Positions 1-43,846 of a DNA stretch of 43,846 nt are shown in pieces; position 1 is the stretch's first letter; the number at the start of each line of letters is the position of its first letter. The translations under genes were made by a program, and so were the position numbers. The notes beneath the pieces were generated by a model, which saw only the letters and a list, made by a program, of their open reading frames with translations, was not told the origin of the DNA and searched no databases. This DNA comes from an uncultured bacterium (GTDB taxonomy: Bacteria > Vulcanimicrobiota > Vulcanimicrobiia > Vulcanimicrobiales > Vulcanimicrobiaceae), in NCBI GenBank assembly GCA_903829325.1, contig CAIKPM010000016.1, forward strand, positions 1 to 43,846. Reading direction: 5' to 3'.

Positions 1-18
1 CAAAGAAATCACTCCCCT

Positions 19-79
19 GGATGGCCTCCGTTTGGTGTTCATGTAGACGAACATCCATTCTAGAGGCCATCCCTTTTTT
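19..79 (+). terminator. Hairpin followed by a T-run; likely terminator of a gene left of the window
   Basis: Ten-base arms at 19-28 and 63-72 are exact reverse complements (GGATGGCCTC / GAGGCCATCC). A nested shorter pair lies inside the loop (TGTTC at 36-40, GAACA at 49-53). The right arm is followed at once by CTTTTTTTA. This is the layout of a Rho-independent terminator read on the plus strand, although the loop is long. It probably ends a plus-strand gene lying mostly outside the window, perhaps the helper ATPase of the insertion element whose end-like repeats follow. Confidence 0.55.
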
Positions 80-87
80 ATGCTTGG

Positions 88-139
88 GGGGTGCAATTTC
101 TCGTTACCGCTAGGGGTGCACTTTCTCGCGAGCGTTACC
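88..139. mobile_element. Two direct repeats resembling the inner end repeats of an IS21-family element
   Basis: Two related units lie in tandem at 88-108 and 113-139. Both start GGGGTGCA, continue with TTTCTCG and end CGTTACC. IS21-family elements are known to carry several such repeats just inside each terminus, with units ending in GAGCGTT plus a few bases. Here the second unit contains GCGAGCGTTACC. No terminal TGT/ACA end and no transposase gene is in view, so this may be the right end of an element lying to the left, or a remnant. The assignment rests on pattern memory only. Confidence 0.4.
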
Positions 140-147
140 AGGGCATC

Positions 148-324
148 TCAAAACGAAGTCATCATTCTTCCGTGGAGCCTTTTCGCAACGGCTTCTGTTA
201 GCACCATTTGCCTGGCGTGGGCAGCTCGTTCACCTGCTTGACAACTAGCCCGATCTATCAAAACCGCAATTCTATAAGCGTCACCTTCCGCAAGGCACCA
301 AGCCTGTATAGGGTTATCGTGCAA
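148..324 (-). CDS. Possible small ORF (58 aa, TTG start), unknown function
   Basis: A short minus-strand frame runs from a TTG at 324 to TGA at 148-150. It reads through residues such as DNPIQAWCLAEGDAYRIAVL and ends GRMMTSF. It overlaps the end of the DUF4143 ATPase gene by about 11 nt in another frame. The composition is protein-like (helix-prone, charged) and the preceding GGGAAAG could act as a weak ribosome binding site. I do not recognise a family. It may be a real small gene, or the tail of a gene broken when the neighbouring insertion-element end arrived. Confidence 0.3.
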   Translation of the reverse strand: MHDNPIQAWCLAEGDAYRIAVLIDRASCQAGERAAHARQMVLTEAVAKRLHGRMMTSF

Positions 325-1495
325 CGCTTCTTTCCCGCAGTAATGTCAACAAGCCGCGGGGGCCCAGTGCCGTGACATTATGGGGCAGCGGAAAGCGTTC
401 TTCTTGCGCATAGACGACAAATTTTGCCGTCGGCTCCACGTCTTCACAGGCGATATGAAAACCCTTGCCTGGCGGCGTTGCGCTGCTGCGCTTGATCTCC
501 ACCGCCCAACGCTCGTGGGGGGGCAGCGAAAGAACCAAATCAATTTCCGCGCCCGCAGAGGTACGATAAAATCCCGCGCTCGCTCCCAAAGGGAGACTGG
601 CCAAGAGATTCTCGATCACCTGCCCTTCCCAACTGGCACCCGCAACGGGATGCCCCACAACCGCATCATAATCGTGCAAATTCAGCAACGCATGCACGAG
701 ACCACTATCCCGCACATAGACTTTCGGTGTACGCACCAGGCGTTTTTTGGTATTAACATGCCAAGGCTGCAAGCGCCTCAGCAAAAAGAGATCGCAAAAC
801 AAATCAAGATAGCGAATGACACTCGTATTTGAAAGACCCAGTGCTTGCGCTAGACGGCTGCTGTTGAGCATGGTGCCTTGCTCGTGGGCAAGCATCGTCC
901 AAAAATTCCGCAACGTGGTTACGGGTAGACGCCCGCCAAAGTGGGGGATTTCCCGTTCGAGATACGTCGCGAGAAAATTCTGTCGCCACACCAAGCTCGC
1001 CTCAGCGTTCGCCGCAAGAAAACTCTCGGGATAGCCACCCCGAATCCATAACTCGCGCTGTGCCAGGGGGCTCTGCGCAACCTCCGAGACCAAAAACGGG
1101 GTCAGTTCCAAATACGCAGCTCGCCCGGCTAAGCTCTCGGCTGATTGCTGCAGCAAATCCAAGGAAGCGGAACCCAACAGCAAAAATCGCCCGAGCCCTC
1201 GGCCCTGCCGTCGATCCTCATCAATCACTCCGCGCAAGATCGGAAAAAGTGCCGGTAACCGCTGAATCTCATCGAGCACAATACGCTGGTGGGGGTGGGC
1301 CGCAAAAAACTCAAGCGGATCAGACAATCGCAGCACATCCCGCGGCGATTCCAGATCAATATACACCGCATCAACCTCTTGCGCCAAGGCTCGAGCCAAA
1401 GTCGTCTTGCCAACCTGGCGAGGTCCAAGCAAGACAACCGCAGGAAAGGCCGCCAACCGAGCCGACAGCTGGGCCGTAAGCTCACGCGTTATCAT
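314..1495 (-). CDS. DUF4143-type AAA ATPase
   Basis: About 393 aa. The Walker A motif GPRQVGKT is at residues 24-31 and the Walker B-like IVLDEIQR is at about 72-79. A winged-helix-like middle (LAQALGLSNTSVIRYLDLF) follows, and the C-terminal part carries GAEIDLVL and AVEIKRS, the D...ExK pattern of a PD-(D/E)XK-like fold. This is the ATPase-DUF4143 architecture; members are common, often mobile, and of unclear cellular role. I chose ATG 1495 (MITREL). The longer frame starts inside the right arm of a perfect palindrome and is not believable. The start lies within the palindrome, so the mRNA is probably leaderless and the gene self-regulated. The gene stands alone in an accessory stretch beside insertion-element-like repeats, consistent with horizontal gain. 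Confidence 0.88.
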   Translation of the reverse strand: MITRELTAQLSARLAAFPAVVLLGPRQVGKTTLARALAQEVDAVYIDLESPRDVLRLSDPLEFFAAHPHQRIVLDEIQRLPALFPILRGVIDEDRRQGRGLGRFLLLGSASLDLLQQSAESLAGRAAYLELTPFLVSEVAQSPLAQRELWIRGGYPESFLAANAEASLVWRQNFLATYLEREIPHFGGRLPVTTLRNFWTMLAHEQGTMLNSSRLAQALGLSNTSVIRYLDLFCDLFLLRRLQPWHVNTKKRLVRTPKVYVRDSGLVHALLNLHDYDAVVGHPVAGASWEGQVIENLLASLPLGASAGFYRTSAGAEIDLVLSLPPHERWAVEIKRSSATPPGKGFHIACEDVEPTAKFVVYAQEERFPLPHNVTALGPRGLLTLLRERSVAR

Positions 1496-1535
1496 CCTTG
1501 CAATTATAACATTAAAAGTTATAATTGCAAGGATG
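1493..1535. promoter_or_regulatory. Perfect 18-bp inverted repeat holding two divergent -10 boxes
   Basis: Left arm 1493-1510 (CATCCTTGCAATTATAAC) and right arm 1518-1535 are exact reverse complements, separated by ATTAAAA. Each arm carries TATAAT read outward, with seven bases before an ATG. On the minus strand that ATG is the start of the DUF4143 ATPase; on the plus strand it opens only a 7-codon frame. It looks like a symmetrical operator overlapping a promoter that would start transcription at or next to the start codon. The binding protein is unknown and could be the ATPase itself through its winged-helix part (inference). Confidence 0.7.
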
Positions 1536-1604
1536 GACCCTGGAGTCATCCCCTGAGCATGATGGCGCTCGATTCGTTTCTCTCGAACCTATTCGGGGAA
1601 AAAC

Positions 1605-1979
1605 GTGCTCATGGATGCGCAAAATAGCAATGTATTCACTCGCCAAGTTGCTGACTATTCGCAAGCGGCCGGCCAAAAAATCCTCGATACGGCGAAAAAT
1701 CTTCATACAGTTGCTGGGCAACTAAAATCCGATGGAATGACGCAACGCGCGGGAGAGCTTGCAGAATCGACTGCCGCAACGATCGAGCGGATAGGTGCCT
1801 ATTTGCATGAGAGCGATCCACACAGGCTTTTACATGATGCAGAACGATTCACACGTCAGCGTCCGTGGACAGTTGCAGTTAGCAGTTTCGCCGTAGGGCT
1901 CGGCGGCGCGCGCTTGCTCAAGGCCAGTGCCCAGCGCCGTGCACAGGCCGGCGCAGCATCCTATCAATATGAAGACTAG
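1605..1979 (+). CDS. Small coiled protein with C-terminal membrane anchor (ElaB/DUF883-like)
   Basis: About 124 aa. A long hydrophilic helical region carries AGQKILDTAKNLHTVAGQL and LAESTAATIERIGAYL. Near the C-terminus is RPWTVAVSSFAVGLGGARLL followed by arginines, the shape of ElaB/YqjD/DUF883 and DUF3618-like tail-anchored proteins. Such proteins are usually stress or stationary-phase membrane proteins, some of which bind ribosomes; function here is not shown. GTG 1605 has GGGGA at good spacing. ATG 1611 is an alternative that removes two residues. The next gene follows in 39 nt and ends in a similar membrane motif, so the two are probably co-transcribed and related. Confidence 0.7.
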   Translation: MLMDAQNSNVFTRQVADYSQAAGQKILDTAKNLHTVAGQLKSDGMTQRAGELAESTAATIERIGAYLHESDPHRLLHDAERFTRQRPWTVAVSSFAVGLGGARLLKASAQRRAQAGAASYQYED

Positions 1980-2018
1980 CGCAAAGAATTACTCGATACG
2001 GTAAAGGATCAAATTTCG

Positions 2019-2387
2019 ATGGAAAAGTCTGCAGAAAAGATTCAAAATGACATTGTGCAAATGCGCAACGACCTTGGAGACACGATGCACGCCCTTGGCG
2101 ATAAAAATAACATGAAAGCCCGTGCGAAAGACGTTTTACATGAAAAAACCGACGCGATTAAAGAGGTTGTCGACGGGGCGGTAGGTCGCATTGCTACTGG
2201 TTCAGGCGATACGAAAGAAGCAATCAAACAAGTCAGTGATCAAGCTCAGACGCTGGTTGCCAATGCAAAATCGAAAGCCGGATCAAAGATCGGCGCGGTT
2301 CAAGCAAACCCATTAGGCATAGCGCTTGGATCGTTAGCGGTAGGATTTGTTATCGGTTCGCTTTTGCCCGCGAGACAACGCCGCTAG
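2019..2387 (+). CDS. DUF3618-like membrane-tailed protein
   Basis: 122 aa. The N-terminal stretch KIQNDIVQMRNDLGDTMHAL followed by KARAKDVL matches the DUF3618 pattern (IxxDIxxxRxxLxxTxxAL...KxRAK). An amphipathic helical middle follows, then a C-terminal hydrophobic anchor (NPLGIALGSLAVGFVIGSLL) and a basic tail. AAGGA lies 10-14 nt before ATG 2019, a good ribosome binding site. It pairs with the upstream gene, which has the same long-helix-plus-anchor plan. It is probably an inner-membrane-associated structural or stress protein; no enzymatic motif is present. Confidence 0.75.
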   Translation: MEKSAEKIQNDIVQMRNDLGDTMHALGDKNNMKARAKDVLHEKTDAIKEVVDGAVGRIATGSGDTKEAIKQVSDQAQTLVANAKSKAGSKIGAVQANPLGIALGSLAVGFVIGSLLPARQRR

Positions 2388-2400
2388 TCACGAAGAATGC

Positions 2401-2916
2401 TTATAAATGATGCCAAGCAAGGTTTGCATGCAGAGGTAAGTCGTTCATCCGCTTAAGAAAAAGAACGATCTGCCACTGTTGCTTTTCGGTCAGCGAATCG
2501 GAGAATGCAGGCATACCGGTCAAGCGAATGCCGTTATGCACTTTCCAATACGTCACTCCAACGGGATCATCGGTGACATCATCACGCATGAATTGCGGCG
2601 GTTTTTGATAGAGACCTCGCGCAATCGCGGTCGGCTTGTCTTTCGTCGTACCATGGCAAACCGCGCAATTTTGCCCATACAAAAGCACGCCTTGCGTAAG
2701 ATTCGCATCGCTCATCGGGATCGGCGCATCCCCCTGGGGAGCCTCGCGACGGATAGTCGCATTGAGCGAAATACGCGCCATCGTTCGTTCAAGCGTGCTT
2801 GGCTTGGCGTTCGCGTTCGCGGGAATGAAGCCACTGAAGACGGCAGCCACACCCAAACAGGCGATCAAACCAAACGATGCAAGTATACCAACGAAAAAAC
2901 CCGAACTTATACGCAT
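2401..2916 (-). CDS. Membrane-anchored mono-heme cytochrome c
   Basis: 171 aa from ATG 2916, chosen because the protein then begins with a clean signal-anchor (MRISSGFFVGILASFGLIAC); the longer frame has no such start. The heme attachment motif CAVCH is at residues 84-88, and a Met ligand is likely at M135 in RLTGMPAF. The remainder (WKVHNGI, LTEKQQWQIVLFLKRM) is typical of class I cytochromes c of the CccA/CoxB-tail type. It should face the periplasm and carry electrons. It lies 83 nt downstream of a TauE/SafE permease, which could point to a sulfur-related pair, but no sulfur enzyme is nearby. Confidence 0.85.
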   Translation of the reverse strand: MRISSGFFVGILASFGLIACLGVAAVFSGFIPANANAKPSTLERTMARISLNATIRREAPQGDAPIPMSDANLTQGVLLYGQNCAVCHGTTKDKPTAIARGLYQKPPQFMRDDVTDDPVGVTYWKVHNGIRLTGMPAFSDSLTEKQQWQIVLFLKRMNDLPLHANLAWHHL

Positions 2917-2999
2917 AGAACTAGAGACTCTTTCTTTCCTGGCACTGAGCGGAACAAAGCTATTGAAGGTCACCTTGAAAAATAGGAGTGATGCATTAT

Positions 3000-3776
3000 C
3001 TATCGATGCAAGAGTAACGCAATGCCACTGATCGTCGCAAGAGCGGCGAAAAGAGTTTTGAGCAATCGCTCGCGTAGGTGAACAGCACAATATACCCCGA
3101 GCGGAACCGTTGCAAACCCACCGACTGCTAAGAACAATCCGGTTTCCCAATGGACATTTCCCGCTTTGCTATATGCAACAAGATTGATCAGCGCCCCCGG
3201 CAACGATGAAACGGTCGAAACCCCTTGCGCCATTGCCTGAGAATAGCCAAAACAAAGTGCCAACATCGCAATGATAAATAATCCGCCACCGACGCCAAAT
3301 AATCCAGCCAGAAATCCGGCAGCTAGGCCGAGAACGATAGCCCAATGCATTGCAATGTCGTGCGACTTTAAGCCATCAAGCTCTACGGCCGGCTTTGTGC
3401 GGTATGCCTTGCGCACGGTTTCTGCCGCTAATAAGAATAAAAATACGGCAAAGTACTCTCGCAACGTGCTACTGGATATACGCGTCGCCAATGACGAAGA
3501 AAGCACGTTCGTTGGGATTGAACTCAAGCCCAAGACAATAGCTAATTTCCAGTCTATTTTTTTCTGCTTGTGGTAATTGAGCGCACCCATCAGCAAATTA
3601 GAAACGACCATCAGCATGGCCGTTCCCTCTGCAGCCTGCTGCGACAGCGATCCCACTAGGCTCAACGCAGGGATAGCAATGACACCACCCCCTATGCCAA
3701 AAATTCCACCCAGTATGCCAATCATCGATCCGATTACTAATGTGACTAGCAGCACATCCACGTTACCATTGATCAA
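3000..3776 (-). CDS. TauE/SafE (TSUP) family permease
   Basis: 258 aa, about eight hydrophobic segments. It shows the duplicated glycine-rich signatures of the family: GILGGIFGIGGGVIAIPAL near the N-terminus and GFLAGLFGVGGGLFIIAML in the second half. TSUP proteins export or import small sulfur- or carbon-containing anions such as sulfite or sulfoacetate; the substrate cannot be read from sequence. Length and topology are normal and no break is seen. It precedes the cytochrome c gene on the same strand with a short gap, so the two may be co-transcribed. Confidence 0.88.
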   Translation of the reverse strand: MINGNVDVLLVTLVIGSMIGILGGIFGIGGGVIAIPALSLVGSLSQQAAEGTAMLMVVSNLLMGALNYHKQKKIDWKLAIVLGLSSIPTNVLSSSLATRISSSTLREYFAVFLFLLAAETVRKAYRTKPAVELDGLKSHDIAMHWAIVLGLAAGFLAGLFGVGGGLFIIAMLALCFGYSQAMAQGVSTVSSLPGALINLVAYSKAGNVHWETGLFLAVGGFATVPLGVYCAVHLRERLLKTLFAALATISGIALLLHR

Positions 3777-3815
3777 AGCAGTGAACTTTCGTGAGCACCA
3801 TCAGCATTCTGACGT

Positions 3816-4358
3816 TCAGGATTCATGCTTTCCCGTAACATAAAGCGCCACTGCGACGAGCAGCAAGCCAAGAGCCAGGTATAGCAAATCCAAAGAGGTG
3901 TTGATCTGAGATTTTAACGCCCATTCAAAGTAGCGTATTACCAGAATAAGAAAGATCACTTTTCCGAGTCGCGCTTTCAGATCGTCAATCGTTTGAATGA
4001 ACAAAACACCAGTTGCTAGATCTGATTTTTCTGCAGGATCAATCTTGCTAATAAAAATCTCGTATAATCCGAATGAAAAAATCATCAAGATCGTTGCGAA
4101 CAGATAGCCATCAACAATTTCAGCGATCGTCGTTAGAATCTCGCTATGGAAACTGCGCTGCATGGGCGACCCCATCGTCAAAGAACCATAGTGAACAACC
4201 TCACGAAGTAACATGAGACAATCGGCGGTCGCAACATAAAACATGATCCCGGAAGCCACGAGACTGGCTAACACGGCGATTATCGCAATGAAGCGACTAC
4301 TCCACAAAAAATTCTCGAAGTAATACTCGATGCGCTTCGCAATCTTCATCGGTTCCAT
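3816..4358 (-). CDS. YqhA/UPF0114 family membrane protein
   Basis: About 180 aa from ATG 4358 (MEPMKIAKRIEYYFENFLW), preferred over the TTG 18 nt upstream because GAGG sits 4 nt before it. The N-terminal FENFLWSSRFIAIIAVLASL, a second TM segment with YLFATILMIFSFGLYEIFIS, and LGKVIFLILVIRYFE are characteristic of UPF0114. The family has four predicted TM helices and no firmly known function. It is followed by the TSUP permease after 39 nt. Nothing is missing; the residues between TM1 and TM2 are ordinary. Confidence 0.82.
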   Translation of the reverse strand: MEPMKIAKRIEYYFENFLWSSRFIAIIAVLASLVASGIMFYVATADCLMLLREVVHYGSLTMGSPMQRSFHSEILTTIAEIVDGYLFATILMIFSFGLYEIFISKIDPAEKSDLATGVLFIQTIDDLKARLGKVIFLILVIRYFEWALKSQINTSLDLLYLALGLLLVAVALYVTGKHES

Positions 4359-4400
4359 GAAGCCTCGTTTGTTCAACGACTTTCGTTATCGGACCTGGGT

Positions 4401-5330
4401 TCAGGGAAGCATTGCGAATATATCAATATCTCGCTCGTTAACCTGGCCCATCAACGCGCTCACTAATAGTGTTTTGGCATACGTCATCACCGATAGCATG
4501 CTGGTATATTTATCGGAATTATCGACGGTATCGATTGTATACGAAACATAAGAAAAATCCTCATCGTTGCAGCTCGTACCAATCGTTAACGTATTGACCG
4601 CAGACAAGATATCTCGCGGAATACACACCACACTCACGAAGCGTGGCTCAGTCGGTAAGATGAATTGCACTTGAGGCCAATCGTTCTTCACGATACGCTC
4701 CACGCTGAGATATTCTTTGACCCGTTGCTCGCGCAAAGCAAATATGGCTGCAGGCAGGTCAAGTTGCAGACCAAGCACGTCATTGACGGCTTGTAGCGCC
4801 GTGGGCAAAACGACTGGCGCCAATGCCCCATCAGCCTGGATGTATTCTCGCAACGTTGCACCGTTTGGCGCGATCATAGAATCAAGCAAGCTCAGCAGCG
4901 GTATCTCGTACGGCGCTAAGCGTTCACGCAGCATCTTCGTAGCGCAGACAGCAAGACGATTTCGTTCAATTTCATCGGATGTGCCAGATGAATCTGAGGC
5001 GACATGCACGGCAGCACTAGGCCCCCAAACAGCAATCTTGGGATAGATGCCTTTGAGCCAAAGAAAAACGCCCGCATAGTGTTCCACAACAGCAGCAATT
5101 GCGTCATCCTCGGAGAGCGATTCACCCTGCTGCTTGGCAAGAGCTTCTGCGACATAATCAATCCCGCCAAAATGCAAAAGCACCCAGCCTGTATAATCCG
5201 GCGGAAGGACAGGAGCCATGTCCTCCAACTTAAATTCACCTAGGAATTGATGGCTTGGAATACCCTGCCAAAAAGCGGCGTGCTGATCGCCAATCACAAA
5301 CAACGATGAGACATCAGACATAGCGCTCAT
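4401..5330 (-). CDS. SGNH-hydrolase paralogue lacking catalytic residues (probable pseudoenzyme)
   Basis: 309 aa. It aligns over its length with the gene just upstream. The block I motif, GDSH in the neighbour, is GDQH here, so the nucleophilic Ser is Gln. The block III position keeps HFGGIDY rather than GxND. The block V stretch reads QADGALAPVVL without the DxxH seen in the neighbour. A C-terminal domain is shared (NDWPQVQFILP here, DMQWLRFMLP there; RDIDIF here, HDIEIY there). No signal peptide is visible, so it is probably cytoplasmic. Its ATG overlaps the upstream stop (ATGA at 5327-5330), implying translational coupling. It may be a regulatory or binding partner of the active copy (inference). 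Confidence 0.72.
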   Translation of the reverse strand: MSAMSDVSSLFVIGDQHAAFWQGIPSHQFLGEFKLEDMAPVLPPDYTGWVLLHFGGIDYVAEALAKQQGESLSEDDAIAAVVEHYAGVFLWLKGIYPKIAVWGPSAAVHVASDSSGTSDEIERNRLAVCATKMLRERLAPYEIPLLSLLDSMIAPNGATLREYIQADGALAPVVLPTALQAVNDVLGLQLDLPAAIFALREQRVKEYLSVERIVKNDWPQVQFILPTEPRFVSVVCIPRDILSAVNTLTIGTSCNDEDFSYVSYTIDTVDNSDKYTSMLSVMTYAKTLLVSALMGQVNERDIDIFAMLP

Positions 5331-6448
5331 ACACGCTCTGAAATACGGGCATCGCTCATCCCCTTGATTGTTGGAATATATCTTGATTGCTGTAACACAC
5401 TATCACGAATCGCGAATAACGATTCGCGGAAATATGGAATGTAGTTTGAGATTTGCGATCCGCATTTGTATATTTCAATATCATGCTCAGTAATAAGTCG
5501 CGCAGGTGATGCAAACAATAAATGACGTGCATAGAGATCCAGACGAAAATAGCGCTTCTGGGTCGCGGGTGAACCATCTTCACTGAAATGCCAAGAACGC
5601 ATTTCATACGTCATATCAAGCGAGGTCGCGATATCGATCCGCTGTAAACTGCGAAAAGTGTCCGGCCAAATACCAATTTCAGCAATGTATTGACCGCCTT
5701 CTGGCAACATGAAACGTAGCCATTGCATATCAAACATCTCGCACGGATCGACCGCACTAAAATTGCGGATACGCGATTCTTTCATCACCAGCGGATCATC
5801 AGCGATTTTTAGATGCAAACCCAAGGCGGCATTGGTTAACTGCAATGCATACGGCATCATTATTTGTGCTGGATGCCATTTATCGTCACAATACAAATGG
5901 GTATCAGCGTGCCCGTCGCGCCCAATCATGGCCTCAGCCATGGAAACAACAGGTATTGCGAGCGGCCATAACCGCTCGATCAGCATCCCCGTAAAAATCA
6001 GAACAGCGGCGTTGCGCTCTGCTTCGGTACCAACGTTCGCAAGATGTAGCGGGCTATCAGTTGTTGCGGGCGGACCAAAAATCGCCACTTTGGGATATAT
6101 TTCTCGCACTTCATTAATGAACGTGATATATCGATCAACAACTTCGCTAATAGCATCACCAAGGGTAAGGCGTGGAACCTGCCGCCAAATCCAACCATTG
6201 CAATCATTCGCTCCAAACGACAACATCAGCCAGCCGCGCAAGCCCTGCGCAACCGCATCGCGTATCGCTTGTAAGGCCACGATTCGCGCCTGTGTCACCG
6301 AGGTTTCGCTCAAAAGACTATACGCGGTTGCACCGGGAATCGTTAAAGAGCGAACGCCCGGAATGCAGTCGGAAGCCCCTTGGTTCCCGCTGCCATTCCA
6401 AAAATTTGTGTGGCTATCACCAACCACAAACAACTCGATTCCCTGCAT
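5327..6448 (-). CDS. SGNH/GDSL-like hydrolase with an added C-terminal domain
   Basis: 373 aa. Near the N-terminus IELFVVGDSHTNFW gives block I with the catalytic Ser. MLSFGANDCNGWIW gives the block III GxND with its oxyanion Asn. DDKWHPAQIM gives the block V Asp-x-x-His. Together these support an intact SGNH esterase/lipase-type domain of about 220 residues, followed by a 150-residue domain I do not recognise. Substrate is unknown; the family includes esterases and carbohydrate O-acetyl hydrolases. No signal peptide is seen. It is translationally coupled to a paralogue that has lost the same residues. Confidence 0.75.
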   Translation of the reverse strand: MQGIELFVVGDSHTNFWNGSGNQGASDCIPGVRSLTIPGATAYSLLSETSVTQARIVALQAIRDAVAQGLRGWLMLSFGANDCNGWIWRQVPRLTLGDAISEVVDRYITFINEVREIYPKVAIFGPPATTDSPLHLANVGTEAERNAAVLIFTGMLIERLWPLAIPVVSMAEAMIGRDGHADTHLYCDDKWHPAQIMMPYALQLTNAALGLHLKIADDPLVMKESRIRNFSAVDPCEMFDMQWLRFMLPEGGQYIAEIGIWPDTFRSLQRIDIATSLDMTYEMRSWHFSEDGSPATQKRYFRLDLYARHLLFASPARLITEHDIEIYKCGSQISNYIPYFRESLFAIRDSVLQQSRYIPTIKGMSDARISERV

Positions 6449-6499
6449 ACAAGAGCTATCGGAAACGAAGTCAGATTACTTAAGGCGACCTCAGGCTAC

Positions 6500-7603
6500 C
6501 TAAAATAAAATAGGCGCCGACGGCCTTGATTCGAGGGCTGGGTACTTTTGTGCGATTGCGTCTAAGACATCCTGAGAGCCGCTTGCATAGTAAGCAACCG
6601 TTTCGGCCGAGTGTTGGTCCATCAAGGGATGCTCTAAAATTTTGATCAGATTTTGTGGCGCTTTAGCATTTTGCATACTCATCAACTGAAGTACATATCC
6701 GTCTGTTGCTGGGTGTTTGAGGGCCATCTGCAAGATTTCCTCATTTCCCCGACCAGCGCTTAGAATCTTGAGCAGAATACCGCTATCAACTCCAGGATGC
6801 GCCGCAATCGCCAGGAGGGTAGTTGGATCTCCCTGGCTATGCTCAATAGCTGTAGTCAGCGTCTCAGAAACGGTTCCCCACCAAGTATCAGCAAACACTC
6901 GGTGCCGCACAAGCATCAAAAGAATCTCGTGCTTACCCCGCGCCTTCTCCAAAACCTCAGACAACACTTTGCGAACTTCTGGCAAGTATTTGTGGATATA
7001 CGTGCCAGTCGTAATCTTATTTTGCGGTGTCTCGTCAAGGAGCGGACGCCACAGCTTGTCTTCAATCAATTGATGACCCAGCACACCAACCAAAACAGCG
7101 GCCTCACCCTGACTCTGCTCAACAATGCGGAGCAGCATATGATAGTCGACCAACGGATGCTTCAGCAAGCGAGTGAGCACATCAGGCTTGCCCTCACTGT
7201 ACTTGAGAACCCAACCAAGCAAGTCATCATTGCATAAGCTATGCTTCAGCACTGCGTCGACGACGCCTAGATCTGCATTACTCCTGACAAGAATATTCTC
7301 GAGTAACGGACGGTTAGTCAAGCGATGCGTAACCAAGCTTGTGAGGACCTCACGATTGCCCTCGGAGTTGTACAAGACAGCGGCAAGCACGTCGTGATTG
7401 ACCTCTGGATGTCGCAAACATGCTTGCAGAATCTCGGGGTTGCCTTGACTGGCAAAAGCTAGAGCGTTGAGGTCACGATTTTCCTTGTTTGCCGAGAACG
7501 ATATGCGATCGGCCGAAGGTGAGCAAGCGAGGTGAGCACCACAGACACGTGTCCGAAGCGAGGACACAGGCGTCGATGGGCGCGATGGGACTGGGGGCAA
7601 CAT
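6500..7603 (-). CDS. Orphan protein of about ten 28-residue helical repeats
   Basis: About 367 aa from ATG 7603, chosen because AAGGA lies about 10 nt before it and because upstream frames start inside a TATATA promoter-like stretch. A Ser/Pro-rich N-terminal tail of about 45 residues is followed by tandem units. Examples begin GNPEILQACLRHPEVNHDVL, GNREVLTSLVTHRLTNRPLL, GKPDVLTRLLKHPLVDYHML, GNEEILQMALKHPATDGYVL. The approximate consensus is G-N-x-E-V-L-x-x-L-L-K-H-P-x-x-D-x-x-x-L-L-x-x-I-L-x-x-S, i.e. two short helices per unit. It resembles leucine-rich variant or HEAT-like solenoids but matches none that I can name. Solenoids bind proteins; no partner is evident. No signal peptide or membrane segment is visible. 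Confidence 0.7.
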   Translation of the reverse strand: MLPPVPSRPSTPVSSLRTRVCGAHLACSPSADRISFSANKENRDLNALAFASQGNPEILQACLRHPEVNHDVLAAVLYNSEGNREVLTSLVTHRLTNRPLLENILVRSNADLGVVDAVLKHSLCNDDLLGWVLKYSEGKPDVLTRLLKHPLVDYHMLLRIVEQSQGEAAVLVGVLGHQLIEDKLWRPLLDETPQNKITTGTYIHKYLPEVRKVLSEVLEKARGKHEILLMLVRHRVFADTWWGTVSETLTTAIEHSQGDPTTLLAIAAHPGVDSGILLKILSAGRGNEEILQMALKHPATDGYVLQLMSMQNAKAPQNLIKILEHPLMDQHSAETVAYYASGSQDVLDAIAQKYPALESRPSAPILF

Positions 7604-7697
7604 TATCCAAGAATCCTTGTGCTGGAGCATATATACAACTTGCACAATGTCGCCAGGTGAACAGTCGGCAAGAGCTCTTGGAATGTTTTTGTGGAGC

Positions 7698-8675
7698 TTA
7701 AAACTTGACCGAAAACAGAATGTCGCCGCGGGTCTGCTTCACTGGTGCATTCGGCGCTGCATCCGCGCTATAACGGTATTGCCGCCCCATGATCGTCACG
7801 CTCTTGTTCCCGTTATGGGGAGCATACGTCAAAGCACCCGAGTACGCCGCCTTGTGATCAGCCAGTGGCTCGCCCGCGTCACTACTCGTGGTCGGCAGTA
7901 AGCGTGACGTGGTATAGCCGAGACCAACGTGCAGGCTGGAGGTCACCGGCACCGCTGCGGTGGCGCTGTAGCTGTACGATGAGGTGTTACTGGTGGGATA
8001 ATACGGCAATGTCGCAGTGTCAGTCGTCGCAGCCGACCCTGCATCTGCGCCAACCTGGACAGTTACATCGTGCCGGAACACGGGCAACACTATCGCTCCC
8101 GGCGAGGCTGCCAAGCCATTCCCGAGCGGCTGGTTACCGACCGACAGCGTTGCGTTCTGCGAGGCCGCGAGCGACGCTGGGGCAGTGGAAAGATTCGTGG
8201 ATGAGCGACTCGCCGCTCTGAACGCGGCGAGGAATTGCTCGCTGGTTCCAAAGCTCGACGCATGCGCCGCGCGATGATGGAGCTTGACCCCCGCCGTGGG
8301 GATGGGATTGACTCGTTGCGCGACCACCTGCGGGCTAGCCACAGGCGTCACCGGCAACGGCGCAGCCAGAAGTGGCGCTGAATCTCGGGGGAAGGGCTGC
8401 GTAACTGCTTGAGCAGTCGAACGAGCGACAAGCTCTGGGTTATGGCCAGCGGGAAGCTGCGGCGCAGTCCACGCCAACTTCTGGGCGAAAGGTGCGACCG
8501 TAACCCAACGATCGACCCCGAAGAGGGTAGCCGCAACATCACCAAGCGAGGTAGCCACGACCGCCGCGGATAGCTGCTGGGGGGCAGCTTCGACTGGCGC
8601 AACAAACCAAGCGCAGCCGCCAACGGCCACGACCAAGGAAAATGCTATGCGCCGACCCCGAGCCCACATATTCAT
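7698..8675 (-). CDS. Probable outer-membrane beta-barrel protein
   Basis: 325 aa from ATG 8675. The protein starts with a signal peptide (basic RGRR, then IAFSLVVAVGGCAWFVAPVEA). The centre is Ala/Pro/Thr-rich and low in complexity. The last third has alternating hydrophobic residues (SYSYSATAAVPVTSSLHVGL, AAYSGALTYA, KSVTIMGRQYRY) and the protein ends DILFSVKF. A C-terminal Phe with alternating hydrophobics is the classic BamA recognition signal. It lies 31 nt downstream of the YqgF-like gene at the end of the envelope run. No porin family is recognised. A longer frame beginning at 8876 overlaps the upstream gene and puts the signal peptide inside, so it was rejected. Confidence 0.65.
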   Translation of the reverse strand: MNMWARGRRIAFSLVVAVGGCAWFVAPVEAAPQQLSAAVVATSLGDVAATLFGVDRWVTVAPFAQKLAWTAPQLPAGHNPELVARSTAQAVTQPFPRDSAPLLAAPLPVTPVASPQVVAQRVNPIPTAGVKLHHRAAHASSFGTSEQFLAAFRAASRSSTNLSTAPASLAASQNATLSVGNQPLGNGLAASPGAIVLPVFRHDVTVQVGADAGSAATTDTATLPYYPTSNTSSYSYSATAAVPVTSSLHVGLGYTTSRLLPTTSSDAGEPLADHKAAYSGALTYAPHNGNKSVTIMGRQYRYSADAAPNAPVKQTRGDILFSVKF

Positions 8676-8706
8676 GAGTACTTCGTCGGCAGAGCCGCTA
8701 GGAACT

Positions 8707-9120
8707 TTACATTCCCGCGCTAGCGGCGAAAAAACGTTCCGCCAAGACAACCGCAGCCCAATCATCGATCGGCACTGGCGGCACTCGCAGTCCGGCGGGC
8801 AAGAAGCGACGCCAACCGCGTGGAGGGTGAGCCACAAAGTAGCGCGCCCGCGCAGCCAGTGTACTCCCGTACTCATTCACAATCTCTACAGGGACCCCAC
8901 AGGGGCCCAGCAGCTCGGCAAACGCTTTGCTGGCGGTACCACTGCCCAGAAGGATCTGCTGAGGAGCAAAGGTCGCAACAAGCGCAGACGCTTCGAGTGC
9001 CCATGCACCGACAGGCACGATGCAACAGAAACGCGGCTGCGGCTCATCACGATGCACGACAGCGAGACCGCACTTCACGGTGCCAGGATCAATCGCCAAG
9101 ACGCAATCAATCCGCTCCAT
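8707..9120 (-). CDS. YqgF/RuvC-like RNase H-fold nuclease
   Basis: 137 aa, a normal size for YqgF (RuvX). The putative metal-binding residues are all present: D11 in VLAIDPGTVKCGLAVV, E83 in VNEYGSTLAAR, and D119/D120 in PIDDWAAVVLAERF. The middle QQILLGSGTASKAFAELL matches the family's second strand and helix. YqgF processes pre-16S rRNA and RuvC resolves Holliday junctions; on length and motif spacing the YqgF side is closer. Its start codon overlaps the stop of the DUF3084 gene by one base (TAATG), so it is co-transcribed with the envelope genes. No sequence oddity was found. Confidence 0.75.
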   Translation of the reverse strand: MERIDCVLAIDPGTVKCGLAVVHRDEPQPRFCCIVPVGAWALEASALVATFAPQQILLGSGTASKAFAELLGPCGVPVEIVNEYGSTLAARARYFVAHPPRGWRRFLPAGLRVPPVPIDDWAAVVLAERFFAASAGM

Positions 9121-10070
9121 TAGGAATGCGTCGCAGACACCAAAGCAAAGGTTAAGGGTAGACCGCCAAGATGCGGATATATATCAGTCGCTGCATGCGC
9201 CTCAAGCACATAGTTTCCACCAAGCGAAATCCGCGCGGCAATTGTGCGCATCGCACTCGGGGTCGTCTCAGAGAGCGGCGTAGACAAGTAGAAAGGCAAT
9301 CCATGGGCGATTGCCTGAGCTGCCGCCGCTTGCGCCAATTGATTAATCACCAACTGGGGATTGACGCTCCCACCGCGGATGGGTAAAGATGCAACGACTT
9401 CGCCAGCCTGAAAAATACGCCGATCAGGTAGGCCCTGTAGTCGAAAATGAATGGGATCGTGTGGGAACAGATTTCGGTCAGCGACGGCTAAAATTAATAC
9501 GGGAGAAGTCAATAACGTCGGTTCAATATCGAGCAGAACTTCGTGCAACTTTGCTGCAACCGCCGGATCACTCGCGTGCTCGGTATTCGGGTGCAAAGCA
9601 CGGTTACCGAGAATACTCGGCCCGTAGGCGTGGTTGGCATTTTTGAGGGTCTGATCAAAAAAAGCAGCTAAAGCCTTATAGTGTTGTGATGGCGATTCGT
9701 TCGAACGTAAAATCAGCACCGCACCATACATCAAATCGCCACGATTAACCACCACATTTTCTTCGTGCGTGTGACGATCCAAGGCCGCAGCTTCATCCTG
9801 TAAAGCGATGATCCGCGCATTGAGCTCACCAAGGCGAAAAAATGCGGTTTTCACATAACTCGAAATCGCAATCGCAAAAATTGTCACGCTCAACGCAATC
9901 AGCATGCCGGTACCGATAGCAAAAATGGTCGATGTATGACGTGGGCGCAAACCGAACAACGAGAGACGCTTGCGCCCCACCACGTGCCCAACCCGGTCGC
10001 CAACATACGCAATCCCACCCGCTAAAAGCGAGATAAACACGACGACCAGAACGCCACCGAACATACCCAT
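9120..10070 (-). CDS. DUF3084 family membrane protein
   Basis: 316 aa. TM1 (VVVFISLLAGGIAYVGD) is followed by DRVGHVVGRKRLSLFGLRPRHTS, the hallmark of DUF3084 proteins (DRxGxxxGKKRLxxFGLRPRxTS). TM2 (IFAIGTGMLIALSVTIFAIA) is next, then a short coiled coil (RLGELNARIIALQDEAAAL) and a large extracytoplasmic part. The family is known mainly from cyanobacteria, deinococci and related lineages; its function is unknown. It lies between an LptF/G-type permease and the YqgF gene with 1-nt overlaps on both sides (TAATG), suggesting a link with cell-envelope work. Confidence 0.8.
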   Translation of the reverse strand: MGMFGGVLVVVFISLLAGGIAYVGDRVGHVVGRKRLSLFGLRPRHTSTIFAIGTGMLIALSVTIFAIAISSYVKTAFFRLGELNARIIALQDEAAALDRHTHEENVVVNRGDLMYGAVLILRSNESPSQHYKALAAFFDQTLKNANHAYGPSILGNRALHPNTEHASDPAVAAKLHEVLLDIEPTLLTSPVLILAVADRNLFPHDPIHFRLQGLPDRRIFQAGEVVASLPIRGGSVNPQLVINQLAQAAAAQAIAHGLPFYLSTPLSETTPSAMRTIAARISLGGNYVLEAHAATDIYPHLGGLPLTFALVSATHS

Positions 10071-11161
10071 TATGCGCGCGCCGCCCGCCGCAAGAACGTT
10101 GCTCCAATCAGCGTGAACAGTAAATTCGGGGTCCAGGCACAGTAGACCGAGATTGGCGGCAATGCCGTAGCAACGCTACGAGCAATCGTCAAAATAATAT
10201 AGTAGATAAAGACAATCGCAACCGCTAGGCCAAATCCAACACTGGTACCACTCCCTCGATTGGGCCGCAAACCAAAAGGCAAGGCAATCAACGTAAACAC
10301 AAGGCAGGCAAATGGCTGGGCTAACTTCGCATCGTATGCACTACGATATTTTCGCTGCTGCATATCGTTGAGTGTATTCGAGGTGAGAATATCATGAAGC
10401 TGCGCGCGACTCAATTCATCAGGATTATTATTCGAGGCACGCTGTAACAACCGGTTAGGATCTTCACCCAAATCAACTCGCAATTCGGGATCAATGCTCG
10501 AAATAGCCGTCCCATCTGGATCAAAATGATAGGTGCGCGCATTCAGAAAAGTCCAACGGTTCGCCTGGAATCGCGCCTGGCTACTAAAGATCACCTGCTG
10601 CGGAATATTCTTCGGATCGTACTGCAGAACGGTCACATTATGCAGAATCCCTGTTGCGGCGTCATAACCGGTGGCAGACGTAACCTGATGCCCGCCGCCA
10701 GGTAAAGGGGTTGCGAGATCGAGACTTGCGGCACTCATGCCAACGTGGCGAATCACATCATTTAATAAATACGCCGCCCGTTCTTGGGCAAAGGGCACGA
10801 GTAACTCTTGCAAGGCTAAGGAAAAGAGCGAGACGACAAAGCCCGTTACCAAGAGCGGGCGCACAATACGAATCAACCCAATTCCACCGGCCTTCATCGC
10901 CGTGAGTTCGCTTTCGCCGGAAAGCCGCTGCAACGCCAGCAACGTACCCAAAAGCAACGCCATCGGAATCACTAAAATAATGATTTGGGGCATTTGATAG
11001 AAAAAGTATTCGATGGCAGCCCACACAGGGGCATGATCGTCAGAAACGAGACGACTAATATTGAGAATATAGGTCGCAGCAAAAATCAGTGCAAACGCCG
11101 AGAGCCCAAACAACGATGGACCCACCAGCTCACTGACCAGATAGCGATCTAGGATCCGCAT
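10070..11161 (-). CDS. LptF/LptG (YjgP/YjgQ) family LPS export permease
   Basis: About 363 aa from ATG 11161, where GGAGG lies a few bases upstream and the protein begins MRILDRYLVSELVGPSLFG, the usual family start. Six TM helices are expected: three at the N-terminus (SLFGLSAFALIFAATYIL, IIILVIPMALLLGTLLAL, LLVTGFVVSLFSLALQ) and three at the C-terminus, around a periplasmic beta-jellyroll of about 170 residues. With LptB and LptC it forms the inner-membrane extractor that lifts LPS. Only one permease gene is here although LptF and LptG normally pair. It follows lptB by 10 nt. Confidence 0.85.
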   Translation of the reverse strand: MRILDRYLVSELVGPSLFGLSAFALIFAATYILNISRLVSDDHAPVWAAIEYFFYQMPQIIILVIPMALLLGTLLALQRLSGESELTAMKAGGIGLIRIVRPLLVTGFVVSLFSLALQELLVPFAQERAAYLLNDVIRHVGMSAASLDLATPLPGGGHQVTSATGYDAATGILHNVTVLQYDPKNIPQQVIFSSQARFQANRWTFLNARTYHFDPDGTAISSIDPELRVDLGEDPNRLLQRASNNNPDELSRAQLHDILTSNTLNDMQQRKYRSAYDAKLAQPFACLVFTLIALPFGLRPNRGSGTSVGFGLAVAIVFIYYIILTIARSVATALPPISVYCAWTPNLLFTLIGATFLRRAARA

Positions 11162-11171
11162 CGATCCTCCA

Positions 11172-11918
11172 TCAGAGCCGAAACCCTTCGCCGAGATAAA
11201 ACTGGCGCGCCAACGGATTGTCCATGACCTCTTGCGCAGAGCCAGACACAACGATTTCGCCATCATTCAAAATATATGCTCGATCAACGATAGCCAGGGT
11301 TTCGCGCACCTGATGATCGGTAATCAAGACCCCGAGTCCGCGATCACGCAATTGTCTGATCATCACCTGAATGTCGGCGACAGCAATCGGATCAATCCCC
11401 GTAAAGGGCTCATCCAAGAGTAAAAACGCTGGGTCGGTTGCAATCGCCCGGGCAATTTCGACACGTCGACGCTCCCCACCAGATAGACTGTCACCACGCG
11501 CATCGATAAAGCGGCTTAAGCCAAATTCTTCCAACAACAGCGGCAAGCGGCGCTCTTGCTCCGCAGCGGGAACTCCGTTCATTTCCCAAATTAAACGAAT
11601 ATTGTCACCGACAGATAATTTGCGGAAAATAGAATTTTCCTGAGCAAGATATCCCACCCCGTGGCGTGCCCGTTGGTACATTGGCTCATGGGTTAACTCG
11701 ATCTCGCGTTCTGGCATCTGCAAAACGACTTTGCCACTGTCGGGTTTGACGAGCCCGACGACCATATAAAACGTCGTGGTTTTTCCAGCGCCATTGGGCC
11801 CGAGTAAACCGACAACCTCGCCTTTGTGTACCTGCGCATTCACCGCATGAACAACCCTGCGTTGACCGTAGGACTTGCATAGTTGAGTTAGATGAATCGC
11901 ATGCGTCATTGTTGTCAT
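11172..11918 (-). CDS. lptB: LptB, ATPase of the LPS exporter
   Basis: 248 aa, the usual LptB length. Walker A GPNGAGKTT, a Q-loop in YLAQENSIFRKLSV, ABC signature LSGGERRRVEIARAIA, Walker B FLLLDEPFTGIDPIAV and the H-loop VLITDHQVRETL are all present. The SIFRKLSV, FTGIDPIAV and HQVRET stretches are specific to LptB among ABC ATPases. It powers extraction of LPS from the inner membrane. The start overlaps the stop of lptC (ATGA at 11915-11918), and the permease follows after 10 nt. Confidence 0.93.
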   Translation of the reverse strand: MTTMTHAIHLTQLCKSYGQRRVVHAVNAQVHKGEVVGLLGPNGAGKTTTFYMVVGLVKPDSGKVVLQMPEREIELTHEPMYQRARHGVGYLAQENSIFRKLSVGDNIRLIWEMNGVPAAEQERRLPLLLEEFGLSRFIDARGDSLSGGERRRVEIARAIATDPAFLLLDEPFTGIDPIAVADIQVMIRQLRDRGLGVLITDHQVRETLAIVDRAYILNDGEIVVSGSAQEVMDNPLARQFYLGEGFRL

Positions 11919-12463
11919 CCGTCCAGATGCACACTGCGCAAAGTAATATTGCCCGTCAGATCGCTACCGTGTAGCGTATCACCTTGCTTGGTTTGCATCA
12001 TCACATGCCCCCACCCATGAATGCGTTGGTTACGCTGATCGTACAAAAAGTGATCGCAGGTTAAGCGCGAGCCATCAGCAGTCAAGACATCAACTGCTTC
12101 GTGCAGTTGCACGCTCTTCGTCGCCCCATCGACATCTGCCGTTCGCGCCGTCGCTCGCATCCGCCCACCATCGAGAGAAAAGAACGTTACCACCGGCTGA
12201 CTGAAATGCGACGTGTAGTTACCATCGCTACCACGACGCGAATCGTTCGTATCCGCCAGAATGCGGTAAGCCATGCGGCCATGCTCGACCACCACGATAC
12301 TCACTGGCGTCGTGCGATTGCGCTGCGCCTGTACGGTGATCGCACCGAGCGTGGGCGCAGGAGTGCTCATACGCGGCAAAGGCACACGCGCTTGCTTTGG
12401 GGGCGAATGTGGTGAACAGCGCACCAACGCAAGGCAGAGCATCAACGCGAGAACCGTTTTCAC
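11915..12463 (-). CDS. lptC: LptC-like periplasmic LPS transport protein
   Basis: About 182 aa from GTG 12463, which overlaps the TGA of the ligase gene (GTGA) and has GGAAGAGGGAG upstream; the longer frame extends into the ligase gene and is artefactual. An N-terminal hydrophobic segment (TVLALMLCLALVRC) is followed by a Pro-rich linker and then a beta-rich domain (GRMRATARTADVD, VDVLTADGSRLTCDHFLYD, GWGHVMMQTKQGDTLHGSDL), the repeating pattern of LptC/OstA jellyrolls. Arg before Cys is unusual for a lipobox, so lipidation is doubtful. Context directly upstream of lptB supports LptC over LptA. Confidence 0.8.
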   Translation of the reverse strand: MKTVLALMLCLALVRCSPHSPPKQARVPLPRMSTPAPTLGAITVQAQRNRTTPVSIVVVEHGRMAYRILADTNDSRRGSDGNYTSHFSQPVVTFFSLDGGRMRATARTADVDGATKSVQLHEAVDVLTADGSRLTCDHFLYDQRNQRIHGWGHVMMQTKQGDTLHGSDLTGNITLRSVHLDG

Positions 12464-13677
12464 GCTGCTCCCTCTTCCAGAGCGACTAAGGTCATCCCCA
12501 TAAACGGAATCCACAGACCCAGAAAAAGAATCTGGACAACGTCGAGCATGCTCTGCAGCCAGGTCGCCGTGAAGCCGATCAGGAGTGCAACTGCCATACC
12601 GCGCGCCCGGGGGCTGGCGTGGCGATAGCGTTCGATTACCATCTGCCCAAACGTCCACCACAAGAACAGCAACGCAAGCAGGCCCAAGATGCCACTTTCA
12701 ACCCACGTCGTGAGTAAAAAATTGTGCGCGTGGAAGGCCAGCGGCTCCCCATCCGGGCGCTTGACCAACGGATAGATCCGCGCAAAACCGCCGGGTCCAA
12801 CTCCCCAGAGGGGAAACAGTTCTCCCGCTCGCCACGCCGCCTGCCAGATTGAGAAGCGATTGAAATTCTCAGCGGGATTATGATGCAAATTGATCAGCTG
12901 ACGCAGCTGACTGAGTAAGACCAGCAGCCCGACGCCCACCCAAGGCAACCAACGCGAGCGAAGCGCAACCAAAGCCACGACGGTCGCCAGCAGCAAACCG
13001 GCTAGCCCCGCACGGGAAAAAGTTGCAAGCAACGCGGCGAGGTTGAGGCCGGCAACAATCCACGCCCCCATCCGCAAGCTAGAGCTCCGTCCCCAACAAG
13101 CAACGCCCACGCTGTAGGGAAGCAGCATCCCCAAATATCCCGCAAGCTCACCCGGCACCACAAAGCTGCCGATCGCTCGGCCATTGCCAACCGTGAACAA
13201 GCCCGCGGGCACACGTAGTATCCAGCACGCTAATGCAACCAGCGAACCCACGCCGCTCGAGAGCAGCAAACTGCTCGCCATCGCTTGCGCAATCCGGGCA
13301 TCCGCACCCCAACACCTCACCGCACACGTCCCGATGCACGTACAGAGCGTGATCGCGAAAAAGAGTGCACCCACAATCGGCACCAGCCCCAGGCACGTCG
13401 CGAACGCAAGACTTGCCAAGTACACAAGCATTGCGCGGACGAGGCGATCTCGCAAGAGCGCACGGCCCTGTGTGCGCCAGAGCTCAACCGCCAACAAAGC
13501 CGTCAGCCCAGCCACAATCAAGAGCACGCCGAGCGCCACGGGTGGCGCGAGTAAGGAATATCCCGGCGCAGCGATCGGCAGCAGGGCAATAAATGCTGGG
13601 TAAAGAGGCATGCCCGCCCAGAGCACGGCCAAGACCCAAGCGATCCACCAAGCCGGATGTTGCGCGCGAACGCTCAT
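12460..13677 (-). CDS. O-antigen ligase / Wzy-type polymerase-like membrane protein
   Basis: 405 aa, strongly hydrophobic with about ten TM segments. In the second half FHAHNFLLTTWVESGILGLLALLFLWW matches the Wzy_C pattern (HNxxLxxxxExGxxGLxxxL), where the His-containing periplasmic loop is functionally important in WaaL ligases. It could join polymer to lipid A-core (WaaL) or polymerise repeat units (Wzy); the lipid A/Lpt setting favours the ligase. It overlaps both neighbours by 4 nt (ATGA with the LpxB-related gene upstream, GTGA with lptC downstream). Confidence 0.78.
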   Translation of the reverse strand: MSVRAQHPAWWIAWVLAVLWAGMPLYPAFIALLPIAAPGYSLLAPPVALGVLLIVAGLTALLAVELWRTQGRALLRDRLVRAMLVYLASLAFATCLGLVPIVGALFFAITLCTCIGTCAVRCWGADARIAQAMASSLLLSSGVGSLVALACWILRVPAGLFTVGNGRAIGSFVVPGELAGYLGMLLPYSVGVACWGRSSSLRMGAWIVAGLNLAALLATFSRAGLAGLLLATVVALVALRSRWLPWVGVGLLVLLSQLRQLINLHHNPAENFNRFSIWQAAWRAGELFPLWGVGPGGFARIYPLVKRPDGEPLAFHAHNFLLTTWVESGILGLLALLFLWWTFGQMVIERYRHASPRARGMAVALLIGFTATWLQSMLDVVQILFLGLWIPFMGMTLVALEEGAA

Positions 13678-14840
13678 GTCTTTAGAGCGGTTGCATCGAA
13701 GCGCTCTAAGCGATTTGCGAGCACTTCAGCAATCGCGGCAGCTCCTCCGGGCGCTCCCATCCGTTCGCGCCCAACGGCACTCATGTGTTGCCGCACCGCG
13801 GGCGAGTCAATCAATTCCAGCACCCCAGCAGAAGCTGTCGGGACGTCGTCGCGCACGACGCGGAGCGCCTCACCCAACAGACGCCCCTGGCGCATGCGAT
13901 ACCAACCGAGACGCTCGGAAGCTGCTAACGCCACCACCGGTACACCCGCCGCCGCTGCAGCTTCATTTCCGGGACCCGCCTGGCCCACGACAATCGTCGC
14001 CAGGCGCAGCAGCGGAGCCAGTTCTCCGGTACAACCATGCAAAACAACGTCGCCAGCGTGTGCTCGAAACGCGAAAACCTCATCATCGGTACGCACATCC
14101 CAACCATCGTTGCGCAGTAAGCGTAGCACTTCAGCCACCGAGAGCGTCGGCGCAACCGATAAGACCGCCGAGTACTCTGGGCGTACCGCCAAAACGCTGC
14201 GCGCAACCGCCGCTAACTTGACGGCATCCGCATACGCGGAGTGACGACTGCCCGGAAAAAGCGCCAGCATCGGCGGATCGGGCGCGGGCAAAGGCTCGCC
14301 GACATCCAGCAAATCAACAATGACATTGCCTGGGGCAACAGCGGGAACTCCCCGCGCGCGCAACCATTCGGCGGTCGGTTCGTCACGCACAAACACATCT
14401 TGAGCACGACGCAAAACCAAACGTTCGACGGGACCGTAGGGCGCGACATACAAGCTTTTCGCGGTGCCGACAAAGGTCAGCGGACGCTTAGCGTAACGCG
14501 CCATTAACGCAGCGTAGACATCACCAACCGCAACGACTTGGGCATATTCTGCGCCGGCCTGGCGCAAGAAACGCCGTTGTGCAGACCAAAGCGCAACAAA
14601 ACCGGCACGAATATCTCCAGCTAAAGCGGGCAAATTGACCATCGCAACAAGCCCGCCGCTTGGCATAGCGCGGCGAGGGCCAACATCACGAAAACCCGGT
14701 GGTGAAGGCTTATCGCCAACCAAGGCGAGGTGATCGGTCTGGCAGTCGGGGACACGATGGCGCAATTCACTCGCCAAACGCGCAGCGATTGCGGCTTCAC
14801 CATGGCCATTACTTACAAAAAGGACCCGCTGTTGGGGCAT
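13674..14840 (-). CDS. LpxB-related putative glycosyltransferase (lipid-A-disaccharide synthase-related)
   Basis: 388 aa. It starts QRVLFVSNGHGEAAIAARLA, continues with LVGDKPSPPGF, and later has VVAVGDVYAALMAR, VFVRDEPTAEWLRARGV, VDLLDVGEPLPAPDPPMLALFPGSRHSAYADAV and VVGQAGPGNEAAAAAGVPVVA. The GSR and G-EAAAAG signatures are those of GT-B sugar transferases related to LpxB. A family of such lipid-A-disaccharide-synthase-related proteins is known in cyanobacteria with undetermined substrate. A true lpxB is two genes upstream, so this copy probably has a different acceptor. Stop and next start overlap (ATGA). Confidence 0.75.
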   Translation of the reverse strand: MPQQRVLFVSNGHGEAAIAARLASELRHRVPDCQTDHLALVGDKPSPPGFRDVGPRRAMPSGGLVAMVNLPALAGDIRAGFVALWSAQRRFLRQAGAEYAQVVAVGDVYAALMARYAKRPLTFVGTAKSLYVAPYGPVERLVLRRAQDVFVRDEPTAEWLRARGVPAVAPGNVIVDLLDVGEPLPAPDPPMLALFPGSRHSAYADAVKLAAVARSVLAVRPEYSAVLSVAPTLSVAEVLRLLRNDGWDVRTDDEVFAFRAHAGDVVLHGCTGELAPLLRLATIVVGQAGPGNEAAAAAGVPVVALAASERLGWYRMRQGRLLGEALRVVRDDVPTASAGVLELIDSPAVRQHMSAVGRERMGAPGGAAAIAEVLANRLERFDATALKT

Positions 14841-14843
14841 GTA

Positions 14844-15584
14844 TCATTCACCTTCCGCATGCTGCGGCAATAAAGGCAGTAACTGCGCCTGCGCGATGCG
14901 CAAGCGTTGTGCATCTTCATCAAAAGTCAGGTCTGTAGCTGAAACATACTTTCCGTACGGACCGGCATGTATAATTGGCACCGACCCGACATACTCCGGT
15001 TGCAGCAAAGTATCGTGGCTATGCCCCCCGAGAATCAAATCAAGGCGCGGCACAGCTCGGGCGAGACGACGATCAGCCGCTAAGCCGAGATGCGAAAGCG
15101 CGACCAACCCGTCGCCTGGTGGGATGCGCTCAGCAATCTCGCATGCCACTTCGATCGGATCCCGAAAACGCCAGCCGAGGAACCGTTCCCAAAGACTCTG
15201 CTCAGGATACTGGACCACCAGTAAACCAAAAAAATGGAGCCTGCGCTGCCCTTCCCACGGGATCGAATGCATCGCCTGAAACGGCAACGGGCGACCAAAC
15301 GTATCCAGCAAGTTTGCGCATACAACCGGGCGCTGCACCGACGCGAACCGAGCACGCATACAAGCGTACAGGTAATGAAACTCGCGATTGCCGAGCGCGC
15401 TCAAGGCATAGCCCGCTTCAGCCATCTCAGCGAGAATCGGCTCGTGGCGATGATACACCGTTTGGCTGCCGCGCAAGGCATCTCCGCAATCGATCAAATA
15501 GCCAGGATCCCGTGCCTGCAACGCTTGCAAGCGGGGCGCAAATCCGCGATGATTGTGCAGATCGCTGGTATGATACAGGCGCAT
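14844..15584 (-). CDS. Calcineurin-like metallophosphoesterase; candidate for the LpxH step
   Basis: 246 aa. The metallophosphoesterase ligand set is complete: D8-x-H10 (SDLH), D35 in IDCGDAL, N66 in GNREF (65-69), H165 in SHLG and GHSH at 187-190. Most relatives have GNHE/D at the third block; here it is GNRE, and LpxH proteins have GNRD. The overall beginning (YHTSDLHNHRGFAPRLQAL) resembles 5'-nucleotidase/UshA-like enzymes, but no signal peptide or second domain is present. It sits 3 nt after lpxB and 3 nt before the LpxB-related gene. No other LpxH, LpxI or LpxG is in the window. LpxH-type hydrolysis of UDP-diacylglucosamine is an inference; a generic nucleotide phosphatase is the alternative. 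Confidence 0.7.
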   Translation of the reverse strand: MRLYHTSDLHNHRGFAPRLQALQARDPGYLIDCGDALRGSQTVYHRHEPILAEMAEAGYALSALGNREFHYLYACMRARFASVQRPVVCANLLDTFGRPLPFQAMHSIPWEGQRRLHFFGLLVVQYPEQSLWERFLGWRFRDPIEVACEIAERIPPGDGLVALSHLGLAADRRLARAVPRLDLILGGHSHDTLLQPEYVGSVPIIHAGPYGKYVSATDLTFDEDAQRLRIAQAQLLPLLPQHAEGE

Positions 15585-15587
15585 CCG

Positions 15588-16685
15588 CTATGCTCCCGTG
15601 GGCGCAAAAAGCTGCAGCGCGTACTCAGCCCAGGCCCGTAAAGCCCCACGACCTCCTAAGGCAGAGCGCAGAGCATGCAATCCCTGCAACTGCGCTTGCG
15701 GGTCTTCGCGTAGTCCAAGCAACTGCTCGGCGATAGCCTGCGGAGTTGCCGCATCCTGCAAGAGTTCGGGCACGACCGCTTGGTCGAGAACCAGATTCGG
15801 TAACGTAACGTATTTGCCACGATACATCCGCCGGGCAATCCAAGCATTCAGCCGAGATAACGCATAGATTGCAACCGTCGGCACCTCGAGCAACGCAGCC
15901 TCCAGCACCGCAGTTCCTGAGGCAACGCAAGCAACGTCCGCCCAAGCAAGCCAGGTGCGGGCGTCGCGTTCCACGGCCACACCAGCGGGCAGACGTTCAC
16001 GAAACACTCGCTCCAAGCGACTGTCTGCAGCAACCACCACACACTCGGCTTGCGGCAATTGCTCTTTGAGCAACGCAATCGCCGCGAGCATCCGCGGAAG
16101 GTGCTGGCAAATTTCTTGCTCACGACTACCCGGCAGAAAAACAAAACGCCCGTGAGCGGAACGTTCGTGCGGCAATCGCGGCAAAATCGTCGAAGCTAAG
16201 GGATGCCCAAAATATCTGACGGGTAGCCCTAAGGACGCATAAAAATCACGCTGATGACCGAACGCAACCAGCGGTACGCTCAACTCGGCGACACAGCGCG
16301 CCACCTTCGGACGATCTAACCACGCAGATGGCGGAAACCCATACAACAGGGGCCCCGTGTAGCCCGCTTGCCGGAGTGCTAGTGCGAAGCGCACATGGAA
16401 TGCCCCGAAATCCAAGAGCACAATGCCGTCGGGCGGATCGGCCACGACACGCCGCACTAAACGCTGCATGACCCGCCATAATCTTGGGACATTCTTGAGA
16501 GCGGTAAACGGGCCAAGCGTCGCCCAGCCCGTGGTGTCTTGTACGATAGTGAAGCCGGCTTGACGCATCCGCTCGCCGCCGACGCCTTCAAAGCTCAGAC
16601 CAGGTTGCAACGCCCGCAGCTCCCCCGCGAGCGCAACTGCGCAAAGCTCACCGGAAGGCTCGCCCGTGCTGCAAAAAATACGCAA
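15588..16685 (-). CDS. lpxB: LpxB, lipid-A-disaccharide synthase
   Basis: 365 aa, close to the family norm. It begins MRIFCSTGEPSGELCAVALA (family start with xGExSGD/E), followed by FEGVGGERMRQAGF, GIVLLDFGAFHVRFA, FGHPLAS, FVFLPGSREQEI and CVASGTAVLEAALLEVPTVAIY, all LpxB signatures. The enzyme condenses UDP-2,3-diacylglucosamine with lipid X at the inner membrane. The start is TTG at 16685, the only position that gives the canonical N-terminus. It is 5 nt after lpxA; the phosphoesterase follows after 3 nt. Confidence 0.92.
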   Translation of the reverse strand: MRIFCSTGEPSGELCAVALAGELRALQPGLSFEGVGGERMRQAGFTIVQDTTGWATLGPFTALKNVPRLWRVMQRLVRRVVADPPDGIVLLDFGAFHVRFALALRQAGYTGPLLYGFPPSAWLDRPKVARCVAELSVPLVAFGHQRDFYASLGLPVRYFGHPLASTILPRLPHERSAHGRFVFLPGSREQEICQHLPRMLAAIALLKEQLPQAECVVVAADSRLERVFRERLPAGVAVERDARTWLAWADVACVASGTAVLEAALLEVPTVAIYALSRLNAWIARRMYRGKYVTLPNLVLDQAVVPELLQDAATPQAIAEQLLGLREDPQAQLQGLHALRSALGGRGALRAWAEYALQLFAPTGA

Positions 16686-16690
16686 GCGCG

Positions 16691-17461
16691 TTATTTCACA
16701 ATACCGCGCTCAGAACTTGCCTCGATAAAGCTCACTAGTTCTTTACCCGCAACCGTTTTCACCAGATCGCGCAACACCGTCAACGCCTGGGAAACATTGC
16801 GATCAGAGTGATACAAAATCTTGAAGCAAGCCTTGAGTTCAGCCATTTCATCTGCGGGGAAATTTGCTCTACGCAAACCCACACTATTGAGACCAAATAC
16901 CTTGGGGGGGTTGCCTTCTACCAGAAAAAACGGCGGAACATCGCGTACGAGGCGACTCATCCCCCCCACAAACGAATGACGACCGATGCGCACAAATTGG
17001 TGCACCCCGGTTGCGCCGCCGATCGTGGCGTTGTCTTCCACCCGCACATGACCGGCCAGTTGCGCAAGATTCGACATCGTCACAAAGTTGCCAACTTCGC
17101 AATTATGCGCAATATGCACATACGCTAACAGTAAGCAATCGGTACCGATACTGGTCACAGCATCTTTTCCGGTGCCACGTTGGACGCTCACGTATTCTCG
17201 CAATACGGTGCGCGCACCAACCGTCGTGTAACACACCTCGCCCGGAACCGCTTTGCGATCCTGAGACGGGGTACCAACGGTCGCAAAGGGGTGAATCGTC
17301 ACATCTTCAGCGATCGTCGTACGACCATTCACGACGACGTGGCCTAAGAGGCGGGTTCGTGCACCGATACGCACATGTTCGCCGACAAGGCAGAACGGAC
17401 CGATCTCGGCATCGCTCGCAATCTCGGCATCGGGGTGGACTATCGCGGTCGGATGAATCAT
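16691..17461 (-). CDS. lpxA: LpxA, UDP-GlcNAc acyltransferase
   Basis: 256 aa. It starts MIHPTAIVHPDAEIASDAEI, a left-handed beta-helix of hexapeptide repeats. The central LLAYVHIAHNCEVGN carries the catalytic His region and GATGVHQFVRIGRHSFVGG is specific to LpxA. The C-terminal helical part (NSVGLRRANFPADEMAELKA) matches the family's trimer tail. It carries out the first acylation of lipid A synthesis. It lies 6 nt after fabZ and immediately before lpxB, the order known from cyanobacteria and many other diderms. Confidence 0.95.
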   Translation of the reverse strand: MIHPTAIVHPDAEIASDAEIGPFCLVGEHVRIGARTRLLGHVVVNGRTTIAEDVTIHPFATVGTPSQDRKAVPGEVCYTTVGARTVLREYVSVQRGTGKDAVTSIGTDCLLLAYVHIAHNCEVGNFVTMSNLAQLAGHVRVEDNATIGGATGVHQFVRIGRHSFVGGMSRLVRDVPPFFLVEGNPPKVFGLNSVGLRRANFPADEMAELKACFKILYHSDRNVSQALTVLRDLVKTVAGKELVSFIEASSERGIVK

Positions 17462-17467
17462 CGTCGT

Positions 17468-17962
17468 TTACTCGTGCAAAATCGCAGCATCGAGCGCGAA
17501 GTTCCCAGCCACGCTCACCACCGAAAACATCAGGTCGGTTGCACAGGCAAGCTCGTTCTCTACCCGGGCCTCAGCGTGGACCCAAAACATACTGCCCCTC
17601 GAACGAGTCATCACTGCCTCCATCATCAGACGATCGCCCGGAATAACCGGCCGTCGAAATTTCGTTTTGTCTACACCAACCAAATACGGCACCGTGCGGG
17701 TATGCTCGCCTGGTTGCAGCACCGCTACCCCGGCCAATTGCGCCATCGCTTCCAGCATGTACACGCCGGGGAAAATTGGATTCCCAGGAAAATGGCCCAT
17801 CACGAACGGCTCGTTGGCACTCACATTTTTGTAGCCCACAATGCGCTGGAAAGGTATCATTTCAAGAATGCGATCCACCAGCAGCAACGGATAGCGGTGC
17901 GGCAAGATCGTCATAATCTTGCGAATTTCTCGGTCTTCTGCGCTCAACTCGCTCATCTTCAT
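17468..17962 (-). CDS. fabZ: FabZ, 3-hydroxyacyl-ACP dehydratase
   Basis: 164 aa. The signatures are ILPHRYPLLLVDRIL and VMGHFPGNPIFPGVYMLEAM, giving the catalytic pair His57 and Glu71. It dehydrates 3-hydroxyacyl-ACP in fatty acid elongation, using the same hydroxyacyl pool that LpxA and LpxD draw on. The start overlaps the lpxC stop (ATGA at 17959-17962). The first residues MKMSEL also offer an in-frame ATG two codons later. lpxC and fabZ stay separate genes here, unlike the fused lpxC-fabZ of Bacteroidetes. Confidence 0.95.
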   Translation of the reverse strand: MKMSELSAEDREIRKIMTILPHRYPLLLVDRILEMIPFQRIVGYKNVSANEPFVMGHFPGNPIFPGVYMLEAMAQLAGVAVLQPGEHTRTVPYLVGVDKTKFRRPVIPGDRLMMEAVMTRSRGSMFWVHAEARVENELACATDLMFSVVSVAGNFALDAAILHE

Positions 17963-18783
17963 GCCATCCCTTGCAAAGCTAACTCACGCAGCGCAGCAAC
18001 CGCACGCGCATGCAACGCGTGACCACTCTTATGCGCGACAATCCGCCCCCGCAAGCCCGCCCCCACTAACGCAAAATCACCGAGCAAATCAAGTGCTTTG
18101 TGACGCACAGGCTCATTGGCAACGCGCAGCGGTGCAAGTGGTCCATCGGGCCCGAACACCACCGCATTATCCAGAGAGCCACCAAGCGCTAAACCGCGAC
18201 TGCGCAGGGCTTCCAATTCATCAAGATAGCCGAAAGTACGCGCCGGGGCAATTTCTGCGCAATAGTGCTCGGCGGTCAACACCGCAGCCACCCGCTGTTG
18301 TCCAATCGGAGGCCGAAAATCAATCGTGACCTCATATTCGTACGCTTGAGCGGGAAAGCACGATATATGCTTTTCTCCATCAGTAAAATGCAACTCCGGC
18401 AGCTCAATTTCGTAGCGAGCAACGCCACTGCCCACCAGCCCAACACGCTGAAATTCCTGAACAAACGGTAAAGAGCTTCCATCCAATACCGGCACCTCAG
18501 GGCCGGTGACGGTAATCTCGGCATTATCGATCCCCACGCCCACGAGTGCTGAAAGCAAATGCTCAACGGTAGAAACCGAGGCACCGTCACGCCCAAGCAC
18601 CGTCGCGCGCGACGTGTCAACCACGTACTCACCCAAAGCTGGTACGATGACACCCTCTCCCAGCACAAAACGAATTCCGCTCTGGGGGGGAGCCGGCGCA
18701 ACAAGCACGCGCGCGAATTGACCTGTATGCAAGCCAACACCCTCGAAGGCCACTACATCACCCAGCGTCTGCTGCTCGTTCAA
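17959..18783 (-). CDS. lpxC: LpxC, UDP-3-O-acyl-GlcNAc deacetylase
   Basis: 274 aa, slightly short compared with the E. coli protein. The zinc and catalytic residues are in place: E74-H75 in STVEHLLSAL, H228 and D232 in VRHKALDLLGD, and H255 in SGHALHA. The N-terminal FEGVGLHTGQ is also typical. It catalyses the committed step of lipid A synthesis, between LpxA and LpxD. It overlaps lpxD by 4 nt (ATGA) and fabZ by 4 nt, so lpxD-lpxC-fabZ are translationally coupled. Confidence 0.95.
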   Translation of the reverse strand: MNEQQTLGDVVAFEGVGLHTGQFARVLVAPAPPQSGIRFVLGEGVIVPALGEYVVDTSRATVLGRDGASVSTVEHLLSALVGVGIDNAEITVTGPEVPVLDGSSLPFVQEFQRVGLVGSGVARYEIELPELHFTDGEKHISCFPAQAYEYEVTIDFRPPIGQQRVAAVLTAEHYCAEIAPARTFGYLDELEALRSRGLALGGSLDNAVVFGPDGPLAPLRVANEPVRHKALDLLGDFALVGAGLRGRIVAHKSGHALHARAVAALRELALQGMA

Positions 18784-19811
18784 ACTTTTGCCTGCTCCTT
18801 CTCAAGGCTCGCTAGCCGAGCCATCAGGTTTGGGAGCTTTTTGAGCTGAACCTTCTGACGCAATTCGCTTCGATGATCTTGCGCTGGATTGCCACTGACC
18901 GTCATTCCAGGCGGCACACTGGCCCAGACTTTGGAGTTCCCAGCGACGCGCGCGCCGGAGCCAATTTCGATATGACCATTCACCGCGACGTCCCCGCCGA
19001 TCTGCACCCCATCACCAATTTTGGCTGAACCGGCAACGAGCGTTCCGCCAGCGATCACGGTCTTCGCACCGATCTGGACGTTGTGGCCAATCTGGACCTG
19101 ATTATCGATTTTGCTCTGGAAGCCAATTTTTGTCACCCCGGTTTGGGCGCGATCGACACAGGTATTCGCACCAATTTCGACCTCATCGCCCAACTCAACA
19201 ATCCCGATCTGCGGAATTTTGAGCAGGGTTCCGTCGACCGGCACATAGCCGAATCCATCGCTGCCGATCACAGCCCCCGCTTGCAAGATAACCCGATTGC
19301 CGAGAACGCATGCATCAGCGACCATCGCTCGGGGGTGCAAATGCGCATCCTCCCCGATGCGAACTCGCTCACCGATAATCACCCCAGCCTCAAGCACGCT
19401 ACGCTCACCAATTTTTGTACCAGCACCGATAACGACCAGTGGCCCGATATAGACGTCGACCCCGAGCACCGCGCTCGGATCAACCACCGCACTCGGGTGA
19501 CGATAGGGCCCAACATGGCGGGGCCGCTCAAACGATTGCAATAATTGCGCCAACGCCACGCGGGCAGACGGAACAACCACGACCGTTTTTTGTGGCTCGT
19601 GTCCATCGTCGAGCAAGCGCGCATCGACAAGAATCGCACTCGCGCGACTCGCATACGCAGCTTTCAGATAGCGCGCGTCGGTTGCAAAGGTGAGCGCACC
19701 ATCGCCCGCCTCCACAATAGCTGCAATCCGATTGATGCCTACGCTCGCGTCACCGCGCACTTCGCCCCCAATCCGCGCAGCCAAATCGCCCACACTGCCT
19801 AGGGCGCTCAT
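18780..19811 (-). CDS. lpxD: LpxD, UDP-3-O-acyl-glucosamine N-acyltransferase
   Basis: 343 aa. An N-terminal uridine-binding domain (LGSVGDLAARIGGEVRGD ... LTFATDARY) is followed by a long hexapeptide beta-helix (VIGERVRIGEDAHLHPRAMV, IGSDGFGYVP, IGANTCVDRAQTG, QIGHNVQIGAKTVIAGG). IGSDGFGY and the GHNVQIG stretch with its His are family markers. The C-terminal helices (LKKLPNLMARLASLEKE) form the trimer coiled coil. It adds the N-linked acyl chain of lipid A. It starts within the stop of the preceding OmpH-like gene (ATGA at 19808-19811). Confidence 0.95.
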   Translation of the reverse strand: MSALGSVGDLAARIGGEVRGDASVGINRIAAIVEAGDGALTFATDARYLKAAYASRASAILVDARLLDDGHEPQKTVVVVPSARVALAQLLQSFERPRHVGPYRHPSAVVDPSAVLGVDVYIGPLVVIGAGTKIGERSVLEAGVIIGERVRIGEDAHLHPRAMVADACVLGNRVILQAGAVIGSDGFGYVPVDGTLLKIPQIGIVELGDEVEIGANTCVDRAQTGVTKIGFQSKIDNQVQIGHNVQIGAKTVIAGGTLVAGSAKIGDGVQIGGDVAVNGHIEIGSGARVAGNSKVWASVPPGMTVSGNPAQDHRSELRQKVQLKKLPNLMARLASLEKEQAKV

Positions 19812-20269
19812 CGATGCTGTCCCTGCGGAGAGAGCAAGACTGGACTCGGCGCGGGTGATGGAGTTTCCACCACACCAAGCTCTTGCTCGACTTCAGGAGT
19901 CACATCACGACCGCCATAACCCACAAATTCTCGCGTCACAATCAAACTCAAGCCTTTCGCTTGCGCGACTTTATTGGCCGCCAGACGCACGTCGGTGGTA
20001 ATTTCGTTTTGTAAGACACCGTATTTTGCTTGTAGCTCGGATAATTGGCGATTTCGTTCATCCGCACCAAGCGACGAAGCACTGATACGCTGCGATTCAG
20101 CCTGAAGCTGTTGTTCGTAGTCCGCAAATTTTGCCCAATGGGCTGTGATGCGTTCAATATTCACGGTGCCAACCGACGACGCAACGCTAGAACACGCACT
20201 GCAACACACGAGACTCAATAACGTCAAGCGACGACAACAAGCAAAAAAACTTTGAGCGTCCATACCCAT
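19808..20269 (-). CDS. Short OmpH/Skp-like periplasmic protein
   Basis: 153 aa. A signal sequence (CCRRLTLLSLVCCSAC) has Cys after S-A, a possible lipobox. The mature part has the OmpH/Skp layout: a short beta start (VGTVNIERI), a charged helical arm (FADYEQQLQAESQRISASSL ... LQAKYGVLQNEITTDV) and a closing strand (LSLIVTREFVGYGGRDVTPEV). Skp chaperones hold unfolded outer-membrane proteins for BamA. It ends in a Pro/Ser-rich tail. It is third in a series of OmpH-like genes between bamA and lpxD. Another in-frame ATG lies two codons downstream. Confidence 0.75.
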   Translation of the reverse strand: MGMDAQSFFACCRRLTLLSLVCCSACSSVASSVGTVNIERITAHWAKFADYEQQLQAESQRISASSLGADERNRQLSELQAKYGVLQNEITTDVRLAANKVAQAKGLSLIVTREFVGYGGRDVTPEVEQELGVVETPSPAPSPVLLSPQGQHR

Positions 20270-20272
20270 AGA

Positions 20273-21532
20273 TTACGGTGTCCTTATCAACGTGCGGGCT
20301 ACTTGGGGAGTTAAATCAACGGCATTCGCATGTGCCAGAACATCGCTCATGACCAGTCCAACGCCGGCGCTTTCGGCAACCCGGCGTGTCTTCCGTTCAA
20401 TCTGGCTCATCATTTGTGCGTGCAAAGCGGCTCGACGCGCCTCGAGCGCCTGTAATTGGTGCAGCAACGCTTTTTGCGCAGCGAGATGCGTGCGCACGAC
20501 GCCATCAAAGCGAGCCTGGAACGAGGCCCGCGTCGCCCGAAACGCCGCAACGCTCGCCTGACTGTCGCGCTGGAACTGCGCCTGAAATTGGGTATGAATC
20601 GCATGGATTTTTGCCAATAGCGCCGCGCGGCTAGCCGAAGGTGGCGTCGCATTACCCAGCTGCAACGCCTGGAGTTGGCCCTGAGTAATCGCCCCGCGAG
20701 ATACCAATTGAGCGGTATTTTCACGCTGGATCCGCCCCGCTTGATACGAATATTCTCGCTGCGATGCTTGACCGAGCGATATCTCTAAACGCTGTAAGCT
20801 CTGTTCGTGTGCAGCGTGTTCCGCTTGTCGGGCACTCGCCTCGCGCGCGTCTAAAGCCGTGAGACGCTGCGCAAGCTCGTGTTGCTGCGCTTGCGATAGA
20901 CCTGGTAGGGCCGCCTTGGTTTGCAAGCCCAAACGCTCGGGGGCATCGGCTTGAGCCATCTTCAAAGCATCATCGGTCTCTTGCCGACTGAGTTCGGTTC
21001 GCTTATTCGCGAGCAGACGCTGATCACGAGCGGTGAGGTTGCTCGCCAGCGTATGGAGCGCACTACGCTTGACTCCATCGAGCCGCTGGTGATAGTCCAG
21101 GGTTTGCGCTTCGATCGCTGCCGCGAAGTTTGGTGCCACCGACGGTTGAGGCTGTCGCGATAGCAGAGCGGAAATTTGCGCGTGTTCCTGCTCGGTCAGA
21201 GCTCGACCCTGCTCATTGAGTAGCTGTTGCGCATGCTTAGCCGCCTGCTCGAGCTGGAGATGAAACTGCTGCTGGGTCGCCCGAACATCCGCGAGATCAT
21301 CCAGCCGCGCTTGCGATTGCAAAGCGGCTGTGAGCGTGCTAATCTGCCGATCAAGCACGGCAACATCGCTTGAAAGCGGGTGGAGCCGAAGGAGATCATC
21401 TACCCGCACGAAGCCAATTGCTGGCTGACTTTGTGGTGTCGGTGACGCCGCGGTCGTGCTCGCCGTCGCATGACAGCCAACGAGCAAGGACAGCGCCAAC
21501 CACGAGATCGCAAGCTGCGCGCGCCGACTCAT
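20273..21532 (-). CDS. Large lipoprotein with long coiled-coil arms, OmpH/Skp-related
   Basis: 419 aa, more than twice a normal Skp. It starts MSRRAQLAISWLALSLLVGC, a clear lipoprotein signal (LVGC). After a Ser/Thr/Pro linker comes IGFVRVDDLLRLHP, the OmpH start strand, and the protein ends with RRVAESAGVGLVMSDVLAHA and VDLTPQV, the OmpH closing strand. In between are about 300 residues of Gln/Ala/Glu-rich coiled coil with many ARQ/QAL heptads. This suggests a membrane-tethered, elongated chaperone or spacer. It overlaps the previous gene by 4 nt (ATGA). Confidence 0.7.
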   Translation of the reverse strand: MSRRAQLAISWLALSLLVGCHATASTTAASPTPQSQPAIGFVRVDDLLRLHPLSSDVAVLDRQISTLTAALQSQARLDDLADVRATQQQFHLQLEQAAKHAQQLLNEQGRALTEQEHAQISALLSRQPQPSVAPNFAAAIEAQTLDYHQRLDGVKRSALHTLASNLTARDQRLLANKRTELSRQETDDALKMAQADAPERLGLQTKAALPGLSQAQQHELAQRLTALDAREASARQAEHAAHEQSLQRLEISLGQASQREYSYQAGRIQRENTAQLVSRGAITQGQLQALQLGNATPPSASRAALLAKIHAIHTQFQAQFQRDSQASVAAFRATRASFQARFDGVVRTHLAAQKALLHQLQALEARRAALHAQMMSQIERKTRRVAESAGVGLVMSDVLAHANAVDLTPQVARTLIRTP

Positions 21533-22329
21533 TGCAGCGTCGATTGTACGTCGCTGGTCACATCGGTTCCACCATAGAAGATGACCCGCTTATCTACCAC
21601 TAAAGCTAAATGGCGTTTTTCCGCAATCTGTTGCATGATCGTCCGCGTTTTTGCCACGACTGGATCGATAATCTTCTCCTGTTGTTGGAGATCTTCGGCC
21701 TGGGCCTGAGCCAACAACGCACCGCGCTCCTTGTCATTCTTTGCAACCGTCAAAGACTGTTGCAACGTGGCATGCTGTTGGTTTTGGAAGGCAAGATATT
21801 GATCATTGGCGGCCTTGACGCTTGGTAGCGTATCGATTGTCTGCTGATCGACATATCCAATCACCGAAGGCGGGGGCGAGCTTGGCGCAGCTTGCAGCGA
21901 GGTTTGCGCTTGAAACCGAGCAAGCACATCAGCGGTGATATCTAAGCCCCCAACAATCAGAATGCGCCGATCAACGACAACCGAGAGATTGAGATTTTGC
22001 GCAATCGTGGCGATCGCCGCCTGGGCCCGCTGCACCAGCGGACCAAGTAACTCTTCTTGTTTTTTTGCGAAACGTTCACCAAATTGATCGGCGAGAGCGT
22101 GTTGGGCGTCGGCATCTTTTGCGCTATGAGCTTGGGTCGAATAATCTGCATCGAGCTGTTGCTTGAATGCAGCGAGCTTACTTTGCGCGTCACGAAATTC
22201 AGGCAAAGCATTGAGTTGGGCTTGATCGACATAACCGATGCCGGTGAGATCGGTCGCACTTACTTCTGGGACACCGATAGCCAACGCCAAGCTCACGACA
22301 GCCGTGAGCCATGCACACCAACGACGCAT
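21529..22329 (-). CDS. Tandem OmpH/Skp-domain periplasmic chaperone
   Basis: 266 aa with a signal peptide (LTAVVSLALAIGVPEVSA). Two OmpH domains follow one another. The first runs from IGYVDQAQLNALPEFRDAQ to VVVDRRILIVGGLDITADV; the second from IGYVDQQTIDTLPSVKAAN to LVVDKRVIFYGGTDVTSDV. Each has a coiled-coil arm between its two conserved ends, and a Pro/Ser linker separates them. Normal Skp has one domain and acts as a trimer, so an internal duplication is clear. It lies 23 nt downstream of bamA. Confidence 0.85.
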   Translation of the reverse strand: MRRWCAWLTAVVSLALAIGVPEVSATDLTGIGYVDQAQLNALPEFRDAQSKLAAFKQQLDADYSTQAHSAKDADAQHALADQFGERFAKKQEELLGPLVQRAQAAIATIAQNLNLSVVVDRRILIVGGLDITADVLARFQAQTSLQAAPSSPPPSVIGYVDQQTIDTLPSVKAANDQYLAFQNQQHATLQQSLTVAKNDKERGALLAQAQAEDLQQQEKIIDPVVAKTRTIMQQIAEKRHLALVVDKRVIFYGGTDVTSDVQSTLQ

Positions 22330-22352
22330 CTTGATCCTTTCTCGGATTACTA

Positions 22353-24650
22353 TTAGAAGCTTTGACCAATACCGAAGCTTGTATGCGTCCCACGACTGCC
22401 GCGGGCAAAGTCAAGCCGAATACTGCGGAAACCTAACTGCGGCAAATCGAAGCGTAAACCAAAGCCAGCATCACCGTGCCAGGTATACTGGCCGTAATTT
22501 ACCACATAGCCCGCGCTATCAACGCCATTTCCCGCCCCACGAATCCGGGTTGCACCTGATTCGGCGAACGTCGCAAGGCTAAAATGCTTATCGCTGGTTA
22601 AGGGAATACGCAATTCGCTCTGCAGCAGAATCACATCTGTACCATAAAAAACATCGTTGTAGCCACGCAACTGCTGGTCGGAAAACGTGTAGAGTTTATT
22701 CGAGGGAATCGCCCCGGTTGATTTGCCAATCATCCCATGAAACCCAATCGTATCAAGCTTTCCGATCGGATAAAACTTGAGCGCATCGAGTGTCGTAAGG
22801 CTGTAGACAAAATCAGACCCAAGTGAAGGTTCACTGAATTCATCGCTAATTTGAGCACGATACCCGCGTCGTGGATTAAACACATCGTCGCGCGTATCGG
22901 TAGCCAAACCAAAGGTCAAACTCCGCAGATTATAGCCACCCTCACCGATTGCCGCAATTGAGGGCGCTGAGACCCCGAGCGCTAAGGCGCCAGAAGTCGA
23001 CGTAGAGATGGCCCCATTCGTTGAGGGAAAATAGAACGGCGCAGGAACGCTAGCATTACTCGAGATGCGACTGATATTCGTGCCGACCGAAGCGGTCACA
23101 TAATCAGACAAACGCCGACCCAATGTTGCGGCAACGCCATCGTTACGAGCATTATACGTGGCAACCACCCCACCTAACGGGTTGCCATAAGGAATTAACT
23201 GAACACCGGTCCCGTTAATCGGGACATTGCTCAGCCCGGAACCCGGAATGCCAGGCAAATATGTGGGGTTATACGCGCCGGTTGTAGGGATGGGTGCGAC
23301 AGCGGTCGAGACGGTACCAGAGGTCGCATACACCGGATAATAATTTGTCTGGGTATCGAAAAAGATCGATCCGGATAAGCTATATTTTTGCGACTTCGGT
23401 GTATTTCCTAAGTAAGGCACTACGCCGTTTAACTCAACGCTAGAAACACGTGAACCGCGCTCAAACCGCACGCCGGCCGTATTGCCCGTACCATTGACAT
23501 TGCTTTCTGAATATCCCAGATTGCCGGTGAGCCCTTGACCAGTCAGGCCACCAGAATAGCCTGCTCCAATCGTCGCGGTTCCAGTTCGGGCTTCTTTGAC
23601 GGTCCAGTCGAGCACAACGTCTTGTGGACGTGTCGTATCCGGACTCGGCTTTGGCACTAAATCAACATGATCAAAAAATCCGAGATTATTGATCCGCTCG
23701 TAATCCCGTCGTAACCCAGACTGAGTGACAATGTCGCCTGCGTGCAAGCGTAGCACTCGGCGAATGACGTAATCGCGGGTCTTGGTATTGCCGCTAATCT
23801 GAACCGCGGCAACGCGAGCAACCGAAACGACATATTGCACGTCGGCGGTTTCCGTAGCGGGATCAACACTACCAGGCACGATCCCGGAAGAAAAATCGCC
23901 TAATTGGAGATCACGGCTTTGATAGAGCGCCTTGACGGCATCCTGATCCTTGGCGCGCGAAGCTTCCGAATAGATTGAACCAGGCCGGACACTCACTACA
24001 CGCGCAATGAGGCTACCCGGTAACACGGGATCAGAACTGGGCGCCAGCAGTACATGGCGAACCCGCAAGCCTTCAAGAATACGCAGCGAGAGGACCCCGG
24101 TTTTTTGATCGACATTGATATCAAGCACATGCGAAGGAACCTGACCCGCATAGCCAATTTTGTCGTAATAGGCGTTAATCTTGGCCACGTCTTGGCGGAC
24201 GGTGTTCGTGTTCAGGACTTGGCCGACCGCCGAATCCATCAAGGCGGCCAAGGTCTCGGGTGGGACTTCGCTATCGCCCTTGAAGGCAATCTTGCTAATC
24301 ACCGGATTCTCAATCACATGAAACGTGATCGCAACCCCATCGGAACGATGGCGAATCGTCGGCGCCACCTGATCGATAAAATATCCGCTTGCGAGGATAG
24401 TCCGCAGATCGTCGCGTAGCGCATCGGGATTAAACGGTCGCCCCACAGCGGTTCGCAGCGAGCTGACAATCTGATCACTCGGGATGTGCGCATTTCCCGA
24501 AACCGAGATCGATACCACGCGCGTCTCATGCGCACCGACCAAAACCGGCGCGAGCAGCATTGAGCCCATAATCATGAGCATAAAGAACGCCGACAAATCG
24601 CGTCTACGCGATACCATTACCTTACGACAGGCCTGAAATACACTCGACAA
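22353..24650 (-). CDS. bamA: BamA/Omp85 outer-membrane assembly factor
   Basis: 765 aa. A signal segment (FFMLMIMGSMLLAPVLVGAHE) is followed by POTRA domains, the clearest starting VVSISVSGNAHIPSDQI, ISKIAFKGDSEVPPETL and VAAVQISGNTKTRDYVI, with a less typical unit between the last two. A 16-strand type barrel follows, with DVFNPRRGYRAQISDEF and the loop-6 motif LRGY in QQLRGYNDVFYG. The protein ends in Phe (GIGQSF). It inserts barrels in the outer membrane. The TTG at 24650 has AAGGG about 8 nt before it; ATG 24617 is the alternative. It follows tamB by 11 nt and precedes the OmpH genes. Confidence 0.93.
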   Translation of the reverse strand: MSSVFQACRKVMVSRRRDLSAFFMLMIMGSMLLAPVLVGAHETRVVSISVSGNAHIPSDQIVSSLRTAVGRPFNPDALRDDLRTILASGYFIDQVAPTIRHRSDGVAITFHVIENPVISKIAFKGDSEVPPETLAALMDSAVGQVLNTNTVRQDVAKINAYYDKIGYAGQVPSHVLDINVDQKTGVLSLRILEGLRVRHVLLAPSSDPVLPGSLIARVVSVRPGSIYSEASRAKDQDAVKALYQSRDLQLGDFSSGIVPGSVDPATETADVQYVVSVARVAAVQISGNTKTRDYVIRRVLRLHAGDIVTQSGLRRDYERINNLGFFDHVDLVPKPSPDTTRPQDVVLDWTVKEARTGTATIGAGYSGGLTGQGLTGNLGYSESNVNGTGNTAGVRFERGSRVSSVELNGVVPYLGNTPKSQKYSLSGSIFFDTQTNYYPVYATSGTVSTAVAPIPTTGAYNPTYLPGIPGSGLSNVPINGTGVQLIPYGNPLGGVVATYNARNDGVAATLGRRLSDYVTASVGTNISRISSNASVPAPFYFPSTNGAISTSTSGALALGVSAPSIAAIGEGGYNLRSLTFGLATDTRDDVFNPRRGYRAQISDEFSEPSLGSDFVYSLTTLDALKFYPIGKLDTIGFHGMIGKSTGAIPSNKLYTFSDQQLRGYNDVFYGTDVILLQSELRIPLTSDKHFSLATFAESGATRIRGAGNGVDSAGYVVNYGQYTWHGDAGFGLRFDLPQLGFRSIRLDFARGSRGTHTSFGIGQSF

Positions 24651-24661
24651 AAATCCATCCC

Positions 24662-27600
24662 TTACGGAAAACGACGGGTCAGACTGAACAATATTCCCCT
24701 GGTCATCGCCCCTTCGCCAGGCAAAGGAGCGTTTTCTAGGAGGGTCTGCTGGGGGTTAAATAAGGCTTCTTGGAAGATACTAACCGAAACAGCAGTTGCA
24801 TCATTCGGTTCGAAATCTACTCCTAAACTCTCTCTTGTCGGCATTCCTAACGAATCTCTGAAGAAGGCATACACATTCTTTACAATGTGGCGCCGAGCAG
24901 AGACATCTAACGAACCAGCCGTATCAAAGTTCACGGCCAGATCACTGAGGCCGACAGCTCCACCCAACGCCGACGAGATCGGAGCGAGCAAGCTTTGCGT
25001 AAACTGTGCATTCACGAAGCTAAAAGCCTCTTGTGAAACGCTAAGTTGTCCCGAATTACCAGCAGCGCCCAGCCCCGTGACGCCCCCAAACTGCACCGCT
25101 CCAAGCAAGGGAGCGTCTAAGAGCAGACCGAGAATCTGCTGACGATCATAGCTCGGATCCGAACTCAGGTTAACCTGTAAGTGATCGAGTGAACCTTGAA
25201 GGTGGAGATTGATGGTGACGCGTCCGGAGGTATTGTACGCGGTGTTGCGATCCGGATTGTTCACCACCGTATTGGCCGAAGCGGTGATCTGCGGATCGAT
25301 GCCATCGTTCGGATCAAACACGACCAGCCCTGAACCGATATGGAAAAGGCGGTTAAAGTACGTCAACGAACCGCCGGTTGCGGCAAAACTGCCATCTAAG
25401 GTTGGTTGAGCGATACTGCCTCCCAAGCGCGCCGATCCGATTGCACCCAGATCAATATTACCGCTACGCACCCGAGCGTTATTCCCAGCAACTAATTGCA
25501 CATCGAGCGTCATCTGGGAAAAGAGCGAGTCAGCCACCGCCGTGTCGCGCACCGCCGGATTATAAAACAGTGAAACGGGAATCTGCGCATCGCTCAGCTT
25601 GATCTCCCCCTGCAGATGCGGAGGCGTGGTGTCTTGATGCGTCAAGGTCAGATCCGCATCGAGCGTACCGCGACCCATATTCGCAATGTTGAGCTCTGCC
25701 TTATGCGCTGCAGCATATACACGATACTTGAACTGATCGGTGAAGTTCATCAAATTCTCGACGCTCGCCTGACCATCAAGACGAAACACACCGCCACCCA
25801 CGGTAGCCGCAGTCGTGAACATAACCTGCCGTCCGTCCAAATGGACAGTACTCTGGATTCCATCGATGAGCGTGGATTCAATCGGTGCCGCAAACGCCCC
25901 AGCGCTCAAATTCAGGCCCCCAAAAAGCTGAGGCGAAGCGGGAGTACCCCGCAGAGAAACGATGCCATCCACAATGCCCCGCAAGGTGCTTTTTGGGGGT
26001 AGCCAGGGTGTGAAGGCGGCGAGATGAAGCGCGGCGACACGGACATCAAGACCCAGAGGTGCCTGCGCTGGTCCCACCACGAAGGGATCGAGAACTAAGG
26101 GCAGTCGCCCGGCGACGCTCACCGAGCCTTTTTCAAAGGCAAGTTCAAGGTCGGTGACTTGGAGATGATTCGCTTCCAGCGCAAAACGAGCTTGCGCGCG
26201 TGGTATCGCAACCCCGTGGAGCATCACCTCGGTCGCATCGACGGCTGCATCTAGTTGAGGATGCGAGACCGTTCCACCAAGTTGCAAAGCCGTTGCGAGG
26301 GTGCCGGTAAGCGGCTGCACTACCGGACGCAGGCGTTCACCCAACGAGCCGAGATGCGGCAATGCTTTGGCAAGCAAAAGCCCGATATCGGGTGTCTGAG
26401 CGTGCAAAACCAAGGCGAGCGGATCGTTCGCGCCAAAACCGAAGCTGCCGCTCACTTGGGCAGCCGTACTGGGGATCACCAACTGCGCTTGCTCGATCGT
26501 TGCGCGCCCATTCTCCGCGACGATGTGTGCTTGTGCCATCGTGATCGGCACGATGGCCCATTGCGCATCATGCAACGACATCGTTGCATCGATCATCGGC
26601 GCAGGCAAGAGCCCAAAAATATGTGCGGTTCCATCGAAATGCCCGCTCAGCGGCCCATTGAAACCGACCAGCGGTAACCAGCGCTCGAGATCAACGTTAT
26701 TCAAGCGAGCCGTCGCTTCAAGCCGACTCTGCGCCATGACATTCGACCACGACTCGATGCGCGGCAAATGCAGTCCGCCAGTCAGCGCCAGCTCCGCTGT
26801 CGGACCGACGACGCGCACATTCCCTTCGACGTCGTGTTGGTGAGTTTGCCAAAGCGCCTGAGCGCTTCCCAAAACGATGCTGCCAACGCGAACATCTGCT
26901 AGGTGAATATCGGCTGCGCTCTGGATATTCATCGCAGTCAAGTCCGCCTGGATTTGCACGTGTCCCGTACCGGCCAAAAAAGCATCTTGATCGAATAAGG
27001 GATTAAAATCAGCGAGATCGAGCGTGCGCCCTAGCAAACTCGCTTGCACCCCTTGCGCATTGCTACCCAGCGCAAATTCCAGCGCGCTGCCCCCGACCGA
27101 AATCCGTCCTTGATCAATGCGCCAAGCGTGCGGAGCCCAAGCGAAGTCAGACCGCCCGCCCCGCAGCGGCAGCCCTGCTATTTGACCCTCAGGGACACTC
27201 ACCTGACCGTTGAGCTGCAGCGCCGGCCAGTTACCGGAAAGCCGCACATCTGCAGCGACACTCCCCGCACCCATCAAGTGCGCTGCCTGCGGGAAGAGCA
27301 CGTTCAGTGTTGGCTCGAGCTCGCCGTCAAAGACTTGCCCGCTAAGCGCGAGCTCCGTTCCCCGCCACGCATCGCCTACGGCCCCATCGACGTGCGCTAA
27401 CACCCCGGGAAGCTGCAAAAGTCCGCCTTGAAAATCCAAAGCCGAACCCGTTAAAGTGAAGCGCGTGGTGAGCGTGAAAGGATTCGCCGCGATCACTGCA
27501 CCACCCAAAGCCACTCCCGCCAAAGGTCCCTGCTGCAAAGGCCGTGACCAGAGTAGCGCACCGCTCAATGAGGCATTCGATACCCCACCCAGCGCTGAGA

Positions 27601-29518
27601 GTCCGCGGAACGACAAACCGAGATTCTGATCAAGATCACCGCTCGCGACAATTTCGCCGCGGGGCAACCCCAAGAGGGCCGTCACTACGGTGTGCTGAGA
27701 TCCGAACAATACCGCAGCTTGAAAAGACCGCAACGGCACACCAAAAGCCTTGACGTCGCGCAACCCCGCATCACCAACCTGGAGCTCCACACCGGCGGTG
27801 CCACTCGATACCGTCAACGGCAGTGTCACGGTACCTTGCAGACCGCCGACACCAAAGATGTCTCCAAGCTGGGCAAGATCGCCATGCAAGAGCACCTGGC
27901 CCGTGGTCAGCTGCTGCCCCGGTGCACCAGCCAGGGCGAGCGGGCCATCCAGCGCCACTCCCAACGGTTCAAGCGCTTGTCCGGCGCTGAGTGTCACCCC
28001 TAACCAGGCGCTCTGTTGCGGCGCGAGTGTGCCTCCCGCAAGCAAAGTACGTTGTCCGTTTTGCTCCACGACCAAGGGACCGAATACGCCGCCACCCTGG
28101 GGGTCAAGATGCAGCAAGGCCTGAAGGTGTTGTGAACCATTCCAGCCGGCAAGATACGATCGCGCATCGAGATGCTGACCATCACCGCTGATCAAAGCAA
28201 ATGCATCCAACTGCCCACCAAAGAGCAACTGCGCGTACGGCAGTGCTGCGCTTGGTGCTGAACCCATTAGCAAGATCTGGGAATGGACTGGTTCGCTCAC
28301 CGAAATCGCCCCTGCCCCCGCAACCTGTACCTCGCCGTAGTGGAGCGCCACAGGCGCCAAGAGCACCTCATTGTTCCGATACACGAGCCGACTAGGTTGC
28401 AAGTCAACCAACTGACCGGCATACGCAAGATGTTGACCGGCGAGATCAACCGAAATCATCGGCGCGCTCGCGCCACCCTCGATCGTCGCCCGGAGATTCA
28501 GGTGACCCGCGATCGGCAAATCACGCGAGAAGCGAAAGAGGCTTCGCACGTCTTGCATATCGCCAGCACCAGTCAAGGCAAACTGCAACTGCGGCTCTGC
28601 CTCGTTCAAAGCAAACACCGCACCGCTTCCCGCAAATGGAAGCACCCCAAGCCGACCGCTCACCTGAGCGAAGGTCATGGTGTCATCGCTTATATCAACG
28701 TGGGCGCGCAGATCTTCTAAAGACCGATCAATTCCTTGCAGATTAGCCACGACTGCCTGCGCTTGGGCCTGCGCCACGATGTGATCGCCAAGCACCGCTT
28801 GACCGGGTGCCGCAACCCCATAGACAAGCCCGTGCAACTGGGCGACTTCGCCCGCCTGCAAGCGAAACGCGCTGCTATCGATGAAGGCGTTGCCCCAATG
28901 CGCGACTGGCCAACGATCCATCTCAACCCGATGCAATGCGCTTCCACGGGGCGCATCGATCAAACCCTGCAGATGCACGAGTCCTGTGCCCGCAGCAGCC
29001 GAAAGTTGGTACCGGGTTTCTCGATCGGTATCCACCTGCGCCCGAAGGTTCACCCGCGTCAGTTCCAGCTGCCGCGCCTGTGGATCGAGCACATGCGGCT
29101 GCACCAACGCCACAACGCCATTGTGAATCGTCAACCTAAGTCGTAGATGCCCCGGCAAGCGCATTCCGCCAGCACCCGCGCTCGAACCGCCTGCCAGACT
29201 CGCGGGGTACAGCCATAATTTTGGCTGCTCTAGCTCGACAACGACCCCATTCTTCGCTTGACCTTGCCCCCGCAACAAGGCAAGCAGATCATACGCGGCG
29301 TTAATCCGCAGCGCTGAAAATACCGGCTCTCCCTGCGAGGAAGCAATCATTAGGTGCTCTGAGCGCAGCTGCCGCAAGCCAAACGAGACGCTACCAGCTT
29401 GCCACTTCAACCCTTGAGTGCGCAAGATACACGCCACCCCAAACGGAGAAAAGAGTATCCGCACAAACACGAACAGCAAGAACAAAGCTAAAAATCCGCG
29501 TAGGAAAAAAAGCTTCAT
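24662..29518 (-). CDS. tamB: TamB-like (AsmA/DUF490) envelope bridging protein
   Basis: About 1618 aa from ATG 29518 (MKLFFLRGFLALFLLFVFVR), an N-terminal anchor; a TTG 12 nt upstream is the other option. The body is a very long repetitive beta structure with recurring D-x-x-L-x-L-x-G-x-L patterns. The C-terminus has DUF490 features: QQILGLLLDAPLLGA, SLDVSARRHIVKNVYAFFRD, LFSLTRRFP. TamB-type proteins span the periplasm and are implicated in barrel assembly and phospholipid transport. It sits next to bamA, not to a tamA gene. Its leader contains the gyrB terminator hairpin. Confidence 0.9.
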   Translation of the reverse strand: MKLFFLRGFLALFLLFVFVRILFSPFGVACILRTQGLKWQAGSVSFGLRQLRSEHLMIASSQGEPVFSALRINAAYDLLALLRGQGQAKNGVVVELEQPKLWLYPASLAGGSSAGAGGMRLPGHLRLRLTIHNGVVALVQPHVLDPQARQLELTRVNLRAQVDTDRETRYQLSAAAGTGLVHLQGLIDAPRGSALHRVEMDRWPVAHWGNAFIDSSAFRLQAGEVAQLHGLVYGVAAPGQAVLGDHIVAQAQAQAVVANLQGIDRSLEDLRAHVDISDDTMTFAQVSGRLGVLPFAGSGAVFALNEAEPQLQFALTGAGDMQDVRSLFRFSRDLPIAGHLNLRATIEGGASAPMISVDLAGQHLAYAGQLVDLQPSRLVYRNNEVLLAPVALHYGEVQVAGAGAISVSEPVHSQILLMGSAPSAALPYAQLLFGGQLDAFALISGDGQHLDARSYLAGWNGSQHLQALLHLDPQGGGVFGPLVVEQNGQRTLLAGGTLAPQQSAWLGVTLSAGQALEPLGVALDGPLALAGAPGQQLTTGQVLLHGDLAQLGDIFGVGGLQGTVTLPLTVSSGTAGVELQVGDAGLRDVKAFGVPLRSFQAAVLFGSQHTVVTALLGLPRGEIVASGDLDQNLGLSFRGLSALGGVSNASLSGALLWSRPLQQGPLAGVALGGAVIAANPFTLTTRFTLTGSALDFQGGLLQLPGVLAHVDGAVGDAWRGTELALSGQVFDGELEPTLNVLFPQAAHLMGAGSVAADVRLSGNWPALQLNGQVSVPEGQIAGLPLRGGRSDFAWAPHAWRIDQGRISVGGSALEFALGSNAQGVQASLLGRTLDLADFNPLFDQDAFLAGTGHVQIQADLTAMNIQSAADIHLADVRVGSIVLGSAQALWQTHQHDVEGNVRVVGPTAELALTGGLHLPRIESWSNVMAQSRLEATARLNNVDLERWLPLVGFNGPLSGHFDGTAHIFGLLPAPMIDATMSLHDAQWAIVPITMAQAHIVAENGRATIEQAQLVIPSTAAQVSGSFGFGANDPLALVLHAQTPDIGLLLAKALPHLGSLGERLRPVVQPLTGTLATALQLGGTVSHPQLDAAVDATEVMLHGVAIPRAQARFALEANHLQVTDLELAFEKGSVSVAGRLPLVLDPFVVGPAQAPLGLDVRVAALHLAAFTPWLPPKSTLRGIVDGIVSLRGTPASPQLFGGLNLSAGAFAAPIESTLIDGIQSTVHLDGRQVMFTTAATVGGGVFRLDGQASVENLMNFTDQFKYRVYAAAHKAELNIANMGRGTLDADLTLTHQDTTPPHLQGEIKLSDAQIPVSLFYNPAVRDTAVADSLFSQMTLDVQLVAGNNARVRSGNIDLGAIGSARLGGSIAQPTLDGSFAATGGSLTYFNRLFHIGSGLVVFDPNDGIDPQITASANTVVNNPDRNTAYNTSGRVTINLHLQGSLDHLQVNLSSDPSYDRQQILGLLLDAPLLGAVQFGGVTGLGAAGNSGQLSVSQEAFSFVNAQFTQSLLAPISSALGGAVGLSDLAVNFDTAGSLDVSARRHIVKNVYAFFRDSLGMPTRESLGVDFEPNDATAVSVSIFQEALFNPQQTLLENAPLPGEGAMTRGILFSLTRRFP

Positions 29519-29530
29519 GGCATCGAGCAA

Positions 29531-29557
29531 AATGGGCGCAAGCCTGAGGCTTGCGCC
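29531..29557 (-). terminator. Perfect 10-bp hairpin between gyrB and tamB
   Basis: Arms GGCGCAAGCC (29535-29544) and GGCTTGCGCC (29548-29557) are exact reverse complements with a 3-nt loop. On the minus strand the hairpin is followed by CATTTTGC, a short T-run, directly after the gyrB stop. It probably ends or weakens transcription from the replication cluster before tamB. On the plus side a TTTTTT run also follows, so it could work both ways. Confidence 0.65.
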
Positions 29558-29575
29558 ACTATTTTTTGAGGGGCT

Positions 29576-31480
<1,905 letters not shown>

Positions 31481-32314
31481 TCATTCGCTTGCTAGAGCCG
31501 TTTCCCCGTACAACAAAGCGTCGAGTCGTGGCCCTAAGGTGTAGCGCGTGATAGCGCGTGTCAGGCGATCGGGAGGCAGACCAGTGGCGAGCAAGACATA
31601 GGCAACCGCGGTCGCGCGCTCGGGCTCTCCCCGGCGAAACGTGCGTTTTCGCTCGAGCACATCCAGCTCACGACGCCAACGACTCAAAAGGGCTGCTCGG
31701 GCGGTCGCAATTTCCTCAGCTTGTAAACGATTGCCCGACTGCTGCAGTTCCTCATCGCTCAGCCACGGAGCTTCCCGCAACAGACGCATGATCTGGTATA
31801 AGCGTTCTTGACTCAGGGCATGTGCACACGGAGCACAGATGCGGCCACGCGGGGGTAAAGCCACCTGACAGCGGCTGCAGCGAGCCCCCCGCTTCTCGCG
31901 GAGCACCTGAGCACGCGCCCGCAGACGCACGAGCAAGTCTTCGAGCGATTCATTCGGGGGTGCTGGGGATTGCAGCCGCAAGACTTGTTGCACACTTTTT
32001 GCGCGTCTTTGTTGACGTTGCAGCTGTTGGGTTATTTTGCCAACCCGAAAACGCAAACTCGTAATCGAGACAGGCAAGGCTAGTTCGCTCAATTTTTTGA
32101 GTAAGGTTTCTTCTAAGAAACCTAATTGTTGGTTCCAGGTACCCGAGCGAGTGAAAATGGTGAGGGTCTCACCGTGAATCTCTGCAGGCAGTGAATGCTG
32201 CGCAACTTCGGGACCAACCACGTTGACCCACGCTGCACGCACGACATCGAGCGGAGCCAAAACCGCTTTTGCCGGTTTCCAGATATCAAGTTGTTGACTC
32301 AAGCGAGTTAACAT
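31481..32314 (-). CDS. DUF721/DciA-like protein fused to a zinc ribbon and a C-terminal helical domain
   Basis: 277 aa. Residues 1-110 fit DUF721: VRAAWVNVVGPEVAQHSLP, then GETLTIFTRSGTWNQQLGFL. DUF721 proteins between recF and gyrB are DciA-type helicase-loading factors in many bacteria. After a linker, C146-x-x-C149 and C160-x-x-C163 form a zinc ribbon. About 110 helical residues follow (RLYQIMRLLREAPWLSDEEL ... LDVLERKRTFRRGEP). DciA is usually 100-190 aa, so the ribbon and tail are additions. Its stop lies 9 nt before the gyrB start; recF is 12 nt upstream. Confidence 0.8.
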   Translation of the reverse strand: MLTRLSQQLDIWKPAKAVLAPLDVVRAAWVNVVGPEVAQHSLPAEIHGETLTIFTRSGTWNQQLGFLEETLLKKLSELALPVSITSLRFRVGKITQQLQRQQRRAKSVQQVLRLQSPAPPNESLEDLLVRLRARAQVLREKRGARCSRCQVALPPRGRICAPCAHALSQERLYQIMRLLREAPWLSDEELQQSGNRLQAEEIATARAALLSRWRRELDVLERKRTFRRGEPERATAVAYVLLATGLPPDRLTRAITRYTLGPRLDALLYGETALASE

Positions 32315-32326
32315 CGTTGCAGTAAC

Positions 32327-33433
32327 CTACAGTTCACGTTGCCGGATGCGGGCTTGCTCAACTTCGAAAATACGCGCTGGTATTAGCGATGGTGGCACAG
32401 CTGTTGAAGTGACGAATACCTGCTCGATTTCGGCCAATTGAGCCAAAAAAAAGTCGCGTCGCTGTGCGTCAAGTTCTGAAAGCACGTCGTCGAGCAACAG
32501 TAACGGTGCCTCGCCTCCCCGTTCACGCAACACCCCATATTCCGCAAGCTTGACTGCTAATACCGCTGAACGCCGCTGACCCTGGGAACCTATATTGCTG
32601 AGTACTTTTCCATCGAGTAAAAATTCGATTTCATCTCGATGTGGCCCAACCAAGCTGATCCGGCGGAGTGCCTCACTCACCGCGGCCGCTTTGAGTTTGA
32701 CGGCAAATGCTCCAGCAATATCTGCTTGCGCAGGACTGGCCCCAACAACATTGGGACGATAACAGAGGGTCAGTTCTTCACCGCCGGCTCCGACTAAACG
32801 GCGGTAGATTGTCGTTGCCCGCTGTGCGAGTGCGGCCACAAAATGATTGCGGGCAAGCATCAACTGCGTACCACACGTGATAAGTCGCTCGTTATAGATC
32901 GTGTTGAGAGCTGTGTCGGGAACCCCCGCACGTAGATACGCATTTTTTTGGACCAAGATCCGGCCATAACTCGCCAAGGCGCCATAATACGCCGGGCTTT
33001 CTTGCGCTAAGGCAGCGTTCATCAACGCCCGCCGGCCTTGCGGGGGGCCACTCACCAAACGTAAATCATCCGGGGTAAACGTTACCACCCGCACCCGACC
33101 TAGATACGAGGCATAGCGCACCGGGTGGCCATTCACCCCATAGACTTTACGACTGCCGCGACCTTGAGCGGTAATCGTACACGCTAGCGCCACTTCGCCG
33201 GCATCAACAACAGCGTCGGCACTCAATGTGGCACATACTTCCCCTTCACGAATGACTTCGTGTTCGCGGGAAGTGCGAAATGATTTGCCGGTGCCTAGCA
33301 TCGCAATCGCTTCTAGGAGGTTGGTTTTCCCCTGAGCGTTAGCGCCAACAAAAAGATTGAAGCCGGGGGCAGGTTCACATTCGAGGAGTTGATAGTTACG
33401 AAAATTGGCCAGGGCCAGACGCGTCAAACGCAC
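32327..33433 (-). CDS. recF: RecF recombination/replication repair ATPase
   Basis: 368 aa. It begins MRLTRLALANFRNYQLLECE from GTG 33433. Walker A GANAQGKT is at 30-37. The ABC-type signature appears in GSQGQRRSAVLAVKLAE, and Walker B/D-loop is LLLLDDVLSELDAQRR. RecF loads RecA at gaps through RecOR. The length is normal and no residue is missing. It follows dnaN by 9 nt, the usual origin-cluster position. Confidence 0.95.
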   Translation of the reverse strand: MRLTRLALANFRNYQLLECEPAPGFNLFVGANAQGKTNLLEAIAMLGTGKSFRTSREHEVIREGEVCATLSADAVVDAGEVALACTITAQGRGSRKVYGVNGHPVRYASYLGRVRVVTFTPDDLRLVSGPPQGRRALMNAALAQESPAYYGALASYGRILVQKNAYLRAGVPDTALNTIYNERLITCGTQLMLARNHFVAALAQRATTIYRRLVGAGGEELTLCYRPNVVGASPAQADIAGAFAVKLKAAAVSEALRRISLVGPHRDEIEFLLDGKVLSNIGSQGQRRSAVLAVKLAEYGVLRERGGEAPLLLLDDVLSELDAQRRDFFLAQLAEIEQVFVTSTAVPPSLIPARIFEVEQARIRQREL

Positions 33434-33442
33434 TCGCGCCGG

Positions 33443-34561
33443 TTATTGGCGCAGCGGCATCAACACATACATCTGACTTGCCTCGCCTTCGGTCAGCAAT
33501 GGTCGAATAGCCGCTGGCGACAATGTTCCCAGAAATTCTAGTACGGCTTGAGGAGTATCGAGATGATTGAGGATTTCTGCAAAATAGCGAGCATTGAAGG
33601 CAATGCTTAAATCGTCTCCACTTTGCTCCACGGCCAATTCCTCGTAGGCGTTGCCGGTGGTATCGGAGGTTGCGGTTAAGGTCAACTGCTGTTGCGAAAT
33701 CGAGACACGCACGAGGCTGGCACGATCGCCGGCGACGAGTTCAGCCCGTTTCAACGAGCTGACCAATGGGGCGACTTCAACGACGACCGAGCGGTCAAAC
33801 TTCTGCGGAATCACCTGTGCATAATTAGGATAAGTGCCATCGACCAAGCGCACGACGAGCACGGTATCTGCCGAAGTAAACGCGACTTGATTCGCTTTTG
33901 CACCAAGCAGGCTGACCGCGATGTCTTGGTCGTTCTGGCCGAGGTTGCGGGCAGCTTCACCCAAGGCACGGGACGGGACAACGATTTTCAGCGGTTCGGA
34001 CACTGGCTCGGGCAAGACGAGGTGACGTTTGGCTAAGCGGTAGCCGTCGGTCGCGACGACAGTACACGAGTTGCCCGTCACTTCGAAAAGGGTCCCCATC
34101 AAGACAGCGCCGCGTGCTTCTTCGCTCGAAGCCGCAAAAATTACGCTGTTGATGGCTTCGCGAAAGGCGCGACCGGGAACACGAAAATGGACGTTTCCGA
34201 TTGCACTCGGTAAGGGCGGGTATTCGTCGGCTGGCAAAGCGTGAAAATCGTAACTCGAGCGAGCAGCACGAACACTTACGCGAGTCGAGCTGCCACTGAG
34301 CTCGAGCTCACCCGCCGGCAAGTTGCCTAGATATCCAGCAAACAATTTGGCCGAGACGGTAACGCTGCCCGGTTCACTCACCGTCGCTTTGATCGTTTGT
34401 TCAAGTGTGACTTCAAGGTCAGTCGCACGAACACGAACACGGCCATCCTCAGCGAGTAAATACACATTGGAGAGAATCGGCACGGTGGTATGCGTATTGA
34501 CCACTTTGCTGGCTGCAACAACAGCCAACGCAAGGTCCTTCGTACTGCAGGTAAACTTCAC
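33443..34561 (-). CDS. dnaN: DNA polymerase III beta sliding clamp
   Basis: About 372 aa from GTG 34561 (MKFTCSTKDLALAVVAASKV), which gives the family N-terminus and normal length. A TTG 78 nt upstream would add a Cys-rich non-family peptide. Domain markers are VPILSNVYL, RGAVLMGTLFEVTGNSCTVV, TDGYRLAKRHL, VVPSRALGEAARNL and TYPNYAQVIP; it ends YVLMPLRQ, the usual beta-clamp end. It encircles DNA and tethers the polymerase. No clear ribosome binding site is visible before the GTG, so initiation may be weak or leaderless. Confidence 0.94.
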   Translation of the reverse strand: MKFTCSTKDLALAVVAASKVVNTHTTVPILSNVYLLAEDGRVRVRATDLEVTLEQTIKATVSEPGSVTVSAKLFAGYLGNLPAGELELSGSSTRVSVRAARSSYDFHALPADEYPPLPSAIGNVHFRVPGRAFREAINSVIFAASSEEARGAVLMGTLFEVTGNSCTVVATDGYRLAKRHLVLPEPVSEPLKIVVPSRALGEAARNLGQNDQDIAVSLLGAKANQVAFTSADTVLVVRLVDGTYPNYAQVIPQKFDRSVVVEVAPLVSSLKRAELVAGDRASLVRVSISQQQLTLTATSDTTGNAYEELAVEQSGDDLSIAFNARYFAEILNHLDTPQAVLEFLGTLSPAAIRPLLTEGEASQMYVLMPLRQ

Positions 34562-34903
34562 GCGGGCTGCATTCGCGAAGCTCGGCCGCTCTTCATGGCA
34601 AGTACTACACTTTTTTTCTTTTGTGCCGATACGATTCAAAGCGTGCTGCTTTGACCAGGCCCGCAGGCCGACTAGAGACGATAAGATATATACGAGTCAT
34701 CGTCTTCGTAGTAAGCGGGTGGAAACAGTGAGTAATCCAACGATGCCTGCAGTGGTAAGGTTTTTTCTGTGCTCCTGCTTGTGGATATGGCTGGCGATTT
34801 GTACACACTTTCCACGGCTGGCTCGTTTTGAGATACCCGAGTCTTGTCTCCACAGGCGCTGTGGACAGAAACCGTGCAAAGGGTGAACTCCTCGGTAAGC
34901 GGC
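34562..34903. promoter_or_regulatory. dnaA-dnaN intergenic region with DnaA-box-like sites
   Basis: No gene fits here. DnaA-box-like sites include TGTGGATAT (34780-34788, one mismatch to TGTGGATAA), TTTCCACG near 34808 and an inverted pair CTCCACAG / CTGTGGA at about 34847-34865. On the minus strand TTACTA, 16 nt, TATATA (about 34686-34713) is a weak candidate promoter for dnaN. The inverted pair has no T-run after it, so it looks like paired protein sites, not a terminator. This may be a secondary part of a bipartite origin or a site for dnaN autoregulation. Confidence 0.45.
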
Positions 34904-36295
34904 TCAGTCGCTTTGGCAGATCGTCATCAACGATTGGACTTTGGCTTGGTATGTTTCGTCCACGGCCATCCGTTGTTTCACGCGATCGCGCGCATACATA
35001 ATGGTTGTATGATCCTTTTTCCCAAAGGCCCGGGCAATTTGCGGTAACGAGTTTTCGGTGAGCTCACAGGCTAAATACATCGCAATCTGCCGTGGTGCGG
35101 CTAGGCGTGCCTCGCGACGCTGGTTGTCCATTTCTTTGACCGTGAGACTGTGAGCACCAGCGACTCGTTCTTTAATGGTGGCTACCGTGACGCGTTTGAT
35201 CGGTTGCGCAGGAATGACGTTCTTTAGTACTTCCGCGGCAAGTGCTACATCTATTGTTGCTTTGGTGAGCGAAGCATAGGCGATGACACGAATGAGCGCG
35301 CCTTCGAGTTCTCGAATATTCGAGGGAATCGATTTTGCGATAAACGCCAGCACCGCGTCAGGCACGTCGATTTGTTCCGACTCCGCTTTACGGCGCAAGA
35401 TCGCTTCACGCGTTTCAACGTCAGGGGCCTGAATATCGGTCAGTAGGCCCATTTCGAAGCGAGAGCGCAGGCGATGTTCGAGCGTGTGAATTTCGCGTGG
35501 TGGACGGTCGCTCGAGATCACTAACTGCCGACTGGATTCGTGGAGGGTATTAAAGGTGTGAAAAAACTCTTCGAGCGTCTGTTCTTTTCCTTCGAGGAAC
35601 TGAATATCATCGATTAAGAGGACATCGACCCCGCGATATTTGTTGCGAAATTCGACCGTTTGATTATTCTTAATCGCAATGATAAATTCGTTCGTGAATT
35701 TCTCACTAGAGACGTAGACAATATTTGCGTTCGGTTTGTTTTGCAGTACCCGATGTCCGATGGCATGCATAAGATGGGTTTTCCCCAGCCCGACTCCACC
35801 GTAGAGAAAGAGCGGGTTGTACGCGCGTGCCGGTGATTCTGCGACGGCTAAGGCTGCTGCGTGGGCGAAACGATTTGAATTCCCGACGACAAATTCTTCG
35901 AACGTATTCCGAGGATTGAGGGTATTTTGGACCACGGGTTCGGGACGTTCGCTCAAGGGTTTAGCAGCTGGTGGCGTGGCACTCGGTATGTTTTTGGTCG
36001 GCGCCGCTTGTGCGTTGGTTGGATCGGCGGCGACGGTAAAGTTGACTTCGATCGGCGTGCCTAGCAATGTTTCAAGTGTGTGGGCTAAATCGTCCTTGAG
36101 GCGATTTTCGGCCCAATCACGAGCGAACTTGGTCTGGACGGAAAGCTCGATGGTACTGCCACTAAAATTGACGACCCGCATTGGTCGCAGCCACATTTGG
36201 AAGATCGGCTTCGAGTAACGATCTTCCAGCTCGGTCAGGGCGGCTGCCCAGACTTCGTTGCCGATTTCGGATTCAGAACCTGTGCTTTGCATCAT
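34904..36295 (-). CDS. dnaA: Chromosomal replication initiator DnaA
   Basis: 463 aa. Domain I (VWAAALTELEDRYSKPIFQMWL) is followed by an Ala/Pro-rich linker, then the AAA+ domain with Walker A GGVGLGKT at 166-173, Walker B LLIDD at about 226-230, sensor IISSDRPP-like VISSDRPPREI, and RLRSRFEMGLLTDI. Domain IV carries the DNA-binding signature around KKDHTTIMYARDRVK. It opens the origin and regulates itself. Two Met codons open the frame; either could be used. It is the first gene of the minus-strand replication cluster, with the likely oriC directly upstream. Confidence 0.97.
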   Translation of the reverse strand: MMQSTGSESEIGNEVWAAALTELEDRYSKPIFQMWLRPMRVVNFSGSTIELSVQTKFARDWAENRLKDDLAHTLETLLGTPIEVNFTVAADPTNAQAAPTKNIPSATPPAAKPLSERPEPVVQNTLNPRNTFEEFVVGNSNRFAHAAALAVAESPARAYNPLFLYGGVGLGKTHLMHAIGHRVLQNKPNANIVYVSSEKFTNEFIIAIKNNQTVEFRNKYRGVDVLLIDDIQFLEGKEQTLEEFFHTFNTLHESSRQLVISSDRPPREIHTLEHRLRSRFEMGLLTDIQAPDVETREAILRRKAESEQIDVPDAVLAFIAKSIPSNIRELEGALIRVIAYASLTKATIDVALAAEVLKNVIPAQPIKRVTVATIKERVAGAHSLTVKEMDNQRREARLAAPRQIAMYLACELTENSLPQIARAFGKKDHTTIMYARDRVKQRMAVDETYQAKVQSLMTICQSD

Positions 36296-36577
36296 GTGGA
36301 CGAAGGCCCTCTCCCGGGTGATTTACGCGCGGACAGCCGATCTTAGCAGCCCAACCGAGTTCTCCTCCGAGTTTTCCACATGGCTTCTCTCCTCGTTATC
36401 CACAGGAACCTGTGTACGCGAAAAAGTGCTGATAATGCAAGCTTTTCCCAGGTATGAACAAGATATTTCTGATTGATGAATGAGTAAAAAAGCCCGATAA
36501 TACAAGGAAAAATGATCACTCGAGGGTTCTCTCCACAGTGTTACCCACAGTTGTGGAGAGAGGGTGGTGCGGGGGAA
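36296..36577. other. Candidate oriC: DnaA boxes flanking an AT-rich stretch
   Basis: Plus-strand boxes: TTTTCCACA (36372-36380) and TTATCCACA (36396-36404) both fit TTWTNCACA exactly; TTACCCACA (36541-36549) has one mismatch. CTCTCCACA (36529-36537) and TGTGGAGAG (36552-36560) form an inverted pair around it. Between the two groups, about 36419-36520 is AT-rich and holds two direct copies of GATAATNCAAG (36431-36441, 36496-36506), a good duplex-unwinding element. Genes diverge here: dnaA on minus, rplU on plus. No gene is seen. Calling it oriC is inference from this layout. Confidence 0.75.
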
Positions 36578-36606
36578 TTGACGATCTTGCTGGCTTGTGG
36601 TATTCT
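36578..36606 (+). promoter_or_regulatory. Sigma-70 type promoter of rplU
   Basis: TTGACG (36578-36583), a 17-nt spacer, and TATTCT (36601-36606). Transcription should start near 36613, only about three bases before the rplU ATG at 36616, so the mRNA would be leaderless or nearly so. It lies immediately next to the DnaA-box inverted pair, so initiator binding could affect it. Confidence 0.7.
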
Positions 36607-36615
36607 TGGCCGGTT

Positions 36616-36939
36616 ATGGCCGATAAATACGCAATCATTGAGGCAGACGGCAAGCAGCATCGCGTGATCGAGGGTGCCGTCATCCGCACCGACGCGATCC
36701 ATGCTGAGGTCGGTTCTGTCATCACCTTCGACAAGGTACTCCTACTGAATAGTGGCACCCAGACTTCGGTTGGGGCCCCAACGGTTGCTGGTGCTACCGT
36801 GACTGGCACTGTGCTTTCTCAGGAAAAAGACAAGAAAATTTTAGTCTTCAAGTACAAGCCCAAGAAGCGCGTGCGCAAGCTCTTTGGGCACCGTCAACGT
36901 TTCGCATCGATTCAGATCGACGCAATCAACGCGGTTTAG
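36616..36939 (+). CDS. rplU: Ribosomal protein bL21
   Basis: 107 aa from ATG 36616 (MADKYAIIEADGKQHRVIEG); the longer frame upstream reads through the promoter and is rejected. Family markers: YAIIEADGKQ, VGSVITFDKVLLL, GAPTVAGATVTGTVL, KKILVFKYKPKKRVRKLFGHRQRF. It is a 50S subunit component binding 23S rRNA. It is followed in 22 nt by prp, the usual rplU-prp order, but rpmA (bL27) is missing after prp. There is no room for a Shine-Dalgarno site between the promoter and ATG. Confidence 0.95.
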   Translation: MADKYAIIEADGKQHRVIEGAVIRTDAIHAEVGSVITFDKVLLLNSGTQTSVGAPTVAGATVTGTVLSQEKDKKILVFKYKPKKRVRKLFGHRQRFASIQIDAINAV

Positions 36940-36961
36940 TCCTTCCAGATTCGTTCAGGCC

Positions 36962-37324
36962 ATGCTTATTGTGACTTTTGTCGATGATGAGCGTGGCCTT
37001 CCTGTTTCTGTCGAGGCTCACGGTCACGCAAATTGGGCCGTTTTGGGGCGTGACGTGGTCTGTGCGGCCGCTTCGACGGTTCTCCAGAGCCTTTGGCTCG
37101 GCTTGGAAGAAGTTGCTGGGATTGTCGTGGCGGGAGTCCGAGAGCCTGGCTGTTTGCGAATGAGCTGGTCGACCGCCGATCGAGAGTGCAGCGCCGTTGG
37201 GGTCTTGGTGCGGACGGCTGATTTGACGATTTTGCAGTTGGCGACGCAGTATCCCAAGAATCTCCAGCATCGACACCGTAATGACATTCCCACTGACGTG
37301 GGTAAGGATACTTCTCATGGCTGA
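36962..37324 (+). CDS. prp: Prp, ribosomal-processing cysteine protease
   Basis: 120 aa. EAHGHANWAVLGRDVVCAAASTVLQ carries the catalytic His22 and Cys34 of Prp (GHA...G.D.VCAAxS). A strand-rich rest includes LRMSWSTADRECSAVGVLVR and LTILQLATQYP. Prp trims the N-terminal extension of bL27 in Firmicutes and relatives; here bL27 is encoded elsewhere, so whether its bL27 needs trimming cannot be seen. The C-terminal tail (HRHRNDIPTDVGKDTSHG) is extra. The gene overlaps the next start by 8 nt. Confidence 0.88.
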   Translation: MLIVTFVDDERGLPVSVEAHGHANWAVLGRDVVCAAASTVLQSLWLGLEEVAGIVVAGVREPGCLRMSWSTADRECSAVGVLVRTADLTILQLATQYPKNLQHRHRNDIPTDVGKDTSHG

Positions 37325-37559
37325 TACGACTGGACAATCACACGAGGGCAAGGGGGGCGTCCCTGCCGCCAAATCTTCGAAACCAAGCACCGATTCCGGG
37401 AAGACTGTGTTGATCGGTCTCGCGGGTGGCATTGCCTCAGCGGTTGCTTTCACGTTATACCAGCGCATGCCCGAAGAGCAACGCGAGCGCCTCCACGAGT
37501 ACGCCCGCTCAGTCCTCGCCGCCCGCCTCGGCGATCTACGCGACGGCTTAAACCTGTAG
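37317..37559 (+). CDS. Small single-pass membrane protein, unknown function
   Basis: 80 aa from ATG 37317, with AAGGA 8 nt upstream, which supports this start over the upstream in-frame one. A hydrophilic Gly/Lys/Ser-rich N-terminus precedes one TM segment (VLIGLAGGIASAVAFTLYQR), then a charged helix (MPEEQRERLHEYARSVLAAR). It looks like a YtxH-type small membrane protein. It occupies the place where rpmA is usually found after prp and overlaps prp by 8 nt, so it is translationally coupled. No enzymatic motif. Confidence 0.65.
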   Translation: MADTTGQSHEGKGGVPAAKSSKPSTDSGKTVLIGLAGGIASAVAFTLYQRMPEEQRERLHEYARSVLAARLGDLRDGLNL

Positions 37560-37706
37560 AAATTTGCGCCGGCCCCGCTCGCGGATGTAGCTGCGCTTGA
37601 CACGATCGTGATTCGACACATATCCCAACTAGGGTGAGTCTGCGAAGCCTGTGCGAGGAATGGTGTCGCTGTTGACGGGCGATCGAGTTTGTGACGGAGT
37701 CTAGAC

Positions 37707-38768
37707 ATGTCTGTGAGCGGAGTACAACCCATCCCGCCGCCATCGGGAGCGTATCCGCTGCCGTCGAGCAACGGACAATCTCCCGGTGCTGATTTGTTGC
37801 CGGCCCTCAACAACGCTTGCAATCGTCAGCTAGTCTCACAAACTGCCCGACCATCAGTGAAAATTTCTGCGCCGCCAACCGGCGTAGAAGCACCGCTTGG
37901 AGATGCGAAGTCGTGGGCGCAGCGTAACCAGGGTGTACTGCTTGCAGGCGGTTTTATCGCCACCTTGCTCATCGTTAGCGCAGCGCTTGCTTTCGCCGAG
38001 ACACAGAGTCGTCGTTCGGCAAAATCTGAGTTCCAAGCTTGCCCGGCTCAGGATGGGGTTCGGAATAATCCTCGCAATATGCCGTACTCGCAAACCTACT
38101 CGTCTTTTTATTGGGATTTTGATCCCTCTGCGCATTTTACGTATGCTGACCCGAGCAGATTCCATCGTGCAAACGCTCGCTCGCGCGAATACCGTGATCA
38201 ACCTGAGGGACGTTTCAACCAAGCGCATCAGCGCGGGTACGCTGAGTGGCCTCGCGGTTACCAGACAGGTGCAGCACGCCGAGAAATCCCACTGACTGTG
38301 CACAAGCCGGAAACTGAATCGCTCAAGGCAGCACGTCAAATCCTGCTCGAATTGAGTCGTTCAGGAATCGCTAAAGGCTTCGAATCTCCTGTGGCTCTGT
38401 ACGATATGCTCTGTCAACTTACCGTTATTACTCACCAGGCCGCAGAGAATAGCGAATTAGCAGAATATCGCGCGCAGATAGCTTCACTATTGGAATCTTT
38501 CGCCTCTTACGCTAGCGAGCATGGGTATCCTGAGATCCTTGGCCAGCCCGCAATGTCGAAAGCCCAGCCGAGTGGCAAAATTTTGGAGAAGATACACGAT
38601 AAGGATATTGACTTCACGAATATTGGTCAGTTGCTGTGGCAGCTTCGCAAGCAGCTTTGGGCGAGATTGGCGAACGTCAAGTCACCTGATCTTATCAAAT
38701 GTGAGGGTTTAGATAAGCGTCACTGTCTGACGCACCCCAATATTAGTGCCCCCAAGACGAGCTTGTGA
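37707..38768 (+). CDS. Orphan single-pass membrane protein
   Basis: 353 aa, not recognised. The N-terminal 70 residues are Pro/Ser-rich (VQPIPPPSGAYPLPSSNGQS). One TM segment (GVLLAGGFIATLLIVSAALAF, about 75-95) is next, then an Arg/Tyr-rich stretch with SSFYWDFDPSAHFTYADPSR, and a helical C-terminal half (LKAARQILLELSRSGIAKGF, LYDMLCQLTVITHQAAENSE). The last part has two CxxxH-like elements (KCEGLDKRHCLTH). A possible -35 TTGACA lies at 37597-37602 with only a weak -10 after it. The tail overlaps the convergent pilus gene by 26 nt. Confidence 0.6.
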   Translation: MSVSGVQPIPPPSGAYPLPSSNGQSPGADLLPALNNACNRQLVSQTARPSVKISAPPTGVEAPLGDAKSWAQRNQGVLLAGGFIATLLIVSAALAFAETQSRRSAKSEFQACPAQDGVRNNPRNMPYSQTYSSFYWDFDPSAHFTYADPSRFHRANARSREYRDQPEGRFNQAHQRGYAEWPRGYQTGAARREIPLTVHKPETESLKAARQILLELSRSGIAKGFESPVALYDMLCQLTVITHQAAENSELAEYRAQIASLLESFASYASEHGYPEILGQPAMSKAQPSGKILEKIHDKDIDFTNIGQLLWQLRKQLWARLANVKSPDLIKCEGLDKRHCLTHPNISAPKTSL

Positions 38769-39510
38769 GGGGTGGGGTTGTGACGGTAGTGTTGGTGTAT
38801 TGGCTGGTTTCGCCCGCACCCGCATCGCAGCTGAGTTGACGCGCTGGCCCTGCGGTGCCGCCTTGCCAGTTGGCCCAGTTTTTGTGGTCGGTGGCGACGA
38901 CTGAATTATTCGTGACAAAGCGACACGGCTCGTAGAGGTGGATTCTTGTGTCGTGATACTTGCCCGGATTGTTGGGATCAGGCGTAGTGAGATCTCCAGC
39001 TGCGGCGGGTATCCCGCTTGGGTCGCCTAAGAGTGCGCCGCCGCTGGTTGCATCATCACGTATGGCTACCACCGTTGCATACGGTGGCAAGGGTAACACG
39101 CGGAGCAAAACGTGTCGCCGCAGGCTGAGGCGCTCGCCCGTAAGCGCACTCGTGTGGAGATCGAGCGTTTCCCAGACCCGCGACTCGCTCGCGGTAGCTG
39201 TCGTCACAAGATTGCAACGATGGCGTAGATCGTGACCGGGACAGGCGAGGTCGTTTGCGAGGTTTGGGCTCGGATCAAGCGCGATATGGGTGCTGATGCC
39301 CGTGCTGGGATCGGTACTGTCGCTAGGGATACTGGGGCTAGCTTGGTTGGCGCTGATGCGCGCGCGTTCTGTCGCGAGATCTGCGCTGCTGCGCAGCTGT
39401 TGTTGCGCGGCGGTGATCGCCAGATTGTGGACCTCGCTGAGGGCGCTATACGCGCAGAGCGTGGCGAGCACGAGGCTAAAAACCGTGAGCACCAGGCTTT
39501 GGATCAGCAT
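38743..39510 (-). CDS. Minor pilin-like protein of the pilus operon (no type III signal)
   Basis: 255 aa. It begins with a hydrophobic helix (LIQSLVLTVFSLVLATLCAYSAL) but has no Gly-Phe prepilin peptidase site. This fits PilX-like minor components whose N-terminus lacks the canonical motif, or a protein anchored by an uncleaved helix. The remainder is Ser/Thr/Asp-rich with several Cys. Its ATG overlaps the previous stop (TAATG), so it is the last gene of the pilus operon. The 3' end overlaps the convergent orphan gene. Confidence 0.55.
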   Translation of the reverse strand: MLIQSLVLTVFSLVLATLCAYSALSEVHNLAITAAQQQLRSSADLATERARISANQASPSIPSDSTDPSTGISTHIALDPSPNLANDLACPGHDLRHRCNLVTTATASESRVWETLDLHTSALTGERLSLRRHVLLRVLPLPPYATVVAIRDDATSGGALLGDPSGIPAAAGDLTTPDPNNPGKYHDTRIHLYEPCRFVTNNSVVATDHKNWANWQGGTAGPARQLSCDAGAGETSQYTNTTVTTPPLTSSSWGH

Positions 39511-39923
39511 TACCGAGCGACCACACTACCCGGTGCCGGTTGGCTGATACTCAGGGGCAGTTCTCGGGTCGCGGTATTGCCCCAACGATCGTGACAGTTT
39601 AGCTTGAGCAGGTCATTCGCTTGAGATACGCCTGCTTGGCAGTCGACGGGGGCTTGATCATTGTCGGGTTCCCATTGTGTAACCGTGAAACTGGTCGCGA
39701 AGACGCCATTGCGCAGGGCTTGCGCGGCCGGACCATCGTAGCGCAAGATGGCCGAAAAATCGCTGCCAAGATTGGTCATCGTGCACGCTAATCTACTTTG
39801 GGCAAGGGCATGGTTGTTGATGCGAATATACTGAATCAGACTTTGGCTCAAGGCCACAATCGCAAGCACCATCAGCGCTACGCCGATTATCACGTCGATG
39901 AGCGAAAAACCGCGACTCCGCAT
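39510..39923 (-). CDS. Type IV minor prepilin (PilV-like)
   Basis: 137 aa from ATG 39923 (MRSRGFSLIDVIIGVALMVL). The cleavage site is G-F-S-L-I-D; position +5 is Asp where Glu is usual. A hydrophobic alpha-1 follows, then a globular part with three Cys (ACTMTN, VDCQAG, LNCHDR) and a GNTATRELPLSI strand. A longer frame starts inside the upstream gene and was rejected. It overlaps both neighbours by 1 nt (TAATG). Confidence 0.8.
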   Translation of the reverse strand: MRSRGFSLIDVIIGVALMVLAIVALSQSLIQYIRINNHALAQSRLACTMTNLGSDFSAILRYDGPAAQALRNGVFATSFTVTQWEPDNDQAPVDCQAGVSQANDLLKLNCHDRWGNTATRELPLSISQPAPGSVVAR

Positions 39924-40795
39924 TACTGGCTCACGCTGGGTGCCACGATGGCCCGTTGTCCGGTGATTTTCTGGCAAGCGGCAAAAATCGTACTCGCTTG
40001 TTCTGCACGATCGTGGTAGCTGGCTTGCGCGCGTGGATCGCTCACATCGAGCGGGCCATATACATCATAAGAGCACCAGACTTTGGAACTTGCCCAGTTG
40101 TTCGTCGTATACGCAATTTCGGCCATGATATGGTACGACGTCTTTTGCCCTAAACCCAGGGCAAAACGATGGGTCGAGGTTGTGCGCCAGAGGATCGCGT
40201 GCCAAAAAAGGCCTTGCTCGATGCCGAAACTTTCGGCGTTTGCTCCAGCGAGTAGATGGATCATCCGACTTTCTTTGCCCAGCTTCAGGATGACGACACA
40301 CACGCTATTGCCAGCAATCCCAACACCATCGACGGTATATTCCACGTTTGCAACTGCTGGGAGATTTCTGAACGCAGCATTATACGGATTGCCGGTTTGT
40401 CCCAACGCAGACGCCTGCAAGGTCGTTAACGAGAATTGCGCGAGATTTTTTCCCGGATCGATGATACTTGTCGTGTTTGTGAATCCATCGACACGGGCGA
40501 GACCCTGACTCGTCATGGTGTAGAACCAGTGTTGGGTCGTGCCGTCACCGGTAAGTCGCGAAAAATGTAATTCCGCTCCGTTTGTTTTTTGCATAATCCA
40601 CACCGCATCGCTTGATGATGCTTCTTCTTCGAAACGTGAGACGAGTGCGGTTAACGCGTCTCTTTGTGCGTCGCTCGTGCGGGCGTGTTGCACGGCGCCG
40701 AGAGCCGAGCGTAGGCTCATGAAACCAAAGGCACACGCGAGCAGCGCAAGCCCTAACGCCATAACCAGTTCGACGAGCGAAAAGCCTCGTTTCAC
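39923..40795 (-). CDS. Type IV minor prepilin (PilW-like)
   Basis: 290 aa from GTG 40795 overlapping the secretin stop (GTGA). It begins MKRGFSLVELVMALGLALLA, a canonical type III signal (G|FSLVE) and hydrophobic alpha-1. It continues with a coiled alpha-1C (ARTSDAQRDALTALVSRFEE) and a large beta domain with IMQKTNGAELHFSRL and VANVEYTVDGVGIAGNSVCV. The size fits PilW, which primes pilus assembly. A SLRSAL stretch follows the TM. Confidence 0.8.
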   Translation of the reverse strand: MKRGFSLVELVMALGLALLACAFGFMSLRSALGAVQHARTSDAQRDALTALVSRFEEEASSSDAVWIMQKTNGAELHFSRLTGDGTTQHWFYTMTSQGLARVDGFTNTTSIIDPGKNLAQFSLTTLQASALGQTGNPYNAAFRNLPAVANVEYTVDGVGIAGNSVCVVILKLGKESRMIHLLAGANAESFGIEQGLFWHAILWRTTSTHRFALGLGQKTSYHIMAEIAYTTNNWASSKVWCSYDVYGPLDVSDPRAQASYHDRAEQASTIFAACQKITGQRAIVAPSVSQ

Positions 40796-42171
40796 GGTGC
40801 CGTCGTGGTGTCGCTCAATAAATGGGGGGTGATGAAAAAGACAATTTCATCATGCGAATGATTATGGACGCGATTGCGAAACACCGGACCAAAAATTGGC
40901 ACGTCACCTAACAGTGGAACTTTCGTAACCGTTTCTGAATCGGTATCTTGTAATAAACCTCCCAGTACGATGGTTTCGTTGTTGCGTACACGCAAAGTTG
41001 CGTTGAGTTTACGCGTCCCGATTACTGGATAGCCATTGCGGGTGATCGAAAGTAATTCGCTATATTCGGGATTGAGATCAGCAATAATACTCCCGTCGCT
41101 GCCGATCGTGGGCGTAATGCGTAACTTGACGCCGATATCAACATATTGCACTTCTTGATTCGACGTACTCCCGGTCGTGCTCGTGGTGACGATAGGATAT
41201 GACTCACCGACGAGCAGATTCGCCTCCGAATTATTTTGCGTGACGATCTGCGGTCGTGCCAGAATTTTCGCACGATCTTGTTCTATGAGACCGTTGAGCG
41301 TCGCTTCAATCGCGATAGACTTGTTCGCAAATGAAGTCATCGCGGCTCCGCTACCCAGGCTTGGACTGCCGAAGACCATACCGAGATTACTATTTTTCGC
41401 TAGGGAGAGATCAGCAACGCGGACTTCAAACGAGATTTGCGGACGCGCGATATCGATCGCGTGTAAGAAAGCCCGGGCAACCGCGACGCTATCTGCTCCA
41501 CCGGTCAGGATGATGGCGTTTTGACCATCATCGGCAACATAACTATTTTCTGGAAGCACGCCGTGCAGTTGTTTGAGCGCTTCTTCAGCGCGCGCATAGC
41601 GCAGGCGGATCGCGACTGCTCCGTTACGCCCATCAAGCTCGTTGCGAGGTGCATCGATCGCTTGGACGAGGTTGCGCACTCGCATAATCGCGTTGCTATC
41701 GCCAGTGACGATCAGTCGCCCGCCGCGCTGATCCGCGATGAGCATAGTACCGGGGGGAATGGCATCCGTAAGAATTTTGCTGACTTCATTCGGCAACGTA
41801 TTGCGCAGGGTGATAACCACGGTGCGTGCACCTAAGGTATCGCTGCCATCGCCGTATTTTTTATTCATCGCGCTACCAGCGCCAACGATCAAGACGTTCC
41901 CATCATGGCGGATTTGCAAATCGTATGCATGTGCGAGCACGCTGAGCGCTTGGGTAAAACTGACGTGTTCGAGTCGCAGTGTAATGGGCACGTGACCGAG
42001 TGAGGCATCGGTAATAATATTGGTATTTGCTTGTAAAGCGAGTAGCGTCAGCACATCATGGAGATCAGCCCCGTGGACATCAAGACTGATGTTCGTAGCA
42101 GCTTTGACGGGGACAAGCGAGCTCAGCAGAAAACTGCCGATGAGCAAACAACGTTGGAGTAGTGACTTCAC
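40792..42171 (-). CDS. PilQ-like secretin
   Basis: 459 aa from GTG 42171, overlapping the PilP-like stop (GTGA). A signal peptide (LIGSFLLSSLVPVKA) is followed by an STN/N0-like domain (ISLDVHGADLHDVLTLLALQ), N1-type repeats (VVITLRNTLPNEVSKILTDA; AVAIRLRYARAEEALKQLHG) and the secretin core (SFEVRVADLSLAKNSNLGMV, ILARPQIVTQNNSEANLLVG, LRITPTIGSDGSIIADLNPE, VPLLGDVPIFGPVFRNRVHN). It forms the outer-membrane pore of the pilus. AMIN domains, usual in PilQ, are absent, so it is short for the family. The gene symbol is left blank because GspD cannot be excluded on sequence alone. Confidence 0.9.
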   Translation of the reverse strand: MKSLLQRCLLIGSFLLSSLVPVKAATNISLDVHGADLHDVLTLLALQANTNIITDASLGHVPITLRLEHVSFTQALSVLAHAYDLQIRHDGNVLIVGAGSAMNKKYGDGSDTLGARTVVITLRNTLPNEVSKILTDAIPPGTMLIADQRGGRLIVTGDSNAIMRVRNLVQAIDAPRNELDGRNGAVAIRLRYARAEEALKQLHGVLPENSYVADDGQNAIILTGGADSVAVARAFLHAIDIARPQISFEVRVADLSLAKNSNLGMVFGSPSLGSGAAMTSFANKSIAIEATLNGLIEQDRAKILARPQIVTQNNSEANLLVGESYPIVTTSTTGSTSNQEVQYVDIGVKLRITPTIGSDGSIIADLNPEYSELLSITRNGYPVIGTRKLNATLRVRNNETIVLGGLLQDTDSETVTKVPLLGDVPIFGPVFRNRVHNHSHDEIVFFITPHLLSDTTTAP

Positions 42172-42638
42172 GAGTGACTTTCTTCGGGCAGAAAATGGGC
42201 GCCGTTGCTGAGATCGACTCCATTGAGGGAAATGTTGCTCACGACCGATCCGGCGATATGACTTCCGACGGTGACGATTTGCGAAGATGAGCCGTTTGCC
42301 ATCAGCGCATACCGGCGACTCCCTAAGACTACCGCGCGTAAATGAAATTGCTCATCACTCGTACTCGACATCGTTTGGTCAGGAGTATTAACGATGACAC
42401 CGTTCATCGTTTGAGGGGTGCTTGATTGGTTGTGTTGCGTGATTGGGGCGATAAAGGGATTGTGTTGTTCGACGAGACGCCCTGGATGCGATAAAACGAC
42501 GATAAGCGGGGCTTGTGGTGCAGGCGGATTGTCTTGATCGAGCGAGCGATTTGCATGCGTCTGTCCATGCAGTAAAAAGAACGCGCCGGCGAAGGCGATC
42601 GTGGCCAACAAATGCGGATGCAGAGTCGTTTTCATCAA
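42168..42638 (-). CDS. PilP/GspC-like periplasmic pilus protein
   Basis: 156 aa with a signal segment (LLATIAFAGAFFLLHGQTHA) and no clear lipobox. After a Pro/Asn-rich linker the C-terminal domain reads FHLRAVVLGSRRYALMANGS, QIVTVGSHIAGSVVSNISLN and GVDLSNGAHFLPE, the HR-domain pattern of PilP/GspC. PilP couples PilNO to the PilQ secretin, which follows directly. The gene overlaps pilO by 4 nt upstream. Placement and fold pattern agree. Confidence 0.7.
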   Translation of the reverse strand: MMKTTLHPHLLATIAFAGAFFLLHGQTHANRSLDQDNPPAPQAPLIVVLSHPGRLVEQHNPFIAPITQHNQSSTPQTMNGVIVNTPDQTMSSTSDEQFHLRAVVLGSRRYALMANGSSSQIVTVGSHIAGSVVSNISLNGVDLSNGAHFLPEESHS

Positions 42639-43204
42639 GAGCTACCCTGGGTTTGAATCGGCACGAGCGCCGCATTGATGTTTGCGTCAAGGACGGGATT
42701 CTGCTGCGCCTGGTTATCATTGGCTGCGCTGGTAAAACTCAGATTTTCGAGACGTACCAGTGTTGGCATATCGCTTAATTCATTAAGGAAGGCGATAAGC
42801 TCGTGATAGTTACCACGCAGATGCAGAGTGAAGCTGGTTGCGTTACCGCTTGCGGTTATATCATGATTGGGCGTTAGCTCGGTTAATTCAAGATGATGAT
42901 TGTGCAGCCGCGTATCGAGATTGTTCAAAAACGTTGCCATCATGGTGGTGTCATCCGCATCGAATTGGAGCCCAGCAAGTTCGCTGCGCATTTGTTCGGC
43001 ACGATGTTCGTATACGGTATGTCGATTGAGGATCTGATTGCCGAAGGTGACCCTACTCTGGAGTTCCGCACTGCTGCGTTGGAGCCGGTCGAGATGCGCT
43101 TCGGCAGGTTGATAGACGCAAAAATACCCAGCGAGCAAAATCAGTCCGCTCAAGAGTTGTAGCGGCAGTGGTTCGTCGATATGTCGTTGTCGATACGGCT
43201 GCAT
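42635..43204 (-). CDS. pilO: PilO-like inner-membrane alignment protein
   Basis: 189 aa. One TM segment (LLSGLILLAGYFCVYQPAEA) near the N-terminus, then a coiled coil (HLDRLQRSSAELQSRV ... EHRAEQMRSELAGL) and a ferredoxin-like domain ending with FTLHLRGNYHELIAFLNELS and VRLENLSFTSA. This is the PilO plan (TM, coiled coil, alpha/beta fold) and the YHELIAFLNEL segment is typical. It aligns the inner-membrane platform with PilN. It lies 1 nt after pilN. Confidence 0.85.
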   Translation of the reverse strand: MQPYRQRHIDEPLPLQLLSGLILLAGYFCVYQPAEAHLDRLQRSSAELQSRVTFGNQILNRHTVYEHRAEQMRSELAGLQFDADDTTMMATFLNNLDTRLHNHHLELTELTPNHDITASGNATSFTLHLRGNYHELIAFLNELSDMPTLVRLENLSFTSAANDNQAQQNPVLDANINAALVPIQTQGSS

Positions 43205-43205
43205 C

Positions 43206-43846
43206 TTAATGCTCGCGATTCGCTGTGCTGAATCGATTTGTCAGCGTACTCGTTATCGTAAAATTCATCGTCGCCGTGCCGGTCGCCGTTTTCATACTGA
43301 CGATCTGCGGATGTGCCAGATTGTGCTCTTGAGCAAGATTGTGCAGCAACACACCGAGCAGTGCTGTGTGCTCTGTGCCGCCCTTGAGGGTGAGCGTATC
43401 TTGATTTTGGCTTAGTTCTTCAAGCCAGACCCCACTTGGCACCAAGTTACCAACCTCTACCGCGAGCGAGAGTTGCGCGTAGGAAAGCGCACGGTTTGTT
43501 TCGACGGTGTGAGCGACGAAGCCAAGCGTGTGCAGGGCATTGGCAACGGTACGGATGCGTGCTTCACGGTGCGTGACAAGCGCGAGGTTATCGGCGGCTT
43601 GGTCATACGTGGCTTGGGCTTGCGCAGTTCGTTTGGTCTCCCAGCACGATACACTCGCTACAAGAGCTAGGGTGGCTGCACAGAGTACAAACGCTTGATT
43701 CGTGCGAGCCTCTTTTGAATTTGGAGTGGGTGAGCAAGCTAGTCTAAGCTCCTTGCTGCCGGACTTTGGAGGGAGCCCTCGTCCGGCGTTGCCGTCTCTC
43801 CGTCGGTCGCCTAATCTACCTATAGCATGGCGCTCAAGGCCCCGTA
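43206..43846 (-). CDS. pilN: PilN-like pilus assembly protein, cut by the window edge
   Basis: The frame is open from TAA 43206 through the right edge, about 212 codons, with no ATG, GTG or TTG upstream of a TTG at 43445 that is too far inside to be the true start. A TM segment (AFVLCAATLALVASVSCW) is followed by a coiled coil (ATYDQAADNLALVTHREARI) and the PilN core (VPSGVWLEELSQNQDTLTLK, then LLGVLLHNLAQEHNL). The usual INLLP motif before the TM is not visible in this frame. The true start is either beyond the edge or uses a rare codon. In another frame the last 27 bases read YGALSAML and stop, possibly the end of a pilM gene. Confidence 0.75.
   Translation of the reverse strand, partial: RGLERHAIGRLGDRRRDGNAGRGLPPKSGSKELRLACSPTPNSKEARTNQAFVLCAATLALVASVSCWETKRTAQAQATYDQAADNLALVTHREARIRTVANALHTLGFVAHTVETNRALSYAQLSLAVEVGNLVPSGVWLEELSQNQDTLTLKGGTEHTALLGVLLHNLAQEHNLAHPQIVSMKTATGTATMNFTITSTLTNRFSTANREH

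What the first reader, a model, noticed from the sequence alone, without database searches (positions are those of the whole stretch)
14844..15584. Metallophosphoesterase beside lpxB may be a new form of the LpxH step
LpxA, LpxC, LpxD and LpxB are all here, but no LpxH, LpxI or LpxG is in the window. The gene 3 nt after lpxB encodes a 246-aa calcineurin-like phosphoesterase with all metal ligands. Its third block is GNREF where most relatives have GNHE/D; LpxH carries GNRD. Overall sequence is closer to 5'-nucleotidase-type enzymes than to LpxH. The gene could be a fourth, unrecognised type of UDP-2,3-diacylglucosamine hydrolase.
Basis: partly seen in the sequence, partly recalled or inferred. 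Interest (0 to 1): 0.75.

Follow-up and report, generated by a model that had tools for sequence, protein, structure and literature searches.

The report
Candidate fourth enzyme for lipid X
A whole bacterial phylum (Eremiobacterota/Vulcanimicrobiota) that builds an endotoxin-type outer membrane lacks the known enzymes for one essential step, and this small phosphoesterase, conserved beside its lipid A genes, is the best candidate for doing that step, although its activity has not been tested.

Summary
Window 15584-14844 (minus strand) encodes a 246-aa metallophosphoesterase, 3 nt after lpxB and 3 nt before an LpxB-related gene, inside a complete lipid A/LPS-export operon of Candidatus Eremiobacterota (Vulcanimicrobiota). 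It has all seven metal ligands and GNRE in block 3. The genome has no LpxH or LpxI match, and its four other metallophosphoesterases belong to other families. None of 148 sampled genomes of the phylum has LpxH or LpxI. The metallophosphoesterase is in nearly all of them, and the apparent absences in genomes with lpxB fall at contig ends. By sequence, tree and predicted fold it is a shortened, signal-less relative of the UshA/5'-nucleotidase catalytic domain and is not related to LpxH in sequence. The Arg of GNRE is invariant in 109 of 109 members, while 11 UshA-type paralogs all have His. Published work says this His-to-Arg change is otherwise unique to LpxH, where the Arg grips the substrate's beta-phosphate. 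Best reading: an independently recruited UDP-2,3-diacylglucosamine hydrolase, a fourth class after LpxH, LpxI and LpxG (about 0.65). Activity is inferred, not shown. The main rival is a function coupled to its constant neighbour, the LpxB-related glycosyltransferase-like protein TIGR03492.

The parts
14844..15584 (-). UshA-type metallophosphoesterase, 246 aa, candidate UDP-2,3-diacylglucosamine hydrolase
15381..15392 (-). codons of the GNRE motif (residues 65-68); Arg67 replaces the catalytic His of related enzymes
   Evidence: 109/109 family members GNRE, 11/11 paralogs GNHE or GNHD
15588..16685 (-). lpxB, lipid-A-disaccharide synthase (PF02684)
   Evidence: E 3e-62
13674..14840 (-). LpxB-related protein TIGR03492 (LpxB2), constant downstream neighbour
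   Evidence: 203 bits, just under cut-off 219; adjacency
16691..17461 (-). lpxA
17468..17962 (-). fabZ
17959..18783 (-). lpxC
18780..19811 (-). lpxD
12460..13677 (-). O-antigen ligase/Wzy_C-type membrane protein
11915..12661 (-). lptC
11172..11918 (-). lptB
10070..11266 (-). lptF/lptG permease
22353..24650 (-). BamA/Omp85 (POTRA + Omp85)

Best explanation
The protein is a soluble, cytoplasmic, two-metal phosphoesterase recruited from the UshA/5'-nucleotidase branch of the superfamily to do the LpxH step. In the proposed mechanism the two metal ions (ligands D8, H10, D35, N66, H165, H188, H190) activate a water that attacks the alpha-phosphate of UDP-2,3-diacylglucosamine, Arg67 of GNRE holds the beta-phosphate as Arg80 does in LpxH, and the products are UMP and lipid X. 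Lipid X is then used by LpxB, encoded by the gene just upstream. Shown here: gene, motifs, phylum-wide conservation, linkage, absence of known alternatives, predicted fold. Inferred: substrate, products, role of Arg67, cytoplasmic location. How the acyl chains are held is unknown; the conserved aromatic stretch around residues 125-140 (QYPxxSxWExxxGxRF) is a guess.
For: A gap in a needed pathway: LpxB (PF02684) in 141/148 phylum genomes and 85/85 near-complete ones, LpxH and LpxI in 0/148. The cultured member Vulcanimicrobium alpinum has an LPS-covered outer membrane and 3-hydroxy fatty acids (PMC9758169). The candidate fills the gap: matches in 141/148 genomes, 84/85 near-complete ones. Weak cases G006, G020, G023, G025 carry true orthologs. 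G077, G115 and G130, which have lpxB but no match, break off inside or just after lpxB at a contig end. The other four without a match (G102, G134, G141, G143) also show no lpxB. Linkage: lpxB within 250 nt upstream on the same strand in 83 of 109 distinct loci, and within 4 kb in 19 more. Signature: Arg67 invariant in 109/109 members against His in 11/11 UshA-type paralogs. PMC5016852 and PMC3087551 state that this His-to-Arg change occurs only in LpxH, and PMC5016852 that Arg80 of LpxH salt-bridges the phosphate of lipid X. The members form one clade, 100/99 support, with a single H/R change. The predicted fold is the UshA catalytic domain (pLDDT 95.9, Foldseek E 3e-17 for YunD and 5e-16 for UshA); UshA itself hydrolyses UDP-sugars to UMP and sugar-1-phosphate (established knowledge).
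Against: No biochemical data. No acyl-chain pocket, helical insertion like LpxH's, or transmembrane helix like LpxG's is evident from sequence or secondary structure. The tightest linkage is to TIGR03492, 106/109 loci with the other three at contig ends. TIGR03492 also rings in Deinobacterium, where PF02684 LpxB does not ring, so that partner is not specific to lipid A. Cyanobacteria also lack LpxH and LpxI (PMC3087551; the Synechococcus control does not ring), and a homolog there could not be looked for. An unrelated hydrolase elsewhere in the genome could do the step.
Confidence: 0.65

Rival explanations
1. The enzyme works with its constant neighbour LpxB2 (TIGR03492) on a different glycolipid or sugar nucleotide: it makes the acceptor or trims the product of that glycosyltransferase-like protein, and the LpxH step is done by an unknown enzyme.
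For: The pair is adjacent in 106/109 loci and stays together when lpxB is elsewhere or on the opposite strand. TIGR03492 occurs in a control genome without PF02684 LpxB (Deinobacterium).
Against: It leaves the LpxH step empty in an entire phylum; the pair sits inside or near the lpx cluster in most families; it does not account for the LpxH-like Arg.
Confidence: 0.2
2. The enzyme is a phosphatase removing the 1-phosphate of lipid X or of the lipid A disaccharide, giving phosphate-free lipid A as reported for cyanobacteria.
For: The phylum lacks LpxK and Kdo transferase, a reduced route like that of cyanobacteria, whose LPS lacks phosphate (PMC3087551).
Against: Deeper families carry a relative of LmtA, the lipid A 1-phosphate methyltransferase, directly beside this gene (weak scores of 47-63 bits), which suggests the 1-phosphate is kept. 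Related phosphomonoesterases keep the catalytic His that this family has lost.
Confidence: 0.08
3. A general cytoplasmic nucleotidase or UDP-sugar hydrolase (salvage or housekeeping) that happens to lie in the operon.
For: Nearest solved relatives are 5'-nucleotidases, and the best fold match is YunD.
Against: Constant LPS neighbourhood over more than 15 families, no C-terminal nucleotide-binding domain, and loss of the His kept by all compared nucleotidase-type paralogs.
Confidence: 0.07

Closest known systems
LpxH (UDP-2,3-diacylglucosamine hydrolase of beta- and gammaproteobacteria)
   Same: Metallophosphoesterase superfamily, seven metal ligands, Arg instead of His in block 3 (GNRD/GNRE), proposed same reaction
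   Different: No significant sequence similarity to E. coli LpxH, no TIGR01854 match, no LpxH helical insertion evident, different branch of the superfamily
LpxG (Chlamydia)
   Same: A metallophosphoesterase recruited independently to the same step
   Different: LpxG has an N-terminal transmembrane helix and GDxxDR...GNHD motifs (PMC4807358); this protein has no N-terminal extension and has GNRE
LpxI
   Same: Proposed same reaction, gene placed beside lpxA/lpxB in alphaproteobacteria
   Different: Unrelated fold and family; no PF06230 match in the phylum
UshA / 5'-nucleotidase / SoxB-type catalytic domain
   Same: Predicted fold and best sequence matches; UshA does the analogous cleavage of UDP-sugars
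   Different: Lacks the C-terminal substrate domain and signal peptide; catalytic His replaced by Arg; lies in an LPS operon; separate clade at 100/99 support

Membership tests
LpxH (TIGR01854) | Match to the LpxH profile above cut-off | tested here: not met
   No hit for this protein, nor in the genome or phylum
LpxH (TIGR01854) | Block-3 Arg (GNR) with seven metal ligands | tested here: met
   109/109 GNRE; ligands invariant or nearly so
LpxH (TIGR01854) | Sequence homology to E. coli LpxH beyond the motifs | tested here: not met
   BLASTP E 3.1; hhalign probability 0.4 of 100
LpxI (PF06230) | LpxI_C domain | tested here: not met
LpxG | N-terminal transmembrane helix and GDxxDR...GNHD motif | tested here: not met
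   Protein begins at the first strand; GDALRG and GNREF; definition from PMC4807358
UshA/5'-nucleotidase catalytic domain | Fold and sequence similarity of the N-terminal metal domain | tested here: met
UshA/5'-nucleotidase catalytic domain | Catalytic GNH(E/D) His and C-terminal substrate domain | tested here: not met
   GNRE; 246 aa, single domain
UDP-2,3-diacylglucosamine hydrolase (function) | Converts UDP-2,3-diacylglucosamine to lipid X; rescues loss of lpxH | not testable with these tools
   Needs experiment

The most novel reading that the evidence does not exclude
A fourth, independently evolved class of UDP-2,3-diacylglucosamine hydrolase, recruited from the UshA/5'-nucleotidase lineage and serving the entire phylum Vulcanimicrobiota/Eremiobacterota, with the LpxH signature Arg arrived at independently.
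Probability: 0.62. Interest if true: 0.78.

Novelty: new variant of a known kind. Interest (0 to 1): 0.7.

Why it matters
The LpxH step has three known unrelated or distantly related solutions, and several lipid A-making groups (cyanobacteria, Dictyoglomi) have no known enzyme for it. A fourth solution for a whole phylum, with the same Arg reached independently in a different branch of the superfamily, would point to a chemical requirement of this substrate and give a direct, simple complementation test. It also bears on whether LpxH-directed antibiotics would spare such bacteria, and on how the reduced lipid A route without LpxK and Kdo transferase works.

Tried and rejected
Possible exceptions to co-occurrence: G006, G020, G023 and G025 looked weak in the single-sequence search, but the family profile finds true orthologs next to TIGR03492. 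Mislabelled records (Bacillota, Burkholderiales, Armatimonadetes titles): their coordinates coincide with genomes that the genome search places in the same phylum. Plasmid searches for the protein and for LpxB2 gave only ordinary 5'-nucleotidases or nothing. Relatives in other phyla could not be surveyed: the one genome-contig scan used the motif [AT]xGNREF[HN]Y, and the 80 loci shown bear Eremiobacterota or unspecific MAG titles apart from the few mislabels, so a variant motif elsewhere would be missed. No LpxG profile was available. The other metallophosphoesterases of this genome, and ten of those in a one-contig relative of the same family (G008), were inspected; none carries GNR. No paper naming such a family was found.

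Full report
Observation. The ORF at 14844-15584 is on the minus strand and encodes 246 aa with no N-terminal extension: it begins directly with the first strand, MRLYHTSDLH. lpxB ends 3 nt upstream, and an LpxB-related ORF (TIGR03492) starts 3 nt downstream. The full operon reads TamB, BamA, three OmpH-like proteins, LpxD, LpxC, FabZ, LpxA, LpxB, this protein, TIGR03492, an O-antigen ligase-type protein, LptC, LptB, LptF/G and a DUF3084 protein. The only Pfam family found is PF00149 (30.7 bits). NCBIfam gives SoxB/UshA-type models far below their cut-offs.

Origin. Records with the same motif are titled Candidatus Eremiobacterota/Vulcanimicrobiota.

Is the step really empty? In the window's own genome (96.4% complete) there is no TIGR01854 LpxH and no LpxI_C. 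Only four other PF00149 proteins occur: YfcE-like, SbcD-like, TIGR00282/YmdB and PrpE/Pnkp-like. In 148 genomes of the phylum LpxH and LpxI are both 0, while LpxB is in 141, and in 85 of 85 near-complete ones. LpxK and Kdo transferase are also essentially absent, so the phylum has the reduced LpxA-C-D-B route known from cyanobacteria (PMC3087551). The isolate V. alpinum shows an LPS-covered outer membrane and 3-hydroxy fatty acids (PMC9758169), so a lipid A-type product is likely real.

Distribution and linkage. The protein has a match in 141 of 148 genomes and 84 of 85 near-complete ones. The one missing near-complete genome (G077) and two others with lpxB (G115, G130) end at a contig edge in or just after lpxB; four weak ones have true orthologs. 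The remaining four without a match also lack a detectable lpxB. Among 109 distinct loci it is followed by TIGR03492 in 106, with three at contig ends; in nine of these the listed distance is longer than 150 nt, which I read as only part of the partner gene being matched (not checked one by one). lpxB lies within 250 nt upstream in 83 and within 4 kb in 19 more.

Family identity. The AlphaFold2 model is confident (pLDDT 95.9). Foldseek's best matches are YunD, UshA and CD73 catalytic domains, and no LpxH appears among the sequence matches. E. coli LpxH shows no significant similarity. In a tree the 30 members sampled form one clade apart from 11 UshA-type paralogs of the same phylum and E. coli UshA (support 100/99). 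The paralogs are long proteins (467-846 aa) with GNHE or GNHD; the family is GNRE in 109/109. Further family-specific positions are S40, E48, Y71, R79 and Y126.

Why the Arg matters. Two papers state that among metallophosphoesterases only LpxH replaces this His by Arg (PMC3087551; PMC5016852). In LpxH, Arg80 makes a bidentate salt bridge with the phosphate of lipid X, the beta-phosphate of the substrate. The same change fixed in an unrelated branch, in a phylum without LpxH and beside lpxB, is the strongest single hint at function. The chemistry is also close to that of UshA, which splits UDP-sugars into UMP and sugar-1-phosphate (established knowledge).

Mechanism proposed (inferred). Two metals activate water to attack the alpha-phosphate of UDP-2,3-diacylglucosamine, Arg67 binds the beta-phosphate, UMP leaves, and lipid X goes to LpxB.

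Doubts. The tightest partner is TIGR03492, which also occurs in control genomes of Synechococcus and Deinobacterium, the latter without PF02684 LpxB. No acyl-binding element was identified. Deeper families place a third LpxB-like protein and an LmtA-like methyltransferase between lpxB and this gene. The LmtA-like neighbour makes a 1-phosphatase role less likely, but its scores are weak. Other phyla could not be surveyed.

Verdict. Observation confirmed; interpretation supported by every computational test that could be run, with activity still to be shown. Confidence 0.65 for the UDP-2,3-diacylglucosamine hydrolase role.

Noticed in passing
window 13674-14840: LpxB-related protein TIGR03492 is the constant downstream partner of the phosphoesterase across the phylum and also rings in Synechococcus and Deinobacterium control genomes; its function is unknown.
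   Followed up: partly
phylum-wide; window 10070-19811 for the operon: LpxK and Kdo transferase are essentially absent from the phylum although LpxA/C/D/B, LptB, LptC and LptF/G-type genes are present in the operon: a reduced lipid A route like that of cyanobacteria.
   Followed up: partly
L044:3268-5155, L043:1847-3651, L050:8421-10279: Deeper families carry a third LpxB-like protein and an LmtA-like (lipid A 1-phosphate methyltransferase-related) protein between lpxB and the phosphoesterase.
   Followed up: partly
L141:6121-8541, L139:4524-7094, L140:7496-9943: LpxB ORFs of 807-857 aa; in L141 and L139 the C-terminal half was compared and matches the third LpxB-like protein, a fusion of two LpxB-type proteins.
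   Followed up: yes
L040:3894-4922, L044:7427-8659: A Gfo/Idh/MocA oxidoreductase similar to UDP-GlcNAc 3-dehydrogenase (GnnA-like) lies between fabZ and lpxA in deeper families, hinting at amide-linked (GlcN3N) lipid A.
   Followed up: no
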